This document shows positions 1 through 64,000 of a stretch of 64,000 bases of DNA, piece after piece. The DNA is from Bacteroidia bacterium. Its GTDB lineage: Bacteria > Bacteroidota > Bacteroidia > UBA4408. Position numbers and translations under genes: made by a program. Below the pieces are notes generated by a model, which searched no databases, was not told the DNA's origin, and worked only from the letters and a program-made list of their open reading frames with translations. The stretch lies in NCBI GenBank assembly GCA_020845635.1, contig JADLFI010000012.1, positions 1-64,000 on the forward strand. The letters run 5' to 3'. Each line of letters opens with the position of its first letter. Positions within the stretch are counted from its first letter, which is position 1.

Positions 1-116
1 ATTCAATTGAGGAAGTTGATCAACAACTTGGAGTTGCTTTGTGTGATTTGCAAAATGAAAAAGAGGATATTAAATCAATGTGTTATTTTGATTGGTTATA
101 TTGTGCTACTTGTTAG
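1..116 (+). CDS. 3' end of an unrecognised protein (partial)
   Basis: The third forward frame is open from the window edge to a TAG stop at 114-116 and gives about 37 residues with a plausible composition: acidic and hydrophilic, then a Cys/Trp/Tyr-rich end (SIEEVDQQLGVALCD... ending YFDWLYCATC). The competing frame 1 is also open to a TGA at 127-129 but reads as a hydrophobic, less protein-like string. I do not recognise the family. The start lies outside the window, and the next gene on the opposite strand converges on it. Confidence 0.35.
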   Translation, partial: SIEEVDQQLGVALCDLQNEKEDIKSMCYFDWLYCATC

Positions 117-146
117 CGGTTTAGTATGAGATACTACCGAAAAAAA

Positions 147-494
147 TTATAATGCTTTCTTTGCAGCCACTTTTCGGTTAGGTGATTTTGCTCTCTGTGC
201 TTTAATGTCTTGAGTTTTGCGTGTACGTAGTTTACTTTTTGCCGAGTCGGCTGCTTTTAAAATAGCATCTTCAAAAATATTCGATTTAGATTTTATATTT
301 ATATCCTTTCCCGGTACACGAATATTTAAAACACAGTTTACCGTGTCTTTTCCACCTTTAACCTCGTAGCTGAGGATAACCTCTATTTCCTGAATGTCTT
401 TATAATACTTATCCAGAGAGCCTAATTTTTCACTTGCAAATTTTTTTAACGAGGGACTTAATGTATTGCCTGCTGATTCAATTCTTAATTTCAT
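147..494 (-). CDS. hpf: Short ribosome hibernation-promoting factor (HPF/RaiA family)
   Basis: This 115-residue protein matches the single-domain HPF/RaiA family. These proteins bind the decoding region of the 30S subunit and silence or dimerise ribosomes in stationary phase. The order beta-alpha-beta-beta-beta-alpha can be followed: MKLRIES opens strand 1, LKKFASEKLGSLDKYY is helix 1, IQEIEVILSYE and TVNCVLNIRVPG are strands, and EDAILKAADSAKSKL is helix 2. A Lys/Arg-rich tail from about residue 91 could contact rRNA. It lacks the C-terminal dimerisation domain of long HPF (about 180 residues or more). ATG start at 494. It lies downstream of a TonB receptor gene on the same strand with about 70 bases between. 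The family call is firm; 100S formation is inferred. Confidence 0.88.
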   Translation of the reverse strand: MKLRIESAGNTLSPSLKKFASEKLGSLDKYYKDIQEIEVILSYEVKGGKDTVNCVLNIRVPGKDINIKSKSNIFEDAILKAADSAKSKLRTRKTQDIKAQRAKSPNRKVAAKKAL

Positions 495-567
495 AATTTA
501 ATTATTTAAAGTTGCAATAATAACTGAAAAAATAGATTTTCCAAAGTTTTTACCTACAAACTAATAA

Positions 568-2973
568 CTAGAATTTTATACTGCAATTAAACATATAATT
601 TATACCTGCTTGTGGGAAATAGAAGTTCTCTTTAATGAGTTCCTGATTATAAATATAACTATAGGTGTATCCATTTGATTCGTATAAGGTATTGAAAATA
701 TTATTAATCATTAAGCCAATAGTTATACTCTTGAATCTAACAGCTTTAAAGGTATGGGCTATTTGTAAATTGGCATAGTTGTATGAGTTTATCATTTTAG
801 TGCTATTTTGGGTATTATCAAGATATTGTTTACCAACATACTTATGAGTAAGAGTAATTTGGCTATTTTTATATCTATACTCTACTCCTTCAGAACTTAT
901 GACATTGGGCGAAAATGCAATATCAGTATTTTTATAGTTTTGTGTTTGCTGATTTCCTAAATCGTAATCATCAATATATTCAGTAAAGGATGCAATTTTG
1001 TTCTTACTGATAGTTGTTCCTGTAAAGAACTTTAGGTTTTTCAGGATATAAATTTCTGATTCAATTTCAAAGCCACTACGGTAACTCTTGTCAACATTGG
1101 TTCTTGTGTAGGCACCTACATCATTAATTTGCCCGGTAAGTACTAATTGGTCAATATAATATTGTAAGTAGTAATTAAACTTTAAGTTTATTTTGTTTGC
1201 GAATATTTTTTCATAACCAAGTTCTGCATTATACATTTTCTCGGGCTTTGGGCGACTGTTGGTGCTTGAATTGGTGAAATCAACCCTTACCGGTTCTCGA
1301 TGGCTAAATCCAAAGAACCCATAAGTTTTATAGCCTGTGGGTATATATTTTCCTTCTTGCTGTTGGTAGGTTTGCAATTTCATATATCCTAGTTTGGGAT
1401 TGAAAAATTGGTATTGAGCATCTTGAGGTGTTGGTCGCAACAAATCATTAAAACCTGTAAAACGATAGTCAATATAGCGGTATTGCAAATCGGTAAATAA
1501 TGACCATGCCTGAGGTAAATATACATCTAACTTGAAATATTGATTAATATCTGTTTTATAAGCATCATCATCATAATATTTGTCGCCAATAAAACTGTTG
1601 GAGGCATATTGGCTCCATATGATATCGCCAAAGTGGTTGCCTAAATATTGATTAGCCGCACCACCAACAACTACCTTAGTTTTTATTCTTTTTTCAGAAC
1701 TAAAATCAGGATTAAAGGTAATAGAGTATAAGGTTCCATAAAAGTCGTTATCTAACCATCTTCTTCTAACCAAATCGGTGTTAGTAATAGTATCGTTACC
1801 AATATATAAATTATCCAAATTATATTTGGCTAAAGAGGCATTCTTTTTATACTCTTCATAATACCCTTGACCTTGTGTGTAGTGCATTCCCGCATTGATG
1901 AGAATGTTTCTTTTAGTGTATGAATAATTTAATTGATGATGTATTTGGGTGTAATTATCGGTTTGGTTTTTGTAGGTAAATTCATTGTAGGTACGATTTG
2001 TTTTTAAAGTATCTTGCGGAACACCGTTCCAGGCTTGATAAGTTTTTTCTTTTCCTGTAAACTGATTGAACTTAATAATGCTATGCTTACCATACCATCC
2101 TGCACTTACAAAATAACTTTTTAAATTGCTGAAAGCACGGTCAATATAGCCGTCAGAGCTGATGTTTGATAATCTAATATCTGCCGTAAAATGTTCGTTG
2201 AGTAATCCTGTCCCAACTTTGATAGTGTTTTTTAATGTATTAAAACTACCATAACTATTATTAATTTCGGCATAAGGCTCGGCATTAAGGGTGTTTGTCT
2301 GAATATTTAGATTGGCTCCGAAAGCTGCTACACCATTGGTTGATGCGCCAATTCCTTTTTGTAAACTAATACTTTCGGCCGAAGATAAAAAATCGGGAAT
2401 GTTTACCCAAAAAGCACCGTGCGATTCAGCATCATTCAAAGGGATTCCATTCATGGTTACATTTATACGTGTAGCATCACTTCCACGTACACTCATGTTG
2501 GTATATCCTACTCCGGCACCGGCATCAGAACTCACATTTACAGAGGTAAAATTTTGCAATAAATAGGGTACATCTTGTCCGAAGTTGTTCTCTTCAATTT
2601 GCGGTTTAGATAAAGATTGAACGGAAGTGAAATTTGCCAAATTTTTTGTGCCGTATATTACCACTTCATCTTTAAACTTTACTGAAGGCTTTAGAATTAA
2701 CGTAATAGTTGTATCGTTATTTAACGAAAAGTTTTGATTGTACTTTTCAAAACCAATAGCTTGAATTTGCAATCGGTAAACCCCTTTTTTTAATTGCTCA
2801 AACTTAAAAGTGCCATTAATAATTTCAGCGTATTTATTTCCAGGAAACAGTTCGGCATATATACCATCATATATTTTAAAATCATTTTCGGCTGAAATAA
2901 CTTTGCCTTGAATAGAGTATTGTGCTTTAACCTGCAAAGCGAACAAACTTAAAAGAATAATAAAGACTCTCAT
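568..2973 (-). CDS. TonB-dependent outer-membrane receptor, probably for thiamin
   Basis: This is an 801-residue outer-membrane receptor. A signal peptide covers about residues 1-17 (MRVFIILLSLFALQVKA). A CarboxypepD_reg-like beta-sandwich follows (about 20-95), then the plug domain (about 105-225, including NMSVRGSDATRINVTMNG and the GIGASTNGVAAFGANLNIQT segment) and a beta-barrel ending in a terminal Phe. The substrate is inferred from regulation: a TPP riboswitch lies immediately upstream on the same strand. Bacteroidota are known to place thiamin-related TonB receptors under this riboswitch. No inner-membrane thiamin transporter or thi gene is adjacent, so ExbBD-TonB and the permease must lie elsewhere. 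A thiamin precursor or phosphorylated thiamin are alternative ligands. Confidence 0.9.
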   Translation of the reverse strand: MRVFIILLSLFALQVKAQYSIQGKVISAENDFKIYDGIYAELFPGNKYAEIINGTFKFEQLKKGVYRLQIQAIGFEKYNQNFSLNNDTTITLILKPSVKFKDEVVIYGTKNLANFTSVQSLSKPQIEENNFGQDVPYLLQNFTSVNVSSDAGAGVGYTNMSVRGSDATRINVTMNGIPLNDAESHGAFWVNIPDFLSSAESISLQKGIGASTNGVAAFGANLNIQTNTLNAEPYAEINNSYGSFNTLKNTIKVGTGLLNEHFTADIRLSNISSDGYIDRAFSNLKSYFVSAGWYGKHSIIKFNQFTGKEKTYQAWNGVPQDTLKTNRTYNEFTYKNQTDNYTQIHHQLNYSYTKRNILINAGMHYTQGQGYYEEYKKNASLAKYNLDNLYIGNDTITNTDLVRRRWLDNDFYGTLYSITFNPDFSSEKRIKTKVVVGGAANQYLGNHFGDIIWSQYASNSFIGDKYYDDDAYKTDINQYFKLDVYLPQAWSLFTDLQYRYIDYRFTGFNDLLRPTPQDAQYQFFNPKLGYMKLQTYQQQEGKYIPTGYKTYGFFGFSHREPVRVDFTNSSTNSRPKPEKMYNAELGYEKIFANKINLKFNYYLQYYIDQLVLTGQINDVGAYTRTNVDKSYRSGFEIESEIYILKNLKFFTGTTISKNKIASFTEYIDDYDLGNQQTQNYKNTDIAFSPNVISSEGVEYRYKNSQITLTHKYVGKQYLDNTQNSTKMINSYNYANLQIAHTFKAVRFKSITIGLMINNIFNTLYESNGYTYSYIYNQELIKENFYFPQAGINYMFNCSIKF

Positions 2974-3021
2974 TTTATATATATATTTATTTAATGAGGT
3001 CTTTAGCCGGCAAGCTTGTTC

Positions 3022-3099
3022 CGTTTCCCTACGTCAGCATTATCTGAATCAGGTTCTTCGGGTATAATCTCAGCCTTAGCAACAGCTAAAGCACCCCTA
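3022..3099 (-). promoter_or_regulatory. TPP (thiamin pyrophosphate) riboswitch, THI element
   Basis: Read on the minus strand, this segment contains the conserved THI-box core. GGGGTGC lies near the 5' side, GCTGAGA follows, then ACCCGAAGAACCTGAT, CAGATAATGCTGACG and AGGGAA. These are the hallmark strings of the TPP aptamer. It lies about 50 bases upstream of the ATG of the TonB receptor at 2973. A possible switching partner is visible: the P3 strand CUUUAGC (3091 to 3085) can pair with GCUAAAG downstream (3007 to 3001), competing with the aptamer's own P3 partner. Aptamer identity is nearly certain; the expression mechanism is inference. Confidence 0.96.
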
Positions 3100-3116
3100 T
3101 TTAAAATTTAATAGGG

Positions 3117-3124
3117 CAAATATA
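3117..3124 (-). promoter_or_regulatory. -7 promoter element upstream of the TPP riboswitch
   Basis: On the minus strand this reads TATATTTG followed by CCC, an exact fit to the Bacteroidota -7 consensus TAnnTTTG. It would start transcription about 7 bases downstream, just ahead of the riboswitch 5' edge. No clear TTTG -33 element is visible at the usual distance. Confidence 0.6.
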
Positions 3125-3161
3125 AATTTATTTTTATATTTACACCGTATTTTTTATAAAG

Positions 3162-3428
3162 ATGTTGTACAAAATTATAACCCGCACATTTTTTTTCTCC
3201 TTGTTCTCGGCCGTATTTCTATTATCAGGCTGCCAAAAAGCCGATAGTGAAATTATTGGTTGCGTTTATGGTAAAATTAAAGGAAGTAACTTTAGAATAG
3301 CTTTGGGATGTATGACCAGAGTTGAATTTGATCGTTACTTGGATAGTCCATATCAGACCTATAACGGACAATTAATTAACCGCGATTTGACATTTACAAA
3401 AGTTGATGACTGTATTGAGTGTCAGTAA
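3162..3428 (+). CDS. Small secreted lipoprotein of unknown function
   Basis: This 88-residue protein has a signal sequence with a lipobox, ending LLSGC at about residue 24, so it is predicted to be a lipoprotein. The mature part is about 65 residues and contains further cysteines (GCVYG, GCMTR and a terminal CIEC), which could form disulfides in the periplasm. I do not recognise a family. It is divergent from the thiamin receptor operon. A TATATTTA string at about 3135-3142 could serve as its -7 element. The next gene, a glycosyltransferase, starts 41 bases downstream on the same strand, but no functional link is visible. Confidence 0.7.
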   Translation: MLYKIITRTFFFSLFSAVFLLSGCQKADSEIIGCVYGKIKGSNFRIALGCMTRVEFDRYLDSPYQTYNGQLINRDLTFTKVDDCIECQ

Positions 3429-3469
3429 ATTGTTTAATAGAATATTAATTTCATTAAAACTACAGCCTT

Positions 3470-4774
3470 TTGAATAATGAAACTAAAAAGGTTTTATTGT
3501 TTACTTATTACTGGCCTCCAAGCGGTGGGGCTGGGGTGCAGCGTTGGTTGAAATTCTGCAAATATTTTCCTGAATTTGGGGTAAAGCCTACGGTTGTAAC
3601 TGTACGGGAAGATAAGGCAAGTTACCCTGTTATTGATAGAACCTTATTTGAGGAAATTTCTCCTGAACTCGAAATTATTAAAACTAACTCTTTTGAACCG
3701 CTGGGTTTTTATCAAAAACTATCAGGCAGAAAACAAATTCCTTTTGCCGGTTTTGCTAATGATGATGATAATTGGAAACATGAAATTTCACGTTTTATAA
3801 GAGGGAACTTTTTTATTCCTGATGCTCGCAGAGGCTGGAATAAATATGCCTTTGAGGCCGGTAGTAAAGTTATTGCCCAACAAAATATTAAAACTATAAT
3901 CACTACCAGTCCGCCACATTCTACTCAACTGGTTGGTTTAAAATTAAAAAAGAAATATAATGTTAATTGGATTGCCGATCTTCGTGACCCATGGACTGAT
4001 ATATATTATTATCCCAAAATGAACCACACGGCATTAGCCAAAACGATTGATTTGCGCTATGAGCGAGAAGTTCTGAAAAATGCCGATAAGATTATTGTAG
4101 TGAGTGATTTTATTAAAAATATGTTTCTGCAAAAATCTACTCACATTCATCCCGAAAAAGTTTATGTTATCCCTAATGGATATGATGAGGAAGATTTTAT
4201 CCGGATAAATATTAAACATAACCCTTCATCTTTTATTATTGGTTACAATGGCACTTTGGCCGATAATTACCCGATTGATACTTTTACAGATGCGATTAAA
4301 AGAGTAATACAAAAATATTCCAACAGGTTGCGAGTTTTGGTTCGGTTTACAGGCAGCATTAGTAACGATATGCAAAAAAAAATTCATCATGCAATTTCTG
4401 GTCATTGTGAATTTAATGCGCATGTCCCTCATAAAAAATCAGTGGAATTATTGCTTGAAAGCAATGTTTTATTACTACTTATTCCGGAGGTTAAGAATAA
4501 TGAGGGCATATTAACAGGTAAACTGTTTGAATACATGGCGGCTTGTAATCCTATTGTTTGTATAGGCCCAAAGCATGGCAATGCGGCCGCTATTATTAAT
4601 GATTGTGAAGCCGGTAAAGTGTTTGAAAAAAACGAATCAGAGATGATTGTGACATACCTGGAAAGTTTAGTAGAACAGTATTTAAATCAAAAATCAATTA
4701 AGACAAAAAATGACTTGCATCAAAAATACAGCCGTAGAAATTTAAGCAAACAAATGGCTTCGTTAGTATATTAA
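3470..4774 (+). CDS. Glycosyltransferase, GT4-like
   Basis: This 434-residue protein has the two-Rossmann (GT-B) layout of family 4 glycosyltransferases, which transfer a sugar from a nucleotide-sugar donor in surface polysaccharide or glycolipid assembly. The N-terminal half has the acceptor-side motif TYYWPPSGGAGVQRW (about 13-27). The middle has WIADLRDPW and KIIVVSDF followed by VYVIPNGYDEEDF, typical of this clan. The C-terminal half has GKLFEYMAACNPIVCI, the donor-binding loop region. The start is TTG, since no in-frame ATG lies nearby. It ends convergently with the methyltransferase gene, and the two stop codons overlap by four bases. No transmembrane segment is obvious. The exact sugar is unknown. 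Confidence 0.85.
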   Translation: MNNETKKVLLFTYYWPPSGGAGVQRWLKFCKYFPEFGVKPTVVTVREDKASYPVIDRTLFEEISPELEIIKTNSFEPLGFYQKLSGRKQIPFAGFANDDDNWKHEISRFIRGNFFIPDARRGWNKYAFEAGSKVIAQQNIKTIITTSPPHSTQLVGLKLKKKYNVNWIADLRDPWTDIYYYPKMNHTALAKTIDLRYEREVLKNADKIIVVSDFIKNMFLQKSTHIHPEKVYVIPNGYDEEDFIRINIKHNPSSFIIGYNGTLADNYPIDTFTDAIKRVIQKYSNRLRVLVRFTGSISNDMQKKIHHAISGHCEFNAHVPHKKSVELLLESNVLLLLIPEVKNNEGILTGKLFEYMAACNPIVCIGPKHGNAAAIINDCEAGKVFEKNESEMIVTYLESLVEQYLNQKSIKTKNDLHQKYSRRNLSKQMASLVY

Positions 4775-5862
4775 ATTTCTTTTTTTGATGTACCTTCCAA
4801 GCCTATAAATGGAGCAAGGTGCAAACCCATCAGATTTGATTTTCGGATAATAAAATTTACCAAAGGGGTAATTAAGTTAAATACTTTATTCTGATAATTG
4901 GTGTTATAAAATCCATTAACCACTTTAAAATCAAATCCGTTTTTCTGAAATAGATTTTTGTATTCTTCCAGATCTAATAAATGTTCTGCCCAATTGCCGG
5001 TATAGGGATCGCAAGTATTTTTTCCTTTTACTTTTAAGTCAGGATACCGGCCTGAATTTTTAAATAGTTCAACGGTTTTTATTATTTCATCTTTTACCAT
5101 ACCACGACTTAGTTTTACCAGTTGCAACAAATCTTTGGATTTAATTTCCGGGAAATGTGACTGAATAATTTCCTGACGCATTTGCTTATAGGCTTTCAAA
5201 GAATCGCGTTCTTTGCCCCATTTGTTACTCATTCCTTCATGCTCCAACCGTTTTTGAATTCTTTGTGTAAACCATACGGTTAGCGGGTTATGGTTGTTGG
5301 CCGTGGTAGCATAAAATAGGGTAAGTTTTTGAGAAGGGATTTTACTTAATGCTTTAAAATGATCTTCTAAATCATAAATATGTTCAACTACATTGCGCGA
5401 AACAATAATATCGCAGTTAAAACTCCTTTGTTTAAAGAAATTAACCAAATCAATCATTTCGCCACAAACATAATCTTGCGCTTTAGCTTGAGCATTTTCG
5501 GCTATTATAGCTGCATCTCTACAAGAGATGTCATAAATATCATTATAAATAACATGAGCAAAACCTACTTCTTGAGCTAACATAGCTAAAACACCTGTGC
5601 CTGCACCATAATCAACAATAGAAATTTCATCTATCCTCTTTCCTGACTGATGTAAAGCGTGCATTAGAATATAACTGCAAGCCTGTAAACTATATCTTAA
5701 CTTACGCTGATAGTCCTTAAAGTATTTCTTTGTATAATCAGAAACCGGCAGCTTATCTATATTAATATTAACGAGTTTACTTTCAAGCGAAATGCTTGCT
5801 TTTTCAAAGCGCTGTGCTGTTGGAGTATCAACGGGTATGTTAAACGAGTTAAACAGTTTCAT
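4771..5862 (-). CDS. Class I SAM-dependent methyltransferase
   Basis: This 363-residue protein carries a class I methyltransferase fold in its middle. Motif I is VDYGAGTGVLAML (about residues 84-96), followed by the acidic NDIYD of motif II and IIVSRNVVEHIYDLEDH, typical of motif IV and its following helix. The first 80 residues and the last 150 are family-specific extensions that I do not recognise. Its start codon overlaps the stop of the upstream glycosyltransferase (ATGA), so the two are translationally coupled. That pairing suggests methylation of a sugar, polysaccharide or lipid-linked intermediate, but the substrate is inferred only from context. Confidence 0.78.
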   Translation of the reverse strand: MKLFNSFNIPVDTPTAQRFEKASISLESKLVNINIDKLPVSDYTKKYFKDYQRKLRYSLQACSYILMHALHQSGKRIDEISIVDYGAGTGVLAMLAQEVGFAHVIYNDIYDISCRDAAIIAENAQAKAQDYVCGEMIDLVNFFKQRSFNCDIIVSRNVVEHIYDLEDHFKALSKIPSQKLTLFYATTANNHNPLTVWFTQRIQKRLEHEGMSNKWGKERDSLKAYKQMRQEIIQSHFPEIKSKDLLQLVKLSRGMVKDEIIKTVELFKNSGRYPDLKVKGKNTCDPYTGNWAEHLLDLEEYKNLFQKNGFDFKVVNGFYNTNYQNKVFNLITPLVNFIIRKSNLMGLHLAPFIGLEGTSKKEI

Positions 5863-6920
5863 GATTTAATCAACCTATTAATAATTTCATACAAAGCTGC
5901 ACTTCTTTTCTCAATACTAAAATTATCGAGAATAGATTGGCGAGCTTTTGCACGCATTTCATCTTTGTTCTTATATTGTACAGCCTGTGTTATTACAGAC
6001 TTTAATTCATTTACCTCTTTATTTTTTAAAATAAATCCATTGCTTCCAATAATAAACGGAATGGCACCTGCATTGGCTCCTATTGGAATACACCCACACA
6101 GCATTGATTCGGCCAAGGTGTTCCCAAAACCTTCACTCATACTTAATTGCAGGTAAAAATCGTGTTTGCAATAAATTTCGCGTAATTCATCATGAGGAAC
6201 AAAAGGCAGAAGTGTGACATTACTACTCAGTTTTAGTACATTTTGTTGTGGGTTACAACCAATAATGGTAAATGAAAACTCAGGAAACAAACGAGCTGCC
6301 TCAAGTACCATATCAATTCCTTTAATCTTACGTCTGCTTTCATTTTCAATATTGGCTGCAATAGTTAAGAAGGTATTAGGCACTCTGGGGGTGTTTTGAT
6401 AATACCATAAATGAGTTTCAAAGCCATTGTACACCACCTTATATGGGGTTTTTATATTTTTGACATGGAACAAAAAACCTTGTCTTTTAAAATCATTGTT
6501 TTGATAGGTATAGGGGCTGTCAACCAAATAGTCAGAGATTGGGGCTATATAACTACACCATTTAAAAGATAATGCGGTAATTTTTCCAAGCACTCTTTTA
6601 TTAAAATTTCCGTAATTAACAGAAGGAAAAGAAACCGCATCAATACCACCGGCTACAATAATACAGGGTTTGTTAAACAATTTTGAAAAAATAACCGGAA
6701 GTATGGTATGATACCCGGCAAACATACAAAACAACAAATCGGCTCTATAAATATTTTTTATCAAAAACCATTTTTGTTTTATCAATAACCAAAGAATACT
6801 TATAGGACTTTTGATGTTAAACACAAACTGAATTACATTAAATTCCTTACTTAAAATAATGGTATCTATCTTGGTAAAAGAAGTATTAAGATGACAAAAA
6901 TATAATACGTCTTTTTTCAT
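5859..6920 (-). CDS. Glycosyltransferase family 4
   Basis: This 353-residue protein matches GT4 retaining glycosyltransferases. The N-terminal domain is short. The C-terminal domain has the donor-binding signature: TIAANIENESRRKIKGIDM, FTIIGCNPQ, LPFVPHDELREIY and the motif SMSEGFGNTLAESMLCGC with its E-x7-E arrangement. It is therefore probably active on a nucleotide-sugar in the cytoplasm. The ATG at 6920 is followed by a clear coding start. It is co-transcribed with the downstream methyltransferase, with a four-base overlap. The product is most likely part of surface glycan synthesis; linkage and sugar are unknown. Confidence 0.88.
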   Translation of the reverse strand: MKKDVLYFCHLNTSFTKIDTIILSKEFNVIQFVFNIKSPISILWLLIKQKWFLIKNIYRADLLFCMFAGYHTILPVIFSKLFNKPCIIVAGGIDAVSFPSVNYGNFNKRVLGKITALSFKWCSYIAPISDYLVDSPYTYQNNDFKRQGFLFHVKNIKTPYKVVYNGFETHLWYYQNTPRVPNTFLTIAANIENESRRKIKGIDMVLEAARLFPEFSFTIIGCNPQQNVLKLSSNVTLLPFVPHDELREIYCKHDFYLQLSMSEGFGNTLAESMLCGCIPIGANAGAIPFIIGSNGFILKNKEVNELKSVITQAVQYKNKDEMRAKARQSILDNFSIEKRSAALYEIINRLIKS

Positions 6921-7037
6921 GGCAATTTGCTTGATTTTACAAAGAATATTGATTTTTGAAATGGTTCAGGCATCATCAAATTTATTCTATGCACGCTTGT
7001 AAAATTAATTTTTCTTGACACAGTATGTATATTAAAA

Positions 7038-9125
7038 TTAATAACCGCCATAACGCTTACGCAAAAACCACTCTACTGATAAGAAAGCCAGTAAAATAAA
7101 AAATATCCAACGCAACGAAATAAGATTTTGCAGTTTTTCTTCGGTATATGAAACAGGTACAATATTTTCCTGCTCATTAAGTAGTTTTTCTAGTTGATTC
7201 AATTGGGAAGGAAACACCATTTGTCCGCCTGTTTTTTGTGCAATATTATGGAGTAATTGGTGGTTTGCAGTAGTGTTCAAGGCCTCAACATTTACCTGTT
7301 TTATTACAAATGAACCTTGCATTTTATGCGTTTTACTGCTCGATTGGGTTTGTGCAACATACTTGTAATAGCCCACCGGCAATGATGGAATGTTCAAATA
7401 GTAACCATTATCATTTTTAGAAAATTGAAAACTAAATGTTTTACCATGTTCGTTGGTAATATCTATTTTAATATCAGGTTCGGTTATTTCTTCATAACTT
7501 TCATTATAAAGGTGAGCATCAAAATTTATTTGTTCGCCTTCGTTAAAAGAGTTTTGATGTGATATACGAAACAAACTTTTATCGGTTTTTACACTCATAT
7601 ATTGCACTATCTTGCCCATGATTTCATTAAAAGCATCATGATTTTGAACTTTTTGATAATTGTTTATACGCCAACGCCACAAGCCTTCGCCAAATATTAT
7701 TCCGGTTTTTACATTGTTTATTTCATTAAAAGCAATTAAAGGATTGTTGGTAGCTACGGTGCCAAGTTGTTGATTAAAAAGTGCGGCTGCTCCGGCACTT
7801 GTTTTCAAATTTCCAAATGGAGTGAGCAATGGTGCAAATGAATTAATTATTTGTTTGGTATTATCGATTAAATTAAAGAGTGAGAATCCTGAATTTAGAG
7901 AAGGTAGGGCTTCATTAAACTTTGGCCTTACACCACTAATATTTACAAGAGATTGCATTGTATTTAAGGCATTAAAATTACTGTTGTTGCCTACAATAAA
8001 CAAACGCGAAACATCACTCTTTTGCAAGTCGCTAAATATTTTATGGTTAGGCACACTTACAGAGGGTAATTGGTGAAGTACCACCAAATGATAGGCGTCT
8101 GTATTTTTATGGAAATCGTTAATGAGGCTGTACTCAACTTCATAGTTTTCATTTTTCTCGATACTTTCTCTTAATGCTGCAATATCCGGATGTGGAGCAT
8201 CAGCAAGAATTAAAACTTTTTGCTTGTTGTTTATAACTTCTATAAAAACATGTTGCACGTTATTGGCAATAGTTATCTCCTCTTTGAGAGGAATAAGTTT
8301 AGCGGTTAAATGTATAGTTTCCTTGCCTTCAGCTTTAAGCTGCACCGGTATATTTTTGCTAAAATTATCAGAGGTAATATTTATAGTTTGTTCAAAAACG
8401 GTTTTGTCATCTTTTTCAATAACTAAGTTAGCGTTTTGCCCTCTCAGCATTTTGGCCTGAACCATTATTTCTAAAGGATAACTATTGCCTGTATAAACCG
8501 TTTTATTATGATTTATTTTAGCTAAAATCAAATCTCTTTTAACCACGGTGTCGCCCATGGCAATTGTATATATGGGACATTTTAAAGATTTGCTTTTGTA
8601 TAAAGGGTTCTCGCCCTGATTGTACAGACCATCAGTTCCTAAAATAACTGCACCCAAATTGCGATTTACATATCTATCTTCAAGTTCATCAAAAAGTGTT
8701 GTAATATTAGTTGCTTTCTCGGTGTAATCCGGTTCTTTATTTTCTGAAATTTTTTCACCAAAAAGATATTTTCTTACTTCATACTTATCACTTAATTCTT
8801 CAATAACACGATTAATATCCTGACGGTATTTGCCTTTTAAGTAAGCAGAATCAGACTGATAAGTTAATGAGCTTGAGTTGTCCTGCGCTACTACAATAAT
8901 AGGTTTTTCAACCGTACGCAATAAGGTTTTGATTAAAGGGGAAAGCAATAAAAAACTTAAAAAGGTTATTGTTAAGAAGCGGGCGGCTATCATAACATAT
9001 TTTGTATATTTTGGCAAGCCTTGGTATTTTACACCTTTATGGTAAAGTACATAGGAATATAAAACACCCAGAGCAATACATAATATGCCCAGCCACAATG
9101 AATATTCTGTTACAATTGAAATCAA
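7038..9125 (-). CDS. VWA-like membrane protein of unknown function
   Basis: This 695-residue protein starts with two transmembrane helices (about 7-29 and 44-64). A periplasmic or extracytoplasmic region follows, then a final helix just before the C-terminus (RWIFFILLAFLSVEWFLRKR). The region after helix 2 resembles a von Willebrand factor A domain, with a DNSSS string as a DxSxS-like metal site (about 82-86) and TDGLYNQGENP further on. The middle resembles a glutamine amidotransferase-like/GATase1 fold (VLILADAPHPDIAAL). Proteins of this layout are common and uncharacterised in Bacteroidota. The start is TTG. It appears to be a single-gene unit, with a TATTTTTG -7 box at 9152-9159 on the same strand. 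Confidence 0.72.
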   Translation of the reverse strand: MISIVTEYSLWLGILCIALGVLYSYVLYHKGVKYQGLPKYTKYVMIAARFLTITFLSFLLLSPLIKTLLRTVEKPIIVVAQDNSSSLTYQSDSAYLKGKYRQDINRVIEELSDKYEVRKYLFGEKISENKEPDYTEKATNITTLFDELEDRYVNRNLGAVILGTDGLYNQGENPLYKSKSLKCPIYTIAMGDTVVKRDLILAKINHNKTVYTGNSYPLEIMVQAKMLRGQNANLVIEKDDKTVFEQTINITSDNFSKNIPVQLKAEGKETIHLTAKLIPLKEEITIANNVQHVFIEVINNKQKVLILADAPHPDIAALRESIEKNENYEVEYSLINDFHKNTDAYHLVVLHQLPSVSVPNHKIFSDLQKSDVSRLFIVGNNSNFNALNTMQSLVNISGVRPKFNEALPSLNSGFSLFNLIDNTKQIINSFAPLLTPFGNLKTSAGAAALFNQQLGTVATNNPLIAFNEINNVKTGIIFGEGLWRWRINNYQKVQNHDAFNEIMGKIVQYMSVKTDKSLFRISHQNSFNEGEQINFDAHLYNESYEEITEPDIKIDITNEHGKTFSFQFSKNDNGYYLNIPSLPVGYYKYVAQTQSSSKTHKMQGSFVIKQVNVEALNTTANHQLLHNIAQKTGGQMVFPSQLNQLEKLLNEQENIVPVSYTEEKLQNLISLRWIFFILLAFLSVEWFLRKRYGGY

Positions 9126-9151
9126 TCGCTTTAATTTTTAAATATAGTTGG

Positions 9152-9159
9152 CAAAAATA
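9152..9159 (-). promoter_or_regulatory. -7 promoter element for the VWA-like gene
   Basis: The minus strand reads TATTTTTG followed by CC, an exact TAnnTTTG match 27 bases ahead of the TTG start of the VWA-like protein. The -33 region has only a poor match. Confidence 0.45.
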
Positions 9160-9235
9160 AGAATAATATACCGTTTGAAAACATTTGATTTTAGGCTAAA
9201 ATAAAAAAAATCAAAAAAGCACTAACGAAAATAAA

Positions 9236-9304
9236 ATGAGATACGTAATGATAAAAGACATAGTTTTTTGGGTTATTGTATTAATTTGGGTCGAAATTAA
9301 TTAA
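9236..9304 (+). CDS. Possible 22-residue membrane peptide
   Basis: A short open frame, ATG at 9236 to TAA at 9302-9304, encodes MRYVMIKDIVFWVIVLIWVEIN. It has a basic N-terminus, one hydrophobic helix and a short acidic end, the shape of a single-pass small membrane protein. A strong hairpin with a T-run begins about 25 bases after the stop. No clear ribosome binding site is visible, and the hairpin may simply belong to the tRNA on the other strand. I give it as a candidate only. Confidence 0.2.
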   Translation: MRYVMIKDIVFWVIVLIWVEIN

Positions 9305-9325
9305 CCTAGGTGCTATTTATAAGTT

Positions 9326-9354
9326 AAAAAGTTGCCTTGCGGGCAACTTTTTTT
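9326..9354. terminator. Bidirectional intrinsic terminator
   Basis: A perfect stem GTTGCC/GGCAAC around TTGC is flanked by AAAAA on the left and TTTTTTT on the right. It can work on both strands. On the minus strand it lies about 40 bases past the 3' end of tRNA-Leu; on the plus strand it follows the small open frame at 9236-9304. Confidence 0.8.
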
Positions 9355-9392
9355 GTTGGTTTTCTTTTATCCTTCAGAACATGAATTTAACG

Positions 9393-9476
9393 TGCGCGGG
9401 AGGAGAGTCGAACTCCTACGGGTTTTACCCCACTGGCTTCTGAGACCAGTGCGTCTGCCAATTCCGCCACCTGCGC
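9393..9476 (-). tRNA. tRNA-Leu (anticodon CAG)
   Basis: The minus strand folds as an 84-base class II tRNA. The D-arm region is GGCGGAATTGGCAGAC. The anticodon arm CTGGT-CTCAGAA-GCCAG places CAG at 34-36, so it reads CUG leucine codons. A short variable arm follows, then the T-arm AGGAG-TTCGACT-CTCCT. The acceptor stem pairs GCGCAGG with CCCGCGC and has one A-C mismatch at the fifth pair. The discriminator is A, as expected for Leu. CCA is not encoded. Confidence 0.93.
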
Positions 9477-9525
9477 ATATTTAACTATTTAACAAATAAG
9501 TTATATTTATACAACATTGTAGGGG

Positions 9526-9533
9526 CAAATGTA
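9526..9533 (-). promoter_or_regulatory. -7 promoter element for tRNA-Leu
   Basis: The minus strand reads TACATTTG followed by CCCC, an exact TAnnTTTG match about 50 bases upstream of the tRNA 5' end. Between them, 9483-9502 can form a small hairpin (AACTTATTT/AAATAGTT with one bulge) in the pre-tRNA leader. Confidence 0.5.
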
Positions 9534-9627
9534 CAAAACTATCCATGTTTCGTATTAAGTTTTGAACTTTTTACAAATAATACAATTCAAAGTATGATAA
9601 ATTCTGCTTAAAGCATTATATATTAGT

Positions 9628-10014
9628 TTACAAACTTTCAATAACACGCTTTAGCCTAGCACTAACTTCTAAGGCCAAATTTTCTAAATCGTGGTTCACA
9701 ACAGCCTGCATTGAAACCACCGGATTAATGACACTGACTTCAATCATTCCATCTTCATTTTGCTGCATAACAACATTACACGGCAATAAGGTTCCAATAT
9801 TTTTTTCAGCGCTTAATGCTTTAAAGGCAAAATTTGGATTACATGCACCTAAAATTAAATATGGACGGAAATCTACATCAAGCTTTTTCTTAAAAGTTTC
9901 TTTAATATTTATTTCGGTTAATATGCCAAACCCTTCATTTTTCAAGGCTTCGGTAACTTTGGTTTTGGTATCGTCCCAACCTGAAGTAAGTTTTTTTGAA
10001 AAGTAGTAACTCAT
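9628..10014 (-). CDS. DUF302 family protein
   Basis: This is a 128-residue DUF302 protein when started at the ATG at 10014 (MSYYFSKKLTSGWDD). An upstream in-frame ATG at 10065 would add 17 residues that do not fit the family, so I prefer the shorter form. The family features are the opening YYFSKKL, the segment EALKNEGFGILTEINIKETFKKKL, and YLILGACNPNFAFKALSAE followed by GTLLPCNVVMQQ. The cysteines in GACNP and LPCNV are typical. DUF302 proteins are small dimers of unknown role, sometimes found beside heavy-metal or sulfur genes. There is no operon partner here. Confidence 0.88.
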   Translation of the reverse strand: MSYYFSKKLTSGWDDTKTKVTEALKNEGFGILTEINIKETFKKKLDVDFRPYLILGACNPNFAFKALSAEKNIGTLLPCNVVMQQNEDGMIEVSVINPVVSMQAVVNHDLENLALEVSARLKRVIESL

Positions 10015-10219
10015 AGCAATTGTATTTTTGATGATTATGCCACAAAGGTTTATATTTAAAATCATTTATTTTGTAACTAAGGTAACACGGCAAGATTGTA
10101 ATAAGCTATAAATGTGTTTTATTTATTCATATAAAAGATGTTTGCGTTTGTGTTAAAGCCGTGATTAATAAAGTTAATAGTTAAGATTTCAATATTTGGC
10201 TTGGACGTGTTTCATAATG

Positions 10220-10238
10220 CGTATTATTACTGAATACG
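10220..10238 (+). repeat. Inverted repeat upstream of the YceI promoter
   Basis: CGTATT and AATACG are separated by seven bases and end about four bases ahead of the -33 region of the promoter at 10243-10273. The spacing and position would suit a dimeric activator. It is only six base pairs per arm, so chance is not excluded. Confidence 0.3.
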
Positions 10239-10242
10239 ATTA

Positions 10243-10273
10243 TTGATATAGATGTTTTAATTATTAATTTTGA
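10243..10273 (+). promoter_or_regulatory. Promoter of the YceI gene
   Basis: A TTG at 10243-10245 and TAATTTTG at 10266-10273 (exact TAnnTTTG) are separated by 20 bases. Transcription would start near 10280, giving a leader of about 18 bases before the ATG at 10298. Confidence 0.55.
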
Positions 10274-10297
10274 ACTTTAATTAATAAAATAATATAT

Positions 10298-10831
10298 ATG
10301 TCAACAATTTTATGGCAGTTAGACCCTGCACACTCCGAGGTTCAGTTTAAGGTAAAGCACATGATGATGTCTAGAGTTACCGGAGAATTTAAACAATTTA
10401 AACTTAATGTAGAAAGTATCGGACATGATTTTTTAACTTCAAAAATTCATTTTGAAGCCCTTATAAATTCAATAGATACACGAGTTGAACAACGAGATAA
10501 CCATTTAAAAAGTGCCGATTTCTTTGATGCTGCAAATTATCCGATATTAACATTTGATAGTTCCGAAATAGTAAAAATAAATCAAGAAGATTATGAATTG
10601 AAAGGGAACTTAACCATCAGAGATTTTACTCATACTATATCGTTAAAAGTTATCAGTAATGGAATTATAGAAGATCCTTATGGAAATTATAGAGCAGGAT
10701 TTGAAGTAAGCGGTAGTATTAATCGTTTAGAATACGGACTACAATATAACCCTATTATGGAAAAGGGTGGTTTAGTAGTTGGCCACGATGTAGCAATTTC
10801 GGCTAATATTGAGATTTTCTATAAAAAGTAA
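10298..10831 (+). CDS. YceI family protein (lipocalin-like polyisoprenoid-binding fold)
   Basis: This 177-residue protein matches the YceI family, an eight-stranded lipocalin-like barrel that binds long isoprenoid chains in characterised members. The hallmarks are present: WQLDPAHSEVQFKVKHMMMS at the N-terminus, FKQFKLNVES, a central SIDTRVEQRDNHLKSADFFD, PILTFDSSEI, and the late VGHDVAISANIEIF. There is no signal peptide, so it is probably cytoplasmic, unlike the E. coli periplasmic protein. It is preceded by a good promoter. The MFS carrier gene follows 52 bases downstream on the same strand. Confidence 0.92.
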   Translation: MSTILWQLDPAHSEVQFKVKHMMMSRVTGEFKQFKLNVESIGHDFLTSKIHFEALINSIDTRVEQRDNHLKSADFFDAANYPILTFDSSEIVKINQEDYELKGNLTIRDFTHTISLKVISNGIIEDPYGNYRAGFEVSGSINRLEYGLQYNPIMEKGGLVVGHDVAISANIEIFYKK

Positions 10832-10883
10832 GGCAATTAAATGATGATTGTTAATTAGGAGTGTTAGTTAAAAATTAATCAAA

Positions 10884-12086
10884 TTGTTTTTGGAACTAAA
10901 AGAAAAAAATAGTTCAACGGTATTTCCAATTCTGATATCATTAAGTGTTGCTCACTTTCTGAACGATGGTTTACAAGCGGTAATTCCTGCTATTTATCCC
11001 AAGCTTAAAACAGATTATGACTTAAGTTTCACCCAAATAGGCTTAATTACTCTAACTTTTCAACTTACAGCTTCAATATTGCAGCCTTTGGTGGGTTATT
11101 ATACCGACAAAAAAGCCCAACCCTATTCATTGGCAGTAGGGATGTGTTTTACCCTTTGCGGATTATTATTTTTAGCCTTTGCCACTACTTTTTACAGGGT
11201 ATTGTTTTCTGTGGCTTTGATTGGTACCGGCTCATCTGTTTTTCACCCGGAATCATCTCGTATAGCTCGATGGGCTTCAGGTGGTCGTGCAGGCCTAGCA
11301 CAATCGTTATTTCAGGTAGGTGGCAATGCCGGAACCTCATTTGGACCTTTAGTTGCAGCAGCTATTATTGTTCCTTTCGGACAACATGCCATTGCTTATT
11401 TATCTATTTTTGCATTGTTGTCTATTTTTATTTTAATGAAGGTTGGGAAATGGTACAAGAATCAGAATCTCAACAGAAACGGGAAGTCAGCATCCTTTAT
11501 CCACCAACCCACACACCTTTCAAATAGCAAAAGAGTGTTTACGGTTGTTCTTTTAATGGTACTTATTTTTTCTAAGTTTTTTTACATGGCTTCTATGCAA
11601 AACTACCTTACTTTTTATATGATTCATCATTTTGGAGTTTCAATACAAAGTTCGCAATTATTTTTGTTTGTATTTTTGTTTGCGGTTGCTGCCGGTACCA
11701 TCATTGGTGGGCCAATTGGCGATAAGTATGGTCGAAAAAAAGTAATTTTATTTTCAATTTTCGGGATAACACCCTTTGCATTGTTGTTACCTCATACAGG
11801 TTTAATTTTAACCTCTATTATGTCTGTATTTACAGGTGCTATTTTGGCCTCAGCCTTTCCCGCTATTATTGTTTATGGGCAGGAGTTGTTTCCCGAAAAG
11901 CTTGGTCTGGTGTCCGGTTTATTTTATGGATTTGCCTTTGGTATGGGCGCAATGGGTTCATCATTACTGGGTTTAATTGCTGATAAAACCAGCATTGAAT
12001 ATGTGTTTCAATTATGTTCGTATTTGCCTCTGTTGGGGCTTGTAGCTGTATTTTTACCGGACATAGAGAAGAAAAGTGCCGCGTAA
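10884..12086 (+). CDS. MFS transporter, fosmidomycin resistance (Fsr) type
   Basis: This 400-residue carrier has twelve predicted membrane helices. The Fsr-type opening is clear: SLSVAHFLNDGLQAVIPAIYP, then LTFQLTASILQPLVGYYTD, and GTGSSVFHPESSRIAR, the characteristic HPE motif of this branch. The cytoplasmic loop motif GDKYGRKK appears at the start of the second half. The E. coli relative exports fosmidomycin; natural substrates are unknown. The start is a TTG at 10884, and a second TTG two codons later is also possible. A PEP mutase-family gene follows after 23 bases with a good AAAAAGGA ribosome binding site, so they may be co-transcribed. Confidence 0.88.
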   Translation: MFLELKEKNSSTVFPILISLSVAHFLNDGLQAVIPAIYPKLKTDYDLSFTQIGLITLTFQLTASILQPLVGYYTDKKAQPYSLAVGMCFTLCGLLFLAFATTFYRVLFSVALIGTGSSVFHPESSRIARWASGGRAGLAQSLFQVGGNAGTSFGPLVAAAIIVPFGQHAIAYLSIFALLSIFILMKVGKWYKNQNLNRNGKSASFIHQPTHLSNSKRVFTVVLLMVLIFSKFFYMASMQNYLTFYMIHHFGVSIQSSQLFLFVFLFAVAAGTIIGGPIGDKYGRKKVILFSIFGITPFALLLPHTGLILTSIMSVFTGAILASAFPAIIVYGQELFPEKLGLVSGLFYGFAFGMGAMGSSLLGLIADKTSIEYVFQLCSYLPLLGLVAVFLPDIEKKSAA

Positions 12087-12109
12087 TTAATTTATCATGA
12101 TAAAAAGGA

Positions 12110-12955
12110 ATGTCGGGTATTCATTTACAAAAAGAGAAAGTTGAATTATTTCATGCTTTACACCATAAGGCAAATATGCTTGTTTTGGCAAATGCTTGGG
12201 ATTGTTTGTCGGCAAAGGCGTTTGAAAATGTAGGTTATAAGGCAATAGCTACTACGAGTGCCGGTGTTTCTTGGGCTTTGGGATATATGGATGGTGAATT
12301 TGCTCCACCTGACTTGATGTTGCAGGTTATTAAGCAAATAGCAAGATGCGTTGAAGTGCCTGTAACTGCTGATATTGAAGGAGGGTATTACCGAAACAAT
12401 TTAAATTTGTTCTCCGACTTTATAGAACGCCTGATAGATACTGGAATTTCGGGGCTTAATTTGGAAGACGGATATCAACATACTGAAAAACTGAATCATA
12501 TCTCATACCAAACCAAGGAAATTACTACCATTAAAACTTTAGCTTTAAACAAAGGCTTAAATTTATTTGTGAATGCTCGTACTGATGCCATGTTGTTGCC
12601 TTTTGACCAAGAGCGTAAAGTTAAAATATGCATAGAGCGTGCTCAATCCTTTGCCAATGCCGGAGCTGATGGTATTTTTATTCCCTTTGTATATGATTTA
12701 GAAACTATTAAAACGCTAAGAAGTAATATTAATTTACCGATAAACATCATGGCATCTGACCACTTTAATATTGAACAATTGCAAAGTATTAAAATCAACC
12801 GATTAAGCACCGGGGCTCGTTTTTCCATCGCAATGGCATCTTATATTAAAAAAATGGCTGAGAATTTGTTGAATAATAATAATATGAACGAGATGTTTGA
12901 TAATAGTTTAACCTATGCTGAGATAAATAATTGGTATAATTTTGATAACTTATAA
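12110..12955 (+). CDS. Isocitrate lyase/PEP mutase family protein
   Basis: This 281-residue TIM-barrel protein belongs to the isocitrate lyase/phosphonomutase superfamily. Evidence includes VLANAWDCLSAKAFENVGY, ATTSAGVSWALGYMDGE, PVTADIEGGY (the metal-binding acidic region), GISGLNLEDG, LFVNARTDAML and FANAGADGIFIPFV. Members make or break C-C or C-P bonds next to a carboxylate, for example carboxyphosphonoenolpyruvate mutase or 2-methylisocitrate lyase. The usual lyase KKCGH-type cysteine loop is absent, so an actual lyase role is less likely. The substrate is unknown. The stop codon overlaps a possible TTG start of the next gene. Confidence 0.85.
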   Translation: MSGIHLQKEKVELFHALHHKANMLVLANAWDCLSAKAFENVGYKAIATTSAGVSWALGYMDGEFAPPDLMLQVIKQIARCVEVPVTADIEGGYYRNNLNLFSDFIERLIDTGISGLNLEDGYQHTEKLNHISYQTKEITTIKTLALNKGLNLFVNARTDAMLLPFDQERKVKICIERAQSFANAGADGIFIPFVYDLETIKTLRSNINLPINIMASDHFNIEQLQSIKINRLSTGARFSIAMASYIKKMAENLLNNNNMNEMFDNSLTYAEINNWYNFDNL

Positions 12956-12962
12956 CACCACT

Positions 12963-14153
12963 ATGATGAATACCTTATTAAGAACATTTCTGATTTTATC
13001 AATTACTGTTTTTTGTACTTTTTCTTGTATCGCTCAGGGCAATATACAATGCGGTGCAGAGCGAATGGAGAAATACTTACCTTTAATTCAATCAAAGAAT
13101 GTATCTATTGTTGGCAACCAAACATCTGTGGTTGGAAAAAAATCTTTGTTAGATACCTTACTAAGTTTACAAATTAAAGTAATTAATGTATTCAGCCCCG
13201 AGCACGGCTTTAGAGGTACTGCAAGTGCAGGCGAAAGAGTTGCCAATGACATTGACAGTTTAACAGGCATTCAGGTAAAATCATTGTACGGAAGCAACAA
13301 GAAGCCCGACAAAAATGATCTAAAAGATATAGATGTTATGCTGTTTGATTTGCAGGATGTAGGAGTGCGTTTCTACACTTACATCAGTACTTTGCACTAC
13401 GTAATGCAAGCATGTGCCGAACAAAATGTTGAATTGATTGTGCTTGACCGTCCTAACCCTAATGGTTTTTATATTGATGGTCCTGTTTTGAATGATTCAT
13501 TTGCCTCATTTGTTGGAATGCACAAAGTGCCTGTTGTGTATGGAATGACTATAGGGGAGTATGCACAAATGATTAATGGCGAAAACTGGATAAAAACAGC
13601 AAACCCGTGTAAACTTCAGGTTATTACCTGCAAAGATTACACCCATCAAAGCAGGTATTTCTTACCCATTAAACCATCGCCTAATTTGCCCAATCATAAA
13701 TCCATTTTATTGTACCCCACTTTATGTTTCTTTGAAGGAACCGTAATAAGTGTAGGTAGAGGAACAGACAAACCTTTTCAGCAATATGGGCATCCGGAAA
13801 TGCAACATGGCGAAATTTCTTTTACTCCACAGAGCCTAAGTGGAGCTAGCAATCCGTTATATGCCAATAAGAAATGTTATGGTTTTGATTTAAGCAACAA
13901 TGATAATCTGTTGAATACCATAGATTCCGGTAAGGGCTTACAGTTAGAGATTTTATTTAATGCCTATAGTAACTTCCCCAATAAGGAGCAATTTTTTAAT
14001 TCATTTTTTAATAAACTGGCCGGAAACTCTACTTTGCAAAAACAGATTAAACAAGGTTTAAGTACTGCTCAAATTAAATCAAGCTGGCAGACCGATATTG
14101 ATAAGTTTAAAACCGTAAGGGCTAAATATTTACTCTATCCCGATTTTGAATAA
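12963..14153 (+). CDS. namZ: NamZ-like exo-beta-N-acetylmuramidase (DUF1343)
   Basis: This protein of about 396 residues matches DUF1343, the family of NamZ, which releases MurNAc from the non-reducing ends of peptidoglycan fragments. Conserved stretches include VSIVGNQTSVVG, VFSPEHGFRGTASAGE, VKSLYG, MLFDLQDVGVRFYTYIST, VLDRPNPNG, PVVYGMTIGEYAQMING, KPSPNLPN and SVGRGTDKPFQQYG. A signal peptide (about residues 1-25, ending near CIAQ) sends it to the periplasm. I chose the tandem ATG at 12963 rather than the TTG at 12942, because the signal peptide begins there. The role in cell-wall recycling follows from the family. Confidence 0.9.
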   Translation: MMNTLLRTFLILSITVFCTFSCIAQGNIQCGAERMEKYLPLIQSKNVSIVGNQTSVVGKKSLLDTLLSLQIKVINVFSPEHGFRGTASAGERVANDIDSLTGIQVKSLYGSNKKPDKNDLKDIDVMLFDLQDVGVRFYTYISTLHYVMQACAEQNVELIVLDRPNPNGFYIDGPVLNDSFASFVGMHKVPVVYGMTIGEYAQMINGENWIKTANPCKLQVITCKDYTHQSRYFLPIKPSPNLPNHKSILLYPTLCFFEGTVISVGRGTDKPFQQYGHPEMQHGEISFTPQSLSGASNPLYANKKCYGFDLSNNDNLLNTIDSGKGLQLEILFNAYSNFPNKEQFFNSFFNKLAGNSTLQKQIKQGLSTAQIKSSWQTDIDKFKTVRAKYLLYPDFE

Positions 14154-14161
14154 TTGAAATA

Positions 14162-14707
14162 TTAATATTGATATTCCTTCATCTGCTCGGCATTATCATG
14201 AGGAGCTTGAAATCTTATCACATTAATTGCCTTTCCTAAACGCGACAGGTATATATCTTCACCACCACAACACTCCCATTCAGGGTGAGAAGGTTTTTTA
14301 CGATTTTCATTGAAAGCATACTGTGAAATAATCAGAAAATTTCCTTTTAAGTTGATTACAAAATAACATTTTGAAAAGCTCATTTTTACAGGGTTTATAG
14401 CCGATACATAAATCCTGTATATTTCCTTATATTGCAAGTAATGATATTTCTTTATCATAAAAATTATAGGGGCTGAACAATGAGTATCTTCATTCTCATA
14501 AAACGAAGCAATTTCATTATCGGGCTTTTTTTGATAAGCTGCTCCTAACTGGTCTTGAAGTTGGGTTGTTCCAAACTTATTTAAGGCGTTGGCATAAAAG
14601 TTTATCTTCTTTACATCTTGCACCATATAAGCACTTTGCGCTTCGGCTTGCAACTGTAAAAATGTTTGCATAAAGTCTTGTAAACCTTTCTTTTCTTCCT
14701 CAGTCAT
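14162..14707 (-). CDS. Hypothetical protein
   Basis: This 181-residue soluble protein has no signal peptide and no family that I recognise. The first 50 residues are helical and Gln-rich (LQDFMQTFLQLQAEAQSAY). The rest looks like alternating strands, with a CCGGED motif near residue 146. An NTF2-like fold is conceivable from the layout but unproven. It lies six bases downstream of the 443-residue amidohydrolase on the same strand, so it is probably the last gene of that operon. Confidence 0.6.
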   Translation of the reverse strand: MTEEEKKGLQDFMQTFLQLQAEAQSAYMVQDVKKINFYANALNKFGTTQLQDQLGAAYQKKPDNEIASFYENEDTHCSAPIIFMIKKYHYLQYKEIYRIYVSAINPVKMSFSKCYFVINLKGNFLIISQYAFNENRKKPSHPEWECCGGEDIYLSRLGKAINVIRFQAPHDNAEQMKEYQY

Positions 14708-14712
14708 GTTGG

Positions 14713-16044
14713 TTAATCTATATTATATTTGCTCTTGTATTTTAAATATAATTGATGCTGAACATTATCAAGGCTTACTGATTTTCCCATAATAAAAGCT
14801 CTGTTGATAACACTGCTTTTCATATCCAGAATATCGCCTTGGCATAAAATGAGAGTTGCATCTTTTCCTATTTCGATACTTCCGGTGGTTTTATCTATTC
14901 CTGCTATACGAGCGGCATTTATGGTTATACTGCTTAATGCCTGTTCTTGTGTTAGCCCGTATGCTACAGCAGTACCTGCTATAAAAGGAAGGTTTCTTAC
15001 TTGCCAAAAACCATTGCAACTGAGAGCATATAAAATTCCTGCATCTTGCAGTTTTTTAGGGAGGGTATAGGGAGCATCAATCGGTTCATCTTCTCGTAAC
15101 GGCAATTGGTGAGTTTGCCCTAATATAACCGGAATATTGTTGTCTTTGAGTAAATTGATAACCATATTGGCCTCTGAACCGCCTACCAGCACAAAATTAA
15201 TTTTATATTTATTACATAAATTGACAGCAGCCATAATTTGTTTGGCAAAATTGGCATGTATGTATAATTTTTTTGTGTTATCGAAAATGCCGCGCATTGA
15301 TTCTAAAATTAAATTTTTAGGATTTGGTTTATTGTTTAGATGATAGTTATAAGAATCTTCAAAGAAGGCTTCCAAATTTTTTAGTTCTTTTTCAATTCTC
15401 TCTTTCTGTTTTTTCTCAAAATCCTCTTCATTACTTTTCTGCCCGTAATATACATTCATAGAAGGCCAGTTAATATGTACTCCTTCGTCTGATTTATATA
15501 CTGCGTCTTCCCAATTCCAGGCGTCAAGACTAACTATTGATGAATTTCCGCTAACCAATCCGCCTGATGGTGTTATTTGTGCCGTGAGGATTCCATTGAA
15601 TCTAACAGTTGGTGTAACTTTACTATCGGTATTATATGCAATGATAGCACGGGCATTAGGGTTTATACTCCCTGTTTCGGAGTAGTCATTCATGGCACGC
15701 AATGCCTCAATTTCTGAAAGACCTATATTGGTGTTCAATGCAATTAATCCGGGATAAACATGTTGCCCCTTGGCATCAATAATACTATCCCACGAATTGT
15801 TTTTTTCGTCCATGTTAAGGTAAGATAGAAAAGTAATTTTTCCTTCATTAAAACCTATTGATGCATTGTTGTAGGTTTTTCCGTTGCCATCGTGTAATTG
15901 AACATTTTTAATTAAAATGCTTTTGCTCTGCGCAGGAGCAGGTGCGGGGTTTTGAGCCATAGTGGTTAGGCTTCCATGGCAAAATAATAAGCCTATAATT
16001 AGTTTCTGTAATGCGGGGCTTATGGAATTTATTTTAAAAATCAT
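14713..16044 (-). CDS. Amidohydrolase-fold protein, probably catalytically degenerate
   Basis: This 443-residue exported protein has a signal peptide of about 30 residues (cleavage near TMAQ) and the amidohydrolase fold. It starts with the small beta-sandwich segment ILIKNVQLHDGNG and ends with the typical SITINAARIAGIDKTTGSIEIGKDATLIL. The metal-binding HxH that should follow the GLIALN strand is replaced by NTN. The late Asp region reads LSCNGF instead of a SDxP-type motif. The imidazolonepropionase-like catalytic centre is therefore missing. The start overlaps the end of the larger amidohydrolase by 11 bases, so both are made together and may form a complex in the periplasm. Confidence 0.8.
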   Translation of the reverse strand: MIFKINSISPALQKLIIGLLFCHGSLTTMAQNPAPAPAQSKSILIKNVQLHDGNGKTYNNASIGFNEGKITFLSYLNMDEKNNSWDSIIDAKGQHVYPGLIALNTNIGLSEIEALRAMNDYSETGSINPNARAIIAYNTDSKVTPTVRFNGILTAQITPSGGLVSGNSSIVSLDAWNWEDAVYKSDEGVHINWPSMNVYYGQKSNEEDFEKKQKERIEKELKNLEAFFEDSYNYHLNNKPNPKNLILESMRGIFDNTKKLYIHANFAKQIMAAVNLCNKYKINFVLVGGSEANMVINLLKDNNIPVILGQTHQLPLREDEPIDAPYTLPKKLQDAGILYALSCNGFWQVRNLPFIAGTAVAYGLTQEQALSSITINAARIAGIDKTTGSIEIGKDATLILCQGDILDMKSSVINRAFIMGKSVSLDNVQHQLYLKYKSKYNID

Positions 16045-19033
16045 GATTATCGTTTTGATGGTTTATTAACTCATGGTCGTTGCAGTGCTGTAGCTTTTTA
16101 TTTTTTAATAAAGGCTTTTGTGTATTCTCATTAGCATCTTTTTGGTTCATCATTTTCTGAATTAATCTGTTTCTTTCCTTTTGTATTTCATCCTGCAACC
16201 GTTTATTACGCTCCGAATCGTAGTAGCATATTCCATCAACATAAGTTTGTATTACTTTGGCATATATAGATAAAGGATGGTTATCCCATAAAACAATATC
16301 GGCATCTTTCCCCTCTTTTATACTACCGGTTCTGCTATCAATATGAAGTAACTTGGCAGGGTTTAGGGTAACAAATTTTAACGCCTCCTCCTCGCTAACA
16401 TTCCCATATTTAATGGCTTTGGCAGCTTCCTGATTTAATCTGCGTGCCATTTCCGGATCATCTGAGTTAAAGGCAGTGGTAACATTCATTTTATTTAATA
16501 TTGCACCATTGTAGGGAATAGCCTCAATAACTTCGTACTTATAAGCCCACCAGTCGGCAAAGGTGGAAGCTCCTGAACCATGTTTCTTTAATTTATCTGC
16601 TACTTTATATCCTTCAAGAATATGAGTAAAAGTGTTTACCTTAAAATGGAAGCTATCGGCTACATGCATCAGCATGTTTATTTCTGATTGTTGATAAGAG
16701 TGACAAGTAATAAATCGTTTACCACGAATAATTTCAAGCATTGCATCAAGTTGCAAATCTTTTCTTACCGGATTTTCTTTGGTGTTTTTTAGTTGATTTT
16801 CGTATTCCAGTGCCCTGGTAAATGCATCGGTATATATTTGTTCTACTCCCATGCGGGTTTGCGGATATCGTATGGTGTATTTTTCACCCCAATTGGTTTG
16901 CTTTACATTTTCGCCTAAGGCAAATTTAATGAATGGGTCAGCGCCCTCAAATTTCATTTGCTCAGGGCTTTTTCCCCATCTTAATTTTATTAATTGTGAT
17001 TGTCCACCAATAGCATTAGCTGAACCATGTAGAATATGCGAAGTGGTTACACCACCGGCCAACTGTCGGTAAATATTTATATCATCACAATCAATTACAT
17101 CTGCAATGCGCACTTCCGAACTATTTGAAAGTCCTGACTCATTAACACGGTGTGATACTGCTATATGTGAGTGCTCATCAATAATTCCGGAAGTTATATG
17201 TTTATTTGAAGCATCAATAATTTTTGCCGAAGTGCTTAGCAAATTTTTTCCTACTTTAAATATTTTGCCATTCTTTATCCATACATCTGTTTGCTGTAAA
17301 ATTCCTTCTTTTTCATTAGTCCAAACGCTTGCATTTTTCAAAATAACTTCTTCTTCTATAGGCAAATTCTCTGTACCGTAGGCACAAAAAGGGTATATTA
17401 CTTTGATTTCGTTATTTTCATTTTTTAAATGATTGTTTTTTGAAGCAGTATCTTTATTAGCCTCTAAGTATTTAATATTAATATTTTGCCAATTTCCATC
17501 AGGCATTTGAACCTTGCCGATAAAATCTTTATTGTTATATTCTGCTGAAACACGGTAGAACTCATTTATTGTTTTATTTTTAACTTCAAAACTCAGTGTT
17601 AATCGGTTTCTCTTGAAATTCCCCTTAGCAGTACATTTGGTAGTATCTTTTCTTAATTCAAAAGCCTTATTGTCAAGATTGCCTAATATTGTTAGTTTAA
17701 AGGATTGGTCATTGAGTATAAAGGAATATTTTCCTTGAATGGAAGGTTCATAAATATCATTTATGATGTAACGCTCACCTAATACCCAGTTTTCGTAAAT
17801 AATATTATTTTTCTCAAAAATGTTACCACTGCTAATAATAAAGTTAGCCAAATAATTTTTTCTCAAGCTCCCTATAAGTTGATTTAATGCTAAAAATTCG
17901 GCAGGGGTATAGGTTAAGGCCTTTAAAACTTGTTGCTCTGTAAGTCCGGTTAAAATTGCTTTATTCAACTGTTTGAAAATATCTTTTTTTTCTTTTAGAC
18001 CATCCGTGGTTAAAGCAAAATCAATTCCTGATTTTTCAAAAAAATATGGATTGTAAGGGGCAAGCTCCCAATGCTTTAAGCTTGCCAACGAAACATTAGC
18101 AGCATCATAAGGGTCGCTTAAATCATAAGCCTCAGGAAAGTTGAGCGGAAGAATATATCGGGCTTTAGTTTTCTTTATTTCTTCCATACGTTGATATTCA
18201 TTGCCACTTGTTTTAATAATATAGTTTACGCCAAATTCATCCCCAATACGTCCTATACGTAAAGTATTTAACTTATCATCCGATTCAAAAATTTGTGAAA
18301 GATTCTTTAGTTCATTCCAACTTTCTAGCGTTATATTTTTTTCTTTATTCTTAGCAAGGGCATACCATTGTGCATCATAATATGTTTGCCGGATAAGAGC
18401 TATAGCGCCCATCAAACTTGAAGGATAAACTTGAGTACTGTTTCCCTTATTGAACGAGAAACATGCTGCTGCTTTACTTTTTATTAAGGCTTTATTCGGG
18501 TTTTCATCAATTAAGGCAAGTGCGGTCGATGAGCCTCTGGAAATACCCTCTTTGCGCAAACTTAAAACAACACCAAAACCGGCATTGCGGAATTGTTCTG
18601 CTTCTTTTTGATTTATTGAAAAGTTCTGGTATGCATTATAATCTGTTTTTAGGGCTTCGTTCCAACCTACGGCACCACTTTCAGAGCTTTTGTACTGAGG
18701 CCATTCAGAGGACTTGCTTTTTTCCATAGCTTTTATGCCGTAGCTACTATAAATATCAATGAATGAAGGGTATATGTATTTTCCCTGCATATCATAAACT
18801 ACAGCATTGTTCGGAATTGTAATGCCATTCCCGACATCTAATATTTTGTCTTCGCAAACAATTAAGGTTGCCTCTTTAATTCTAGTTTTATAATCAATAA
18901 ATATGTTGGCATTTGTAAAGGCATAAATAATTTTCTTTTCATTTTTTACGCCATTAACCGGAAAGTTTTGTTGTGCTATAATAGAGCTAATGCCGCAAAA
19001 CAGAAATGCTATAATTATTAGTAGTTTTTTCAT
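16034..19033 (-). CDS. Large exported amidohydrolase with two amidohydrolase-like domains
   Basis: From the ATG at 19033 this is 999 residues with a clear signal peptide (MKKLLIIIAFLFCGISSIIAQ). A longer reading from 19063 places ten residues before it and is less likely. Domain 1 (about 40-440) has the fold but reads FIDIYSSYG where HxH is expected. A beta-rich linker follows (about 440-600). Domain 2 (about 600-960) is intact: IIDEHSHIAVSH supplies HxH, then FITCHSY, FTHILEGY and the Asp in FNSDDPEMARR. The end SIKEGKDADIVLWDNHPL is typical. It is probably a periplasmic metal-dependent hydrolase of imidazolonepropionase/prolidase type. The substrate is unknown. The C-terminus carries a charged Lys/Asn-rich tail. 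Confidence 0.85.
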   Translation of the reverse strand: MKKLLIIIAFLFCGISSIIAQQNFPVNGVKNEKKIIYAFTNANIFIDYKTRIKEATLIVCEDKILDVGNGITIPNNAVVYDMQGKYIYPSFIDIYSSYGIKAMEKSKSSEWPQYKSSESGAVGWNEALKTDYNAYQNFSINQKEAEQFRNAGFGVVLSLRKEGISRGSSTALALIDENPNKALIKSKAAACFSFNKGNSTQVYPSSLMGAIALIRQTYYDAQWYALAKNKEKNITLESWNELKNLSQIFESDDKLNTLRIGRIGDEFGVNYIIKTSGNEYQRMEEIKKTKARYILPLNFPEAYDLSDPYDAANVSLASLKHWELAPYNPYFFEKSGIDFALTTDGLKEKKDIFKQLNKAILTGLTEQQVLKALTYTPAEFLALNQLIGSLRKNYLANFIISSGNIFEKNNIIYENWVLGERYIINDIYEPSIQGKYSFILNDQSFKLTILGNLDNKAFELRKDTTKCTAKGNFKRNRLTLSFEVKNKTINEFYRVSAEYNNKDFIGKVQMPDGNWQNINIKYLEANKDTASKNNHLKNENNEIKVIYPFCAYGTENLPIEEEVILKNASVWTNEKEGILQQTDVWIKNGKIFKVGKNLLSTSAKIIDASNKHITSGIIDEHSHIAVSHRVNESGLSNSSEVRIADVIDCDDINIYRQLAGGVTTSHILHGSANAIGGQSQLIKLRWGKSPEQMKFEGADPFIKFALGENVKQTNWGEKYTIRYPQTRMGVEQIYTDAFTRALEYENQLKNTKENPVRKDLQLDAMLEIIRGKRFITCHSYQQSEINMLMHVADSFHFKVNTFTHILEGYKVADKLKKHGSGASTFADWWAYKYEVIEAIPYNGAILNKMNVTTAFNSDDPEMARRLNQEAAKAIKYGNVSEEEALKFVTLNPAKLLHIDSRTGSIKEGKDADIVLWDNHPLSIYAKVIQTYVDGICYYDSERNKRLQDEIQKERNRLIQKMMNQKDANENTQKPLLKNKKLQHCNDHELINHQNDNHDF

Positions 19034-19099
19034 ATATGAAAATATTGCACTAATGTAAGTCAAATATTAAAATTAGGAAGAAATTAAACGGATTGACCT

Positions 19100-19131
19100 A
19101 AAAAAAGCGTAAATAGGATATATTTACGCTT
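19100..19131 (-). terminator. Intrinsic terminator after the pirin gene
   Basis: On the minus strand an 11-bp perfect stem (AAGCGTAAATA with TATTTACGCTT, loop of five) is followed by a run of seven T. It lies about 33 bases after the stop of the pirin gene. Confidence 0.88.
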
Positions 19132-19163
19132 CTCAAAACTTAGTTTATTTTATTTATCAATTG

Positions 19164-19883
19164 CTAAGCAAGCCTAATCATTGGGACTTCCATAATTAAA
19201 AATTCAGATTTTTCAAGAGCTTCAATATTAAACAATGAAACTTCTTCAATCCCCAATCCATCTCTTCTATTAAGTATTTGATTCCCAATTTTTATGTTTC
19301 CTTCTATGACAAAAACATGCACGCCATTTCCTTCTTTCTTTAATTGATATGTTTTTTGATTACCTTTTTCAAAATCTCCTAATATAAACCAGGCATCTTG
19401 ATTAATCCAGAGTCCTTCATCATTTATATTGGGCGAAACAATTTGTTGAAAATCATTTACTTTAGCGAAGTTGTCAATAGTTAGTTCTCCGTAACGAGGG
19501 GCAACACCAACCTCTCGAGGGATTACCCATATTTGGAGAAATTTTACTAATTCATCATTATTCCCATTCATTTCGCTATGTATTATACCTGTTCCTGCAC
19601 TCATCACTTGTACCTGTCCTTTACTGATAGTGCCTTTGTTTCCCATATTGTCACCATGAGTTAATTTTCCTTCAAGCGGAATACTAATAATCTCCATATC
19701 TCTATGTGGATGTTTGCCAAATCCTGCTCCTGCTTCAACCGTATCATCGTTCAATACTCGCAAGGCGCCAAAATGTACTCTTTCGGGATGATAATAGTTG
19801 GCAAAACTAAAAGTATGGTAGGAGTTTAGCCATCCGTGATTGGCATGCCCCCTTGTATCGGCCTTATGCAATGTAGTTTTCAT
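19164..19883 (-). CDS. Pirin family protein (bicupin, YhhW-like)
   Basis: This 239-residue bicupin belongs to the pirin family. The metal-binding cupin is near the N-terminus: HFGALRVLNDDTVEAGAGFG, then KHPHRDMEIISIPLEG gives two His, LTHGDNMGN the third position and IIHSEMN the Glu/His end of the site. E. coli YhhW and human pirin of this family bind Fe or Ni and can oxidise quercetin, and their natural role is unclear. It is monocistronic, with a T-rich terminator downstream and a CCTTTGC -7-like box about 35 bases upstream. No signal peptide is present, so it is cytoplasmic. Confidence 0.92.
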   Translation of the reverse strand: MKTTLHKADTRGHANHGWLNSYHTFSFANYYHPERVHFGALRVLNDDTVEAGAGFGKHPHRDMEIISIPLEGKLTHGDNMGNKGTISKGQVQVMSAGTGIIHSEMNGNNDELVKFLQIWVIPREVGVAPRYGELTIDNFAKVNDFQQIVSPNINDEGLWINQDAWFILGDFEKGNQKTYQLKKEGNGVHVFVIEGNIKIGNQILNRRDGLGIEEVSLFNIEALEKSEFLIMEVPMIRLA

Positions 19884-20046
19884 GTGTTCTATTTTTTAAT
19901 GTTATTGCAAAGGTTGTACTAATGTTTTACAACTTTATTGATGTACGTCAAGGGATAATTCCCAAAACTCTTCAAACTTGATGGTGATATACCTTTAAAG
20001 CCCTATTAATTGAGCAGTTGAGTAAAATACCATAAACAAGGTATTC

Positions 20047-20063
20047 TTTAGAATAATTCTAAA
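20047..20063 (+). promoter_or_regulatory. Fur/PerR-like operator of the haem-type cluster
   Basis: TTTAGAAT-A-ATTCTAAA is a perfect 8-1-8 inverted repeat. Its inner 7-1-7 core TTAGAATnATTCTAA has the same architecture as Fur and PerR boxes (TGATAATnATTATCA and TTATAATnATTATAA). It occupies the spacer between the -33 and -7 positions of the promoter at 20067-20074, where a bound repressor would block RNA polymerase. The palindrome is seen directly; the identity of the regulator is inferred. Confidence 0.65.
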
Positions 20064-20066
20064 TAA

Positions 20067-20074
20067 TACTTTTG
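20067..20074 (+). promoter_or_regulatory. -7 promoter element of the haem-type cluster
   Basis: TACTTTTG is an exact TAnnTTTG box, four bases downstream of the palindrome. Transcription would start near 20081, giving an AT-rich leader of about 83 bases before the ATG at 20164. The -33 region (about 20044-20047) is a weak match. Confidence 0.6.
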
Positions 20075-20163
20075 CCCCCATTAATTAAGGATGCAAAGTG
20101 TTGCAGGAAATTAGTTAATGAATTGTTTTAAATAAATACTATTAATTATATTATTAAGAAAAA

Positions 20164-21423
20164 ATGAATATGAAAAAGAATTTACTTGCGTTTGCTTTTA
20201 GTTTAAGTGTATTTTCTTTGTCGGCCCAAATGGTTAACGATACAGTTTCATTAAGTCCTACCTACGCCAATCAATCTTGGTATAGTTTAGAGAGTGGAAA
20301 TAAAGGCTCAGCCCCAAAAAACAATTGGGATTTAGCTTTTGAAATTAGTGGTTTTGGCACCTCAGTACATATAAATTCCATAAATGGAACAATGCTATGG
20401 ACTTACCCCAATGGCGCCATTGATGCATTTGCCACAGCCGACACAGCCGGAATAACAGGATGGACACCACAGTACAATAGCGATACATCATGGGTATTAG
20501 GAGCTTTTGACCGCAATATGGTATTAAGTAACGCCAACGATGTGGGTTGGGGAGTTTATAATCCAATAACGCATAATATTATTGGCGATTCGTTATTCAT
20601 TATAAAATTAGCCAATGGCGATTACAAAAAAATAGCTATTGAAAGTGTTATTGGCGGAGGATATAATTTTAAGTATGCCAATATTGATGGTAGCAATGAA
20701 GTAAGTCATTTTATTTCAAAATCAAGTTTCAGCGGAAAGAATTTTGGATATTATTCGCTTCAAAATGACTCAGAGCTTGATCGTGAGCCTGTAGCAAGCG
20801 TTAACTGGGACTTATTGTTTACCCAATATACTGCTTTTATACCTGTACCATATACCGTTGCAGGTGTGTTATTAAATAAAGGAGTAAGGGCTGTAAAGGT
20901 TGCCGGAGTAGGTGATGTAGATAACTATAACGACTGGTTTACGCATAATTTTGAAACCCCTATAAATATTATTGGGAGCGACTGGAAATCATTTACAGGT
21001 GGGGCTTGGGAAATTCAGGATTCTCTTTTATATTTTGTAAAGAGTAAAAATGGAGATATCTGGAAAGTAGTTTTTACCGGATTTGGAGGATCGGCTACTG
21101 GAAATTATATATTTAAGAAAGAAAAATTGAGTACTACCGGAATTAATGATGCTGATATTTCATCATCTGTGTCTATTAGTGTTTATCCTAACCCGGCTAA
21201 TTCCGAAAATGTTTACCTGATTTGTAATTTTGAAAATAATTTTAGTAATGCTTCTTATACAATATATGATTTGTCGGGTAGAGCAATTGAGAACCAAAAA
21301 ATAAGTACCCAAAAAGGGATGAATGTTTATAATATAAATAGCTCTGTGTTAAGTTCAGGAGTGTATTTATTATCAATAAATGTTGATGGCAAAATAATAA
21401 ACCAAAAATTAATTAAAAACTAA
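20164..21423 (+). CDS. HmuY-like secreted protein with T9SS sorting domain
   Basis: This 419-residue protein has a signal peptide ending near SLSAQ. Its HmuY-like region includes WYSLESGNKG followed by NNWDLAFEI (about 38-62), and later WDLLFTQYTAFIP with PYTVAGVLLNKG. The last 80 residues are a type A T9SS C-terminal sorting domain: VYPNPANSENVYL, YTIYDLSGRAIE, SGVYLLSINVDGK and a basic end QKLIKN. It is thus expected to cross the outer membrane by the type IX system and be released or anchored on the surface. HmuY proteins capture haem. It shares motifs with the lipoprotein at the other end of the cluster, so the two are paralogues. His residues in SVHIN and ITHN are candidate ligands. Ligand identity is inferred. 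Confidence 0.8.
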   Translation: MNMKKNLLAFAFSLSVFSLSAQMVNDTVSLSPTYANQSWYSLESGNKGSAPKNNWDLAFEISGFGTSVHINSINGTMLWTYPNGAIDAFATADTAGITGWTPQYNSDTSWVLGAFDRNMVLSNANDVGWGVYNPITHNIIGDSLFIIKLANGDYKKIAIESVIGGGYNFKYANIDGSNEVSHFISKSSFSGKNFGYYSLQNDSELDREPVASVNWDLLFTQYTAFIPVPYTVAGVLLNKGVRAVKVAGVGDVDNYNDWFTHNFETPINIIGSDWKSFTGGAWEIQDSLLYFVKSKNGDIWKVVFTGFGGSATGNYIFKKEKLSTTGINDADISSSVSISVYPNPANSENVYLICNFENNFSNASYTIYDLSGRAIENQKISTQKGMNVYNINSSVLSSGVYLLSINVDGKIINQKLIKN

Positions 21424-21453
21424 GTAAGTAAAATTTAGATAATAGAATTTAGA

Positions 21454-22410
21454 ATGAGCAAGAAAATAATATTCAATTTACAAAAGCTATTTTTGTTATT
21501 TCTTTCGGTAGTGGCTCTACAAGCCTGTAATAGTAATGCCGAGAATAAGAATAATGTGGCAGATGAAAATGTTCCCCAAAAAATTGGCGTGTTATTGGTA
21601 AATCATGGATCACGTTCTGAAACATGGCGCAAAGCATTAACCGATTTTGAGGATAAAGTGAAAGACCGTATTTTGGCAGGTGGCGAAATTAAAGGCACTA
21701 AAACGGCTCACATGGAATATACCGAGCCATCAATAGCTACAAGGCTTAAAGAGTTTGATGCAGAAGGCTATACAGATGTAATTATTGTACCTGTTTTCTT
21801 AACGGTAAGTCCGCATACATTTGACGATATTCCTACCATTATTGGTCAGAAAGAAGATGCCCAATCAAAAGAAGCTTTGAAAATTGAGAAAATTGAACGT
21901 TATACCCCAAAAGCAAAAACCTATATAACTCCAAATCTTGATTTTACAGATATATTAAAAAAGAATGTATTGCGCAGAGTTAATGCTTTATCAAAAGAAC
22001 CATCAAAAGAAGGAATTGTACTTATTGGCTATGGTGATGAAACTTACGATAAAGAATGGGGACAGCTGTTTGATGATGTTGCCGAATATGTAAAAGAAAA
22101 TACCGGCATTAATAAGCATAGCTATGGTTGGTGTGGTCATATAGTTAGATATAACTCTGATAAAACTACCGAAGCTATTAATACCGTATTGAAGGAAAAG
22201 GAAAAAGCAATTGTTATTCCGGTACTTGTAGCTCACGATGAAGAGTTTCAGATAAGAATTATTGGTGGGGGAGTAGATAAAGTTAAAGATTCTAAGCAAA
22301 GAGTAAGCTACAAGCCTGATGCAATATTGCCCGATGAAAATGTAGAACAATGGGTAATTGATATTACTTCTGAATATATTAAAAAAGTAAAAAAACAAAC
22401 AGCATTATAA
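21454..22410 (+). CDS. Lipoprotein with class II chelatase (CbiX/CbiK-like) fold
   Basis: This 318-residue protein starts with a lipoprotein signal (lipobox LQAC, Cys25) and carries two chelatase-like halves. Half 1 has VLLVNHGSRS (His51), MEYTEPSIATRL and VPVFLTVSPHTFDDIP (His121), closely resembling the cobalt/sirohydrochlorin chelatase CbiX. In half 2 the matching HG becomes GYGDE (Tyr193), while VPVLVAHDEE keeps a His (His261). Known enzymes of this class insert Co, Fe or Ni into tetrapyrroles in the cytoplasm. A lipid-anchored form outside the inner membrane, inside a TonB/HmuY cluster, suggests metal removal from or insertion into an imported porphyrin, or pure binding. No cobalamin synthesis gene is near. 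It starts 30 bases after the first HmuY-like gene. Confidence 0.82.
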   Translation: MSKKIIFNLQKLFLLFLSVVALQACNSNAENKNNVADENVPQKIGVLLVNHGSRSETWRKALTDFEDKVKDRILAGGEIKGTKTAHMEYTEPSIATRLKEFDAEGYTDVIIVPVFLTVSPHTFDDIPTIIGQKEDAQSKEALKIEKIERYTPKAKTYITPNLDFTDILKKNVLRRVNALSKEPSKEGIVLIGYGDETYDKEWGQLFDDVAEYVKENTGINKHSYGWCGHIVRYNSDKTTEAINTVLKEKEKAIVIPVLVAHDEEFQIRIIGGGVDKVKDSKQRVSYKPDAILPDENVEQWVIDITSEYIKKVKKQTAL

Positions 22411-22417
22411 CACTGAA

Positions 22418-22993
22418 ATGGCAGGCTGGAATATTAAAAAATTAAGACGGTTAAACATAGCCACTCACCGAGATTTAGGTTATTTTTTTTCATCACTTAT
22501 TTTAGTGTATTGTATTTCCGGAATTGCTTTAAATCATGTTGACGATTGGAATCCCGATTTTATTCTAACCAAAACTACTGTGCAACTTGATAAAGAATAC
22601 CACGCCCAAGATATTAATGATAATGTAATTAATGAATTTGGAAAGTTAGTAGGAGAGGAACATTTTAAGGTATATGATGCTCCAACCAGCGATCAGGTAA
22701 AAATTTATTATAACAATGCCTCTTTGCATATTAATTTAAGCACCGGTGTTGGTATTTATGAACAGGTTTCAAAACGCCCTATTGTATATCAATCAAACGT
22801 GTTGCATAGAAACAGCTTAAAAGGGTGGAAATGGATTTCAGATATATTTGCAGTTTTGCTAATAGTTATTAATATTACAGGTTTATTTATTTTAAAGGGT
22901 AAACACGGAATTACCGGACGTGGTAAATGGCTTATAGCGGCAGGTATTGTTCCTCCGTTGATAGCAGTAATTATTCAGGCTTTTCAACCTTAA
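22418..22993 (+). CDS. PepSY-associated inner-membrane protein
   Basis: This 191-residue protein fits the PepSY-TM type proteins (COG3295). Helix 1 (about 22-40) follows RRLNIATHRDLGYFFSS. A periplasmic PepSY-like domain spans about 45-125, and two helices follow (about 135-160 and 168-188) around the conserved KGKHGITGRGKW loop. Conserved His residues near the membrane (THRD, LNHVDD, VLHRN) could hold haem or assist ferric reduction. Related PepSY-TM proteins (PiuB/FoxB-like) sit beside TonB receptors and help release iron in the periplasm. It begins 8 bases after the chelatase gene and ends 4 bases before the receptor gene, so they form one operon. Confidence 0.8.
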   Translation: MAGWNIKKLRRLNIATHRDLGYFFSSLILVYCISGIALNHVDDWNPDFILTKTTVQLDKEYHAQDINDNVINEFGKLVGEEHFKVYDAPTSDQVKIYYNNASLHINLSTGVGIYEQVSKRPIVYQSNVLHRNSLKGWKWISDIFAVLLIVINITGLFILKGKHGITGRGKWLIAAGIVPPLIAVIIQAFQP

Positions 22994-22996
22994 CGT

Positions 22997-25267
22997 ATGA
23001 GAGTATTTTTATCCATATTGGTTATTTTTGTTCTGGGGCAAGTGCCTTTTGCCAAGGCTCAGGTCATAAAAGTATTTTCATCTGTTGATTCAAAGCCCAT
23101 TCCATTTGCACATATCAAAGTAGTTGATTTAAAACAAAAAAAAGAAACCACGCTTGTTTCTGATGAAAATGGAAAATTAAATTTATCAATAGCAGAGAGC
23201 ACTCCATTTAAGTTTATAATTACTATTTCGTTCTTAGGATTTGAGTCGCTTACCGATACAATCAGTAAAACAGAGGATAAGATTTATTACTTAAACCCAC
23301 AGAGTACAGCTTTAAACGAGTTTGTAATTACCGCACAATATTCACCTAACAGCCCCGAGAAGGCGGTGCATAAAATTAAAATTATTGACAGTAAAAAAAT
23401 TGAAGCAATGGCGGCTGTCAATTTAAAAGATGTATTAACAAACGAACTTAATATTAGATTATCTGAAGACAATATTTTAGGAAGCAGCATGAGTTTACAG
23501 GGTATCTCAGGACAAAATGTAAAGTTGTTAATTGATGGGGTTCCGGTAACCGGTCGACTCAACGGAAATATTGATATTTCACAAATAAATATGAATAATG
23601 TTGATAGAATAGAGATGGTTGAGGGGCCTTTGTCGGTAAGCTATGGTACTGATGCCTTGGGGGGAACTATCAACATCATTACCAAAAAATCTCAAAAAGA
23701 AACTGTTTCGTTTTTGTTGAATAATTATTATGAAAGTTGTGGTCAATACAACAGTACTGCAAAGCTTGGATTTAAAAAAGGAAACAGTACCATATCGGTT
23801 AGCGGGGGGCGTAATTTTTTTGATGGTTGGAATTCTTATGAAGAGCCTTTTAGCGTTGAAAAAGTAAGAATAGCAGATAGTCTTAGATATAAGCAATGGA
23901 AACCCAAAGAGCAATATTTTGGAACGCTTAATTTTAGTCAGTTTATTCATCAATTAAAAATAAATTATACTACTGATTATTTTAATGAAATGATTACCAA
24001 TAGAGGCAAACCCCGTAAACCCTATATGGAAACGGCCTTTGACGAGTACTACCATACACAAAGAATAAACAATGCCATTAATTTAAATTATCAACATAGC
24101 AAGCATTATTTTTTTAACATGCTGGCGGCTTATAATATTTACAATCGCATAAAATCAACCTACTTAAACGATTTAACTTCTTTAGAAAAAGTATTAACCG
24201 AAAGTGCCGAAGATCAAGATACTGTTGGCTTTAATAACCTTTTTCTGAGAGGAGCATTGAGTAAAGCAAAAGACAGTACCAAAGTTAATTATGAAATAGG
24301 ATACGATATAAACCTAGAAACAGCCTCCGGAAGACGTATTGAAAACCGTTCAAAAAATATGTCTGATTATGCTTTGTATAGTAGTGCTGAGCTCAAACTA
24401 ATTGATGGTTTTGTGGTTCGTCCGGGATTTAGATTAATTTATAACAATATATATAAAGCTCCCGTTGTACCTTCCATAAATTTAAAATACACTCTCCCTT
24501 CAAGCAGCAATAATAAGACTTTAACCATGCGGGGGTCTTATGCTCGTGGTTTTCGTTCACCTTCATTAAAGGAATTGTATTTTTACTTTGTTGATATTAA
24601 TCATTATATTGTAGGGAATGAAAATTTAAAGGCCGAAAATTCCGATAATTTTAATTTTGCCATTAGTTATAACAGAAATACTGGTGAACGTGTTTACAAA
24701 ACAGAGCTATCGGCTTTTTATAATAGTATAAGTAACATGATATCATTGGTACAATCTACCGGGGATGTATATAGCTATTTTAACATTGACCACTTTAAAA
24801 CTACGGGTGTTCAGTTGCAGAATGAAGTGTCGGTGAGTCATTTTAAATTGGGGATGGGGGCAGCCTATATTGGACGAAACAATGAAATGAATGGTATTAT
24901 CAATGATAAAGGATATCTATTTTCGCCCGAGGCGCGCTGTAACATAATGTATGAGTGGCATCAGCAAAATACTACCTTCTCTATGTTCTATAAGTACACG
25001 GGTAAGTTTCCATCCTATATTTTAAATGCAGATGGCTCGTATTATAAAAACACCATACAAGATTATCATACGGCAGATTTTACTGCAACTAGGCATTTTT
25101 TTAGAAAAAGAATTGTTTTTGGGCTAGGTATAAAAAATATATTTGATGTTAGAAATATTAGCGGAATAGCAGCAGGAACGGGACATACTTCTTCTTCCAA
25201 CAGTGTGTCAGTGGCTATGGGGCGTACCTACTTTTTAAAATTAGATTTTAATTTAGCAAGCCATTAG
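22997..25267 (+). CDS. TonB-dependent receptor, haem-receptor-like
   Basis: This 756-residue receptor has a signal peptide (cleavage near AKAQ), a CarboxypepD_reg-like domain (about 22-105), a plug (about 125-235, with LKDVLTNELNIRLS and the VEGPLSVSYGTDALGGTINII segment) and a barrel to a terminal His. The barrel contains GFRSPSLKELY (519-528), a His at 536 and GNENLKAE (540-547). This reproduces the order FRAP box, His, NPxL box used by haem receptors such as HemR and HmuR. Similar boxes also occur in other small-ligand receptors, so a corrinoid remains possible. Position between the PepSY protein and an HmuY-like lipoprotein favours haem. No cobalamin riboswitch is present. Confidence 0.85.
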   Translation: MRVFLSILVIFVLGQVPFAKAQVIKVFSSVDSKPIPFAHIKVVDLKQKKETTLVSDENGKLNLSIAESTPFKFIITISFLGFESLTDTISKTEDKIYYLNPQSTALNEFVITAQYSPNSPEKAVHKIKIIDSKKIEAMAAVNLKDVLTNELNIRLSEDNILGSSMSLQGISGQNVKLLIDGVPVTGRLNGNIDISQINMNNVDRIEMVEGPLSVSYGTDALGGTINIITKKSQKETVSFLLNNYYESCGQYNSTAKLGFKKGNSTISVSGGRNFFDGWNSYEEPFSVEKVRIADSLRYKQWKPKEQYFGTLNFSQFIHQLKINYTTDYFNEMITNRGKPRKPYMETAFDEYYHTQRINNAINLNYQHSKHYFFNMLAAYNIYNRIKSTYLNDLTSLEKVLTESAEDQDTVGFNNLFLRGALSKAKDSTKVNYEIGYDINLETASGRRIENRSKNMSDYALYSSAELKLIDGFVVRPGFRLIYNNIYKAPVVPSINLKYTLPSSSNNKTLTMRGSYARGFRSPSLKELYFYFVDINHYIVGNENLKAENSDNFNFAISYNRNTGERVYKTELSAFYNSISNMISLVQSTGDVYSYFNIDHFKTTGVQLQNEVSVSHFKLGMGAAYIGRNNEMNGIINDKGYLFSPEARCNIMYEWHQQNTTFSMFYKYTGKFPSYILNADGSYYKNTIQDYHTADFTATRHFFRKRIVFGLGIKNIFDVRNISGIAAGTGHTSSSNSVSVAMGRTYFLKLDFNLASH

Positions 25268-25269
25268 AA

Positions 25270-26250
25270 ATGAAAAAAGTAAATAAACTTATTTTTATAT
25301 TGTTAACTGTCATTTCGATGTCCTTCATGCAATCATGTATGAAAGACGAGTTGCCTATTCCCAAACACGATCCGGGCAATGTAATTACGGCTACTTTTAA
25401 TTGGGGGACAAGCTATAATTTGCAGGTCTTTTACAGTCTTGAGTCAAATAGTATTGTAAGTAAAAATATTAAATCTATTTGGGATTTAGGATTTGAAACC
25501 AAAGATAGTAGTTATCATATACTACTTAACTCAGCTAAATTTATGTTTGCCTATAATACCGGAAAAACTGATTTTAATTCGGTTAGCGATACTGTAGGAT
25601 TAGGGTATTATGGGAAATGTGATGCAGCAAGCGGAAACTATGATTCAACAGCCATAGGAAATTGGGTAAATACTAATCATGTTTATATAATTGATAGAGG
25701 ATATGACGAGGTAGGGTATCATAAAGGGTATAGAAAAATTCAATTTTTATCAGTTTCAAACACTCAATACAAGCTTCGTGTGGCAAAAATAAACGGGTTG
25801 GGTGATACTACTTTAGTAATAAATAAAGATAATAAATACAATTTAGCTTATTTGTATTTAGAAGATAACACTCAGCCTATTATTGAACCTCCAAAAGATG
25901 ATTGGGATATTGTATTTACGCAATACACTCACGTTTTTACAGACCCTTACCAACCTTATATTGTTGCCGGATGCTTATTGAACAGGAATAATACTTTAGC
26001 TGCTGTAGATAAAGAATTACCATTTGGAGAAATTGCCTTTGAGAATGTTTATTCCTACTCTTTTTCTGATGAGTTAAATACCATTGGTTATTCTTGGAAA
26101 ACCTTTGATGGCGATAATTATACCGTAAATTACAAATACAATTATATTATTAAAAACAGCAAGGGATATTATTACAAATTACATTTTATTGATTTTTACA
26201 ACAGCAGCGGTGTAAAGGGAAATCCTAAATGGGAATATCAAAAATTGTAG
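25270..26250 (+). CDS. HmuY-like lipoprotein
   Basis: This 326-residue lipoprotein has the lipobox MQSC followed by MKDE. The Lys-Asp-Glu directly after the Cys resembles the surface-export signal of Bacteroidota lipoproteins, so it is probably exposed on the cell surface next to the receptor. The HmuY-like elements are VFYSLESNS, SIWDLGFETKDSSYH, WDIVFTQYTHVF and PYIVAGCLLN. These match the T9SS-exported protein at the start of the cluster motif by motif. It starts two bases after the receptor stop codon, so expression is tightly coupled. The probable task is haem capture and delivery to the receptor. His residues in SSYHIL, NTNHVY and VGYHKG are candidate ligands. Confidence 0.8.
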   Translation: MKKVNKLIFILLTVISMSFMQSCMKDELPIPKHDPGNVITATFNWGTSYNLQVFYSLESNSIVSKNIKSIWDLGFETKDSSYHILLNSAKFMFAYNTGKTDFNSVSDTVGLGYYGKCDAASGNYDSTAIGNWVNTNHVYIIDRGYDEVGYHKGYRKIQFLSVSNTQYKLRVAKINGLGDTTLVINKDNKYNLAYLYLEDNTQPIIEPPKDDWDIVFTQYTHVFTDPYQPYIVAGCLLNRNNTLAAVDKELPFGEIAFENVYSYSFSDELNTIGYSWKTFDGDNYTVNYKYNYIIKNSKGYYYKLHFIDFYNSSGVKGNPKWEYQKL

Positions 26251-26266
26251 GATATTGCAGTAAAAA

Positions 26267-26842
26267 TTAATTATTTTGGCGTGAAATAATCTTTATTCCT
26301 TCTTGATTAAAATTCTCAGGAATACAAGGAGTGATGGTACTGTAAAAGTCTTTAATTCTTTGCATATCATCATGATGGTTTCCTGTTAAGGTAATTACAG
26401 GTCCAAAGCCGGCTTCTTTTTTGGCATAATCTAAATAACCCGTACATACAGGTACATTGGCTTTAAGAGCCAAATAATAAAATCCCGACTTCCAATTGTT
26501 TACACGTTTGCGAGTGCCTTCGGCAGCCATCATTAAATAAATTTGCTTTCTTGCGTTGAGCGATTCGGCCAGTTCAACCACAACATTATGGCTTTTCTTA
26601 CGATCAACTGCAATAGCACCTGAGCGTTTTAATAAGATGGAGAAAGGGAAAACAAATACTTCTTTCTTAATAAGGTAATTAACCTTATACTTCAATAACT
26701 TTAAAGCGCCTAAGGCAAATACAAAATCCCAATTGCTGGTATGAGGTGCAGCAATAATAACACATTTAGTAATGTGAGGTGGAATATGTCCTTTGATTTT
26801 CCAGCCTTTAAGTTTGAAAAACCAAGCAAATATTTGTAGCAA
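26267..26842 (-). CDS. PlsC-like lysophospholipid acyltransferase
   Basis: This 191-residue protein has the acyltransferase motifs of the PlsC/LPLAT superfamily. PHTSNWDFVFALG supplies the HxxxxD pair (H-T-S-N-W-D), and MAAEGTRKRVNNWKSGFYYLA is the glycerophosphate-binding EGT motif. The sequence is a short form compared with the usual 240 residues. It starts at TTG nine bases after the response regulator stop, so it is the last gene of the kinase-regulator operon. It probably acylates a lysophospholipid or related lipid at the inner membrane. A link between the two-component pair and lipid composition is conceivable but only positional. Confidence 0.82.
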   Translation of the reverse strand: MLQIFAWFFKLKGWKIKGHIPPHITKCVIIAAPHTSNWDFVFALGALKLLKYKVNYLIKKEVFVFPFSILLKRSGAIAVDRKKSHNVVVELAESLNARKQIYLMMAAEGTRKRVNNWKSGFYYLALKANVPVCTGYLDYAKKEAGFGPVITLTGNHHDDMQRIKDFYSTITPCIPENFNQEGIKIISRQNN

Positions 26843-26851
26843 CGAGTGGTT

Positions 26852-27607
26852 TTATAATAGGTTAATCTTGTTTAAAAACTCATCACGATAGGAGCCTCCA
26901 ATTGATAAAACTTTTTTATCAATATCTAAAATCAAGTTTGGATACTCAATAGCTGCAATGCGTTCAATACGTACAATATAGGAGCGATGAATACGAATAA
27001 ATTCATTAGGAGGTAACTTAGCCAAAATGTCTTTCATTGTACTATGAATAGTGTATTTGGTAGTTAAAGTATTTACCACTACGTAGTCTTTTAAAGCTTC
27101 AATATAAACAATATCACTGTTTTTTACTTTAGTCAAGCGGCTGTTTGCTCTAATAAAAATACTGTCTTTACTTGTGTCTTTATTTTCAACCAATGAGTAT
27201 AAAAAATCTCTTTCTTTTTGAACTTCACTAATTTTCTCATGCTTATAAATAGCCATTTCAATAGAAGTATGCAAATCAACTTCTTTAAAAGGCTTTATTA
27301 TATAAGCATAGGGCTCGGTAATTTTGGCTTTGTTAAAGGTGCTTTCATCTGAATAGGCAGTTAAAAATATTACCGGTATAGATAATTTTTCTTTGATTAC
27401 CTGAGCAGCCTCTATACCATTCATCTCACCTTTTAGCATTATGTCCATCAAAACCAAATCAGGTTTCTTTTCTGTGGCCGAAATAATGGCACCTTCACCG
27501 GTAGAAACAATATCTATAACATTATAACCCAGCTTTTTTAAACTATGGTGAATATCTTTTGCAACAATACTTTCGTCCTCTACTATTAGAATATTAGTTT
27601 TACTCAT
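26852..27607 (-). CDS. Response regulator with LytTR DNA-binding domain
   Basis: This 251-residue regulator has a receiver domain at about 1-125: ILIVEDESIVAKD holds the acidic pocket, VLMDIMLKGE the phospho-acceptor Asp, FLTAYSDE the Thr/Ser switch and YIIKPFKEVDL the Lys. A short coiled stretch leads to a LytTR domain (about 150-250) with FIRANSRLTKVKNSDIVYIEA, EFIRIHRSYIVRI and LSIGGSYRDEF. LytTR regulators bind direct repeats upstream of target promoters. The kinase gene ends five bases upstream on the same strand, which identifies it as the cognate partner. Confidence 0.94.
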   Translation of the reverse strand: MSKTNILIVEDESIVAKDIHHSLKKLGYNVIDIVSTGEGAIISATEKKPDLVLMDIMLKGEMNGIEAAQVIKEKLSIPVIFLTAYSDESTFNKAKITEPYAYIIKPFKEVDLHTSIEMAIYKHEKISEVQKERDFLYSLVENKDTSKDSIFIRANSRLTKVKNSDIVYIEALKDYVVVNTLTTKYTIHSTMKDILAKLPPNEFIRIHRSYIVRIERIAAIEYPNLILDIDKKVLSIGGSYRDEFLNKINLL

Positions 27608-27612
27608 GCTTA

Positions 27613-30600
27613 TTATATTTTATTTATCAGTTCAAAGATAATGCTTATTTCAGTACCGGGTTCTTTATTTTTGTGAAAAATCTGACCGTTTATTTGGTCC
27701 ACTAACGAAGTAACTAATTGCATACCTAAAGTTTCGGTATTCTTTAAATCAATGTTCGGGCTAATTCCAACACCATTGTCAGATACAATAATCTCAATTT
27801 TATTGTTTTTTTCTTTAACAAAAATTTCAATTTTTCCTTTTTTATTCCCCGGGAAAGCATATTTAAATGCGTTTGAAACCAACTCGTTTACAATTAAACC
27901 GCAAGGTATAGAATAATCTAAATTTAGCGATACATTATCGGTTTTCACAAATATTTCTATTTTGTCCTCACTGGTTCCAAAACTATGTTTTAAGTTTAAA
28001 ACTAATGTTCTTAAATACTCGCCAAAGTTAAGACTGCCAAAATTATTGGTTTGATAAAGACTTTCATGGATAAAGCTCATACTTCTGACACGATTTTGCA
28101 ATTCCCTGAAAAGGTTATCGGAGGCACTGTCTTTTAAGAACACTCTTTGTAGATTAAGGATGCTTGAAATTACCTGTAAGTTATTTTTTACACGATGATG
28201 AACCTCTTTTAATAAAATTTCTTTTTCTTTTAAAGATTCGGCTTGTTTCTTCTCGGCAAATTTACGGTCAGTAATATCATGTAGCATATACGACACTTCA
28301 AATATTTGACTATCGGGTAATATTACCGGATTTATATGCATTAAATAATATATTTTATGACCTTTGGTGTCAATTACTTTTGTTTCGGTTTGATTGGAAT
28401 ATCCTTTTAATGCTTCTTTATGTAACTTCAAAAAGTTACGGTAGTAGTTTTCGGGTAACGCTTTTTCTGCTACTTTTTTAATATTTAAACCAATATAAGG
28501 AATAATACCATAATCATTATAAGAGGCCTTGGCAAACAATTCGTTGAATGAAGTTAAATTATAGTTCTTATCAACGGTGTATATTTGTAATGAGCTATTA
28601 TCAAAAAGGGATTTAATTTTTGCCCCTTGAACAATAATTTTTTCTTCTGATTTTTTCTTTTCTGTTATATCAAAACCTATAATTGCGGCCTCAATAATAC
28701 CATGTGTAGGGCTTTTTACAGGCGTTATATAAAATTCGTAAGTGCTTTTTGTTCCTTTTTTGTTGGTAACAACAGTTTCAAAATATTGTGATTTACCCTT
28801 AAATGTTTCATCAATTTTATCGGTCCATAATTTGTTATATATATTATTGGTAAATATAGGCTCTTTGTTGGCATGCATTCCAAGCGCTATTTTTACATTA
28901 TATATATCTTTAAACCATTTGGCCATATTTGAGTTATAGGTCGAAATTTTATATTCCTTATCGGTGGACATAACTAAGTAATTACTACTTTCTATAATAG
29001 AATTTAGTTTGGCATTTTGTTGTGAAATAATATCCCGGTTCTTTTTGTAATCGGTAATATCTTCACAAACCACAACAAAATAGGCCGGTTTTGAATATTC
29101 GTTTAAAACCAATGAAATATTTACGTTGGCATCAATTAAAGTACCACTTTTGTGCAAAAATTTTCTTTCTACTGAGTAGTTGACTGTGTTGGAAAGGCTT
29201 AAATTTTTTAAAAATGACTCTTTGCTCTTATTATTGGTGTCAAAAATATAATCCATAAAACTTTTACCCATCATTTCACTTTCCGGGTAGCCTAATATAT
29301 CGCAAAATCGTTGATTGATTTGTGTAAAAATTCCATTTAAACTTATTCTGGCAATTCCAATAAATGCTTGGTTAAAAATGGCCTTATATCTTTCTTTACT
29401 TAAATGCAAGCGCGAGCGTTCTTCTTTTATTCTTGATATATCTCGTGATACTCCAAGGGTACCTATACTTTGCCCTTTCTCATTTTTTAAAGGGGTTAAG
29501 GTTAAGAAACTCTCAAAAAGTTCTCCATTTTTTCGTTTGTTGAATATTTCACCAGAAAATATTCCGTCTTTGTCTAATACTTTTTTTAAACGAACAAAAT
29601 CTAAATCCTCGGCCGACAATAAATGGATTTTTTTACCTAAAACTTCTTGGGCTTTGTACCCATAAGTTAATTCGGCAGCTTTATTAAATTCAGTTATATT
29701 GTAGTTGTGGTCGGTCGAAATTATCATGTCTAGCGAGCTGTTGATAATGTTTTTAGCGAATAACTGTGATTTTATTAGCTCATTTTGTGCAATTTCTTTC
29801 TGACGAATTTCGTTTTTGAGCGTTTCGTTGGCTTCTTCAAAAGCTTTAGCTCTGATAATTTCTTGTTGTAAAAGTTTTTGCGAATCAATAAGATGTATAG
29901 CCACTAAAATACATGGTTGGTTAAAGTATAAGATGGGAATACTTCTTGTTTCCACTTTAATAATTTCGCCACGCCTGTTCTTTACTTCTATCTGGTAAAA
30001 TGGTTGAATGCTTCCATCAATATACGATTGGGCTATACGTTTTTGAATTTCTTTGTGATATTCGGGTAATATATAATCCATAACCGACACTCCTATTAGG
30101 TCATTGGTATTATCAAACCCAAAAAGATTTAAAGCATAACGATTTACAAAAACTGCTTTGCCTTGGTTATGAATAATAATACCTTCAGGGACAAAGTCAA
30201 TTAAATTTTTATAGTTTTCATTAAAGTTCTGTAAGGCTAATTCAGCACTTTTTCGTTTAGAAATATCAATAATAAATCCTTCGTAGGCTATCAATTCATT
30301 ATGTTCATTATATATTCCTTTGCCTTGCTCACTTAACCATTTAATATAGCCATCCTTGGTTTTTATGCGGTATTGAATAATGTAGTTCTTATTTTCTAAA
30401 ATAGACTTTTTTATTTCATTATCAATTAGGGCTGCATCTTCTTCTAATATTAAGTCATTATATTTTACGGTTTGTTGTTCTAGTATCTCTGTTGGTGTGT
30501 AGCCGGTAACCTCGAAGCAGCCATCACTCACAAATTCAAAAGTCCAATCCTTGTCGTTTTTACAACGATAGGCCATACCTTGCAAATTCCCAATTAGAGT

Positions 30601-31899
30601 GCTTAATCTGCGTTCACTTTCTTTTAATGATTTCTCTACTTGTTTTTTATAGGTAATATCGTTAAATATAACCTGTATGGCTTTTTGCCCTTTAAAATCA
30701 ATAAGACTGCTTCGGGCGTCAATATTTAATATTTTACCTGCAGAGGTTTTTATTTTCATCTCCACATTCCCCAAAGACTTTCCTTTATAAATTAACTTAA
30801 TTTTACGCCTAACTTCTTCTTTAAATTCCGGGAGTATAAAATCAAAAATGGTATATTTAATTTCTGTATCTTCTTTTCTCTCTTTTGCTACTTCTGAAAT
30901 ACGATAAGCACTTGAATTGGCAAATAAAATTTTGTTTAGAGTGTATATGACTATCCCTTCGGGCAAATTTTCTACCAGGTTTCCATAGATTTCTTTACTT
31001 TCTTTAATTTTATTTTCTAATTCTTTACGTTGGGTAATGTCTGTAATGGTTCCTATTACCTTTTCAACACTTCCATCAGCCTTGTAAATAATTTTATTTT
31101 TAATTTGAAGATGTTTAAATCTATTCTTCTTTGTATAAATACGAAAATCAACCTCATATTCTTGGTTCTGGTTGATACTTTGGGCAACAATATTCAAAAA
31201 ATTTTGATGATCTTCGGGGAAAACAAAGTCATTTAAATATTCTTCTAAGTTGGGTGGCTTATTGTTTTGTGGAACATCATGTAAGGCATATAAGGAGGGC
31301 GACCAAAACAATTCCTTGCTTTCTCTATTATATTCCCAAAAGCCCCCTAATACTTCTTCTTTTTTATTTGATGTTTCAAGGTTTTTTTCTGATTCGCTTA
31401 TTGAACTATTGGTCGGTTGTTTTTCTATTTCAATATAATAGTGCAGCTCATCATCAATAGTAAACTTGCTAAAATAAAGATTTACTCCTAATGGCTCAAT
31501 ATTGTGCAATAGGAGGGTTGTTTCTAACTTTAAGGGACTTTGTTTAATAACTTTTTTAAAAGTTTGCTGAATAAGTTTTTTGCTATTGCTACCATCGGGC
31601 TGGTTAATAGGGCAAAAATCCCAAAGCGGATTACCTACAATTTTCTCTTTAGGTTGTTCAATTATTTGCTCCGCTTTTTCGTTACACTCAACAATTACAT
31701 TTTTACGGATAATTAAGCTTGCTCCAACAAATTTTTGGAACAGTAACCTGTATTTCTCAATAGTCTTATTATTTAATCTTTCGAATTTGTTTATTACTCC
31801 TAATCCCGGAAAGAGGATATTAGAATCTTCAATTCTTCTTCTCAGAAAATTAATCTCTGCTATCAGTTCGTCTTTGGATTTTTTTGATAAATCTTCCAC
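27613..31899 (-). CDS. Soluble multi-PAS histidine kinase (HisKA_2 type)
   Basis: This 1428-residue kinase has no transmembrane helix or signal peptide. About nine PAS or PAS/PAC modules can be counted, each ending in a typical ...DITxRK string (near 290, 420, 550, 675, 830, 955, 1085 and 1215, with a first degenerate module at about 45-150). The transmitter is HisKA_2: EVHHRVKNNLQVISSILNLQ (His1234/1235). An HATPase_c domain follows, with NELVSNAFKYAF and DNGVGI. HisKA_2 kinases more often pair with ANTAR or CheY-like regulators, and here the partner is LytTR. The start is GTG at 31899, preceded by an unusual palindromic leader. It probably integrates redox, light or small-molecule cues in the cytoplasm. 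Ligands are unknown. Confidence 0.93.
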   Translation of the reverse strand: MEDLSKKSKDELIAEINFLRRRIEDSNILFPGLGVINKFERLNNKTIEKYRLLFQKFVGASLIIRKNVIVECNEKAEQIIEQPKEKIVGNPLWDFCPINQPDGSNSKKLIQQTFKKVIKQSPLKLETTLLLHNIEPLGVNLYFSKFTIDDELHYYIEIEKQPTNSSISESEKNLETSNKKEEVLGGFWEYNRESKELFWSPSLYALHDVPQNNKPPNLEEYLNDFVFPEDHQNFLNIVAQSINQNQEYEVDFRIYTKKNRFKHLQIKNKIIYKADGSVEKVIGTITDITQRKELENKIKESKEIYGNLVENLPEGIVIYTLNKILFANSSAYRISEVAKERKEDTEIKYTIFDFILPEFKEEVRRKIKLIYKGKSLGNVEMKIKTSAGKILNIDARSSLIDFKGQKAIQVIFNDITYKKQVEKSLKESERRLSTLIGNLQGMAYRCKNDKDWTFEFVSDGCFEVTGYTPTEILEQQTVKYNDLILEEDAALIDNEIKKSILENKNYIIQYRIKTKDGYIKWLSEQGKGIYNEHNELIAYEGFIIDISKRKSAELALQNFNENYKNLIDFVPEGIIIHNQGKAVFVNRYALNLFGFDNTNDLIGVSVMDYILPEYHKEIQKRIAQSYIDGSIQPFYQIEVKNRRGEIIKVETRSIPILYFNQPCILVAIHLIDSQKLLQQEIIRAKAFEEANETLKNEIRQKEIAQNELIKSQLFAKNIINSSLDMIISTDHNYNITEFNKAAELTYGYKAQEVLGKKIHLLSAEDLDFVRLKKVLDKDGIFSGEIFNKRKNGELFESFLTLTPLKNEKGQSIGTLGVSRDISRIKEERSRLHLSKERYKAIFNQAFIGIARISLNGIFTQINQRFCDILGYPESEMMGKSFMDYIFDTNNKSKESFLKNLSLSNTVNYSVERKFLHKSGTLIDANVNISLVLNEYSKPAYFVVVCEDITDYKKNRDIISQQNAKLNSIIESSNYLVMSTDKEYKISTYNSNMAKWFKDIYNVKIALGMHANKEPIFTNNIYNKLWTDKIDETFKGKSQYFETVVTNKKGTKSTYEFYITPVKSPTHGIIEAAIIGFDITEKKKSEEKIIVQGAKIKSLFDNSSLQIYTVDKNYNLTSFNELFAKASYNDYGIIPYIGLNIKKVAEKALPENYYRNFLKLHKEALKGYSNQTETKVIDTKGHKIYYLMHINPVILPDSQIFEVSYMLHDITDRKFAEKKQAESLKEKEILLKEVHHRVKNNLQVISSILNLQRVFLKDSASDNLFRELQNRVRSMSFIHESLYQTNNFGSLNFGEYLRTLVLNLKHSFGTSEDKIEIFVKTDNVSLNLDYSIPCGLIVNELVSNAFKYAFPGNKKGKIEIFVKEKNNKIEIIVSDNGVGISPNIDLKNTETLGMQLVTSLVDQINGQIFHKNKEPGTEISIIFELINKI

Positions 31900-31905
31900 A
31901 GAATT

Positions 31906-31927
31906 ACTTTTATAGAAATATAAAAGT
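31906..31927 (-). repeat. 9-bp inverted repeat in the kinase leader
   Basis: ACTTTTATA and TATAAAAGT flank a four-base GAAA (TTTC on the transcript strand). It ends seven bases before the GTG start of the multi-PAS kinase, where a hairpin would overlap the ribosome binding region. It may be an RNA hairpin or a protein operator. Confidence 0.55.
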
Positions 31928-31948
31928 ATATTTATTTTCTTAGCTTAC

Positions 31949-31956
31949 CAAAAATA
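31949..31956 (-). promoter_or_regulatory. -7 promoter element of the multi-PAS kinase operon
   Basis: The minus strand reads TATTTTTG followed by G, an exact TAnnTTTG match about 50 bases before the GTG start. Its -33 region falls inside the perfect palindrome at 31966-32007. Confidence 0.5.
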
Positions 31957-31965
31957 AATTTTTTT

Positions 31966-32007
31966 GTTATCTTTTTCTTGTTTTGTCCAAAACAAGAAAA
32001 AGATAAC
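31966..32007. repeat. Perfect 20-bp inverted repeat with 2-base centre
   Basis: The left arm GTTATCTTTTTCTTGTTTTG (31966-31985) and the right arm (31988-32007) are exact reverse complements around TC. No T-run follows the arm on either strand: on the minus strand seven A follow and T-rich sequence appears only later. It lies 30 bases after the acyl-CoA dehydrogenase stop and just upstream of the kinase -7 box. It may be an mRNA 3' stabilising or terminating hairpin, or an extended operator. Confidence 0.85.
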
Positions 32008-32037
32008 ACTATTGATTGAAAATAAAATACTTATGGG

Positions 32038-33177
32038 TTATCCCAATACAGATCGGGCTATAACTATTTTCTGAACTTCGGTGGTTCCTTCGTAAATCTG
32101 AGTTATTTTAGCATCGCGCATTAAGCGTTCAACATGGTATTCCTTTACATACCCATAACCACCGTGAATTTGAACAGCTTCGGTAGTAACCCACATAGCC
32201 ACACGAGAGGCGTAGGCTTTTGCCATGGCGCTTGCTGTACCATAATCGCCATGTGTGTCTTTTAAAACTGCTGCTTTAAGGCAGAGCAAACGTGCAGCCT
32301 CAATTTCGGTGGCCATATCGGCCAATTTAAATTGTATGGCTTGATGTTGTGAAATGGTTTTGCCAAAAGCCTTTCTTTCTTTAGAATAAGCTAATGCCAA
32401 CTCATATGCACCACTGGCAATTCCAAGAGCTTGAGAAGCAATTCCAATTCGCCCCCCGCTTAATGTTTTCATGGCAAATTTAAAGCCAAAACCATCTTCG
32501 CCAATTCTGTTTTCTTTAGGCACTTTTACATCTGAAAATAAAAGAGAATGTGTATCGGAGCCTCTTATACCCATTTTATTCTCTTTAGCACCTATTTGGA
32601 AGCCCGGCATTCCTTTTTCTACAATTAAGCAATTAATTCCTTTATGTCCTTTACTAACATCAGTTTGAGCCATTACTAAATATACAGAGGCTGAATTTCC
32701 ATTCGTAATCCAGTTTTTAGTACCGTTTAGCAAATAATGGTCGCCTTTATCAATAGCGGTGGTTCTTTGAGAGGTGGCATCTGATCCGGCTTCAGGTTCA
32801 CTCAAGCAAAATGCTCCTATAATTTCACCTTTAGCTAAAGGTACTAAATATTTTTGCTTTTGTTCTTCGGTTCCAAAATGCTCTAATCCCCAACAAACCA
32901 ATGAATTATTTACACTCATAACCACGCTTGCCGAAGCATCAACTTTTGATATTTCTTCCATAGCCAATACGTAAGAAATAGTATCAAGACCTCCGCCTCC
33001 GTATTTTGGATCAACCATCATACCTAAAAATCCTAAGGCGCCCAACTGTTTTATTTCTTCGGCAGGAAATTTCTGATGCTCATCACGCTCTATTACTCCG
33101 GGTTTTAATACATCATTGGCAAAATCTCGTGCTGCTTTTTGTATCATTAATTGCTCTTCGGTAAATTCAAAATTCAT
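32038..33177 (-). CDS. Acyl-CoA dehydrogenase
   Basis: This 379-residue flavoenzyme oxidises acyl-CoA to enoyl-CoA in beta-oxidation or branched amino acid breakdown. The three-part fold is visible: the N-terminal helical domain (FTEEQLMIQKAARDFA), the middle barrel with the FAD signature GAFCLSEPEAGSDATSQRTTA and WITNG, and the C-terminal helical domain with SKERKAFGKTISQHQAIQFKLADM, QIHGGYGYVKEYHVERLMRDAKI and the end QIYEGTTEVQKIVIARSVLG. The catalytic Glu is expected in the IYEGT motif, as in short-chain enzymes. Probable substrates are short-chain or branched acyl-CoA. It is monocistronic with a textbook promoter at 33211-33241. Confidence 0.95.
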   Translation of the reverse strand: MNFEFTEEQLMIQKAARDFANDVLKPGVIERDEHQKFPAEEIKQLGALGFLGMMVDPKYGGGGLDTISYVLAMEEISKVDASASVVMSVNNSLVCWGLEHFGTEEQKQKYLVPLAKGEIIGAFCLSEPEAGSDATSQRTTAIDKGDHYLLNGTKNWITNGNSASVYLVMAQTDVSKGHKGINCLIVEKGMPGFQIGAKENKMGIRGSDTHSLLFSDVKVPKENRIGEDGFGFKFAMKTLSGGRIGIASQALGIASGAYELALAYSKERKAFGKTISQHQAIQFKLADMATEIEAARLLCLKAAVLKDTHGDYGTASAMAKAYASRVAMWVTTEAVQIHGGYGYVKEYHVERLMRDAKITQIYEGTTEVQKIVIARSVLG

Positions 33178-33210
33178 AGGTTCAAGTTTTTAGGATTAAA
33201 ATTAAGGAAA

Positions 33211-33241
33211 CAAACGTAATCTTTTTCATGAAAAATTCAAA
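33211..33241 (-). promoter_or_regulatory. Promoter of the acyl-CoA dehydrogenase gene
   Basis: On the minus strand TTTG (33241 to 33238) is followed after 19 bases by TACGTTTG (33218 to 33211), an exact Bacteroidota -33/-7 pair. Transcription would start near 33204, about 27 bases before the ATG. Confidence 0.75.
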
Positions 33242-33261
33242 ATATAATAATATTTCATTGA

Positions 33262-34011
33262 TTACCATTTATATTCATAACCCACCGAAATGCCACTGCT
33301 CCAAAATAAAATTTTCTTTTGTTCGGACTTTACAGAGGCATAACTACGTTGTACTGCGGCATTAAAGCGTAATATCGAATTATGACTTATTGAACATTTA
33401 ATGCCCGCCCCCCAATCAGAGGCAGGAAGAATACGTTTGTGTTTTGATATAATAGTGGTAGCTTCCGCTTTCTCTTTGAGTATAGGATTGGTGGTTTCAA
33501 TTTTTTGATTAAACTCAAAACAGTATGCTTGACTTATTCCAAAAAATGCAAAAAAATTATTTTTTTGATGACCTGATGTAAAAACTATTCTGGCCGGTAT
33601 ATTAATACTTTTATAAATATGTTTATAATATATAGTTGTTTCTTTTTTGGTTTTGCTATTATTTATGGGAACATCACTTTTATTCCCAAAATCTACCCTC
33701 ATAACCTTATTACTAAGTGAAATGCCGGTTTCAAAAGCCCAATGTTTATTGTTGCTCCAACCAAAAATTTGCTCAATTCTAAACCCAGGGCTACCTAATT
33801 GATTTGGATAGTACTTTTCCCAATTGTGCATTTTTCCCGAATCGTTAGGTCTTTGTTTTACGGTAATAAAACAAATATCGGGCAAAGCAGAAAAAGCTAT
33901 ATAAAAGTGTTTCTTTTTTGAAGAAGAAAGGCTATCGTTAGTGGAGGCATATCCAATACTTGGGAAGAAGTATATTAAGCATCCCAAAAAGAGAAATATA
34001 TTTTTTAGCAT
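33262..34011 (-). CDS. Outer-membrane beta-barrel protein of unknown function
   Basis: This protein of about 249 residues has a signal peptide (MLKNIFLFLGCLIYFFPSIGYA). The rest is a series of amphipathic strands ending in VGYEYKW, typical of small PorT/OmpA-like barrels of Bacteroidota. Strand pairs such as HWAFETGISLSN, YKSINIPARIVFT and NFFAFFGISQAYCFEF support this. I chose the ATG at 34011 over the TTG two codons upstream. The family is not clear. It is an isolated gene between acyl-CoA dehydrogenase and radA. Confidence 0.7.
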   Translation of the reverse strand: MLKNIFLFLGCLIYFFPSIGYASTNDSLSSSKKKHFYIAFSALPDICFITVKQRPNDSGKMHNWEKYYPNQLGSPGFRIEQIFGWSNNKHWAFETGISLSNKVMRVDFGNKSDVPINNSKTKKETTIYYKHIYKSINIPARIVFTSGHQKNNFFAFFGISQAYCFEFNQKIETTNPILKEKAEATTIISKHKRILPASDWGAGIKCSISHNSILRFNAAVQRSYASVKSEQKKILFWSSGISVGYEYKW

Positions 34012-34051
34012 GTCCAAAAAAAGTTAATATTTTTTTACTGTCAAAATTTAT

Positions 34052-34085
34052 TTTGACCCTAAGTTGATTTTTTGTGCTACCTTGC
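34052..34085 (+). promoter_or_regulatory. Promoter of the radA operon
   Basis: TTTG at 34052-34055 and TACCTTGC at 34078-34085 are separated by 22 bases, close to the Bacteroidota consensus. The leader would be about 40 bases before the ATG at 34130. Confidence 0.5.
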
Positions 34086-34129
34086 ACCATAGTAGCATCT
34101 CAATTAGTCCTGTTGAAGGTAATAATTAA

Positions 34130-35503
34130 ATGAAAGCCAAAACTATTTTCTTTTGCCAGCATTGTGGGGCACAATCGCCTAAGTGGATAGGAAAATGCCC
34201 TAGTTGCAACGAATGGAATACCTATGTTGAAGAGCTTGTTCAGAAAAATGAACCTGGTATGGCTCAGGCATTGTTTCAAACATCATTTAATAAGAAAAGT
34301 TCAGAAGCTGTATTGATTCACGAAATAGGCGAACAAAGTGAAAATAGAGTAATTATTCAAGATAAAGAATTGTCAAGGGTGTTAGGGGGGGGGATAGTTC
34401 CCGGTTCAATGGTGCTCTTTGGCGGTGAGCCCGGAATAGGGAAATCAACCTTAATGCTTCAGGTTGCATTACAAGAGAAGAATCTAAAAGTTCTCTATAT
34501 ATCGGGCGAAGAGAGCGAACAACAAATAAAAATGCGAGCCACACGTATAGGGTTACAGAATAAACAATGTTATATTTATACCGAAACATCAACCCATAGT
34601 ATTATAGCCAAGGCTGATCAGATAAAGCCCGATATCATTGTGGTTGATTCAATTCAAACCTTATATTCTCCGGTATTGGAATCATCAGCAGGAAGTGTAT
34701 CGCAAATTAGACAGTGTTCGGCAGAATTGATGAAGTTGGCGAAAGAATCGGCTGTTCCTATATTTTTAATTGGTCATATTACCAAGGATGGTAGTTTGGC
34801 TGGACCTAAAGTGCTCGAACATATAGTTGATACAGTATTGCAATTTGAAGGGGAGCGCAACCATGTTTACCGGTTGTTACGCACCACTAAAAACAGGTTT
34901 GGAAGCACCAATGAGTTAGGCATATACGAAATGCAGGGGAATGGTTTGCGTGAAGTAAATAATCCCTCAGAAATACTCATTACTGCTCGCGAAGATAATG
35001 TTAGTGGAGTTACTATTGCTGCTACCCTTGAAGGTTTACGTCCTATGCTTATTGAAACTCAGGCCTTGGTTAGTACTGCTGCCTACGGTACTCCTCAACG
35101 TTCGGCTACCGGCTATGATTTGCGCAGACTAAATATGTTATTAGCAGTTTTAGAGAAACGCTGCGGGTTTAGATTAGGCATAAAGGATGTTTTTTTAAAT
35201 ATTGCCGGAGGGCTTAAGGTAGAAGACCCGGCCATTGATTTAGCTTTGGTTTGTGCCATTTTATCATCTAATGAAGATATAGCCATAGATCATAAAATTT
35301 GCTTTGCCGGTGAGGTAGGATTAAGCGGAGAAATAAGACCGGTAACACGTATTGAACAAAGAATTGCAGAGGCCGAAAGATTAGGCTTTGAGCAAATTTA
35401 TATATCAAAATTTAGTAAATTTAAGGCGCCTTCAGATATTTCAAAGATTGAAATTATTCAGGTGTCAAAAATTCAAGATACTTTTTCTTTATTATTCGGG
35501 TAA
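34130..35503 (+). CDS. radA: DNA repair protein RadA (Sms)
   Basis: This 457-residue RecA-like helicase promotes branch migration in recombinational repair. The domains follow in order: a four-Cys zinc finger (FFCQHCGAQSPKWIGKCPSCNEW, about 8-30), a RecA core with Walker A FGGEPGIGKSTLML and Walker B IIVVDSIQT, the RadA motif TKNRFGSTNELGIYEM, and a C-terminal Lon-like domain with LNIAGGLKVEDPAIDLALVCAILSS and GEVGLSGEIRPV. Length and motifs match the family fully. Downstream genes on the same strand follow within 3-51 bases, so it probably heads an operon with the DUF3109 gene. Confidence 0.98.
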   Translation: MKAKTIFFCQHCGAQSPKWIGKCPSCNEWNTYVEELVQKNEPGMAQALFQTSFNKKSSEAVLIHEIGEQSENRVIIQDKELSRVLGGGIVPGSMVLFGGEPGIGKSTLMLQVALQEKNLKVLYISGEESEQQIKMRATRIGLQNKQCYIYTETSTHSIIAKADQIKPDIIVVDSIQTLYSPVLESSAGSVSQIRQCSAELMKLAKESAVPIFLIGHITKDGSLAGPKVLEHIVDTVLQFEGERNHVYRLLRTTKNRFGSTNELGIYEMQGNGLREVNNPSEILITAREDNVSGVTIAATLEGLRPMLIETQALVSTAAYGTPQRSATGYDLRRLNMLLAVLEKRCGFRLGIKDVFLNIAGGLKVEDPAIDLALVCAILSSNEDIAIDHKICFAGEVGLSGEIRPVTRIEQRIAEAERLGFEQIYISKFSKFKAPSDISKIEIIQVSKIQDTFSLLFG

Positions 35504-35506
35504 AAA

Positions 35507-36076
35507 ATGATAGCCATTGATGAAACAATAATATCTGATGATGTTGTACAAAATGAGTTTGTGTGTAATTTGAATAAATGCAAAGGTGAGTGTTGTGTGG
35601 CAGGCGATAGTGGTGCTCCTCTTGAAGAAGAGGAAGTAGAGATTTTAGAAGAAATATTTCCAAAAATTAAGAAATACATTCCGGAAAGCGGCATAAATGC
35701 TATAGAAGAGCAAGGGGTGTGCGTGATTGACTCTGACGGGGATTTAGTTACCCCTTTGGTTGATGGCAACAAGCATTGTGCCTACACTTATTTTGATGAA
35801 AAAGGAGTAGCTATGTGTGGTATTGAAAAGGCTTATAACGAAGGAGTAATAAATTTTAAAAAGCCTATATCATGCCATTTGTATCCGGTTAGAGTTACCA
35901 ATTACAAAACCTACACTGCTGTAAATTATCATCGTTGGGAAATATGCAAAGATGCATGTACGTTAGGAAAAGAGCTGGGTGTACCATTATATAAGTTTTT
36001 GAAAGAGCCATTAATTAGGAAATTTGGGAATGATTGGTATAAACAGTTAGAGACTGAAGCCAAAAATAGATTTTAA
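35507..36076 (+). CDS. DUF3109 family Cys-rich protein
   Basis: This 189-residue protein matches DUF3109, a relative of the YkgJ iron/zinc-chelating proteins. The cysteines come in the family pattern: NKCKGECCVAGDSGAPL (about 22-38), HCAYTYFDEKGVAMCGIE, ISCHLYPVRV and WEICKDACTLG. This suggests a bound metal or Fe-S cluster. The function is unknown. It begins three bases after the radA stop, which implies co-translation. Its regular position beside housekeeping genes in Bacteroidota argues for a basic role. Confidence 0.9.
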   Translation: MIAIDETIISDDVVQNEFVCNLNKCKGECCVAGDSGAPLEEEEVEILEEIFPKIKKYIPESGINAIEEQGVCVIDSDGDLVTPLVDGNKHCAYTYFDEKGVAMCGIEKAYNEGVINFKKPISCHLYPVRVTNYKTYTAVNYHRWEICKDACTLGKELGVPLYKFLKEPLIRKFGNDWYKQLETEAKNRF

Positions 36077-36127
36077 GGTTTACCAATAAAGTAAACTATA
36101 TTTAATTACAAATTAGAATTGTCATTT

Positions 36128-37528
36128 ATGATACTTAGCTTTAAAGGTGCTGCTAAAACTGTAACAGGGAGTAAGCATTTAATTACCACTCAAAAAGGAA
36201 AGAAGATATTACTCGACTGTGGTTTGTACCAGAACAGCGGTAGAGATAACGAAGATAAGAACCGCAACTTAGGGTTTAACCCTGCCGAGCTTGATGCTGT
36301 TATTCTTTCGCATGCTCATATAGACCATTCAGGAAATTTACCTTTATTGATAAAACAAGGATTTACCGGACGCATATATTGTACTCCTGCAACTAAAGAT
36401 TTGTGTGATGTGATGTTGATGGACAGTGCACATATTCATGAAAGTGATATTGTTTTTCTAAATAAGCGAAGAGCCAGAGAAGGCAAATCATTATTAAAGC
36501 CACTTTATACCTCAAAGGACGTTAGCCGTTGCCTAAAGCATTTTTACCCTATACCTTATCATAATGAGTTTGTGATTAATGATGAAGTGAGTTTTGTTTT
36601 CAGCAATGCCGGACATATTTTGGGTGCTGCAGTAATAAATTTAACTATTAAAGAGGAAAACAAGACCATACGATTGACTTTTACAGGTGATATTGGAAGA
36701 CCGCATGACTTAATTATCAAAGCTCCTGAAAAATTTCCTCAGGCCGATTACATCATTTGCGAATCAACCTATGGTAACCGATTGCACGAGGACAGTTCAA
36801 TGGCAACAGATAGGTTATTGAATATAGTACGTGAAACTTGTATTGAGAATAAAGGAAAACTTTTAATACCGGCATTTAGCTTAGGGCGTACACAAGAAAT
36901 AGTATATACTTTAGATCGTTTAAAAACCATGGAATTGTTGCCTCCCGTAAAAGTATATGTTGACAGCCCTTTAAGTATTGATGCTACCGAAATAATGCGT
37001 AACCACAGCGATTGTTTCAATAGCGATATTCAGGATTATATGAAAGTTGACCCGGATCCTTTTGGGTTTAAAAACTTAATTTATGTTCAAGATGTTGAAG
37101 AGTCAAAGAAAATTAATGCTTCTGATGAGCCTTGTATAATTATTGCTGCCTCAGGAATGATGGAAGCCGGACGAATAAAACATCATTTGCACCATAATAT
37201 TGGGAAAGAAAATTGTACCTTGCTTGTAGTTGGTTTTGTACCTCCCAACTCTCTTGGGCATCGTTTATTGCGTGGCGATAAACAAGTAAAGATTTTTGGC
37301 GAAGAACATTCCGTAAAAATGAGGGTTACTGCGCTTAACTCCTACAGTGCTCATGCAGATTATAAAGAAATAATTAATTTTCTATCATGCCAAAATCCAC
37401 AAGAAGTAAAAAAGATTTTTTTAGTACATGGCAATGAAGATGTTATGTTTGATTTTAAAATTAAATTAATGGAGGCTGGATTTAACCATATTGAAATTCC
37501 TGATTTAAATGATTATTATGACTTGTAA
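36128..37528 (+). CDS. Beta-CASP metallo-beta-lactamase fold RNase-like protein
   Basis: This protein of about 466 residues has the metallo-beta-lactamase core with HAHIDHSGNLPLL (HxHxDH), DSAHIHESD, NAGHILGAAV and FTGDIGR. The beta-CASP insertion follows (ESTYGNRLHED, LIPAFSLGRTQE) and the C-terminal RNA-metabolising motif SYSAHADYKE with FLVHGNE. Members of this group are endo- or exoribonucleases related to CPSF73 and YSH1. I chose the ATG at 36128, because the TTG at 36119 only adds MSF. The gene lies 51 bases after the DUF3109 gene and two bases before the cation transporter. RNA substrates are unknown. Confidence 0.92.
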   Translation: MILSFKGAAKTVTGSKHLITTQKGKKILLDCGLYQNSGRDNEDKNRNLGFNPAELDAVILSHAHIDHSGNLPLLIKQGFTGRIYCTPATKDLCDVMLMDSAHIHESDIVFLNKRRAREGKSLLKPLYTSKDVSRCLKHFYPIPYHNEFVINDEVSFVFSNAGHILGAAVINLTIKEENKTIRLTFTGDIGRPHDLIIKAPEKFPQADYIICESTYGNRLHEDSSMATDRLLNIVRETCIENKGKLLIPAFSLGRTQEIVYTLDRLKTMELLPPVKVYVDSPLSIDATEIMRNHSDCFNSDIQDYMKVDPDPFGFKNLIYVQDVEESKKINASDEPCIIIAASGMMEAGRIKHHLHHNIGKENCTLLVVGFVPPNSLGHRLLRGDKQVKIFGEEHSVKMRVTALNSYSAHADYKEIINFLSCQNPQEVKKIFLVHGNEDVMFDFKIKLMEAGFNHIEIPDLNDYYDL

Positions 37529-37530
37529 AG

Positions 37531-38538
37531 TTGGAAACAATTGCTGATAAAATAAAATCAAAAGCTATGATAAGAGTGCTCATTGGGGGCATTATACTCA
37601 TGGCTATAAAAGTTAGTGCTTATTTTATTACTCGCTCAACAGCAGTTTTAACCGATGCCTTAGAGAGTGTCATTAATATTATTTCGGGCAGTTTTGCTCT
37701 GTTTAGTTTATACTATGCCTCAAAACCCAAAGATAAAGACCACCCCTACGGTCATGGAAAAATTGAGCTGCTTAGTGCAGGTTTTGAAGGAGGATTAATA
37801 TTTATTACAGGAATTTATATTATTATAAAATCATGTTATGGTCTTTTTATGCCGGTGGCCATTAAAAATGTTGATATAGCCATTGTGCTTTCTGTTTTTG
37901 CCGGTGCCGGAAACTATATTATGGGCAAGTATTTGGTTGATGTTGGAAAGAAACATCAGTCTATTGTTTTGATTGCCGATGGCAAACATTTGATGACAGA
38001 TACCATTACCAGTGTGAGTTTAGTTGCTGGTTTATTGGTTATTCATCTTACTCAAATATTATGGATTGATAGTGTAATTGCCATCATTTTTGGTATTCAT
38101 ATTTTATCAACCGGATACCTATTACTAAAGCAGTCTATTACCGGATTATTAGATGAGGCAGATTATGAAAAATTAAATATGTTGATTGATGTGTTGCAGG
38201 AAAATCGTAAAGCTAAATGGATAGACATCCATAATTTACGTGTTTTAAAGTATGGGAACACTTTACATATTGACGCACATATTACCATGCCCTGGTACGA
38301 AAATCTGGAAGACACACATAAAGAGGTTAATAATGTTGAACAACTGATAAAAGAAAAGTTACAGCAAGAAGTTGAACTTTTTGTTCATACCGACCCTTGT
38401 GTTCCTGATTCATGCTCTATCTGTTATATTGAAAACTGTAAGCATCGTAAATTTCCGTTTGAAAGAAAAATAGAATGGACTTTGGAAAACTTATTGCCTA
38501 ATCGTAAACATAAAATTGACAGTGTCCCAAAAAAATAG
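37531..38538 (+). CDS. Cation diffusion facilitator (CDF) transporter
   Basis: This 335-residue inner-membrane transporter has about six helices. The metal-site helices are TAVLTDALESVINI and IADGKHLMTDTITSV (HxxxD), and DHPYGHGKIELL is the conserved loop. It exports divalent cations such as Zn, Mn or Fe in exchange for protons. A cytoplasmic domain follows (about 210-280). The last 55 residues add a Cys cluster, PCVPDSCSICYIENCKH, beyond the usual fold, which could bind metal. TTG start two bases after the previous stop. Confidence 0.9.
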   Translation: METIADKIKSKAMIRVLIGGIILMAIKVSAYFITRSTAVLTDALESVINIISGSFALFSLYYASKPKDKDHPYGHGKIELLSAGFEGGLIFITGIYIIIKSCYGLFMPVAIKNVDIAIVLSVFAGAGNYIMGKYLVDVGKKHQSIVLIADGKHLMTDTITSVSLVAGLLVIHLTQILWIDSVIAIIFGIHILSTGYLLLKQSITGLLDEADYEKLNMLIDVLQENRKAKWIDIHNLRVLKYGNTLHIDAHITMPWYENLEDTHKEVNNVEQLIKEKLQQEVELFVHTDPCVPDSCSICYIENCKHRKFPFERKIEWTLENLLPNRKHKIDSVPKK

Positions 38539-38557
38539 TAAACGCTAATTTGAGATT

Positions 38558-39304
38558 TTAATATATATAATCACCACTCCCTGACACTTTAATATTCAAC
38601 TCCGATTTATCTTGTATAAACTTATCATAACCTGTTTTTAAGTTATCCCAAAAAGCAGTTAAATCTTTATTAGGGCTATATTTTTCTTTATAATTACGCA
38701 TATTTGTATCAGTCATTCTGAACGGGAAAACATAAACCGGTATTTTGTCCTGCCCATTATTTCTGGCATATATAGCCAATAAATATATTTCTTTTATATA
38801 ATTATCGGTCATAGGCATGCAACCAATGGTTACACACGAACCATGTATAAAAATATCGCCCCCTAAATTAGCAGCCTTACTTTTAACTTTATCAGATTGA
38901 TTGGGGTAATTAAGACCCAAGGATAAATAATAACTACTTGTTGGATTAAATCGGTTAATATGATAGAAGCCTTCAGGAACCTGTCCATCACCCTGTTTGC
39001 GCTTTGGGCCTAATTCTCCCGAACGCGAGCAAATTTTATACGACAGTAATTTAGTATAGCTTTTTTCTTGTTTTGTTTTAGCATATACTTCAAGTGTATC
39101 GCTATCTTTATATGCAATAAACAGCAGATTTATATTATTTGGAGTTAATTTATGGTCTTTAAGTTTTTTCTCAAGATAGTCTTGTTTTTCGTTAAGGGCA
39201 GTTCTTACTCGTTCATATTTTTTTTGCTGCGTTAAAAAGTCATTCTGAAGGGTAAACGAGAGCAATGTAATGCCCAATAGCAAAATAATAGGGAATTTAA
39301 TCAT
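38558..39304 (-). CDS. L,D-transpeptidase family protein (YkuD, YafK-like)
   Basis: From the ATG at 39304 (MIKFPIILLLGITLLSF) this is 248 residues with a signal peptide or anchor. The longer reading starts inside the upstream kdsC gene and has no signal, so I rejected it. The YkuD catalytic motif is IFIHGSCVTIGCMPM, with His in HGS and the nucleophile Cys in IGC. SRSGELGPKRKQGDGQVPEGFYHINRFNP is the characteristic N-terminal half of the YafK subgroup. Such enzymes cross-link peptidoglycan or hydrolyse such bonds (YafK releases Lpp). It ends the ccm-DUF2520-kdsC gene run. Confidence 0.88.
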   Translation of the reverse strand: MIKFPIILLLGITLLSFTLQNDFLTQQKKYERVRTALNEKQDYLEKKLKDHKLTPNNINLLFIAYKDSDTLEVYAKTKQEKSYTKLLSYKICSRSGELGPKRKQGDGQVPEGFYHINRFNPTSSYYLSLGLNYPNQSDKVKSKAANLGGDIFIHGSCVTIGCMPMTDNYIKEIYLLAIYARNNGQDKIPVYVFPFRMTDTNMRNYKEKYSPNKDLTAFWDNLKTGYDKFIQDKSELNIKVSGSGDYIY

Positions 39305-39321
39305 GGCATTGAAGTTAATAT

Positions 39322-39849
39322 TTACCAGGTGTGTGCATCTGCATCTAACCACATTTTTTGAGCTCTTAATACTTGTTCAATAACATCTCTTACACAACCC
39401 CGTCCACCTAATTCATGCGAAACATAATTGCACACGTTTTTAATATCATGAGCAGCATCGGCAGGGCAGGTTGCTGCAGCTACATATTTTAAACATTCTA
39501 AATCCGGAATATCATCGCCCATATATAAGACCTCATTTGGGTTTATTCCAAATTCAAATAAATATTGAATTAACACCGGTAACTTATGTTGTACACTCAT
39601 AAAAATATCGGTTACACCTAACATATTAAGGCGTTTAATTACTGCCTCTGAGCGGCCTCCGCTAATAATTAATATACGTATATTTTTTTTGATGGCCAAT
39701 TGTAAGGCATAACCATCTTTAATATTCATATTTCTAATTTGCTCACCATCATTAAAACAAAGTACCGAGCCATCGGTTAAAACTCCATCTACATCAAAAA
39801 CCATAAGTTTAATGCCGGGTAGTAGTGTTTTAAAATTTATTTCATTCAT
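39322..39849 (-). CDS. kdsC: KdsC-like HAD phosphatase (Kdo-8-phosphate phosphatase)
   Basis: This 175-residue HAD phosphatase of the C0 type lacks a cap domain. Motif I is MVFDVDGVLTDG (Asp19, Asp21), motif II is ILIISGGRSE, a Lys lies in QHKLPVL and motif III is VLYMGDDIPDLECL. It closely matches KdsC, which dephosphorylates Kdo-8-phosphate in lipopolysaccharide synthesis as a tetramer. The gene lies ten bases after the DUF2520 gene. The family includes related nonulosonate phosphatases, so the exact sugar is not certain. Confidence 0.9.
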   Translation of the reverse strand: MNEINFKTLLPGIKLMVFDVDGVLTDGSVLCFNDGEQIRNMNIKDGYALQLAIKKNIRILIISGGRSEAVIKRLNMLGVTDIFMSVQHKLPVLIQYLFEFGINPNEVLYMGDDIPDLECLKYVAAATCPADAAHDIKNVCNYVSHELGGRGCVRDVIEQVLRAQKMWLDADAHTW

Positions 39850-39858
39850 AAAAAAGTA

Positions 39859-40626
39859 TTAGGATGTTTGTTGAATATGTTGAGTTAAAACTTGATAGAT
39901 GTGTTGTATTTCTTGGTCGCCCTTTAGCATCTGCAAGTGTTTTTCAATTACCGCATAATCGTTGCGCACGGCCGGTCCGGTTTGGGCTTGTTGAGGACTT
40001 ATATAATTAAGTTTATTGATAATCTCTTTAATGAGCGGTAAAAGCATTTCAGGTTGATGATTATTTTTTATCATTATATCATAAGCCATTTTAATACAAT
40101 GATTGGTGAAATTGGCTGCAAAAACGGCTGCTAAGTGTACCCTGGATCTTTCCTGACTATTCATAAATATTACCTCGTTTCCTAAATCCTTACCCAGCTT
40201 GGTTAAATATTCAATATCGTCTTGATTGTAGCTTTCTATTAATATAGGGAAATTTCTATTGCTTAAAACAATCTTTTTGGTGAAACTTTGTAAGGGATAA
40301 AACACAGCTTTTCGGTGATGCTTATTTAAAACATCAATACCAACCGAGCCTGAAGTATGAACAATAATTCCTTGAGTGTTGGGCAGCTTGTGGACTACTT
40401 CTATGATGGCATTATCTTTAACCGCTATGATATATAAATTGGCGTGGGGATTAATTTTATCGGTATCACATACAGGTTCGGCCTGATATAAATCAGCCAA
40501 TGCTTTTGCCTTTTCAATATTGGGATGAAATATCTGAACAATACAATGTCCTATGGAATGAAATGTGTGCGCAAAGTATGAAGCCACATTCCCGCAACCT
40601 ATAACTACAATATTTTGTTGTTCCAT
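39859..40626 (-). CDS. DUF2520 Rossmann-fold protein
   Basis: This 255-residue protein has an N-terminal Rossmann nucleotide site (NIVVIGCGNVASYFA, about 5-19) and the DUF2520 C-terminal helical domain (RSRVHLAAVFAANFTNHCIKMAYDI). The middle has LYIIAVKDNAI and IIVHTSGSVGIDVL. It resembles small NAD(P)-dependent dehydrogenases of the F420/pyrroline carboxylate reductase type, but the reaction is unknown. In Bacteroidota it is often found between ccm genes and kdsC, as here. It starts 46 bases after ccmF ends. Confidence 0.88.
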   Translation of the reverse strand: MEQQNIVVIGCGNVASYFAHTFHSIGHCIVQIFHPNIEKAKALADLYQAEPVCDTDKINPHANLYIIAVKDNAIIEVVHKLPNTQGIIVHTSGSVGIDVLNKHHRKAVFYPLQSFTKKIVLSNRNFPILIESYNQDDIEYLTKLGKDLGNEVIFMNSQERSRVHLAAVFAANFTNHCIKMAYDIMIKNNHQPEMLLPLIKEIINKLNYISPQQAQTGPAVRNDYAVIEKHLQMLKGDQEIQHIYQVLTQHIQQTS

Positions 40627-40671
40627 ATGATATATATGAAAGATAAAAGTAGTAAAAATTATGATAGGTAA

Positions 40672-43125
40672 TTAGCCTAAATTGTATTTGGTTTTCTTTA
40701 CTCTTTCTCTGATAGCAATACTTGTGCCTATAATCATAATTAGGCAGCCTAACCACAAAATATTGATAAATGGAAATATAATGGCTTTTAGAATAATAAA
40801 CTCTTGATTAGGACTATCGCTTTCGTATAGTTCAATGTCAATTTTTCCGGTTTGAGGATTAATATTGCGAAACGATAATTTTAATCCCATTTCGTTAACT
40901 ACCTCATCAATGGAGTTTGGAACATTGCCTTTAATAATATACACCGGATTGGCAACAAAGGTATTGTTGCGTATATCAGTTATTCTGAATTTGGCTGCAA
41001 TAGCTATATCATTATGCCCAAAGTGATATTTTAAAGAATCCGTCTCTTTATAAATATTTTCAAGTACTATAATACTTTTGCTTCCAAATAAAGTATCGCC
41101 AGGAAGCATGGAGGCAGAAGCAAATTTCTTAAATTTATCGTCAGTCTGGTTTCCATGTTGTTGTTCTTCACGCGCAGGTTCCATTTCAGCATAAGTAATA
41201 TGGGTGTAAACATCTTTATGCCAATAATGCTTGGTGTCGGGCTCGGCCGAATTTCCCATACGAGGATTTGTTTGCACAATAGGGCTTAGCGTAAATTTGT
41301 ATATATATTTACCCTTTTTGTTGCGGGTAAAGTAATCAATATCAAAATAATGATTAACGCCTTCAATTCTTCGCCCTTTATATGTCAGAAAATATTCGCC
41401 CATTTTTAAAGTATCGTTTTTGGCGAGCATTATGTTCTCCATATTGTTAAATTCCTTTCCTAACTTGCTGATATCAACTCCCGATGTGTTTTGAGATATA
41501 ATTCTGCTTTTTCCTGTGGCTACCAACGCGCCTAACAAAATCATAGCAAAACCTACATGGGCAATTGAAGCTCCGGCTTTGCGTACATCACCATTTAATA
41601 CTTTAAATATATAGTCAATATTAGCCACTATAGCAAAGAATGAACTGAAAAACAGGGCTATTAAGAAAGCATTATAAAGCTTAAGGCTAAATACTACTAT
41701 TACCGTAACTACCACAGAAATGATGATAGAAATTAATAGTTTCTTGAATACAATTTTTATATCGCTATGCTTGTATCTTAAAAACAAAGTAACAGCCATT
41801 AGAAAACTGATAATAATAGCAAAAGGTATTTGCCAAGAATTATAGTGTTTTACGGCATCTACCGGAGGAGCTAAATTTGTTCCCAAAATTTTATTGATAA
41901 CCGGAATAGAAGTTGTAAACGTAATTTGGAAAGATGATACTAATAAAACCAGAGCTGCAATAAGCATCCAAAATTCTCGAGAAGTACTGTTGTCATCGGC
42001 CTGGTTGTTGCTTATGCTTTTGTAATTTTTAAGCAAAAAGAAAGCAGCCAAGAATACATAAAACAATAAATATACCAATAATTGCCCACTCATTCCGAGG
42101 TCGGTAAAGGCATGAACTGAACTGTCGCCTAACACTCCCGAACGAGTTAAAAAGGTAGAGTATAAAACCAACAAAAACGATAAAACAGTTAGAGTATAAG
42201 CTGTAAATAATGATTGTTTACGGCTTTTGTAAATTAACATAACGTGAGCAGCACCTACCATTATTAACCATGGGACAAGCGAGGAGTTTTCTACAGGATC
42301 CCATGCCCAAAACCCACCAAAGCTTAACGATTCATAGGCCCAGGCACCACCTAACAATATACCCGTACCAAATATCATTATGCTGAAATATGCCCACGGC
42401 AAGGCTGGTGTAATCCATTCTGTATGGCGCTTTGTCCATAAGCCTCCCATTGCAAATGCAAAAGGAACTAGGGTAGAGGCAAAGCCTAAGAATAGCACAG
42501 GCGGATGTATGGTCATCCAATAGTTTTGAAGTAAGGGATTAAGACCGCGCCCATCCAAATTTGACAGATAGGAAGGAGATTGAATAAAAGGCAAGGACAT
42601 GAAATCGGGATGCTCACGTAGCAATATAAAAGGATTGCTGCCTAAATGATAATCAAAAATATAAATGCCTAAAAGCATTGATGTAAGAAACACTTGTACT
42701 GAACTGAATATGGTCATTACAGGTGCTTCAAAATTTTTCGATTTTCGACTTAAAATTACACCCAATACTACATTCCAGAAGGCCCACAAAAGAAAACTGC
42801 CCTCCTGTCCTTCCCAAAAACATGAAAAAATATAACGCAGGGGCAAGTCTCTTGAAGAATGTTGCCAAGCATATTGATACTCAAAATAATGATTGAGTAT
42901 AATATAGAATAGTGTTCCTACTATTCCGAAAATAGATACACCATGAATATAAAATGCTGTACGACCTATATTTTGCCATGATTTATCAAGTGTAGATGCA
43001 GATGATTTTCCGGCAAAAAAATAAGCTATGGTTGAGAGTAATGCAGCGGTAAAAGACAGAACAATAAAAAAATTGCCAAGTTTACCCGGTAGCAGATGCT
43101 CGTTAAGGTATTGAATTTCCTCCAT
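40672..43125 (-). CDS. ccmF: Cytochrome c haem lyase subunit CcmF/CcsA
   Basis: This protein of about 817 residues is an inner-membrane haem-handling protein with many helices. The Trp-rich WWD motif is FGGFWAWDPVENSSLVPWL (about 270-290). His-containing helices around MTIHPPVLFLGF and SGVLGDSSVHAFTD are the expected haem ligands. A large periplasmic region (about 545-780) with many strands precedes the last helix. It presents haem to apocytochrome c. I chose the ATG at 43125; the TTG at 43128 just adds one Met. It is encoded in the run ccmB-C-D-E-F; ccmA, ccmG and ccmH are not present in this window. Confidence 0.93.
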   Translation of the reverse strand: MEEIQYLNEHLLPGKLGNFFIVLSFTAALLSTIAYFFAGKSSASTLDKSWQNIGRTAFYIHGVSIFGIVGTLFYIILNHYFEYQYAWQHSSRDLPLRYIFSCFWEGQEGSFLLWAFWNVVLGVILSRKSKNFEAPVMTIFSSVQVFLTSMLLGIYIFDYHLGSNPFILLREHPDFMSLPFIQSPSYLSNLDGRGLNPLLQNYWMTIHPPVLFLGFASTLVPFAFAMGGLWTKRHTEWITPALPWAYFSIMIFGTGILLGGAWAYESLSFGGFWAWDPVENSSLVPWLIMVGAAHVMLIYKSRKQSLFTAYTLTVLSFLLVLYSTFLTRSGVLGDSSVHAFTDLGMSGQLLVYLLFYVFLAAFFLLKNYKSISNNQADDNSTSREFWMLIAALVLLVSSFQITFTTSIPVINKILGTNLAPPVDAVKHYNSWQIPFAIIISFLMAVTLFLRYKHSDIKIVFKKLLISIIISVVVTVIVVFSLKLYNAFLIALFFSSFFAIVANIDYIFKVLNGDVRKAGASIAHVGFAMILLGALVATGKSRIISQNTSGVDISKLGKEFNNMENIMLAKNDTLKMGEYFLTYKGRRIEGVNHYFDIDYFTRNKKGKYIYKFTLSPIVQTNPRMGNSAEPDTKHYWHKDVYTHITYAEMEPAREEQQHGNQTDDKFKKFASASMLPGDTLFGSKSIIVLENIYKETDSLKYHFGHNDIAIAAKFRITDIRNNTFVANPVYIIKGNVPNSIDEVVNEMGLKLSFRNINPQTGKIDIELYESDSPNQEFIILKAIIFPFINILWLGCLIMIIGTSIAIRERVKKTKYNLG

Positions 43126-43145
43126 CAAGAAAAGTTAAGTAAAAA

Positions 43146-43550
43146 TCAAATATTGCTAGTTGTTGTTTTTGAAGGATCGTCAGTATTGTTATATTTTGAT
43201 GGACATTTCATCAATATCTTATCGGCTACAAAAATATTGCCTTCAGTTTTGCCGGTTACTACTATCTGCTCACTCATTTCAAAGTCTTGCGGCTTAGGAC
43301 CTTTGTATATTACCTTTAATTCTTTATTTTCATTGTCTTTTAAATAAAAGACACACTTATTGGCATTTACTGCCGGATTATACTCAATCCCTTTATCTTT
43401 AACATATTTGCCTACTACATGGTATTCGCTACCCGGATTATCAAGTGCTACTCTAAAGGAGGCATAAGTGCTACTGTCGGCAACAGTCCCCATAATGGCA
43501 GCAATTGAAATGGCAATAACTACTAAAATAATGATATGAATTTTTTTCAT
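43146..43550 (-). CDS. ccmE: Cytochrome c maturation protein CcmE, Cys-type
   Basis: This 134-residue haem chaperone has an N-terminal membrane anchor (about 3-21) and a periplasmic OB fold with KVYDKGIEYNP-like strands: YVKDKGIEYNP, CVFYLKDN, LKVIYKGPKPQDF and EQIVVTGK. The classic haem-binding HxxxY is replaced by KCPSKY, a CxxxY motif (Cys116, Tyr120). This variant is known from Ccm systems of archaea and some bacteria that lack CcmH and CcmG-like reductants. The covalent haem bond then probably forms on Cys instead of His. It is flanked by ccmD and ccmF. Confidence 0.9.
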   Translation of the reverse strand: MKKIHIIILVVIAISIAAIMGTVADSSTYASFRVALDNPGSEYHVVGKYVKDKGIEYNPAVNANKCVFYLKDNENKELKVIYKGPKPQDFEMSEQIVVTGKTEGNIFVADKILMKCPSKYNNTDDPSKTTTSNI

Positions 43551-43557
43551 TTCTTTT

Positions 43558-43779
43558 TTAATGATTTGTTTTGTTAATCTCTTTCTCCAATTTATTTAAT
43601 TTTAAGTCTATACTGATAAGGTATATTATTATCCCTACAAATATAATACACAAGACACCAATTACAACGTAAATTTTTCCTGAACTTCTAAAACCATCAG
43701 CCATTTCAACACTTTGAGCCTGCACAGCAGGTACTATCATCAGCAAAAATATGCAAATAAGAGATAATATTTTTTTCAT
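43558..43779 (-). CDS. ccmD: CcmD-like small membrane protein
   Basis: This 73-residue protein has a signal-like N-terminus (MKKILSLICIFLLMIVPAVQAQ), a transmembrane helix (about 35-56, VVIGVLCIIFVGIIIYLI) and a charged, Lys-rich tail with coiled-coil character. Size, topology and position between ccmC and ccmE mark it as CcmD, which helps release haem-loaded CcmE from CcmABC. It is one base short of abutting ccmC. The sequence is poorly conserved, as usual for this protein. Confidence 0.8.
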   Translation of the reverse strand: MKKILSLICIFLLMIVPAVQAQSVEMADGFRSSGKIYVVIGVLCIIFVGIIIYLISIDLKLNKLEKEINKTNH

Positions 43780-43780
43780 A

Positions 43781-44446
43781 TTAATGGGTGTGTAATTTTT
43801 CTATTATTGACTTCATTCTTATTCTTATATTAAGAATCCAAACGGCTAAAAGACTCCAACCGATAATAGCCGGATAAAAAACAATTTTCATTTTTCCGTC
43901 TAAATCATAGCCACCAAAGCCCGGATTGCCGCCATTCCCGGGATGCAATGAGTCGGTCATCCGAGGAAGTACACCTAAAAACACAATCATCATGGTATAA
44001 GCAAATATGTTATAAATGGCACTTACACGTCCTTTCTTGTCATCATCACTAATAGTGTTTCTTAATATTAGGTAAGCAAAATAAAACAATAAACTTATAG
44101 CAGCACCATTAAGTTTGGCATCGTTTACCCACCAAGCACCCCAAGTATTATTAGCCCACAACGAACCGGTAGTTACCCCTAAAATACCCAAGAATAAACC
44201 TACTTTAGCTGCCTCAGCGGATACAATGTCATAATATTTAAACCCTTTGTTGAGGTAAATAACACCATAAATTACCGAAACGGATAATATTAGAATCATA
44301 GAAAACCACATAGTTACATGAAAATATAGGTTTCTGATGGATTCGTGTAAAATAGGCAATGCGGGTACAGGTAATAAAAAGCCGGCAATAATGGTATATA
44401 AAATACATATTATTGATAATATTTTCCACCACTTTAAAACTTTCAT
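43781..44446 (-). CDS. ccmC: Haem exporter/handling protein CcmC
   Basis: This 221-residue protein has six helices and belongs to the CcmC/CcsA haem-handling family. The WWD motif is WGAWWVNDAKLNG (about 106-118), which binds haem at the outer face. His residues ILHESIRNLYFHVTMW before it and LHPGNGG after it would ligate the iron. CcmC transfers haem to CcmE. The gene lies 46 bases after ccmB and ends one base before ccmD. The sequence fits the family in length and motifs. Confidence 0.94.
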   Translation of the reverse strand: MKVLKWWKILSIICILYTIIAGFLLPVPALPILHESIRNLYFHVTMWFSMILILSVSVIYGVIYLNKGFKYYDIVSAEAAKVGLFLGILGVTTGSLWANNTWGAWWVNDAKLNGAAISLLFYFAYLILRNTISDDDKKGRVSAIYNIFAYTMMIVFLGVLPRMTDSLHPGNGGNPGFGGYDLDGKMKIVFYPAIIGWSLLAVWILNIRIRMKSIIEKLHTH

Positions 44447-44492
44447 GTTTTAGTTATTACAAGGCAAAAATCTAGAATTATTAATTTTTAGC

Positions 44493-45140
44493 TTAATCCT
44501 GCCAAAGGTAAGGAAATAATATGTAAGATAATCCTAAAACAACAATATTAATCAATATTAACACGGTTAAATATGGGTAACAAACCGAATTATCAATTCC
44601 GTCAACGGCTAACTTTGAAACTTTAATTAATGTTATCAAAAAAGGAATAAGCATTGGAAAGCTTAAAATAGCCATCATGCTAAAATTGCCGTTGGTTTTT
44701 GAGGCAATGGCCGATATCATGGTTAGAATACTGGAAAAACCAATACTTCCTAATAGTAAAACCAACAAAAATATGGGTAAATTTTGTACCAAGTAATTGA
44801 TAAACATGGCATAAAACACAAAGCATAATAAGCTCATCAGTATCATTAGCAGTGCATTATATATCATCTTAGATAAGATTACCGTTTGTGGTTTTAAAAT
44901 AGTGTAATAGTATAACTGCCTACCCGGGCTATCTTGTGTGAAACTCTTAGAAATGGCATTAATAGAGGCAAAAAGCATTATTATCCAAAATAGTGCATTC
45001 CATGTAGCCGGATGAATAATATTGCGAAAAGATAGATAAGAAGTATAAACCGTGGCTATAACATATAAAAAAATACCTCCAAGAGCGTACTTATTGCGTA
45101 ACTCCAGTTTTATTTCTTTATAGATAAGTTGTAAGAGCAA
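44493..45140 (-). CDS. ccmB: Haem exporter membrane subunit CcmB
   Basis: This 215-residue protein has six helices and matches CcmB, the membrane partner of the ATPase CcmA. Features include LIYKEIKLELRNKYALGGIFLY, the family's N-terminal amphipathic start, NALFWIIMLFASINAISKSFTQDSPGRQLYYY and SILTMISAIASKTNGNFSMMAILSFP. The start is TTG at 45140, only 12 bases downstream of the terminator stem of tRNA-His. No promoter fits between, so the transcript may start before the terminator. CcmA is not in this window. Confidence 0.9.
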   Translation of the reverse strand: MLLQLIYKEIKLELRNKYALGGIFLYVIATVYTSYLSFRNIIHPATWNALFWIIMLFASINAISKSFTQDSPGRQLYYYTILKPQTVILSKMIYNALLMILMSLLCFVFYAMFINYLVQNLPIFLLVLLLGSIGFSSILTMISAIASKTNGNFSMMAILSFPMLIPFLITLIKVSKLAVDGIDNSVCYPYLTVLILINIVVLGLSYILFPYLWQD

Positions 45141-45152
45141 TTAAACTATATT

Positions 45153-45185
45153 AAAAAGGCTTCCCTATTAACGGAAGCCTAAAAA
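45153..45185 (-). terminator. Intrinsic terminator of tRNA-His
   Basis: On the minus strand the stem AGGCTTCC/GGAAGCCT with loop GTTAATAG is followed by TTTTAATA. It starts about seven bases after the tRNA CCA end, and ccmB begins 12 bases beyond it. Confidence 0.85.
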
Positions 45186-45186
45186 T

Positions 45187-45264
45187 TGGGGTAAGTAATG
45201 GGGCTCGAACCCACGACCCTCAGAATCACAATCTGATGCTCTAACCAACTGAGCTATACCTACC
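45187..45264 (-). tRNA. tRNA-His (anticodon GTG)
   Basis: The minus strand folds as a regular tRNA. The acceptor GTAGGTA pairs fully with TACTTAC. The D-arm is TAGCTCAGTTGGTTAGAGC, the anticodon arm TCAGA-TTGTGAT-TCTGA places GTG at 34-36, and the T-arm is GTGGG-TTCGAGC-CCCAT. The extra G at position -1 faces C73, the His identity pair. CCA is encoded, unlike in the tRNA-Leu gene of this window. Confidence 0.96.
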
Positions 45265-45272
45265 ATTTACCG

Positions 45273-45296
45273 TTATTATGAAGATTATCATAATAA
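45273..45296 (-). repeat. Hairpin in the tRNA-His leader
   Basis: TTATTATGA and TCATAATAA form a perfect 9-bp stem around six bases. It lies between the predicted start of transcription (about 45302) and the tRNA 5' end (45264), so the precursor leader is nearly all hairpin. Confidence 0.6.
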
Positions 45297-45308
45297 GTTT
45301 CGGGAGTG

Positions 45309-45338
45309 CAAAGATAACTATTTTATAAAAATCTCAAA
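45309..45338 (-). promoter_or_regulatory. Promoter of tRNA-His
   Basis: On the minus strand TTTG (45338 to 45335) is followed after 18 bases by TATCTTTG (45316 to 45309) and C, a textbook Bacteroidota promoter. Confidence 0.8.
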
Positions 45339-45614
45339 TTTATTTTTCATAATTATTATATACTTTGCCAAAGTAGTTTATTTTCTTTGTTTAAGGCTAA
45401 GCATTATTGGTGTATTACAAGTTAATACGCTATGTTGAAATTGAGATTTACAATTTTTTGGTTAAGAGATTTATTTCTCAAGCACTTGTCTTAATAAAAA
45501 GTAAAAGTTGAACCATTTGAATATAAGTTAATAATTAACGGATTTATTTAAAATTAAATGAATTATTATTAAAAGATTTACCATTACTTAGTTTTTAATA
45601 ATAGAAAATACTAA
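45339..45614 (+). other. AT-rich intergenic region between tRNA-His and a histidine kinase gene
   Basis: This stretch holds no open frame longer than about 20 codons, no tRNA and no clear hairpin. It is AT-rich. Its left edge borders the minus-strand tRNA promoter and its right edge the plus-strand kinase promoter. Confidence 0.6.
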
Positions 45615-45622
45615 TACTTTTG
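45615..45622 (+). promoter_or_regulatory. -7 promoter element of the sensor kinase gene
   Basis: TACTTTTG is an exact TAnnTTTG box followed by GG. It lies only nine bases before the ATG at 45632, so the transcript would have a leader of a few bases at most. Confidence 0.5.
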
Positions 45623-45631
45623 GAAATCTGA

Positions 45632-47167
45632 ATGGGCGAAATGAAGATTTATTCACAAAAACAAAACTGGAAAATAGCCTTAGGTGTTGGTGCCATAATT
45701 ATTATATTAGCATCATTGGCTTATACTAATTATATTATAAAAGAAATAGCCAATGATGAAAGAGCAAAAATTAAAATTTGGGCAGAGGCCATTCAAAAAA
45801 AGGCAGGATTGGTAAAATATACCAACGAACTGTTTGATAAAGTAAAAGCCGAAGAAAGAAAAAGGATTGAAATATGGGCAGAAGCATCTAAAATGCTTAC
45901 CATAAGCGAAACAAGTGCCGATCTTAATTTTTATTTGAGTATTTTAGATAATAACACCACCATTCCGGTAATATTGGTTGATGATAAACATCAAATAAAT
46001 TCATGGAAAAATATAGATGAAGTAGATAATATTCCATATAAAAACTTACCCCAAAGCCAGCAGAATAAACTGAATGAAGTGTTGGCGTATATGATGGAAC
46101 AGAATGATTCAATTTTGATTCCATTGCACGGGAAATCAAAAAATATTATTTATTACAGCGACTCAAAGCTTTTTAATGAATTACGCTTTACTATTGATGA
46201 TCTAATAAAATCATTTATTACCGAAATAGTCAATAACTATGCCTCAGTACCGGTAATTATTACCGATGAAAAAAAGGAAAAGATAATAGCTAGTGGAAAT
46301 ATTGATGAACTAAAAAACGCAAATAGTAATGATGTAAAGCAGATTATTGCTAAAATGAGTAAGCAAAATACACCCATTGAAATTGACCTGGGCGATCAAT
46401 CAAAAAACTATATTTTTTATCAGGATAGTTCTTTGTTGATGTTGATTAAATATTTCCCGTTTGTGCAGCTTGGGGTTATTGCTTTTTTGATAATTATAGG
46501 GTATAGTTTATTCAGCACAGCACGAAAGGCCGAACAAAACCAAGTATGGCTTGGTATGGCCAAAGAAACGGCTCATCAATTAGGCACACCTTTATCGTCA
46601 CTAATAGCCTGGGGCGAGTTGATGAAATCACGCTCGGACAATGGAGCTGAGTTTAAAGAAATTGAGAAGGACATACAGAGGCTTGAAACCATTACGGAAC
46701 GCTTCTCAAAAATTGGTTCGCAGCCGGTTTTAAAGAAGCAGGATATTAATGAGGTTTTACAAGATAGTGTGGAGTATATGCGAAGCCGAACTTCAAGTAA
46801 AGTGATATTTAGCATAAATGCCCCGCATAATCTTGAAGTGTTATGCAATAAGGCTCTTTTTGAATGGGTTATTGAAAACCTTATACGAAATGCTACTGAT
46901 GCTATGGAAGGCGAAGGTAATATTAGCATTAATGTGTACGATCAATCACAATTTGTATATATTGATGTTGAAGATACCGGTAAAGGCATTCCAAAATCAA
47001 AATTTAATACGGTGTTTAAGCCGGGCTATACCACAAAGAAAAGAGGCTGGGGATTAGGATTATCATTAACCAAGCGAATTATTGAAAATTACCATGGCGG
47101 AAAAATATTTGTAAAACGCTCAGAACCCGGAAAGGGTACAACTTTTAGAATAGTGTTAGAAAAATAA
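45632..47167 (+). CDS. Membrane sensor histidine kinase with duplicated sensor segment
   Basis: This 511-residue kinase has one N-terminal helix (about 14-32), an extracytoplasmic sensor (about 33-270), a second helix (about 275-293), then HisKA (KETAHQLGTPLSSL, phospho-acceptor His315) and HATPase_c (ENLIRNATDAM, DTGKGI, GWGLGLSLTKRI). The sensor is internally repeated: ERAKIKIWAEA and ERKRIEIWAEA at the N-side, then IPVILVDDKHQI and VPVIITDEKKEK, followed by YYSDSKL and FYQDSSL. The two units probably fold as tandem PDC/PAS-like modules. No response regulator is adjacent, so it is an orphan. hemW follows with a one-base overlap (TAATG). Confidence 0.92.
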   Translation: MGEMKIYSQKQNWKIALGVGAIIIILASLAYTNYIIKEIANDERAKIKIWAEAIQKKAGLVKYTNELFDKVKAEERKRIEIWAEASKMLTISETSADLNFYLSILDNNTTIPVILVDDKHQINSWKNIDEVDNIPYKNLPQSQQNKLNEVLAYMMEQNDSILIPLHGKSKNIIYYSDSKLFNELRFTIDDLIKSFITEIVNNYASVPVIITDEKKEKIIASGNIDELKNANSNDVKQIIAKMSKQNTPIEIDLGDQSKNYIFYQDSSLLMLIKYFPFVQLGVIAFLIIIGYSLFSTARKAEQNQVWLGMAKETAHQLGTPLSSLIAWGELMKSRSDNGAEFKEIEKDIQRLETITERFSKIGSQPVLKKQDINEVLQDSVEYMRSRTSSKVIFSINAPHNLEVLCNKALFEWVIENLIRNATDAMEGEGNISINVYDQSQFVYIDVEDTGKGIPKSKFNTVFKPGYTTKKRGWGLGLSLTKRIIENYHGGKIFVKRSEPGKGTTFRIVLEK

Positions 47168-48300
47168 TGGCTGGTATATATATACATATTCCTTTTTGTA
47201 AACAAGCCTGTACCTATTGCGATTTTTATTTCTCTACTTCCCCGGCCATGATAAACCCGGTAGCTGATGGGATAATAGCAGAGATTGACATCCGTAAACA
47301 TTTTTTTGATGGAAACGCACCAACAATCATTGAAACTATTTATTTTGGAGGAGGTACGCCATCAACCATGCAACCCGAATTGCTGGATAAAATAATAAAC
47401 AAAATTTATACTACATTTAAAATTAGTGCCCTTCCCGAAATTACTTTAGAGGTAAACCCTGATGATTGTAATATAGAGCGAATCAAAGCCTGGCAAAAGA
47501 TGGGTATAAATCGTATAAGCTGTGGCATTCAATCCTTTGAAGATGAAGATTTAAAGTTTATGAAACGCAGTCATAATGCCGTACAGGCCACAGATGCCAT
47601 AAAAAGAATGCAGGATATAGGTTTTGGAAATATAAATATTGATTTGATTTATGGTCTGCCTAATATGGACAATCTGACTTGGGCAGCTAATTTAGAGAAA
47701 GCCATTCAAATTAATATTCAACACTTATCATGTTACTGTTTAACGGTTGAAGAAAAAACTTTACTATCACATTGGGTTAAAAATAAAAGAGTTAAGTTGG
47801 ATGAAGAAATGGCTGCCAATAACTTTGAGTATTTGATGAGATGGGCTAATGACAACAATTTTGAACATTACGAAATATCAAACTTCTGTATGCCCGGATA
47901 TAGGAGCAAGCATAACAGTTCCTATTGGCAGGGTAAATCATACTTGGGATTAGGCCCTGCAGCACATTCGTACAATGGTAAAATTAGGCAATATAATATT
48001 CCTAATATGTTCACTTATTTGAAAGAGATTAATCAAGGTAAAACAGCCAACATTAATGAAGAATTAAGCCCTTTAGAAAAGTATAACGAAAAAATTATGA
48101 TTGGCTTACGATTGGCAGAAGGGATTAGTTTCACAGAGATTAAAGAATATTTAAACAGTGTTACGGAGCAACACTTCCAGAAGGCTTTGAAGCGTCAAAA
48201 CGATTTACAAAATATACAGCTTTACGAGCATCGTTTTGCCTTAACCCATAAAGGGAAACTTATTGCAGATAGTGTTATTGAAGATTTTTTTGCAGTATAA
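47167..48300 (+). CDS. hemW: HemW-like radical SAM haem chaperone
   Basis: This 377-residue radical SAM protein has the cluster motif CKQACTYCDFYFS (CxxxCxxC, about 10-16). FGGGTPST, LEVNPDD, GINRISCGIQSFEDEDL, HNAVQATDA, IDLIYGLPN and HYEISNF follow. The HemW signature HNSSYW is present, and the C-terminal HTH-like domain ends with LTHKGKLIADSVIEDFF. HemW loads haem onto respiratory enzymes rather than oxidising coproporphyrinogen. It overlaps the sensor kinase by one base. The nearby ccm genes show that this organism makes c-type cytochromes, but they are in a separate operon. Confidence 0.93.
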   Translation: MAGIYIHIPFCKQACTYCDFYFSTSPAMINPVADGIIAEIDIRKHFFDGNAPTIIETIYFGGGTPSTMQPELLDKIINKIYTTFKISALPEITLEVNPDDCNIERIKAWQKMGINRISCGIQSFEDEDLKFMKRSHNAVQATDAIKRMQDIGFGNINIDLIYGLPNMDNLTWAANLEKAIQINIQHLSCYCLTVEEKTLLSHWVKNKRVKLDEEMAANNFEYLMRWANDNNFEHYEISNFCMPGYRSKHNSSYWQGKSYLGLGPAAHSYNGKIRQYNIPNMFTYLKEINQGKTANINEELSPLEKYNEKIMIGLRLAEGISFTEIKEYLNSVTEQHFQKALKRQNDLQNIQLYEHRFALTHKGKLIADSVIEDFFAV

Positions 48301-48303
48301 GAG

Positions 48304-48723
48304 TTATTCGTAATTTGGTAAATACCTTTTAGAGGTTTTATGTTTTATCACTTTCTTCTTCGTTCCCGAAACCCAAACTGTTTTTGTAATTTCAACTGTG
48401 CAACCATTGGTATGCCTACATTTGCCTTTGCGTGTAGTGTAATAATCTCTTGATTTCACTGTCCAAATACAGGTGTTGGTGTCAACTTCAATTATAGGCT
48501 GATATGAGGGAGTTCTTTTTACCTCCTCCATACTTACACCTCGGGGTTTTAATAACATATTTTTACGTAATACAACATCTAAAATACTGGCACTGTCGGC
48601 ACTTGTGTGTGGGCATAAACTATTTTGTGAAAAACCTGAAGTAGTATATATAAGCCCAAGAGTTAATAAAAAACTCTTTTTTAAATGAATGAACCTAATG
48701 ACACAAAATCTAAGCCTAGCCAC
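48304..48723 (-). CDS. Secreted hypothetical protein
   Basis: This 139-residue protein starts at GTG and has a basic N-terminus with a hydrophobic stretch ending near SGFSQ, a plausible signal peptide. The mature part of about 105 residues contains several cysteines (NSLCPHTS, NTCIWTVKSRDYYTT, GKCRHTNGCTVEI), which suggests disulfides, and a basic end. I do not recognise the family. It converges on hemW with a three-base gap, and the desaturase-like gene lies 34 bases upstream on the same strand. Confidence 0.65.
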   Translation of the reverse strand: MARLRFCVIRFIHLKKSFLLTLGLIYTTSGFSQNSLCPHTSADSASILDVVLRKNMLLKPRGVSMEEVKRTPSYQPIIEVDTNTCIWTVKSRDYYTTRKGKCRHTNGCTVEITKTVWVSGTKKKVIKHKTSKRYLPNYE

Positions 48724-48757
48724 TTAAAGTAAAATATTACTAATTATTAAAGTATAA

Positions 48758-49654
48758 TCACTCTTTAACCTCTTGCAGTTCCTCACGTAATTGTTTGGAA
48801 GTTTTTCTACTTCCGTCATGACTCCATCCGGGAGGCATAAATAAGTATTTAAGTTTGGTTGTAAACGGAATATCTTTTTTAAAATCTTGTGCTATACTTA
48901 TCCATTCATGAAAAACTACTTCAATAGGATGGTTCGGTCGTTCAAGGTTTTTGGTTAAACCAAATTTTATTTCTTCATTCTTTAAATCATCTTCAGAAGC
49001 AAATGTTCCAAATAACTTATCCCAAATAATAAAAATCATACCCATATTTTTATCTAAGAAAATGGTATTGGAGGCATGATGAACTCTATGATGCGATGGA
49101 GTGGCCATAAAGTATTCTAAAAATCCTAACTTCTTAATGTATTGCGTATGAATTAGAATGCCATAAATTTGTGTAGCGCTATACATAAACAATATGTCTA
49201 AAGGCTTAAAGCCAAGCAGGGCTAAAGGGATAAAATAAACAAAACGATACAATGGCTGAAATACTGATGATCTGAAACCTGTGCTTAAATTAAACTTTTC
49301 TGATGAATGATGCGTAACATGTACTGCCCAAAACAATCGGCAATAATGGTCAACCCGATGAATAATGTAAAAAATAAAATCTTCAAAAATCAGTAATAAC
49401 GACCAGTAAAGAATTTTGTTTTCTATTTGTATAAACTTATATTGAAAAAAGAAAGCAAGAAAACCTATACAAAAGGCTCTGATTAATATTTCCAAACTAA
49501 AATTTAAAGCTGATAAATAAACATTCGTTAAGGTGTCTTTTACAGTATATAGTTTTTTGTTATGAATAGAACTTAAAATCATCTCTCCTCCAATCAAAAT
49601 AGCATATAATGGGGTAGAAATAAGCAAAATTAGGGTTTGTTTGTAATCTTCCAT
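48758..49654 (-). CDS. Sterol desaturase/fatty acid hydroxylase family protein
   Basis: This 298-residue membrane protein has four to five helices and the His-rich di-iron motifs of the fatty acid hydroxylase superfamily. HRVDHYCRLFW is the HxxxH-type first box, HVTHHSSE the HxxHH box and HHRVHHASN the last HHxxHH-type box. Members hydroxylate or desaturate sterols, carotenoids or fatty acids with O2. In Bacteroidota, substrates include carotenoids, hopanoids or lipid acyl chains. None is indicated by neighbours, apart from an acyltransferase gene divergent from it at 49700. Confidence 0.9.
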   Translation of the reverse strand: MEDYKQTLILLISTPLYAILIGGEMILSSIHNKKLYTVKDTLTNVYLSALNFSLEILIRAFCIGFLAFFFQYKFIQIENKILYWSLLLIFEDFIFYIIHRVDHYCRLFWAVHVTHHSSEKFNLSTGFRSSVFQPLYRFVYFIPLALLGFKPLDILFMYSATQIYGILIHTQYIKKLGFLEYFMATPSHHRVHHASNTIFLDKNMGMIFIIWDKLFGTFASEDDLKNEEIKFGLTKNLERPNHPIEVVFHEWISIAQDFKKDIPFTTKLKYLFMPPGWSHDGSRKTSKQLREELQEVKE

Positions 49655-49699
49655 ATTCCTTTTCTGTAGTTATTTTGACTTCAAAAGTAACAATAATAA

Positions 49700-51028
49700 A
49701 TGTTTAAGACCAATAAAAAACTACATTTGCAGTCTATGAGTTTGCTAATACGCATATTTTTAAAAATTATTTACATTATTACGGCACGCACTTTTTATTC
49801 AAAAATTGTTGTGCTTAATGCTGAAACTGTACCTCACAAAAAACCTTTATTAATTGCGGTTAATCACAGCAATGCTTTTTGGGATGGTGTAATGATAGGA
49901 TTGCATTTAAAACAAAAAGTATGGTTTCTGGCACGCGGTGATGTTTTTAAAAACACTTTCGTAGCTAAAATACTTAATGCCATTGGTATTACGCCCATAT
50001 ACAGAATGCAAGAAGGAATTGAGAATTTGGAGAAAAATAATGAAGTCTTTAATCGTTGTTATCAGTTATTGAAAAATCATAGCTCGGTACTTATTTTTCC
50101 GGAAGGGAACTGCGAACGAGAGAGTGTGTTAAGACCTTTGAAAAAGGGTGCTGCACGCATAGCACATGGTGCAATTCAGTATTTTCCGGAAAATAAAGAG
50201 TTATATGTTGTTGGGGCAGCCATTAATTATGATGAACCTGATAATTTGAATTCTGAAGTATATTTAGTTTTTAATAAAACATTCAAGGTAAGCGACTATT
50301 TTTCTAAGGCTTCAAACCTTGACGGCAAAAGTGCGGCACGTTTTACGAATGATGTTGCACAGTCAATTGATGAGGTAATGTTTAACATTCACGATAGAGA
50401 TAAACTTTCTATTTTTCATTTTATTAAAAGAAATTTTGACGTTTTGATTACAGGTAATAGCGGCAATGATAAGGTAAAGTTTGAGAAAATTAAACACTTC
50501 AGCCAACTTATTAATACACATCAGACAGCCTATTATGAAATGGCCTCGGAAGTAATACTCTATAAGTCGGTACTTGAACAATATAAATTACGCGAAAAAC
50601 AAGTAAATAAATATTTAATACAAAAACGTTTTTTTGATGACTATTTAGTTTTTGTTATTTTATCTTTTTCTGCCCTACCTGCTTTAGTTTTCAACTCATG
50701 GCCTTACCTATTATCATATAGAGTTGCTAAAAAAACGGCCAAAAAACCTGAGTTCTTCAGCTCTGTCAATATTGGCTCTGCCGGCTTACTATATTTTTTA
50801 TGGTATGTTATTTTATTAATAGGTTTAGTTGTATTTTTTACTTTTGTTAAAGCATTGTTAATCATTGTGGTATTGCATATTTGTGGCATTACTGCTTTAC
50901 ATTGGCTAAGCACATACCGCGCAATTAAAGCCCAAAGACGTATATTTAAATTAAAAGAGAAGGAAAGAAACAGGCTGTTGACTTTAAGAAAACAATGTAT
51001 TGAAGCTATTATTAAATTTATTTCATAA
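49700..51028 (+). CDS. Lysophospholipid acyltransferase (PlsC domain)
   Basis: This 442-residue protein has a PlsC acyltransferase domain at about 35-200: AVNHSNAFWDGVMIG supplies HxxxxD, LARGDVFKN, ITPIYRMQEG and LIFPEGNCERES the EGT-like motif with Asn instead of Thr. The C-terminal half contains helices (about 320-385) and ends in a charged region. It probably acylates a lysophospholipid or a lipid precursor at the inner membrane. Its stop overlaps the smpB start (TAATG). Confidence 0.9.
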   Translation: MFKTNKKLHLQSMSLLIRIFLKIIYIITARTFYSKIVVLNAETVPHKKPLLIAVNHSNAFWDGVMIGLHLKQKVWFLARGDVFKNTFVAKILNAIGITPIYRMQEGIENLEKNNEVFNRCYQLLKNHSSVLIFPEGNCERESVLRPLKKGAARIAHGAIQYFPENKELYVVGAAINYDEPDNLNSEVYLVFNKTFKVSDYFSKASNLDGKSAARFTNDVAQSIDEVMFNIHDRDKLSIFHFIKRNFDVLITGNSGNDKVKFEKIKHFSQLINTHQTAYYEMASEVILYKSVLEQYKLREKQVNKYLIQKRFFDDYLVFVILSFSALPALVFNSWPYLLSYRVAKKTAKKPEFFSSVNIGSAGLLYFLWYVILLIGLVVFFTFVKALLIIVVLHICGITALHWLSTYRAIKAQRRIFKLKEKERNRLLTLRKQCIEAIIKFIS

Positions 51029-51486
51029 TGAAAATGAAATTGGACAAGGACATTCAGATAAAAAACAAACGTGCTTCGTTTGAGTTTATTCTTATGGATG
51101 GTTTTGAGTGCGGCATACAATTGATGGGATCCGAAATTAAATCAATAAGACAAGGAAAAGCCTCAATTGTAGAAGCATACTGTTTTGTGCACAATAATGA
51201 AATTTGGGTAAAGAATATGAATATTTCGGAGTATAAAGAGGCAAGCCTTAATAATCATGCCCCTAAGCGCGAGCGTAAATTGCTCCTAAAACGTAACGAG
51301 ATAGATAAGATTATTTCAAAACTAAAGAATAAAGGTTTTACACTGATCCCTACACTCCTGTATATAAACGAAAAAGGACTTGCCAAGTTGCAGATACACA
51401 TTGCCAAAGGCAAAAAGTTGTATGATAAAAGAGAGTCACTAAAAACTAAAGATGCAGTTCGAGAAATGGCACGTAAAATAAAATAA
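51028..51486 (+). CDS. smpB: SsrA-binding protein SmpB
   Basis: This 152-residue protein matches SmpB, which carries tmRNA to stalled ribosomes in trans-translation. Conserved features are IKNKRASFEFILMDGFECGIQLMGSEIKSIRQGKASI, the NNEIWVKNMNI strand, YKEAS...HAPKRERKLLL and the C-terminal basic tail GKKLYDKRESLKTKDAVRE, which occupies the mRNA channel. Length and motifs are typical. It overlaps the acyltransferase by one base. Confidence 0.98.
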   Translation: MKMKLDKDIQIKNKRASFEFILMDGFECGIQLMGSEIKSIRQGKASIVEAYCFVHNNEIWVKNMNISEYKEASLNNHAPKRERKLLLKRNEIDKIISKLKNKGFTLIPTLLYINEKGLAKLQIHIAKGKKLYDKRESLKTKDAVREMARKIK

Positions 51487-51577
51487 GTTATTTTATTTAG
51501 AGCTAGGTTTCTTTTTTTTATTCCGACAATTTTAGTACCTTTAACCCTTTGTTTAACCCGAAAAATTTTTAGATAAA

Positions 51578-54439
51578 ATGACCATGCATGAGGATGCCGG
51601 AGAAGAGGAAATGCTTGAGGTAAAAGGGGCGAGAGTTCATAATCTGAATAATATTGATGTTTCGATACCGCGCAATAAACTTGTAGTAATAACCGGATTA
51701 AGTGGAAGTGGAAAATCGTCATTGGCTTTTGATACCATTTATGCCGAAGGGCAAAGAAGATATATTGAGAGTTTCTCTATTTATGCACGCCAGTTTTTGG
51801 GCAATCTTGAACGCCCCGATGTGGATCAAATTACAGGGCTAAGCCCCGTAATAGCCATAGAACAAAAAACAACCAACAAAAATCCGCGCTCAACGGTAGG
51901 AACCGTAACTGAAATTTACGACTTTTTACGTTTGTTATATGCTCGTGTAAGCGATGCCTACTCGTACGTTACGGGCGAAAAAATGATTAAATATACCGAT
52001 GACCAAATTATTAATAACATCTTAGCCAAGTTTTCCGACAAAAAAATATCTGTTCTTGCCCCTGTTGTGAAAGGACGTAAAGGACACTATCGTGAACTTT
52101 TTGAACAAACCATTAAGCAAGGCTTTATCAGAGCTAGAATTGATGGAGTGATTACCGAACTGAAAGCCCGCATGCAGGTTGACCGCTATAAAATTCATAA
52201 TATTGAGATAGTTATTGACCGATTTACAGTAAATGTTGAAAACAGACAGAGAATTGTGTCAGCCTTACAATTGGGAATGAAATTAGGAAAAGGCTCTATT
52301 ATGGTAATGGACAATGATTCAGAAGATATTGCTTTTTTTAGTCGCTCATTAATGTGCGCTCATTCAGGCATATCGTATGATGATCCTGCCCCTAATTTGT
52401 TTTCCTTTAACTCGCCATTTGGCGCCTGCAGCAAGTGTAACGGACTAGGTATTATTAGTCAGGTTGACCAAAAAAAACTTATTCCCAATCCTAAATTGAG
52501 TATTAAAAAGGGTGGTATTCTGGCTTTAGGCGAGGCTAAAAGTACTTGGATATTTGAACAAATTGCTGCCATATTAAAACAACATGGTTATACACTCGAC
52601 ACCCCTATTGAGGAACTCTCTGAGGAGGCTATAGATATTATTTTGAATGGCAGCAACGAACTGATTAAGATAAAACATCAGTATTCCAACGAGTATCACT
52701 CTGTACAGTTTGAAGGAATTGTTAATTATATTGCCAAACAGCAAGAGGCATACCAATCAAAGTCAATTGAAAAATGGGCCGAGAGCTTTATGAATAAAGT
52801 AACTTGCCCTAAGTGTAAAGGAGCAAGGCTAAAACAAGAGGCATTATTTTTTAAAGTTAATCAAAAAAACATTTATGAACTAAGTTGCTTAAGTTTGAAA
52901 GAGCTGAAACTATGGTTTGAAAATATTGAATCGCGATTAAGCGAAAAGCAGAACTTAATAGCTGTCGAAATACTTAAAGAAATAAGACCCAGAATACAAT
53001 TTTTATTAGATGTTGGGTTGGGTTATTTATCCTTAAACAGAACTTCCAATTCTTTGTCCGGAGGTGAGTCACAGCGTATCAGATTGGCTACGCAAATAGG
53101 CTCACAGTTAGTTGGCGTATTGTATATTTTAGATGAGCCAAGCATTGGTCTTCATCAAAGAGATAACACCCGATTGATTAACTCACTTATAAGCCTTCGT
53201 GATACGGGCAACTCTGTTATTGTTGTTGAACACGATAAAGAAATTATTGAAAAATCTGATTTTGTTATTGATATAGGGCCAAGAGCCGGGGTGCATGGCG
53301 GAAGAATTGTAGCAACCGGTAAGCCGGAAGAATTATTTGCCTTAAATTCTATAACTTCAAAATACCTACGGAATGAAATGCGTATAGAGGTTCCGGTACA
53401 AAGACGCAAAGGTTCCGGAAAGCATATTGTTTTACGAGGTGCCACAGGTCATAATCTAAAAAATGTAGATGTTAAAATTCCTTTAGGGCAATTGATATGT
53501 GTTACCGGAGTTTCAGGGAGTGGTAAATCATCTCTTATAAAAGAAACACTTTACCCCATCATCAATAAACATTTTTACAGAAGCCATCAAAGCCCTCTCC
53601 CGTATGGTAGTATAGAAGGCTTAAAATATATTGATAAGATTATAGAAATTAATCAATCTCCTATAGGTCGTACTCCACGGAGCAACCCTGCAACTTATAC
53701 TAATGTATTTGGCGATATCAGAAATTTATTTGCAGAAGTTCCTGAAGCTAAAATTAGAGGGTATAAACCCGGGCGTTTCTCATTTAATGTTAAAGGAGGT
53801 CGCTGCGAAACTTGCCAGGGCGCAGGTATGGTAACTATTGAGATGAATTTTTTACCCGATGTTTATGTTAAGTGCAGTGAGTGTTACGGAAAAAGGTATA
53901 ATCGCGAAACCCTGGAGATAAGATATAAAGGGAAATCAATAAGTGATGTACTTGATATGACCATTGAGAAGGCAGTTGATTTTTTTCATAACATACCCTC
54001 CATACTACAAAAAATTAAAACCATGAATGATGTAGGTTTGGGTTATGTTACTTTAGGACAAGCAAGCACTACGCTTTCGGGAGGTGAGGCGCAGCGTATT
54101 AAATTAGCTTCTGAACTATCAAAAAGAGATACCGGAAATACCTTTTACATATTAGACGAACCAAGCACAGGGCTTCATTTTGAAGACATCAGAATATTTT
54201 TGGAAGTGATTAATAGACTGGTAGATAGCGGCAACTCGGTGTTGATTATTGAGCATAACCTCGATATAATTAAAGTGGCAGATTATATTATTGACATTGG
54301 ACCGGAAGGTGGTGAAGATGGCGGAACGATAGTGGTAGAGGGTACTCCCGAAGAAATTGTTGAGAAAAATATAGGATATACTGCCCAATATTTAAAAGAT
54401 GAATTAATAAAAAGTAATACTTATGAACGAACAAGATAG
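51578..54439 (+). CDS. uvrA: Excinuclease ABC subunit UvrA
   Basis: This 953-residue damage sensor of nucleotide excision repair has two ABC ATPase halves. The first has [25 protein letters not shown] and [16 protein letters not shown]. The second has [19 protein letters not shown] and [16 protein letters not shown]. Zinc regions: the last is [12 protein letters not shown]...KCSECYG. In the first, the usual leading CxxC reads CAHSG, with CSKCNG later, so one Cys is missing. This looks like a lineage feature rather than damage. [18 protein letters not shown] follows in the insertion. A promoter-like TACCTTTA lies at about 51535. The last 17 bases overlap the next gene. Confidence 0.98.
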
Positions 54440-55130
54440 AATAAGAAAAGCATTTCAACCGAAAGATTGGAGTGAAGTGAGAGTAAAAGACTCATGGCAG
54501 ATTTTTAAAATAATGGCCGAGTTTGTTGAAGCCTTTGAAAAGCTTAGCCGTATTGGGCCATGTGTATCAATATTTGGAAGTGCACGCACTATGCCCGATA
54601 ATCATTATTATTCATTAGCCGAAGAAATAGCCTATAAATTAACCCAAAAAGGATATGGAATTATTACAGGAGGTGGTCCGGGCATTATGGAAGCAGCCAA
54701 TAGAGGGGCGCATAAAGGTGGTGGTATGTCAGTTGGGTTAAACATTGTTTTACCATTTGAACAAGTGGCCAATCCTTATGTTGATGTAGATAAGCTTATT
54801 ACTTTCGACTACTTTTTTGTTCGCAAGGTAATGTTTATGAAATATGCACAAGGATTTGTAGTTTTACCCGGTGGCTATGGTACTATGGACGAACTTTTCG
54901 AAGCATTGACATTAATTCAAACTAAGAAAGTGGCTGCTTTTCCGGTTATTTTAGTGGGCAAAGATTATTGGAGCGGACTTATTGATTGGATAAAATCGTC
55001 ATTATTGCATAAAGAAAATAATATTAATGAAATAGATTTGGATCTTATCAGTTTGGTTGATACTGCTGATGAAGCCGTATCTAATATTGAGAATTTTTAT
55101 TCTAAATATTTACATAAACCTAATTTTTAA
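54423..55130 (+). CDS. LOG family protein (TIGR00730)
   Basis: This 235-residue protein matches the LOG/lysine decarboxylase-like family. The nucleotide-binding motifs are FGSARTMPDNHYY, GIITGGGPGIMEAANRGAHKGGG, FFVRKVMFMKYAQGFVVLPGGYGTMDELFE and LTLIQTKK. LOG enzymes release cytokinin bases from their riboside monophosphates, and bacterial members act more generally as nucleotide 5'-monophosphate phosphoribohydrolases. It overlaps the uvrA end by 17 bases, so it is translationally linked to it. Confidence 0.93.
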   Translation: MNEQDRIRKAFQPKDWSEVRVKDSWQIFKIMAEFVEAFEKLSRIGPCVSIFGSARTMPDNHYYSLAEEIAYKLTQKGYGIITGGGPGIMEAANRGAHKGGGMSVGLNIVLPFEQVANPYVDVDKLITFDYFFVRKVMFMKYAQGFVVLPGGYGTMDELFEALTLIQTKKVAAFPVILVGKDYWSGLIDWIKSSLLHKENNINEIDLDLISLVDTADEAVSNIENFYSKYLHKPNF

Positions 55131-55443
55131 AAGATTTGGCACTTCACATCATAAAATTTTGAGCCTATAAAACCATTTATCATTAATTTTTTTGGTCTAT
55201 CAATAATCAACTTTCATTGAAAACATTGAATGACATGAATATTGTAATTAGTGGTATTTATTTTACCCTGAACAATTTTGTAATGGTTATGAAAAGCTTC
55301 TGTTCTTATTACATATTTTAACTTTGGATGAGTTTATTAAATCCGATAATATCAAGAGAATTTTTTATATGAATTTAAAAGTGTAATATTGACACTAGAA
55401 TTCAAAATATACAACCATTGAGTTAAATAAGATTTCCGTTTTC
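55131..55443 (+). other. Intergenic region with a probable GH31 promoter
   Basis: This AT-rich stretch has no gene that I can support. A TAACTTTG string at 55319-55326 (exact TAnnTTTG, followed by G) probably starts the GH31-GH13 operon, leaving a leader of about 110 bases. A 28-codon open frame at 55235-55321 ends inside that box and is probably chance. No hairpin followed by a T-run is obvious after the LOG gene. Confidence 0.5.
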
Positions 55444-57885
55444 ATGAAAAACAATTCTACAAAAAATCGTGTGGGCAACTTTAACCAAAGTATTGGAGAT
55501 ATTACAAAATATTTCCTGACTGATACCGGTTTATTATTAAATACCAATGATGAATCTATTGAGATTACTGTTTTCTCTAATCACATAATCAGAGTAAGAA
55601 TATATAAGAATGAGTACAAACAGGAAGATTTTTCTTATGCTGTAACTGGCAAACCCGAGAACACAGATTTTCAAGTAATAGAGGAACAAGGACGCTTAAT
55701 TTTAAAGACAAAAGCACTTAAAGCAGTTTTTTCACTGACCCCATTCAGAGTAGCATTTTACACTATTGACGATAAATTAATTAACCAAGACGATACAGCC
55801 TTTGGAACTTCGTGGATAGGGCATGAAGTTACTACCTACAAAAAACTGCATGACGATGAAAAATTTATTGGTTTAGGAGAAAAAAACGGACCTCTAAACA
55901 AACGAGGAAAGGCTTATGTAAACTGGAATACCGATAAGTTTGCCTATAGTGTTGAAGATGACCCTATTTACTTAAGCACACCATTCTATATTGGTTTGCA
56001 CAACAATTTGGCTTACGGAATATTTTTCGATAATACCCATAAAAGCACTTTTAATTTTGGCGCTTCTAACAACAGATTTATATACTTTCAGGCCGAAGAT
56101 GGGGAGATGAATTATTACTTTATTTATCATAACCATGTTTCAGATATTATCAGTTCATACACTGCCCTTACCGGACGTATGGAGTTACCGCCTTTATGGA
56201 GCTTGGGCTTCCATCAGTGTCGATATAGCTATTACCCTGATAAGGAAGTTATGAATGTGGCCCGTACCTTTCGCGAAAAAAATATACCGGCCGATGTATT
56301 ATACCTTGATATCCATTATATGGATAACTTTAAGGTATTCACCTGGAATAAACAAACCTTTCCCAATCCCGAAAAACTATGCAAAGACCTATCGGACTTA
56401 AAGTTTAATTTAACCCTTATTTTAGATCCCGGAATTAAAACACAAAAAGGGTATAAACCTTATGATGAAGCAAGGTCAAATAATTTATTGGTAAAATATC
56501 CTGATGGAACTCCTTATGAAGGTCAGGTGTGGCCGGGGTGGAGTAGTTTTCCCGATTTTACCGATGAAGCCACCAGGACATGGTGGGCCGATAATATTAA
56601 AGCACTTACAGAGGTTGGAGTAACAGGCTTTTGGAATGATATGAACGAGCCTGCAACATGGGGGCAACATGTGCCCAATTTAATTGAATTTAACTACGAG
56701 GGTTACGGAGCTACCCACAAAAAAGCACACAATATTTATGGCATGCAAATGACCCGCAGTACTTATCAGGGAGCCAGAAAATATTTAAATTCCCAACGAC
56801 CTTTTATTCTTACACGTGCCGGATACAGTGGTGTTCAAAGGTACTCGGCAGTGTGGACAGGCGACAATGTTGCGGATAACCAGCACATGATGGCAGGAAT
56901 TAGGCTAATTAATAGCATGGGACTAACAGGTATTGCTTTTGCCGGGTATGATGTAGGCGGTTTTGCAGGAAATACCACCCCCGATTTATATGCTCGTTGG
57001 ATAATGATTGGCGCCTTTTCCCCTTTCTTCAGAGCACATAGTATGATTAACACACAAGACTCAGAGCCATGGTGCTTTGGCGAAGAGGTTGAAGAAACAG
57101 CACGTAACTTTATTTCTCTCCGATATAAATTAGCGCCTTATTTGTACGCTTCATTTTATGAAACAACACAAACCGGGTTACCTGTGTCTCGCTCCTTAGC
57201 TATTGATTATAGTTATGATGAAAACATTTATAAGGCCGAGTATCAGCATCAGTATTTATTTGGAAAGAATATTTTGGTGGCTCCGGTTGAGAGTACAAAA
57301 GATTTAAGCAAAGTATATTTACCTCAGGGATATTGGTTTGATTTGTTTACCGATACTTTTATGGAGGGAGAAAATAGTATTATTGTTGAGACTCCTTTAA
57401 CTCACTTTCCACTGTATGTTAAGGCAGGTGCTGTTATACCTATGCAGTCGCTTACCATGTCATTAAAAGAAAAACCTGAAGATATTTTATTTTTACATGT
57501 ATGGGCCAATGCCAATGGCTCCTTTACTTACTATGAAGATGATGGAAAGAGTTTTGAATATTTAGAGGGTAACTACTGCAAACGTGAAATAATAAATGAT
57601 TTCAAGAATAAGACCATAACTTTGGATAAGCAACAGGGTGTTTTCAAGTCTTATTTTAAAGAAATAAAGTTGTATTTACATGGCTTTAACCACTTACTAA
57701 AAGAGCAGGTAATAGTTAATGGAGAATCTGTAAAGGTTGAGTTTGAAGATTATAAGTATATTGAACCAATTTCAGATTTTGATCCATTTATAGATGCTTC
57801 AAAACAAATTTTGAAAATTAAAAATTTAGCCTACATCAGTATCAAAAATAGAATAGAAGAAATTAATATCTTGTGGAATAATTAA
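55444..57885 (+). CDS. Glycoside hydrolase family 31 alpha-glucosidase
   Basis: This 813-residue protein matches GH31. An N-terminal beta-sandwich (about 20-240) precedes the TIM barrel with LPPLWSLGFHQCRYSYYPD, ADVLYLDIHYMD, the nucleophile motif GFWNDMNEPATW (Asp in WNDMNE), FILTRAGYSGVQRYSAVWTGDN (acid/base Asp in WTGDN) and LAPYLYASFYE. C-terminal beta domains follow. No signal peptide is evident, so it may act in the cytoplasm, cleaving alpha-glucosides such as maltose or isomaltose fragments. The GH13 lipoprotein gene follows after ten bases, and both genes probably serve starch, glycogen or alpha-glucan breakdown. Confidence 0.94.
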   Translation: MKNNSTKNRVGNFNQSIGDITKYFLTDTGLLLNTNDESIEITVFSNHIIRVRIYKNEYKQEDFSYAVTGKPENTDFQVIEEQGRLILKTKALKAVFSLTPFRVAFYTIDDKLINQDDTAFGTSWIGHEVTTYKKLHDDEKFIGLGEKNGPLNKRGKAYVNWNTDKFAYSVEDDPIYLSTPFYIGLHNNLAYGIFFDNTHKSTFNFGASNNRFIYFQAEDGEMNYYFIYHNHVSDIISSYTALTGRMELPPLWSLGFHQCRYSYYPDKEVMNVARTFREKNIPADVLYLDIHYMDNFKVFTWNKQTFPNPEKLCKDLSDLKFNLTLILDPGIKTQKGYKPYDEARSNNLLVKYPDGTPYEGQVWPGWSSFPDFTDEATRTWWADNIKALTEVGVTGFWNDMNEPATWGQHVPNLIEFNYEGYGATHKKAHNIYGMQMTRSTYQGARKYLNSQRPFILTRAGYSGVQRYSAVWTGDNVADNQHMMAGIRLINSMGLTGIAFAGYDVGGFAGNTTPDLYARWIMIGAFSPFFRAHSMINTQDSEPWCFGEEVEETARNFISLRYKLAPYLYASFYETTQTGLPVSRSLAIDYSYDENIYKAEYQHQYLFGKNILVAPVESTKDLSKVYLPQGYWFDLFTDTFMEGENSIIVETPLTHFPLYVKAGAVIPMQSLTMSLKEKPEDILFLHVWANANGSFTYYEDDGKSFEYLEGNYCKREIINDFKNKTITLDKQQGVFKSYFKEIKLYLHGFNHLLKEQVIVNGESVKVEFEDYKYIEPISDFDPFIDASKQILKIKNLAYISIKNRIEEINILWNN

Positions 57886-57895
57886 TGTTTTTTTA

Positions 57896-60292
57896 ATGAT
57901 GAATCGAAAACTAATCTTTATACTAACTGGTCTTTTAAGTATTGCCTTATGGCTTGTTTCGTGTAAACAGGATAATCATTTAAATGTACCCTCACAAATA
58001 GATATTACCGATAATATTATTCCTATTAGTCTTGAGCCCCAACAAACTATTATTCATACCAATGATATATTGATGGATGAAAGTCTATTGGATTCTGTTT
58101 CAGCACGCCCTTTCCTAAACACAAAAATATCTGACGATAAAAAACATATTACACTTTCCGAAAATGGAACTCCATTACCTCCCTTGCTTTACCTTAAAAT
58201 TTATTGTCGGCAATATGAATACTCTGTTTTATTAAAACGTTCTCAAAAAGTTTCGTATGAGTTTAAGTTTGTGTCGCTTGACACAATTCCACATAAGGTA
58301 CAGATAGCGGGAGATTTTAACGGCTGGAATCCCAAAAACACGCTCATGTTGGCCGATAAGAATGGTTACAAATGCAATATAGTATTAAACCCCGGAAAAT
58401 ATGCCTATCAATTAGTAGTTGATGATAAATGGATGTTAGACCCCGCCAATCCACAAAAAATTGATAACAATATGGGCGGATTTAATTCGGTAATTAATAT
58501 TGGCCAAAAGAAAAATGAAAAATTACCTAAACTATTTACTTTGGGTGTAGTAAATAATATGATAAGAATTAAAACACTTAATAAACCAAAGAAATTTTTT
58601 GTGTTATGGAGCAATTTTGATTTAACAGATAAGTTTACAAAATATCAGGACGACATTATTGAAATAAAAATTCCTGATGAAGCATACTATGTTAATAAAT
58701 CAACAATTAGGGTGTTTAGTTACAATGATGACGGAACTTCAAACGATATACTAATTCCAATAAAAAATGGAAATGTAGTAAAAAACATTGCCGATATTGA
58801 CCGCTATGACAAGGCAGCCATGATAATGTATTTTTTAATGGTGGATCGTTTCTTTGATGGTGATAAAAACAATAATTATCCTGTGAATGATAAAGAGGTA
58901 GATTTTAAAGCAAACTATCAGGGGGGCGACTTGGCCGGAATTGACCAAAAAATTAAACAGGGATATTTTGATAAACTTAGTGTCAATACCCTATGGATTT
59001 CACCTATTGTTCAGAATCCACAGGAGGCATATATCGAATACCCTGCACCGCACCGCAAATACAGCGGCTATCATGGATATTGGCCTGTTTCCAGTTCTAA
59101 GATTGATTATCGTTTTGGGGATGACAATACTCTACAAACCACAATTGATGATGCACATAATAAGAATATCAATATACTCATTGATTTTGTTTCTAATCAT
59201 GTACATGAAAAACATCCACTGTATCAACAACACAAAGATTGGACAACACCCCTTGTATTGCCCGATGGAAGAAAGAATATCAGATTATGGGATGAAGAAA
59301 GACTAACTACTTGGTTTGATACTTTTCTACCCGACATTGATTACAGTAAACCGGAAGTAGTGAGCGCTATGAGCGATTCAGCTATGTTTTGGATAAATAA
59401 GTTTGGAATTGATGGCTTTAGGCATGACGCTACAAAGCATGTAAGCGAAGACTTTTGGAGAGCCTTAACTTTGAAGATTAAAAAATATGCAAGAGACAAA
59501 AAAGTTAATATTCCTTATCAAATAGGAGAAACTTTTGGTAGTCGCGATTTGATTAGAAGCTATGTTAATAGTGGTGAGCAGAATGCGCAATTTGATTTCA
59601 ATTTATATTTCGATATGCGTAATGTGTTTTTAAACGATAATCTACCGTTTACCAATTTGAGTGCCTCATTAAACGAATCGTTTGATTATTATGGTTGGCA
59701 TTCATTAATGGGTAATATTAGTGGTAATCATGATTTGCCACGCTTTATTGCTTATGCCGGTGAGGATTTGAAAATGAACGAAGATGAAAAAGAAGCAGGT
59801 TGGACACGTAATATTAAAGTCATTAATAAAATCGGATATAAAAAGCTATCGCAGCTTATGGCTTATATAGCCACCATTCCCGGTGTTCCTGTAATTTATT
59901 ATGGTGATGAAATTGGAATGCCCGGAGCCGGTGATCCCGACAACCGCAGAATGATGGTGTTTGATAACTTAAATACCGATCAACAAAATCAGTTTGAAAT
60001 AACCCAACAACTCTTTTCAATCAGAAAAAATAATATGTCATTATTATATGGCGATTATGATTTGTTGAAATCTGACAAAAATGTTATGGCCTACGGAAGA
60101 TATTATTTTGATAATGCTGCTTTCGTATTTTTTAATAAAGACAGTAAGAGTGTAAAGTTTAAAGTAAACATACCTAAAGAGTATGCTTCAGTTAGTTTGA
60201 AAAAATATTTTAGCGGAAAGTTCAATATCTCAGGGAATGAGCTTTTAATTGAATTACCTCCACACTCATTCGAAATAATAACTACCCGCTAA
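57896..60292 (+). CDS. GH13 alpha-amylase family lipoprotein with CBM48-like domain
   Basis: This 798-residue protein has a lipoprotein signal (lipobox LVSC, followed by KQD). A starch-binding-like E-set domain follows (KVQIAGDFNGWNPKNT, LNPGKYAYQLVVDDKW, about 138-195). The GH13 barrel motifs are in order: MVDRFFDGD, LIDFVSNHVHE (region I), GIDGFRHDATKHV (nucleophile Asp), IGETFGSR (acid/base Glu) and ISGNHDLPR (region IV). A C-terminal beta domain ends the protein. It is probably anchored to a membrane and cuts alpha-1,4-glucans or cyclodextrins like neopullulanase. The tandem ATG at 57896 starts it. It works together with the GH31 enzyme upstream. Confidence 0.93.
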   Translation: MMNRKLIFILTGLLSIALWLVSCKQDNHLNVPSQIDITDNIIPISLEPQQTIIHTNDILMDESLLDSVSARPFLNTKISDDKKHITLSENGTPLPPLLYLKIYCRQYEYSVLLKRSQKVSYEFKFVSLDTIPHKVQIAGDFNGWNPKNTLMLADKNGYKCNIVLNPGKYAYQLVVDDKWMLDPANPQKIDNNMGGFNSVINIGQKKNEKLPKLFTLGVVNNMIRIKTLNKPKKFFVLWSNFDLTDKFTKYQDDIIEIKIPDEAYYVNKSTIRVFSYNDDGTSNDILIPIKNGNVVKNIADIDRYDKAAMIMYFLMVDRFFDGDKNNNYPVNDKEVDFKANYQGGDLAGIDQKIKQGYFDKLSVNTLWISPIVQNPQEAYIEYPAPHRKYSGYHGYWPVSSSKIDYRFGDDNTLQTTIDDAHNKNINILIDFVSNHVHEKHPLYQQHKDWTTPLVLPDGRKNIRLWDEERLTTWFDTFLPDIDYSKPEVVSAMSDSAMFWINKFGIDGFRHDATKHVSEDFWRALTLKIKKYARDKKVNIPYQIGETFGSRDLIRSYVNSGEQNAQFDFNLYFDMRNVFLNDNLPFTNLSASLNESFDYYGWHSLMGNISGNHDLPRFIAYAGEDLKMNEDEKEAGWTRNIKVINKIGYKKLSQLMAYIATIPGVPVIYYGDEIGMPGAGDPDNRRMMVFDNLNTDQQNQFEITQQLFSIRKNNMSLLYGDYDLLKSDKNVMAYGRYYFDNAAFVFFNKDSKSVKFKVNIPKEYASVSLKKYFSGKFNISGNELLIELPPHSFEIITTR

Positions 60293-60365
60293 TAATTTTT
60301 AGTTTTCGTTACAAAAACTTCTCAAATTTGTAATTTACATATTGAGTAATTAATCGCATAAGCTT

Positions 60366-61616
60366 ATGAGTATTAATGTGGAGATTATAACTATTGGTGA
60401 TGAGATATTAATAGGCCAGATAGTTGATACCAACTCTGCCTGGATGGCACAACAACTTAACCTTTACGGGTTTTCTGTTATCCAAATTTCTTCTGTGTCT
60501 GATAACAAGGAGCTTATAAAAGAAGCTCTAAATGAAGCGGAAGCAAGAGCTTCTATAATATTAATTACCGGAGGGCTGGGTCCTACCAAAGATGATTTAA
60601 CCAAGAGTACTTTATGTGAATATTTTGACTCTGCACTAATGTTTAATGAGGAAGTATATCAAGATGTTGAGCTTTTGTTTAAAGATAGAGGACTTGAAGT
60701 AACACCCTTAAACAGAATGCAGGCCGAAGTACCGGATAAATGCAAAGTTATAAGAAACAAAGTAGGAACTGCTCCCGGAATGTGGTTTGAGAAACAAGGA
60801 AAAATATACATTTCAATGCCGGGTGTACCATACGAAATGAAAACTATGATGCAAAATGAAATACTACCTCAACTAAAAAAACAGTTTGTAAGTGAGCATA
60901 TATTACATCATACACTATTAACACAAGGAATAGGCGAGAGCATACTTGCCGAGGAAATAAGTGAATGGGAAAATGCACTCCCGGAAAACTTTAAACTGGC
61001 TTACCTGCCATCAGTAAGATCGGTTAGGCTTAGGCTAACTGCTACGGGATTTGATTACGATAAATTGAAATCTACATTTGATAAGCAAATAAATACCTTG
61101 AGAGAGCAAGTTTACAAATATTGCTATGGTGAAAATGGCGACAGTCTTGAAAAGGTAGTTGGCGATATGCTAAAATCTAATCATAAAACTATTTCAACAG
61201 CCGAAAGTTGTACCGGAGGACATCTTGCCGCAAAAATTACTAAAGTTCCAGGAAGTTCTGCCTATTACAAGGGATCAGTAATTGCTTATGCCAACGAAAC
61301 TAAACAAAATTTATTGGAGATAAATCCTGATGATCTTGAACAATTTGGTGCGGTTAGTCGCCAAGTAGTTGAAGGCATGGCTAAAGGTGTTATGAAAAAA
61401 TTACAAACCGATTATGCTATTGCTACCAGTGGTATTGCAGGACCTGATGGCGGTACAGCCAATAAGCCGGTTGGCATGGTATGGATTGCCATAGCCGAAG
61501 AAGGGAGAGTTTTTTCTAAATATTTTTTATTAGGTAATGACAGAGGACGTGTTATTGAGGCGGCAAGTTTAACAGCACTTAACCTGTTCAGAAGATTTAT
61601 GCTAAACGAAATATAA
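60366..61616 (+). CDS. cinA: CinA family protein (NMN deamidase/ADP-ribose pyrophosphatase)
   Basis: This 416-residue protein has two domains. The N-terminal molybdopterin-binding-like domain (about 1-170) has IITIGDEILIGQIVDTNSAW, ITGGLGPTKDDLTK and MPGVPYEMKTMM. The C-terminal CinA domain (about 255-416) has ISTAESCTGGHLAAKIT, KGSVIAYANETKQNLLEI, AVSRQVVEGMA and ATSGIAGPDGGTANKPVGMVWIA, which is NMN deamidase. Such proteins clean up NAD breakdown products. Length is standard. ridA follows 73 bases later. Confidence 0.96.
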   Translation: MSINVEIITIGDEILIGQIVDTNSAWMAQQLNLYGFSVIQISSVSDNKELIKEALNEAEARASIILITGGLGPTKDDLTKSTLCEYFDSALMFNEEVYQDVELLFKDRGLEVTPLNRMQAEVPDKCKVIRNKVGTAPGMWFEKQGKIYISMPGVPYEMKTMMQNEILPQLKKQFVSEHILHHTLLTQGIGESILAEEISEWENALPENFKLAYLPSVRSVRLRLTATGFDYDKLKSTFDKQINTLREQVYKYCYGENGDSLEKVVGDMLKSNHKTISTAESCTGGHLAAKITKVPGSSAYYKGSVIAYANETKQNLLEINPDDLEQFGAVSRQVVEGMAKGVMKKLQTDYAIATSGIAGPDGGTANKPVGMVWIAIAEEGRVFSKYFLLGNDRGRVIEAASLTALNLFRRFMLNEI

Positions 61617-61689
61617 AGATTATGCTTTCAATTTTAGATTATTAATTAACTTAGGGCAAAAATACAACGCTATAATTTTAATACATACT

Positions 61690-62070
61690 ATGAATAAAGA
61701 AATAATTTTTACCGATAAAGCCCCACAAGCTATTGGCCCGTACAGCCAAGCTGTGAAGTCTGGAAGTTTAATATTTTTATCAGGCCAAATACCTATAAAT
61801 CCGCAAACAGGCGAGTTAGAAACAGCTAATGTTGCGGTTGAAACACATCGTGTTATGAAAAATATTTTAGCCGTATTAGAAGCTGCCGGTTACACTCTGG
61901 ATGATGTAGTAAAAACTACCATATTCTTAACAAGTATGAGTCATTTTCAAACTGTTAATGAGGTGTATGCCTCTTATTTCAGTGGGAATTTCCCGGCTCG
62001 CGAAACTGTTGCCGTTGCCGGATTACCTAGAAATGTAAATGTTGAAATAAGCATGATTGCTTCTAAATAA
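61690..62070 (+). CDS. ridA: RidA family enamine/imine deaminase
   Basis: This 126-residue protein matches RidA, which hydrolyses reactive 2-aminoacrylate and related imines formed by PLP enzymes. Motifs are APQAIGPYSQAVKSG, LIFLSGQIPINPQTGE, AAGYTLDDVVKTTIFLTSM and FPARETVAVAGLPRNVNVEI. The substrate-binding Arg is in FPARE. It is probably a homotrimer in the cytosol. The DUF2027 gene follows after nine bases. Confidence 0.97.
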   Translation: MNKEIIFTDKAPQAIGPYSQAVKSGSLIFLSGQIPINPQTGELETANVAVETHRVMKNILAVLEAAGYTLDDVVKTTIFLTSMSHFQTVNEVYASYFSGNFPARETVAVAGLPRNVNVEISMIASK

Positions 62071-62079
62071 TCTGTAATT

Positions 62080-63048
62080 ATGGATTTTAAAGTAGGTGAT
62101 AGTGTAATCTTTTTAGATGAAAAGGGTGGGGGAGTAATTACCGAAATTAAAAACAAGAATACCGTAGTAGTTAGCGATGACAGTGGTTTTCCCATAAGTT
62201 ATCCTGTTAATAAGTTAGTAAAGATTAATTCATCAGCAGTTACTGAAAGTGAAAGCAGTATCAATGTTGTTGATGGCAATAATGCTATTAGCCTTTTTTA
62301 TGTTCCAACTGAAGAAGGAATTGAGTTTTCTGCTAATTTGCAACTTATATTGGTAAATAATACCCGGCACGATTTTTATTTTGAATTGTTTTATAAGCAA
62401 GGCGGCCGAGCGCTTAAGTTTAATCAAGGTCAAATTGATAAGCATAATAAAAAGCTTGTGATTACTTTTTCATCAAGCGAAATAGAAAAATATTCTCAAC
62501 TGTATTTTCAATGTTTATTTAGTTCATCACGTGAGTTTACACCTGTGCATCCACTTTTTAAAGTAGTTCAGTTCAAGGCAAGTAAATTGTTTAAAGAATC
62601 TTCATTCATATTTTCGCCCGAGATACAAAAAATAGCATTTTCAGTATGTTTGCTTGAAAAAGCTGAATATGAAAAATTACTTAACCCTACTCCTCATTTA
62701 TTTCATAACGAAATAATGAAAGAAGAAGTATCTGAAGCTATTAAAATATCTAAACCGCATCACATAAATCGTGTGGAGAAGGTAGTTGATTTACATATTC
62801 ATGAGCTTATTGACGACTTAAGTAATGTTAGCGAATCGCAGATGCTGAATATACAATTGAATGCATTTGATAAAGAAATGAATCAAGCCATTATTAATCA
62901 TTATGCCTCCATTACTTTTATTCACGGTGTTGGAACAGGAGTACTAAAGCATGCTATTCTTGAGAGGTTGAAAAGTTATGAAGGAATAAAACACATGCCT
63001 GCAAGTTTTAATAAATACGGACATGGTGCTATTAAAATAGAATTTTAA
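62080..63048 (+). CDS. DUF2027 and Smr domain protein
   Basis: This 322-residue protein opens with a small SH3-like domain (FKVGDSVIFLDEKGGGVITEI, about 3-50) and a DUF2027 region (about 60-200). The C-terminal Smr domain has VDLHIHELIDD, IQLNAFDKEMN and ITFIHGVGTGVLKHAIL. Smr domains bind or cut nucleic acids and in MutS2 act on branched DNA or stalled ribosomes. There is no MutS part here. The protein is typical of Bacteroidota; its role is unknown. A terminator hairpin follows 37 bases after the stop. Confidence 0.92.
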   Translation: MDFKVGDSVIFLDEKGGGVITEIKNKNTVVVSDDSGFPISYPVNKLVKINSSAVTESESSINVVDGNNAISLFYVPTEEGIEFSANLQLILVNNTRHDFYFELFYKQGGRALKFNQGQIDKHNKKLVITFSSSEIEKYSQLYFQCLFSSSREFTPVHPLFKVVQFKASKLFKESSFIFSPEIQKIAFSVCLLEKAEYEKLLNPTPHLFHNEIMKEEVSEAIKISKPHHINRVEKVVDLHIHELIDDLSNVSESQMLNIQLNAFDKEMNQAIINHYASITFIHGVGTGVLKHAILERLKSYEGIKHMPASFNKYGHGAIKIEF

Positions 63049-63085
63049 TTACAACATTAAACAGTTCATTCCTTTACACAAAACA

Positions 63086-63120
63086 AAAGAGCTGTTACGA
63101 AACTTTCATAACAGCTCTTT
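63086..63120. terminator. Bidirectional intrinsic terminator
   Basis: A perfect 12-bp stem AAAGAGCTGTTA/TAACAGCTCTTT with an 11-base loop lies between the converging DUF2027-Smr gene and the collagen-like gene. The TTT end of the right arm and its mirror on the other strand make it suitable for both directions, although the T-runs are short. Confidence 0.8.
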
Positions 63121-63140
63121 AAAGAGATAAATAAATTAAA

Positions 63141-64000
63141 TTATTTCTTTTCTAACTCGTTTATTCTTTGCTCAAGTCTTTTAATTAACTCATTTTGCTC
63201 CTTAATGGTTTTCTCCATAGCTAATTGCTTTGAGTCAAGTGCCTTAACACCGAGTAATAGAAAACCGCTCATGTCGGTTAGGTTAACCCCGTTGTAGGTA
63301 TTCTTTTCTCCTTTCTTTAATGATATTAAAGGAGTTCTTACACCTTCAGGCAACGATTGTGCTGTAAATCCTATATGCGGTTTTACAGATTCATCTTCAA
63401 CTTTAAAACGATAAGAAATAGATTGTACTTGGCGAATCTTTTCAAGATACTGTTCAAAGTCGTTAATTTCAGAAATATCTTTCTTTAAACGAATATCGCT
63501 TGTAGCGTTAAAAGCTAAAGCCTGGCAATTTTGGCCGGCACTTCCTGCGCCATCCATAAAAATATAAGTTCCCGGGCTACCAGAACCACTAAAGCCCATA
63601 AAACCATTGGTAAACCCTGCATCATTGTCAAATCCAATTCCTGCCCAAATTGAAGAAGCACTTGTAGAACCGGCAATTATAGAGGCGTCTGCATAAGTAG
63701 TTCCAACACTGGTTTGTGTAAATCTACCGTTACCAATTACATGTAAATTATTTCCTGGTGTGCTTGTACCTATACCTACATTGGTGCCATTATCAAAAAT
63801 GATAGAGTTACCACCTGTAGTGGGTCCGGTGAACTTAACTAAGTTATTGGTAGTTCCGTTAATATTGGCACTTCCGTCAGCACCTTGTGCTCCGGCAGGT
63901 CCTTGAGGTCCTTGTGGTCCTTGTGGTCCTTGCGGTCCTTGTGGTCCAGCCGGTCCTTGCGAACCCGCAGGGGCATTGGCAGCATACAAGGCATAAGGAA
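63141..64000 (-). CDS. Collagen-like surface protein with S74 chaperone domain (partial)
   Basis: The open frame continues to the window edge; its upstream part reads PYALYAAN, the usual string ahead of such domains, so the 5' end is missing. About 286 residues are visible. They start with a GPQGPQ collagen repeat, then a beta region (NGTTNNLVKFTGPTTGGNS, NVGIGTSTPGNNLHVIG) typical of cell-surface or tail-fibre stalks. The peptidase S74 intramolecular chaperone follows (TSDIRLKKDISEINDFEQYLEKIRQVQSISYRF, HIGFTAQSL) and a C-terminal coiled coil. The chaperone normally cuts itself off after trimerisation. There is no phage context, so it is probably a chromosomal surface protein. Confidence 0.85.
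   Translation of the reverse strand, partial: PYALYAANAPAGSQGPAGPQGPQGPQGPQGPQGPAGAQGADGSANINGTTNNLVKFTGPTTGGNSIIFDNGTNVGIGTSTPGNNLHVIGNGRFTQTSVGTTYADASIIAGSTSASSIWAGIGFDNDAGFTNGFMGFSGSGSPGTYIFMDGAGSAGQNCQALAFNATSDIRLKKDISEINDFEQYLEKIRQVQSISYRFKVEDESVKPHIGFTAQSLPEGVRTPLISLKKGEKNTYNGVNLTDMSGFLLLGVKALDSKQLAMEKTIKEQNELIKRLEQRINELEKK
63898..63960 (-). repeat. Tandem 9-base repeat encoding collagen-like Gly-Pro-Gln
   Basis: Seven units of the 9-mer GGTCCTTGT (plus strand) follow each other with single changes and encode GPQ or GPA triplets in the minus-strand gene. Loss or gain of units would keep the frame, so length variation is likely. Confidence 0.9.

Follow-up and report, generated by a model that had tools for sequence, protein, structure and literature searches.

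What might a class II chelatase do outside the cytoplasm, among genes of the haem-uptake type? This question is raised by a cluster of five genes in the window, the 64,000-nucleotide stretch of a Bacteroidia bacterium genome that was analyzed (contig JADLFI010000012.1, positions 1 to 64,000). An earlier note on this DNA had proposed that the chelatase could remove iron from imported haem. Exported enzymes of this class were already known, namely IhtB of Porphyromonas gingivalis, for which iron removal from haem has been proposed, and the periplasmic CbiK of Desulfovibrio vulgaris. The note had also left the PepSY membrane protein of the cluster unexplained, although this protein is the most constant partner of the chelatase.

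Organization and Recurrence of the Operon

The five open reading frames lie on the forward (+) strand between 20164 and 26250 and are separated, in gene order, by 30, 7, 3, and 2 bp. They encode a HmuY-like protein with a T9SS tail, a CbiX/SirB-type chelatase lipoprotein, a PepSY membrane protein, a TonB-dependent receptor and a HmuY lipoprotein. The genes, coordinates, strand and gaps of 2–30 bases described in the earlier note were all present, and the families were confirmed by Pfam. The operon ends at 26250, and the genes on both flanks are encoded on the opposite strand.

When neighbourhoods with the same five families were searched for, the complete order was found again in at least 19 other loci of named genomes. 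Since the only two HmuY genes found in the 3.05-Mb genome both sit in this operon, and the order recurs in 19 loci, the association of the five genes is far above chance. The core of the operon is the pair formed by the chelatase and PepSY genes. In 68 of the 80 loci, drawn from several phyla, the two are immediate neighbours in the same orientation, mostly with gaps of −4 to 14 bp; duplicate contigs (L006, L007, L132, and L134, identical in length and content to L015, L019, L045, and L040) were counted once. A HmuY gene was located within 6 kb in 34 of the 56 long loci bearing PepSY, versus none of the 10 long loci without it, and TonB receptors were found in 40 of the 56 versus none of the 10. 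Exported class II chelatases of a strongly diverged branch were likewise accompanied by an adjoining HmuY in all six loci tested (L105, L107, L108, L109, L111, and L112). Other neighbours were an IsdG/HmoB-like gene, 21–26 bp upstream of the chelatase in two loci, and imelysin in related loci.

The Chelatase Lipoprotein

The second gene (21454–22410, + strand) encodes a class II chelatase of 318 amino acids that matches Pfam CbiX with 57.7 bits (cut-off 22). As the earlier note had read it, this protein is a lipoprotein: it has a signal peptide and the lipobox LQA-C25, and Cys25 is kept in 22/22 chelatases of the five-gene loci. A location outside the cytoplasm is predicted from these features. 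The metal triad H51-E88-H121 is intact and invariant in 63 homologues, as are the residues W226-C227-G228-H229 in the second half of the protein. In a comparison of the chelatase-family profile (A2) with SirB and CfbA, the triad aligned with H10/E43/H76, the metal ligands of SirB (PMC11301274). The predicted model (pLDDT 90.6) had SirB as its best PDB match, with TM scores of 0.56–0.62 (query) and 0.68–0.76 (target).

Sirohydrochlorin chelatases were the closest relatives according to NCBIfam and the profile comparison, with all NCBIfam scores below cut-off (best models 71.2 bits and F430_CfbA 69.5, both versus 120). The Pfam search gave no match of this protein to PF06180 (CbiK), and the exported CbiK-type proteins of other Bacteroidia (L137–L139 and L143) were unmatched by profile A2. 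Membership of the IhtB/CbiK family was ruled out by these sequence families, IhtB being known here as CbiK-like by description.

The PepSY Protein and Its Substitute

The third gene (22418–22993, + strand) encodes a PepSY_TM_like_2 inner-membrane protein with three predicted transmembrane helices (PF16357, 63.6 bits, cut-off 27; its PF03929 score of 25.1 bits is under the cut-off of that model). PepSY proteins of PF16357 have been described as carrying electrons across the membrane or reducing iron (PMC8238504). Four histidines (H17, H40, H104, and H130) were kept in 22/22 sequences, two of them (H40 and H130) were invariant in 53, and the conserved histidines sit in or beside the helices. Among 60 relatives, strong matches to this protein (E < 1e-90) were obtained in exactly four genomes, all of them bearing the chelatase.

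The slot of PepSY was occupied by another protein in G052 and G543, which belong to two other families: it contains FMN_bind and Fer4_5 domains, the flavinylation motif DAVSGAT is intact, and PepSY is missing from the locus. The G543 case came from the CbiK search, and the taxonomic order of G052 was represented by one examined genome. No relatives of the PepSY protein were found in the PDB by sequence, and Foldseek with its predicted model gave no significant PDB match, FoxB included. A FoxB-like fold was thus not found, and the reductase role rests on the Pfam family, the conserved histidines and the partner swap. The PepSY protein is probably the electron donor of the chelatase; reductive de-chelation needs such a donor.

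HmuY Proteins, Receptor and Putative Iron Control

The first gene (20164–21423, + strand) encodes a HmuY-like protein (34 bits, cut-off 27) with a C-terminal T9SS sorting domain (Por_Secre_tail, PF18962, 42.8 bits), and it also matches the model of the type A sorting domain of T9SS, TIGR04183. The conserved M3-K4 suggests a true start at 20170. H137 was kept in 22/22 relatives, and the product is predicted to be a secreted or cell-surface haemophore. The last gene (25270–26250, + strand) encodes a HmuY lipoprotein (PF14064, 54.2 bits) that gave only a weak match in the PDB by sequence (E 0.21) and whose M92 was kept in 22/22 relatives. Its C-M-K-D-E sequence fits the C-X-K-(D/E)2 lipoprotein export signal (PMC5080379), and exposure at the surface is predicted. 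Between them lies the TonB-dependent outer-membrane receptor (22997–25267, + strand; Pfam Plug and TonB barrel), for which a HmuR-like role is proposed. The FRSP-His-NENL boxes noted previously are present in it; across the family FR-x-P and the histidine (H536) were kept in 21/22, and the second box is GN-x-x-L, not NPNL.

A perfect palindrome, TTTAGAATAATTCTAAA, is located at 20047–20063. It resembles the 7-1-7 operators of the Fur family and is a putative Fur site, a candidate for iron-responsive control. This was the sole match in the window at up to three mismatches. With up to two mismatches allowed, TTAGAATNATTCTAA was found in the 300 bp that precede the first HmuY gene in 11 of the 21 five-gene loci, versus 1.95% of random segments. 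Beside the palindrome, TACTTTTG (20067–20074, + strand) is a candidate promoter element, as it fits TAnnTTTG, which we take to be the Bacteroidota −7 consensus. In Runella, a Fur gene sits between the Fur-like site and the chelatase; the gene order in the cultured R. limosa DSM 17973 and R. defluvii DSM 17976 is Fur, chelatase, PepSY, receptor and HmuY.

Proposed Mechanism and Alternatives

The best model of this operon, to which we give an even chance of being correct, is that imported haem is reductively stripped of its iron in the periplasm and that the membrane protein donates the electrons. The HmuY protein exported by T9SS and the surface HmuY lipoprotein would gather haem, which the TonB receptor would then deliver to the periplasm. 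In this compartment, the lipoprotein chelatase of the SirB type, whose His-Glu-His site is intact, would run in reverse and take iron out of haem. PepSY, or the flavin/iron-sulphur NapH/NosR-like protein in some relatives, would move electrons across the inner membrane to keep the iron as Fe(II), allowing its release, and the whole operon would be regulated by iron. The haem and iron reading of the earlier note is well supported by the HmuY neighbours, the Fur-like operator, the auxotrophy described below, the lack of HmuS, and the IsdG-like and Fur genes, while the iron removal itself stays a model of evenly balanced probability. We propose more tentatively, at somewhat short of an even chance, that this is a second and evolutionarily independent form of oxygen-independent, extracytoplasmic haem iron removal, in which a reversed class II chelatase works with a dedicated trans-membrane donor (PepSY, or a covalently flavinylated NapH/NosR-like protein) in auxotrophs and prototrophs of several phyla. 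The chelatase homologues without a signal peptide form one clade of lone genes in Chloroflexota, Armatimonadota, and Ignavibacteria; the enzyme therefore works in other settings too, and this counts against the model.

The haem economy of the genome bears on the fate of the haem. Genome-wide searches found neither HemB nor HemH, nor any match to PF02514 (HmuS/CobN). The genome does contain four COX1 homologues (haem-copper oxidases), and the ccm cytochrome c maturation genes (40675–45140) and HemW (47167–48297) are located 14–22 kb downstream of the operon. With these oxidases and maturation genes, yet without HemB and HemH, the genome must import haem, and on these markers the host is apparently auxotrophic for it. 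The earlier observation that no haem synthesis gene is near stood as regards the makers of haem, with the qualification that ccm and HemW use or handle it. An auxotroph also needs intact haem, so haem destruction is not obviously the main purpose of the system, which counts against iron removal and favours a chelatase that acts as a non-enzymatic periplasmic haem carrier or chaperone. Its fold, which binds tetrapyrroles, would pass haem on intact, and PepSY would reduce haem or be a haem protein itself. This reading is unlikely, however, as a carrier has no need of a catalytic triad invariant in 63 sequences, a dedicated electron-transfer partner suits chemistry more than carriage, and G003, G039, and G052 have HemB and HemH in addition to the system.

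A substrate other than haem (a metallo-tetrapyrrole of the corrinoid, sirohaem, nickel or chlorophyll type), brought in by a B12-like importer, is rather unlikely. It agrees with the affinity of the chelatase to sirohydrochlorin chelatases and with the top NCBIfam match of the receptor, TonB-B12 (119 bits, cut-off 600), which scored above the haem receptors (95–98 bits) and counts against haem iron removal, but all of these receptor matches are far under cut-off. HmuY, IsdG-like, Fur, and imelysin neighbours indicate haem and iron instead. The earlier note had asked whether this gene order occurs only beside corrinoid genes or cobalamin riboswitches: the window contained no cobalamin riboswitch, and in 21 loci none was found closer than 5 kb to the cluster, with one located about 9 kb from it in Runella. 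The corrinoid reading was rejected as a main idea by this search.

It is also rather unlikely that the enzyme works forward, as an extracytoplasmic ferrochelatase that replaces HemH by loading scavenged porphyrin with iron, which PepSY would provide as Fe(II). The reaction known for class II chelatases is metal insertion, a point against the reversed reaction of the iron-removal model, and insertion requires Fe(II). The forward reaction would also suit the operon-bearing genomes G000 and G009, which lack HemH and HemB, and the binding of metal-free porphyrins by some HmuY proteins (PMC12106395); the latter, like the lack of a PDB match for the PepSY model, was counted against iron removal. HemH is nevertheless present in the operon-bearing G003, G039, and G052, so a general replacement does not apply, and the Fur-like operator and in-operon Fur suit iron acquisition more than haem synthesis. 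Finally, the operon could supply copper or metals in general to the haem-copper oxidases, in which case PepSY would reduce copper in the manner of CrpH. The latter is also of the PepSY_TM type and lies next to a TonB transporter for copper that supports the function of an oxidase (PMC13038864, PMC12914433). This reading is very improbable, since it fits the four oxidases of the host but leaves the conserved HmuY and tetrapyrrole chelatase unexplained, and the operator is Fur-like.

Comparison With Known Systems

SirB of Bacillus subtilis and CfbA have the same fold and the same H-E-H triad (PMC11301274), but they are biosynthetic and carry no export signal, whereas the lipoprotein chelatase described here has haem-type neighbours and an invariant WCGH. 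The periplasmic cobaltochelatase CbiK-P of D. vulgaris (2xvx, 2xvz; PMC4063343) is also an exported class II enzyme with this fold (TM 0.57/0.67). It was not detected by sequence with the profile of the chelatase. To our knowledge, no HmuY or PepSY partners are known for CbiK-P. FoxB, VciB, CrpH, and the flavinylation-linked PepSY proteins of PF16357 (PMC8238504, PMC11334425, PMC13038864) share the Pfam family, three transmembrane helices and conserved histidines in or near them with the PepSY protein; the partner here is a chelatase, not a siderophore system, and the structure of FoxB was not matched. The iron-responsive hfpR-DoxX-hfpY genes of Flavobacterium psychrophilum (PMC9331221, which mentions no Fur box) likewise combine a TonB receptor and a HmuY-family haemophore without HmuS, but they have neither chelatase nor PepSY.

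The Iht system of P. gingivalis (PMC10913741) likewise combines a TonB receptor with an exported lipoprotein of the class II chelatases, IhtB/FetB, which is CbiK-like and was proposed to strip iron from haem (PMC10913741, PMC6460266). The protein described here is instead CbiX/SirB-like and misses PF06180; the ABC genes IhtCDE have no counterpart in the operon, and the parts listed for Iht include neither PepSY nor HmuY. Disruption of a cbiK-type cobalt chelatase gene in Bacteroides fragilis reportedly left the use of haem iron unaffected (unpublished data cited in PMC6460266), a point against the iron-removal model. The present model would revive the IhtB hypothesis, which has hardly been tested.

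The Hmu system of Porphyromonas and Bacteroides (HmuYRSTUV; PMC12583661, PMC13227078) shares one or more HmuY haemophores, a TonB receptor, an exported tetrapyrrole chelatase and the expected need for a reductant. It is only recently that iron release from haem in the absence of haem oxygenase was explained, in the case of HmuS, whose de-chelation reaction requires a reductant with an unsettled source in vivo (PMC12583661, PMC13227078). HmuS belongs to class I and is a large membrane protein resembling CobN, whereas the chelatase of this operon is a class II lipoprotein paired with PepSY, and genes for HmuT, HmuU, and HmuV are absent from the operon. If the model is true, the operon represents a second, unrelated way of doing the job of HmuS and could explain how environmental Bacteroidota, Chlorobiota, and Nitrospirota make use of haem. 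Its single transcription unit combines a small chelatase with a putative electron donor, which makes the reaction as well as the electron supply directly testable.

Organization of the operon and features of the chelatase

The five open reading frames that the earlier note had placed at 20164-26250 were confirmed, on the + strand, with gaps of 30, 7, 3 and 2 bp. Pfam assigned them, in gene order, to a T9SS-tailed HmuY, a CbiX chelatase, PepSY_TM_like_2, a TonB receptor and HmuY, each above its curated cut-off, and NCBIfam also assigned a T9SS type A sorting domain to the first. The chelatase starts with a lipoprotein signal (LQA-C25) whose Cys25 is kept in 22/22 chelatases of the aligned five-gene-type loci, and the HmuY lipoprotein carries C-M-K-D-E, a match to the surface-export signal C-X-K-(D/E)2 (PMC5080379). 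The strict pattern was present in 7/22 HmuY lipoproteins, most of the remaining ones being close to it, and in 0/21 chelatases. On this basis, the HmuY lipoprotein is predicted to lie at the surface and the chelatase to face the periplasm.

The first half of the chelatase family profile matched the sequences of the CfbA, SirB and CbiX structures. The chelatase model (pLDDT 90.6) was closest to SirB, followed by HemH, CfbA and the periplasmic CbiK of D. vulgaris. His51, Glu88 and His121 align with the metal ligands of SirB, His10, Glu43 and His76 (PMC11301274), and are invariant in 63 sequences. Trp-Cys-Gly-His 226-229, invariant in the second half, would lie opposite the Glu-bearing strand of the first half, judging by the repeat pattern, and may form a second face of the site for the tetrapyrrole. 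Additionally, exported proteins of ~590 aa resembling two chelatase units occur at L041 (5979-7748), L111 (448-2223) and other Nitrospira/Rhodothermus-like loci; they adjoin permease and TonB receptor genes in Nitrospira and HmuY in L111.

Distribution of the chelatase-PepSY pair

The strict five-gene order occurred in 19 of the best 80 of 146 loci from a scan of named genomes, besides the window and the relative G039 (L008). By record title, these 80 loci, metagenome-assembled nearly throughout, belong to Bacteroidota, Chlorobiota, Nitrospira, Chloroflexota, Armatimonadetes, Phycisphaerae, Verrucomicrobiota, Hydrogenedentota and others. The core of the cluster is the chelatase-PepSY pair, the chelatase being followed directly by PepSY on the same strand in 68/80. 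Of the loci, 66 exceed 12 kb. In the 56 of these that contain PepSY, a TonB receptor lies no more than 6 kb away in 40/56 and HmuY in 34/56, and the ten that lack PepSY have neither (0/10 each). As the set was limited to the 80 closest loci, such proportions apply to the near family and not to exported chelatases as a whole.

Homologues from Chloroflexota, Armatimonadota and Ignavibacteria are lone genes without a signal peptide and form one tree group (support 100/99), around which the exported forms are placed, the root of the tree not being established. Nine such lone, putatively cytoplasmic chelatases (L062, L069, L071, L076, L077, L079, L082, L084, L085) are ~59-66% identical. In green sulphur bacteria, PepSY is flanked by two chelatases; this tandem adjoins a TonB receptor in Chlorobiaceae loci L067, L078, L094-L099 and L116-L119, and a flavodoxin-like gene in one case. 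At L008 (9035-9400), a small DUF6686 protein sits between PepSY and the receptor.

In a very divergent exported CbiX-type branch from other genomes, HmuY was adjacent in 6/6 loci tested, and a published Rhodothermus map has cbiX beside hmuY (PMC6987092); exported class II chelatases and HmuY therefore recur as neighbours. The far-diverged CbiX-type chelatases next to HmuY are those of L105-L112. L108 also has DUF4198, whose family is associated with PepSY flavinylation clusters.

Proposed electron supply by the PepSY partner

PF16357 PepSY proteins are described as three-helix electron-transfer proteins, with VciB credited with extracytosolic iron reductase activity (PMC8238504); in FoxB-type relatives, haems sit between paired His residues (PMC11334425, PMC13038864). 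The PepSY residues H17, H40, H104 and H130 were kept in 22/22; a structure search with the PepSY model gave no fold match to FoxB. The strongest support is an exchange of partners seen in nature. In G052 (L009) and G543 (L145), relatives from two other families with diverged, 48%-identical chelatases, no PepSY was found in the locus, and its slot between chelatase and receptor, in the otherwise identical order, is taken by a membrane protein of 460-470 aa with FMN_bind and Fer4_5 domains. These two proteins share 50% identity and both have the flavinylation motif DAVSGAT; domain combinations of the FMN_bind plus Fer4_5 type are associated with passing electrons to the periplasm, and NapH-like flavinylation systems have been described (PMC8238504). 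Since one electron carrier replaces another in the same slot, the swap argues that the function of the slot is electron supply. The G543 operon additionally has a hemerythrin-domain gene.

Upstream palindrome and iron-linked neighbours

Positions 20047-20063 form a perfect palindrome, TTTAGAATAATTCTAAA. The window contains no other match, even when 3 mismatches are tolerated; chance alone would give ~3 matches of that looseness, so that the weight rests on the site being perfect and conserved. In 11/21 loci, the 300 bp preceding the first HmuY gene contain its 7-1-7 core, TTAGAATNATTCTAA, with ≤2 mismatches, compared with 1.95% of random segments (binomial P ~5e-14, which overstates independence because some of the 21 loci are closely related). 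Just 24 sites with ≤1 mismatch were present in 1.38 Mb, mostly before the first gene of the cluster. In Runella, the site is upstream of a Fur gene (PF01475) that is the first gene of the operon, and in G543 another precedes a DUF4856-imelysin gene pair. Moreover, two Cyclobacteriaceae loci have, 21-26 bp upstream of the chelatase, a gene for an ABM protein that shows a relationship to structures of the haem degraders HmoB/IsdG, with NCBIfam haem-degrader scores below cut-off. LuxR-type (NarL-like) response regulator genes lie directly upstream of the cluster in L016, L017, L024, L043 and L047, and the palindrome precedes two of them.

Haem economy of the host

HemB, HemH and CobN/HmuS were not found in the host genome (99.99% complete), yet it has four COX1 homologues, and the window holds ccmB/C/E/F-like genes (CcmF/NrfE-, CcmE-, CcmC- and CcmB-like; 40675-45140, -) and HemW (47167-48297, +). 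The host thus requires haem, which it presumably has to import, and its haem c is apparently made from this imported haem. HemB and HemH are likewise absent from the relative G009; both are present in G003, G039 and G052, which also carry the operon, so that it is not solely an auxotroph's tool. Elsewhere in the window, a TPP riboswitch (3009-3108, -) lies upstream of an 801-aa protein (571-2973) without NCBIfam match, possibly a thiamin-related outer-membrane receptor.

Proposed function and comparison with known systems

The earlier note had offered iron removal from imported haem or periplasmic haem carriage. The reading that we favour, at about even odds, is that the operon performs reductive de-chelation of haem, both substrate and direction being deduced. 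Haem would be captured by HmuY and imported via the TonB receptor, electrons would be delivered through PepSY, the chelatase would release the iron, and Fe(II) would presumably be taken up by a Feo-type transporter. There is a real probability that the chelatase is instead a haem carrier, and also that it is a forward ferrochelatase or that its substrate is another tetrapyrrole.

Under reductive de-chelation, a candidate electron donor is encoded inside the operon, whereas HmuS, the CobN-like de-chelatase of Hmu systems, requires a reductant and its electron donor is unresolved (PMC12583661, PMC13227078). Disruption of a B. fragilis cobalt chelatase gene reportedly had no effect on haem-iron use (unpublished, in PMC6460266). 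PMC10913741 and PMC6460266 (the latter citing Dashper 2000) present IhtB of P. gingivalis as an exported class II chelatase proposed to strip haem. The present chelatase differs in being CbiX/SirB-like, not CbiK-like, in an operon without ABC genes and in having a constant electron-transfer partner. No description of the chelatase-PepSY pair was found in the literature searched; in PMC12106395, a figure legend indicates pepSY as well as T9SS genes at some of the hmu-like loci.
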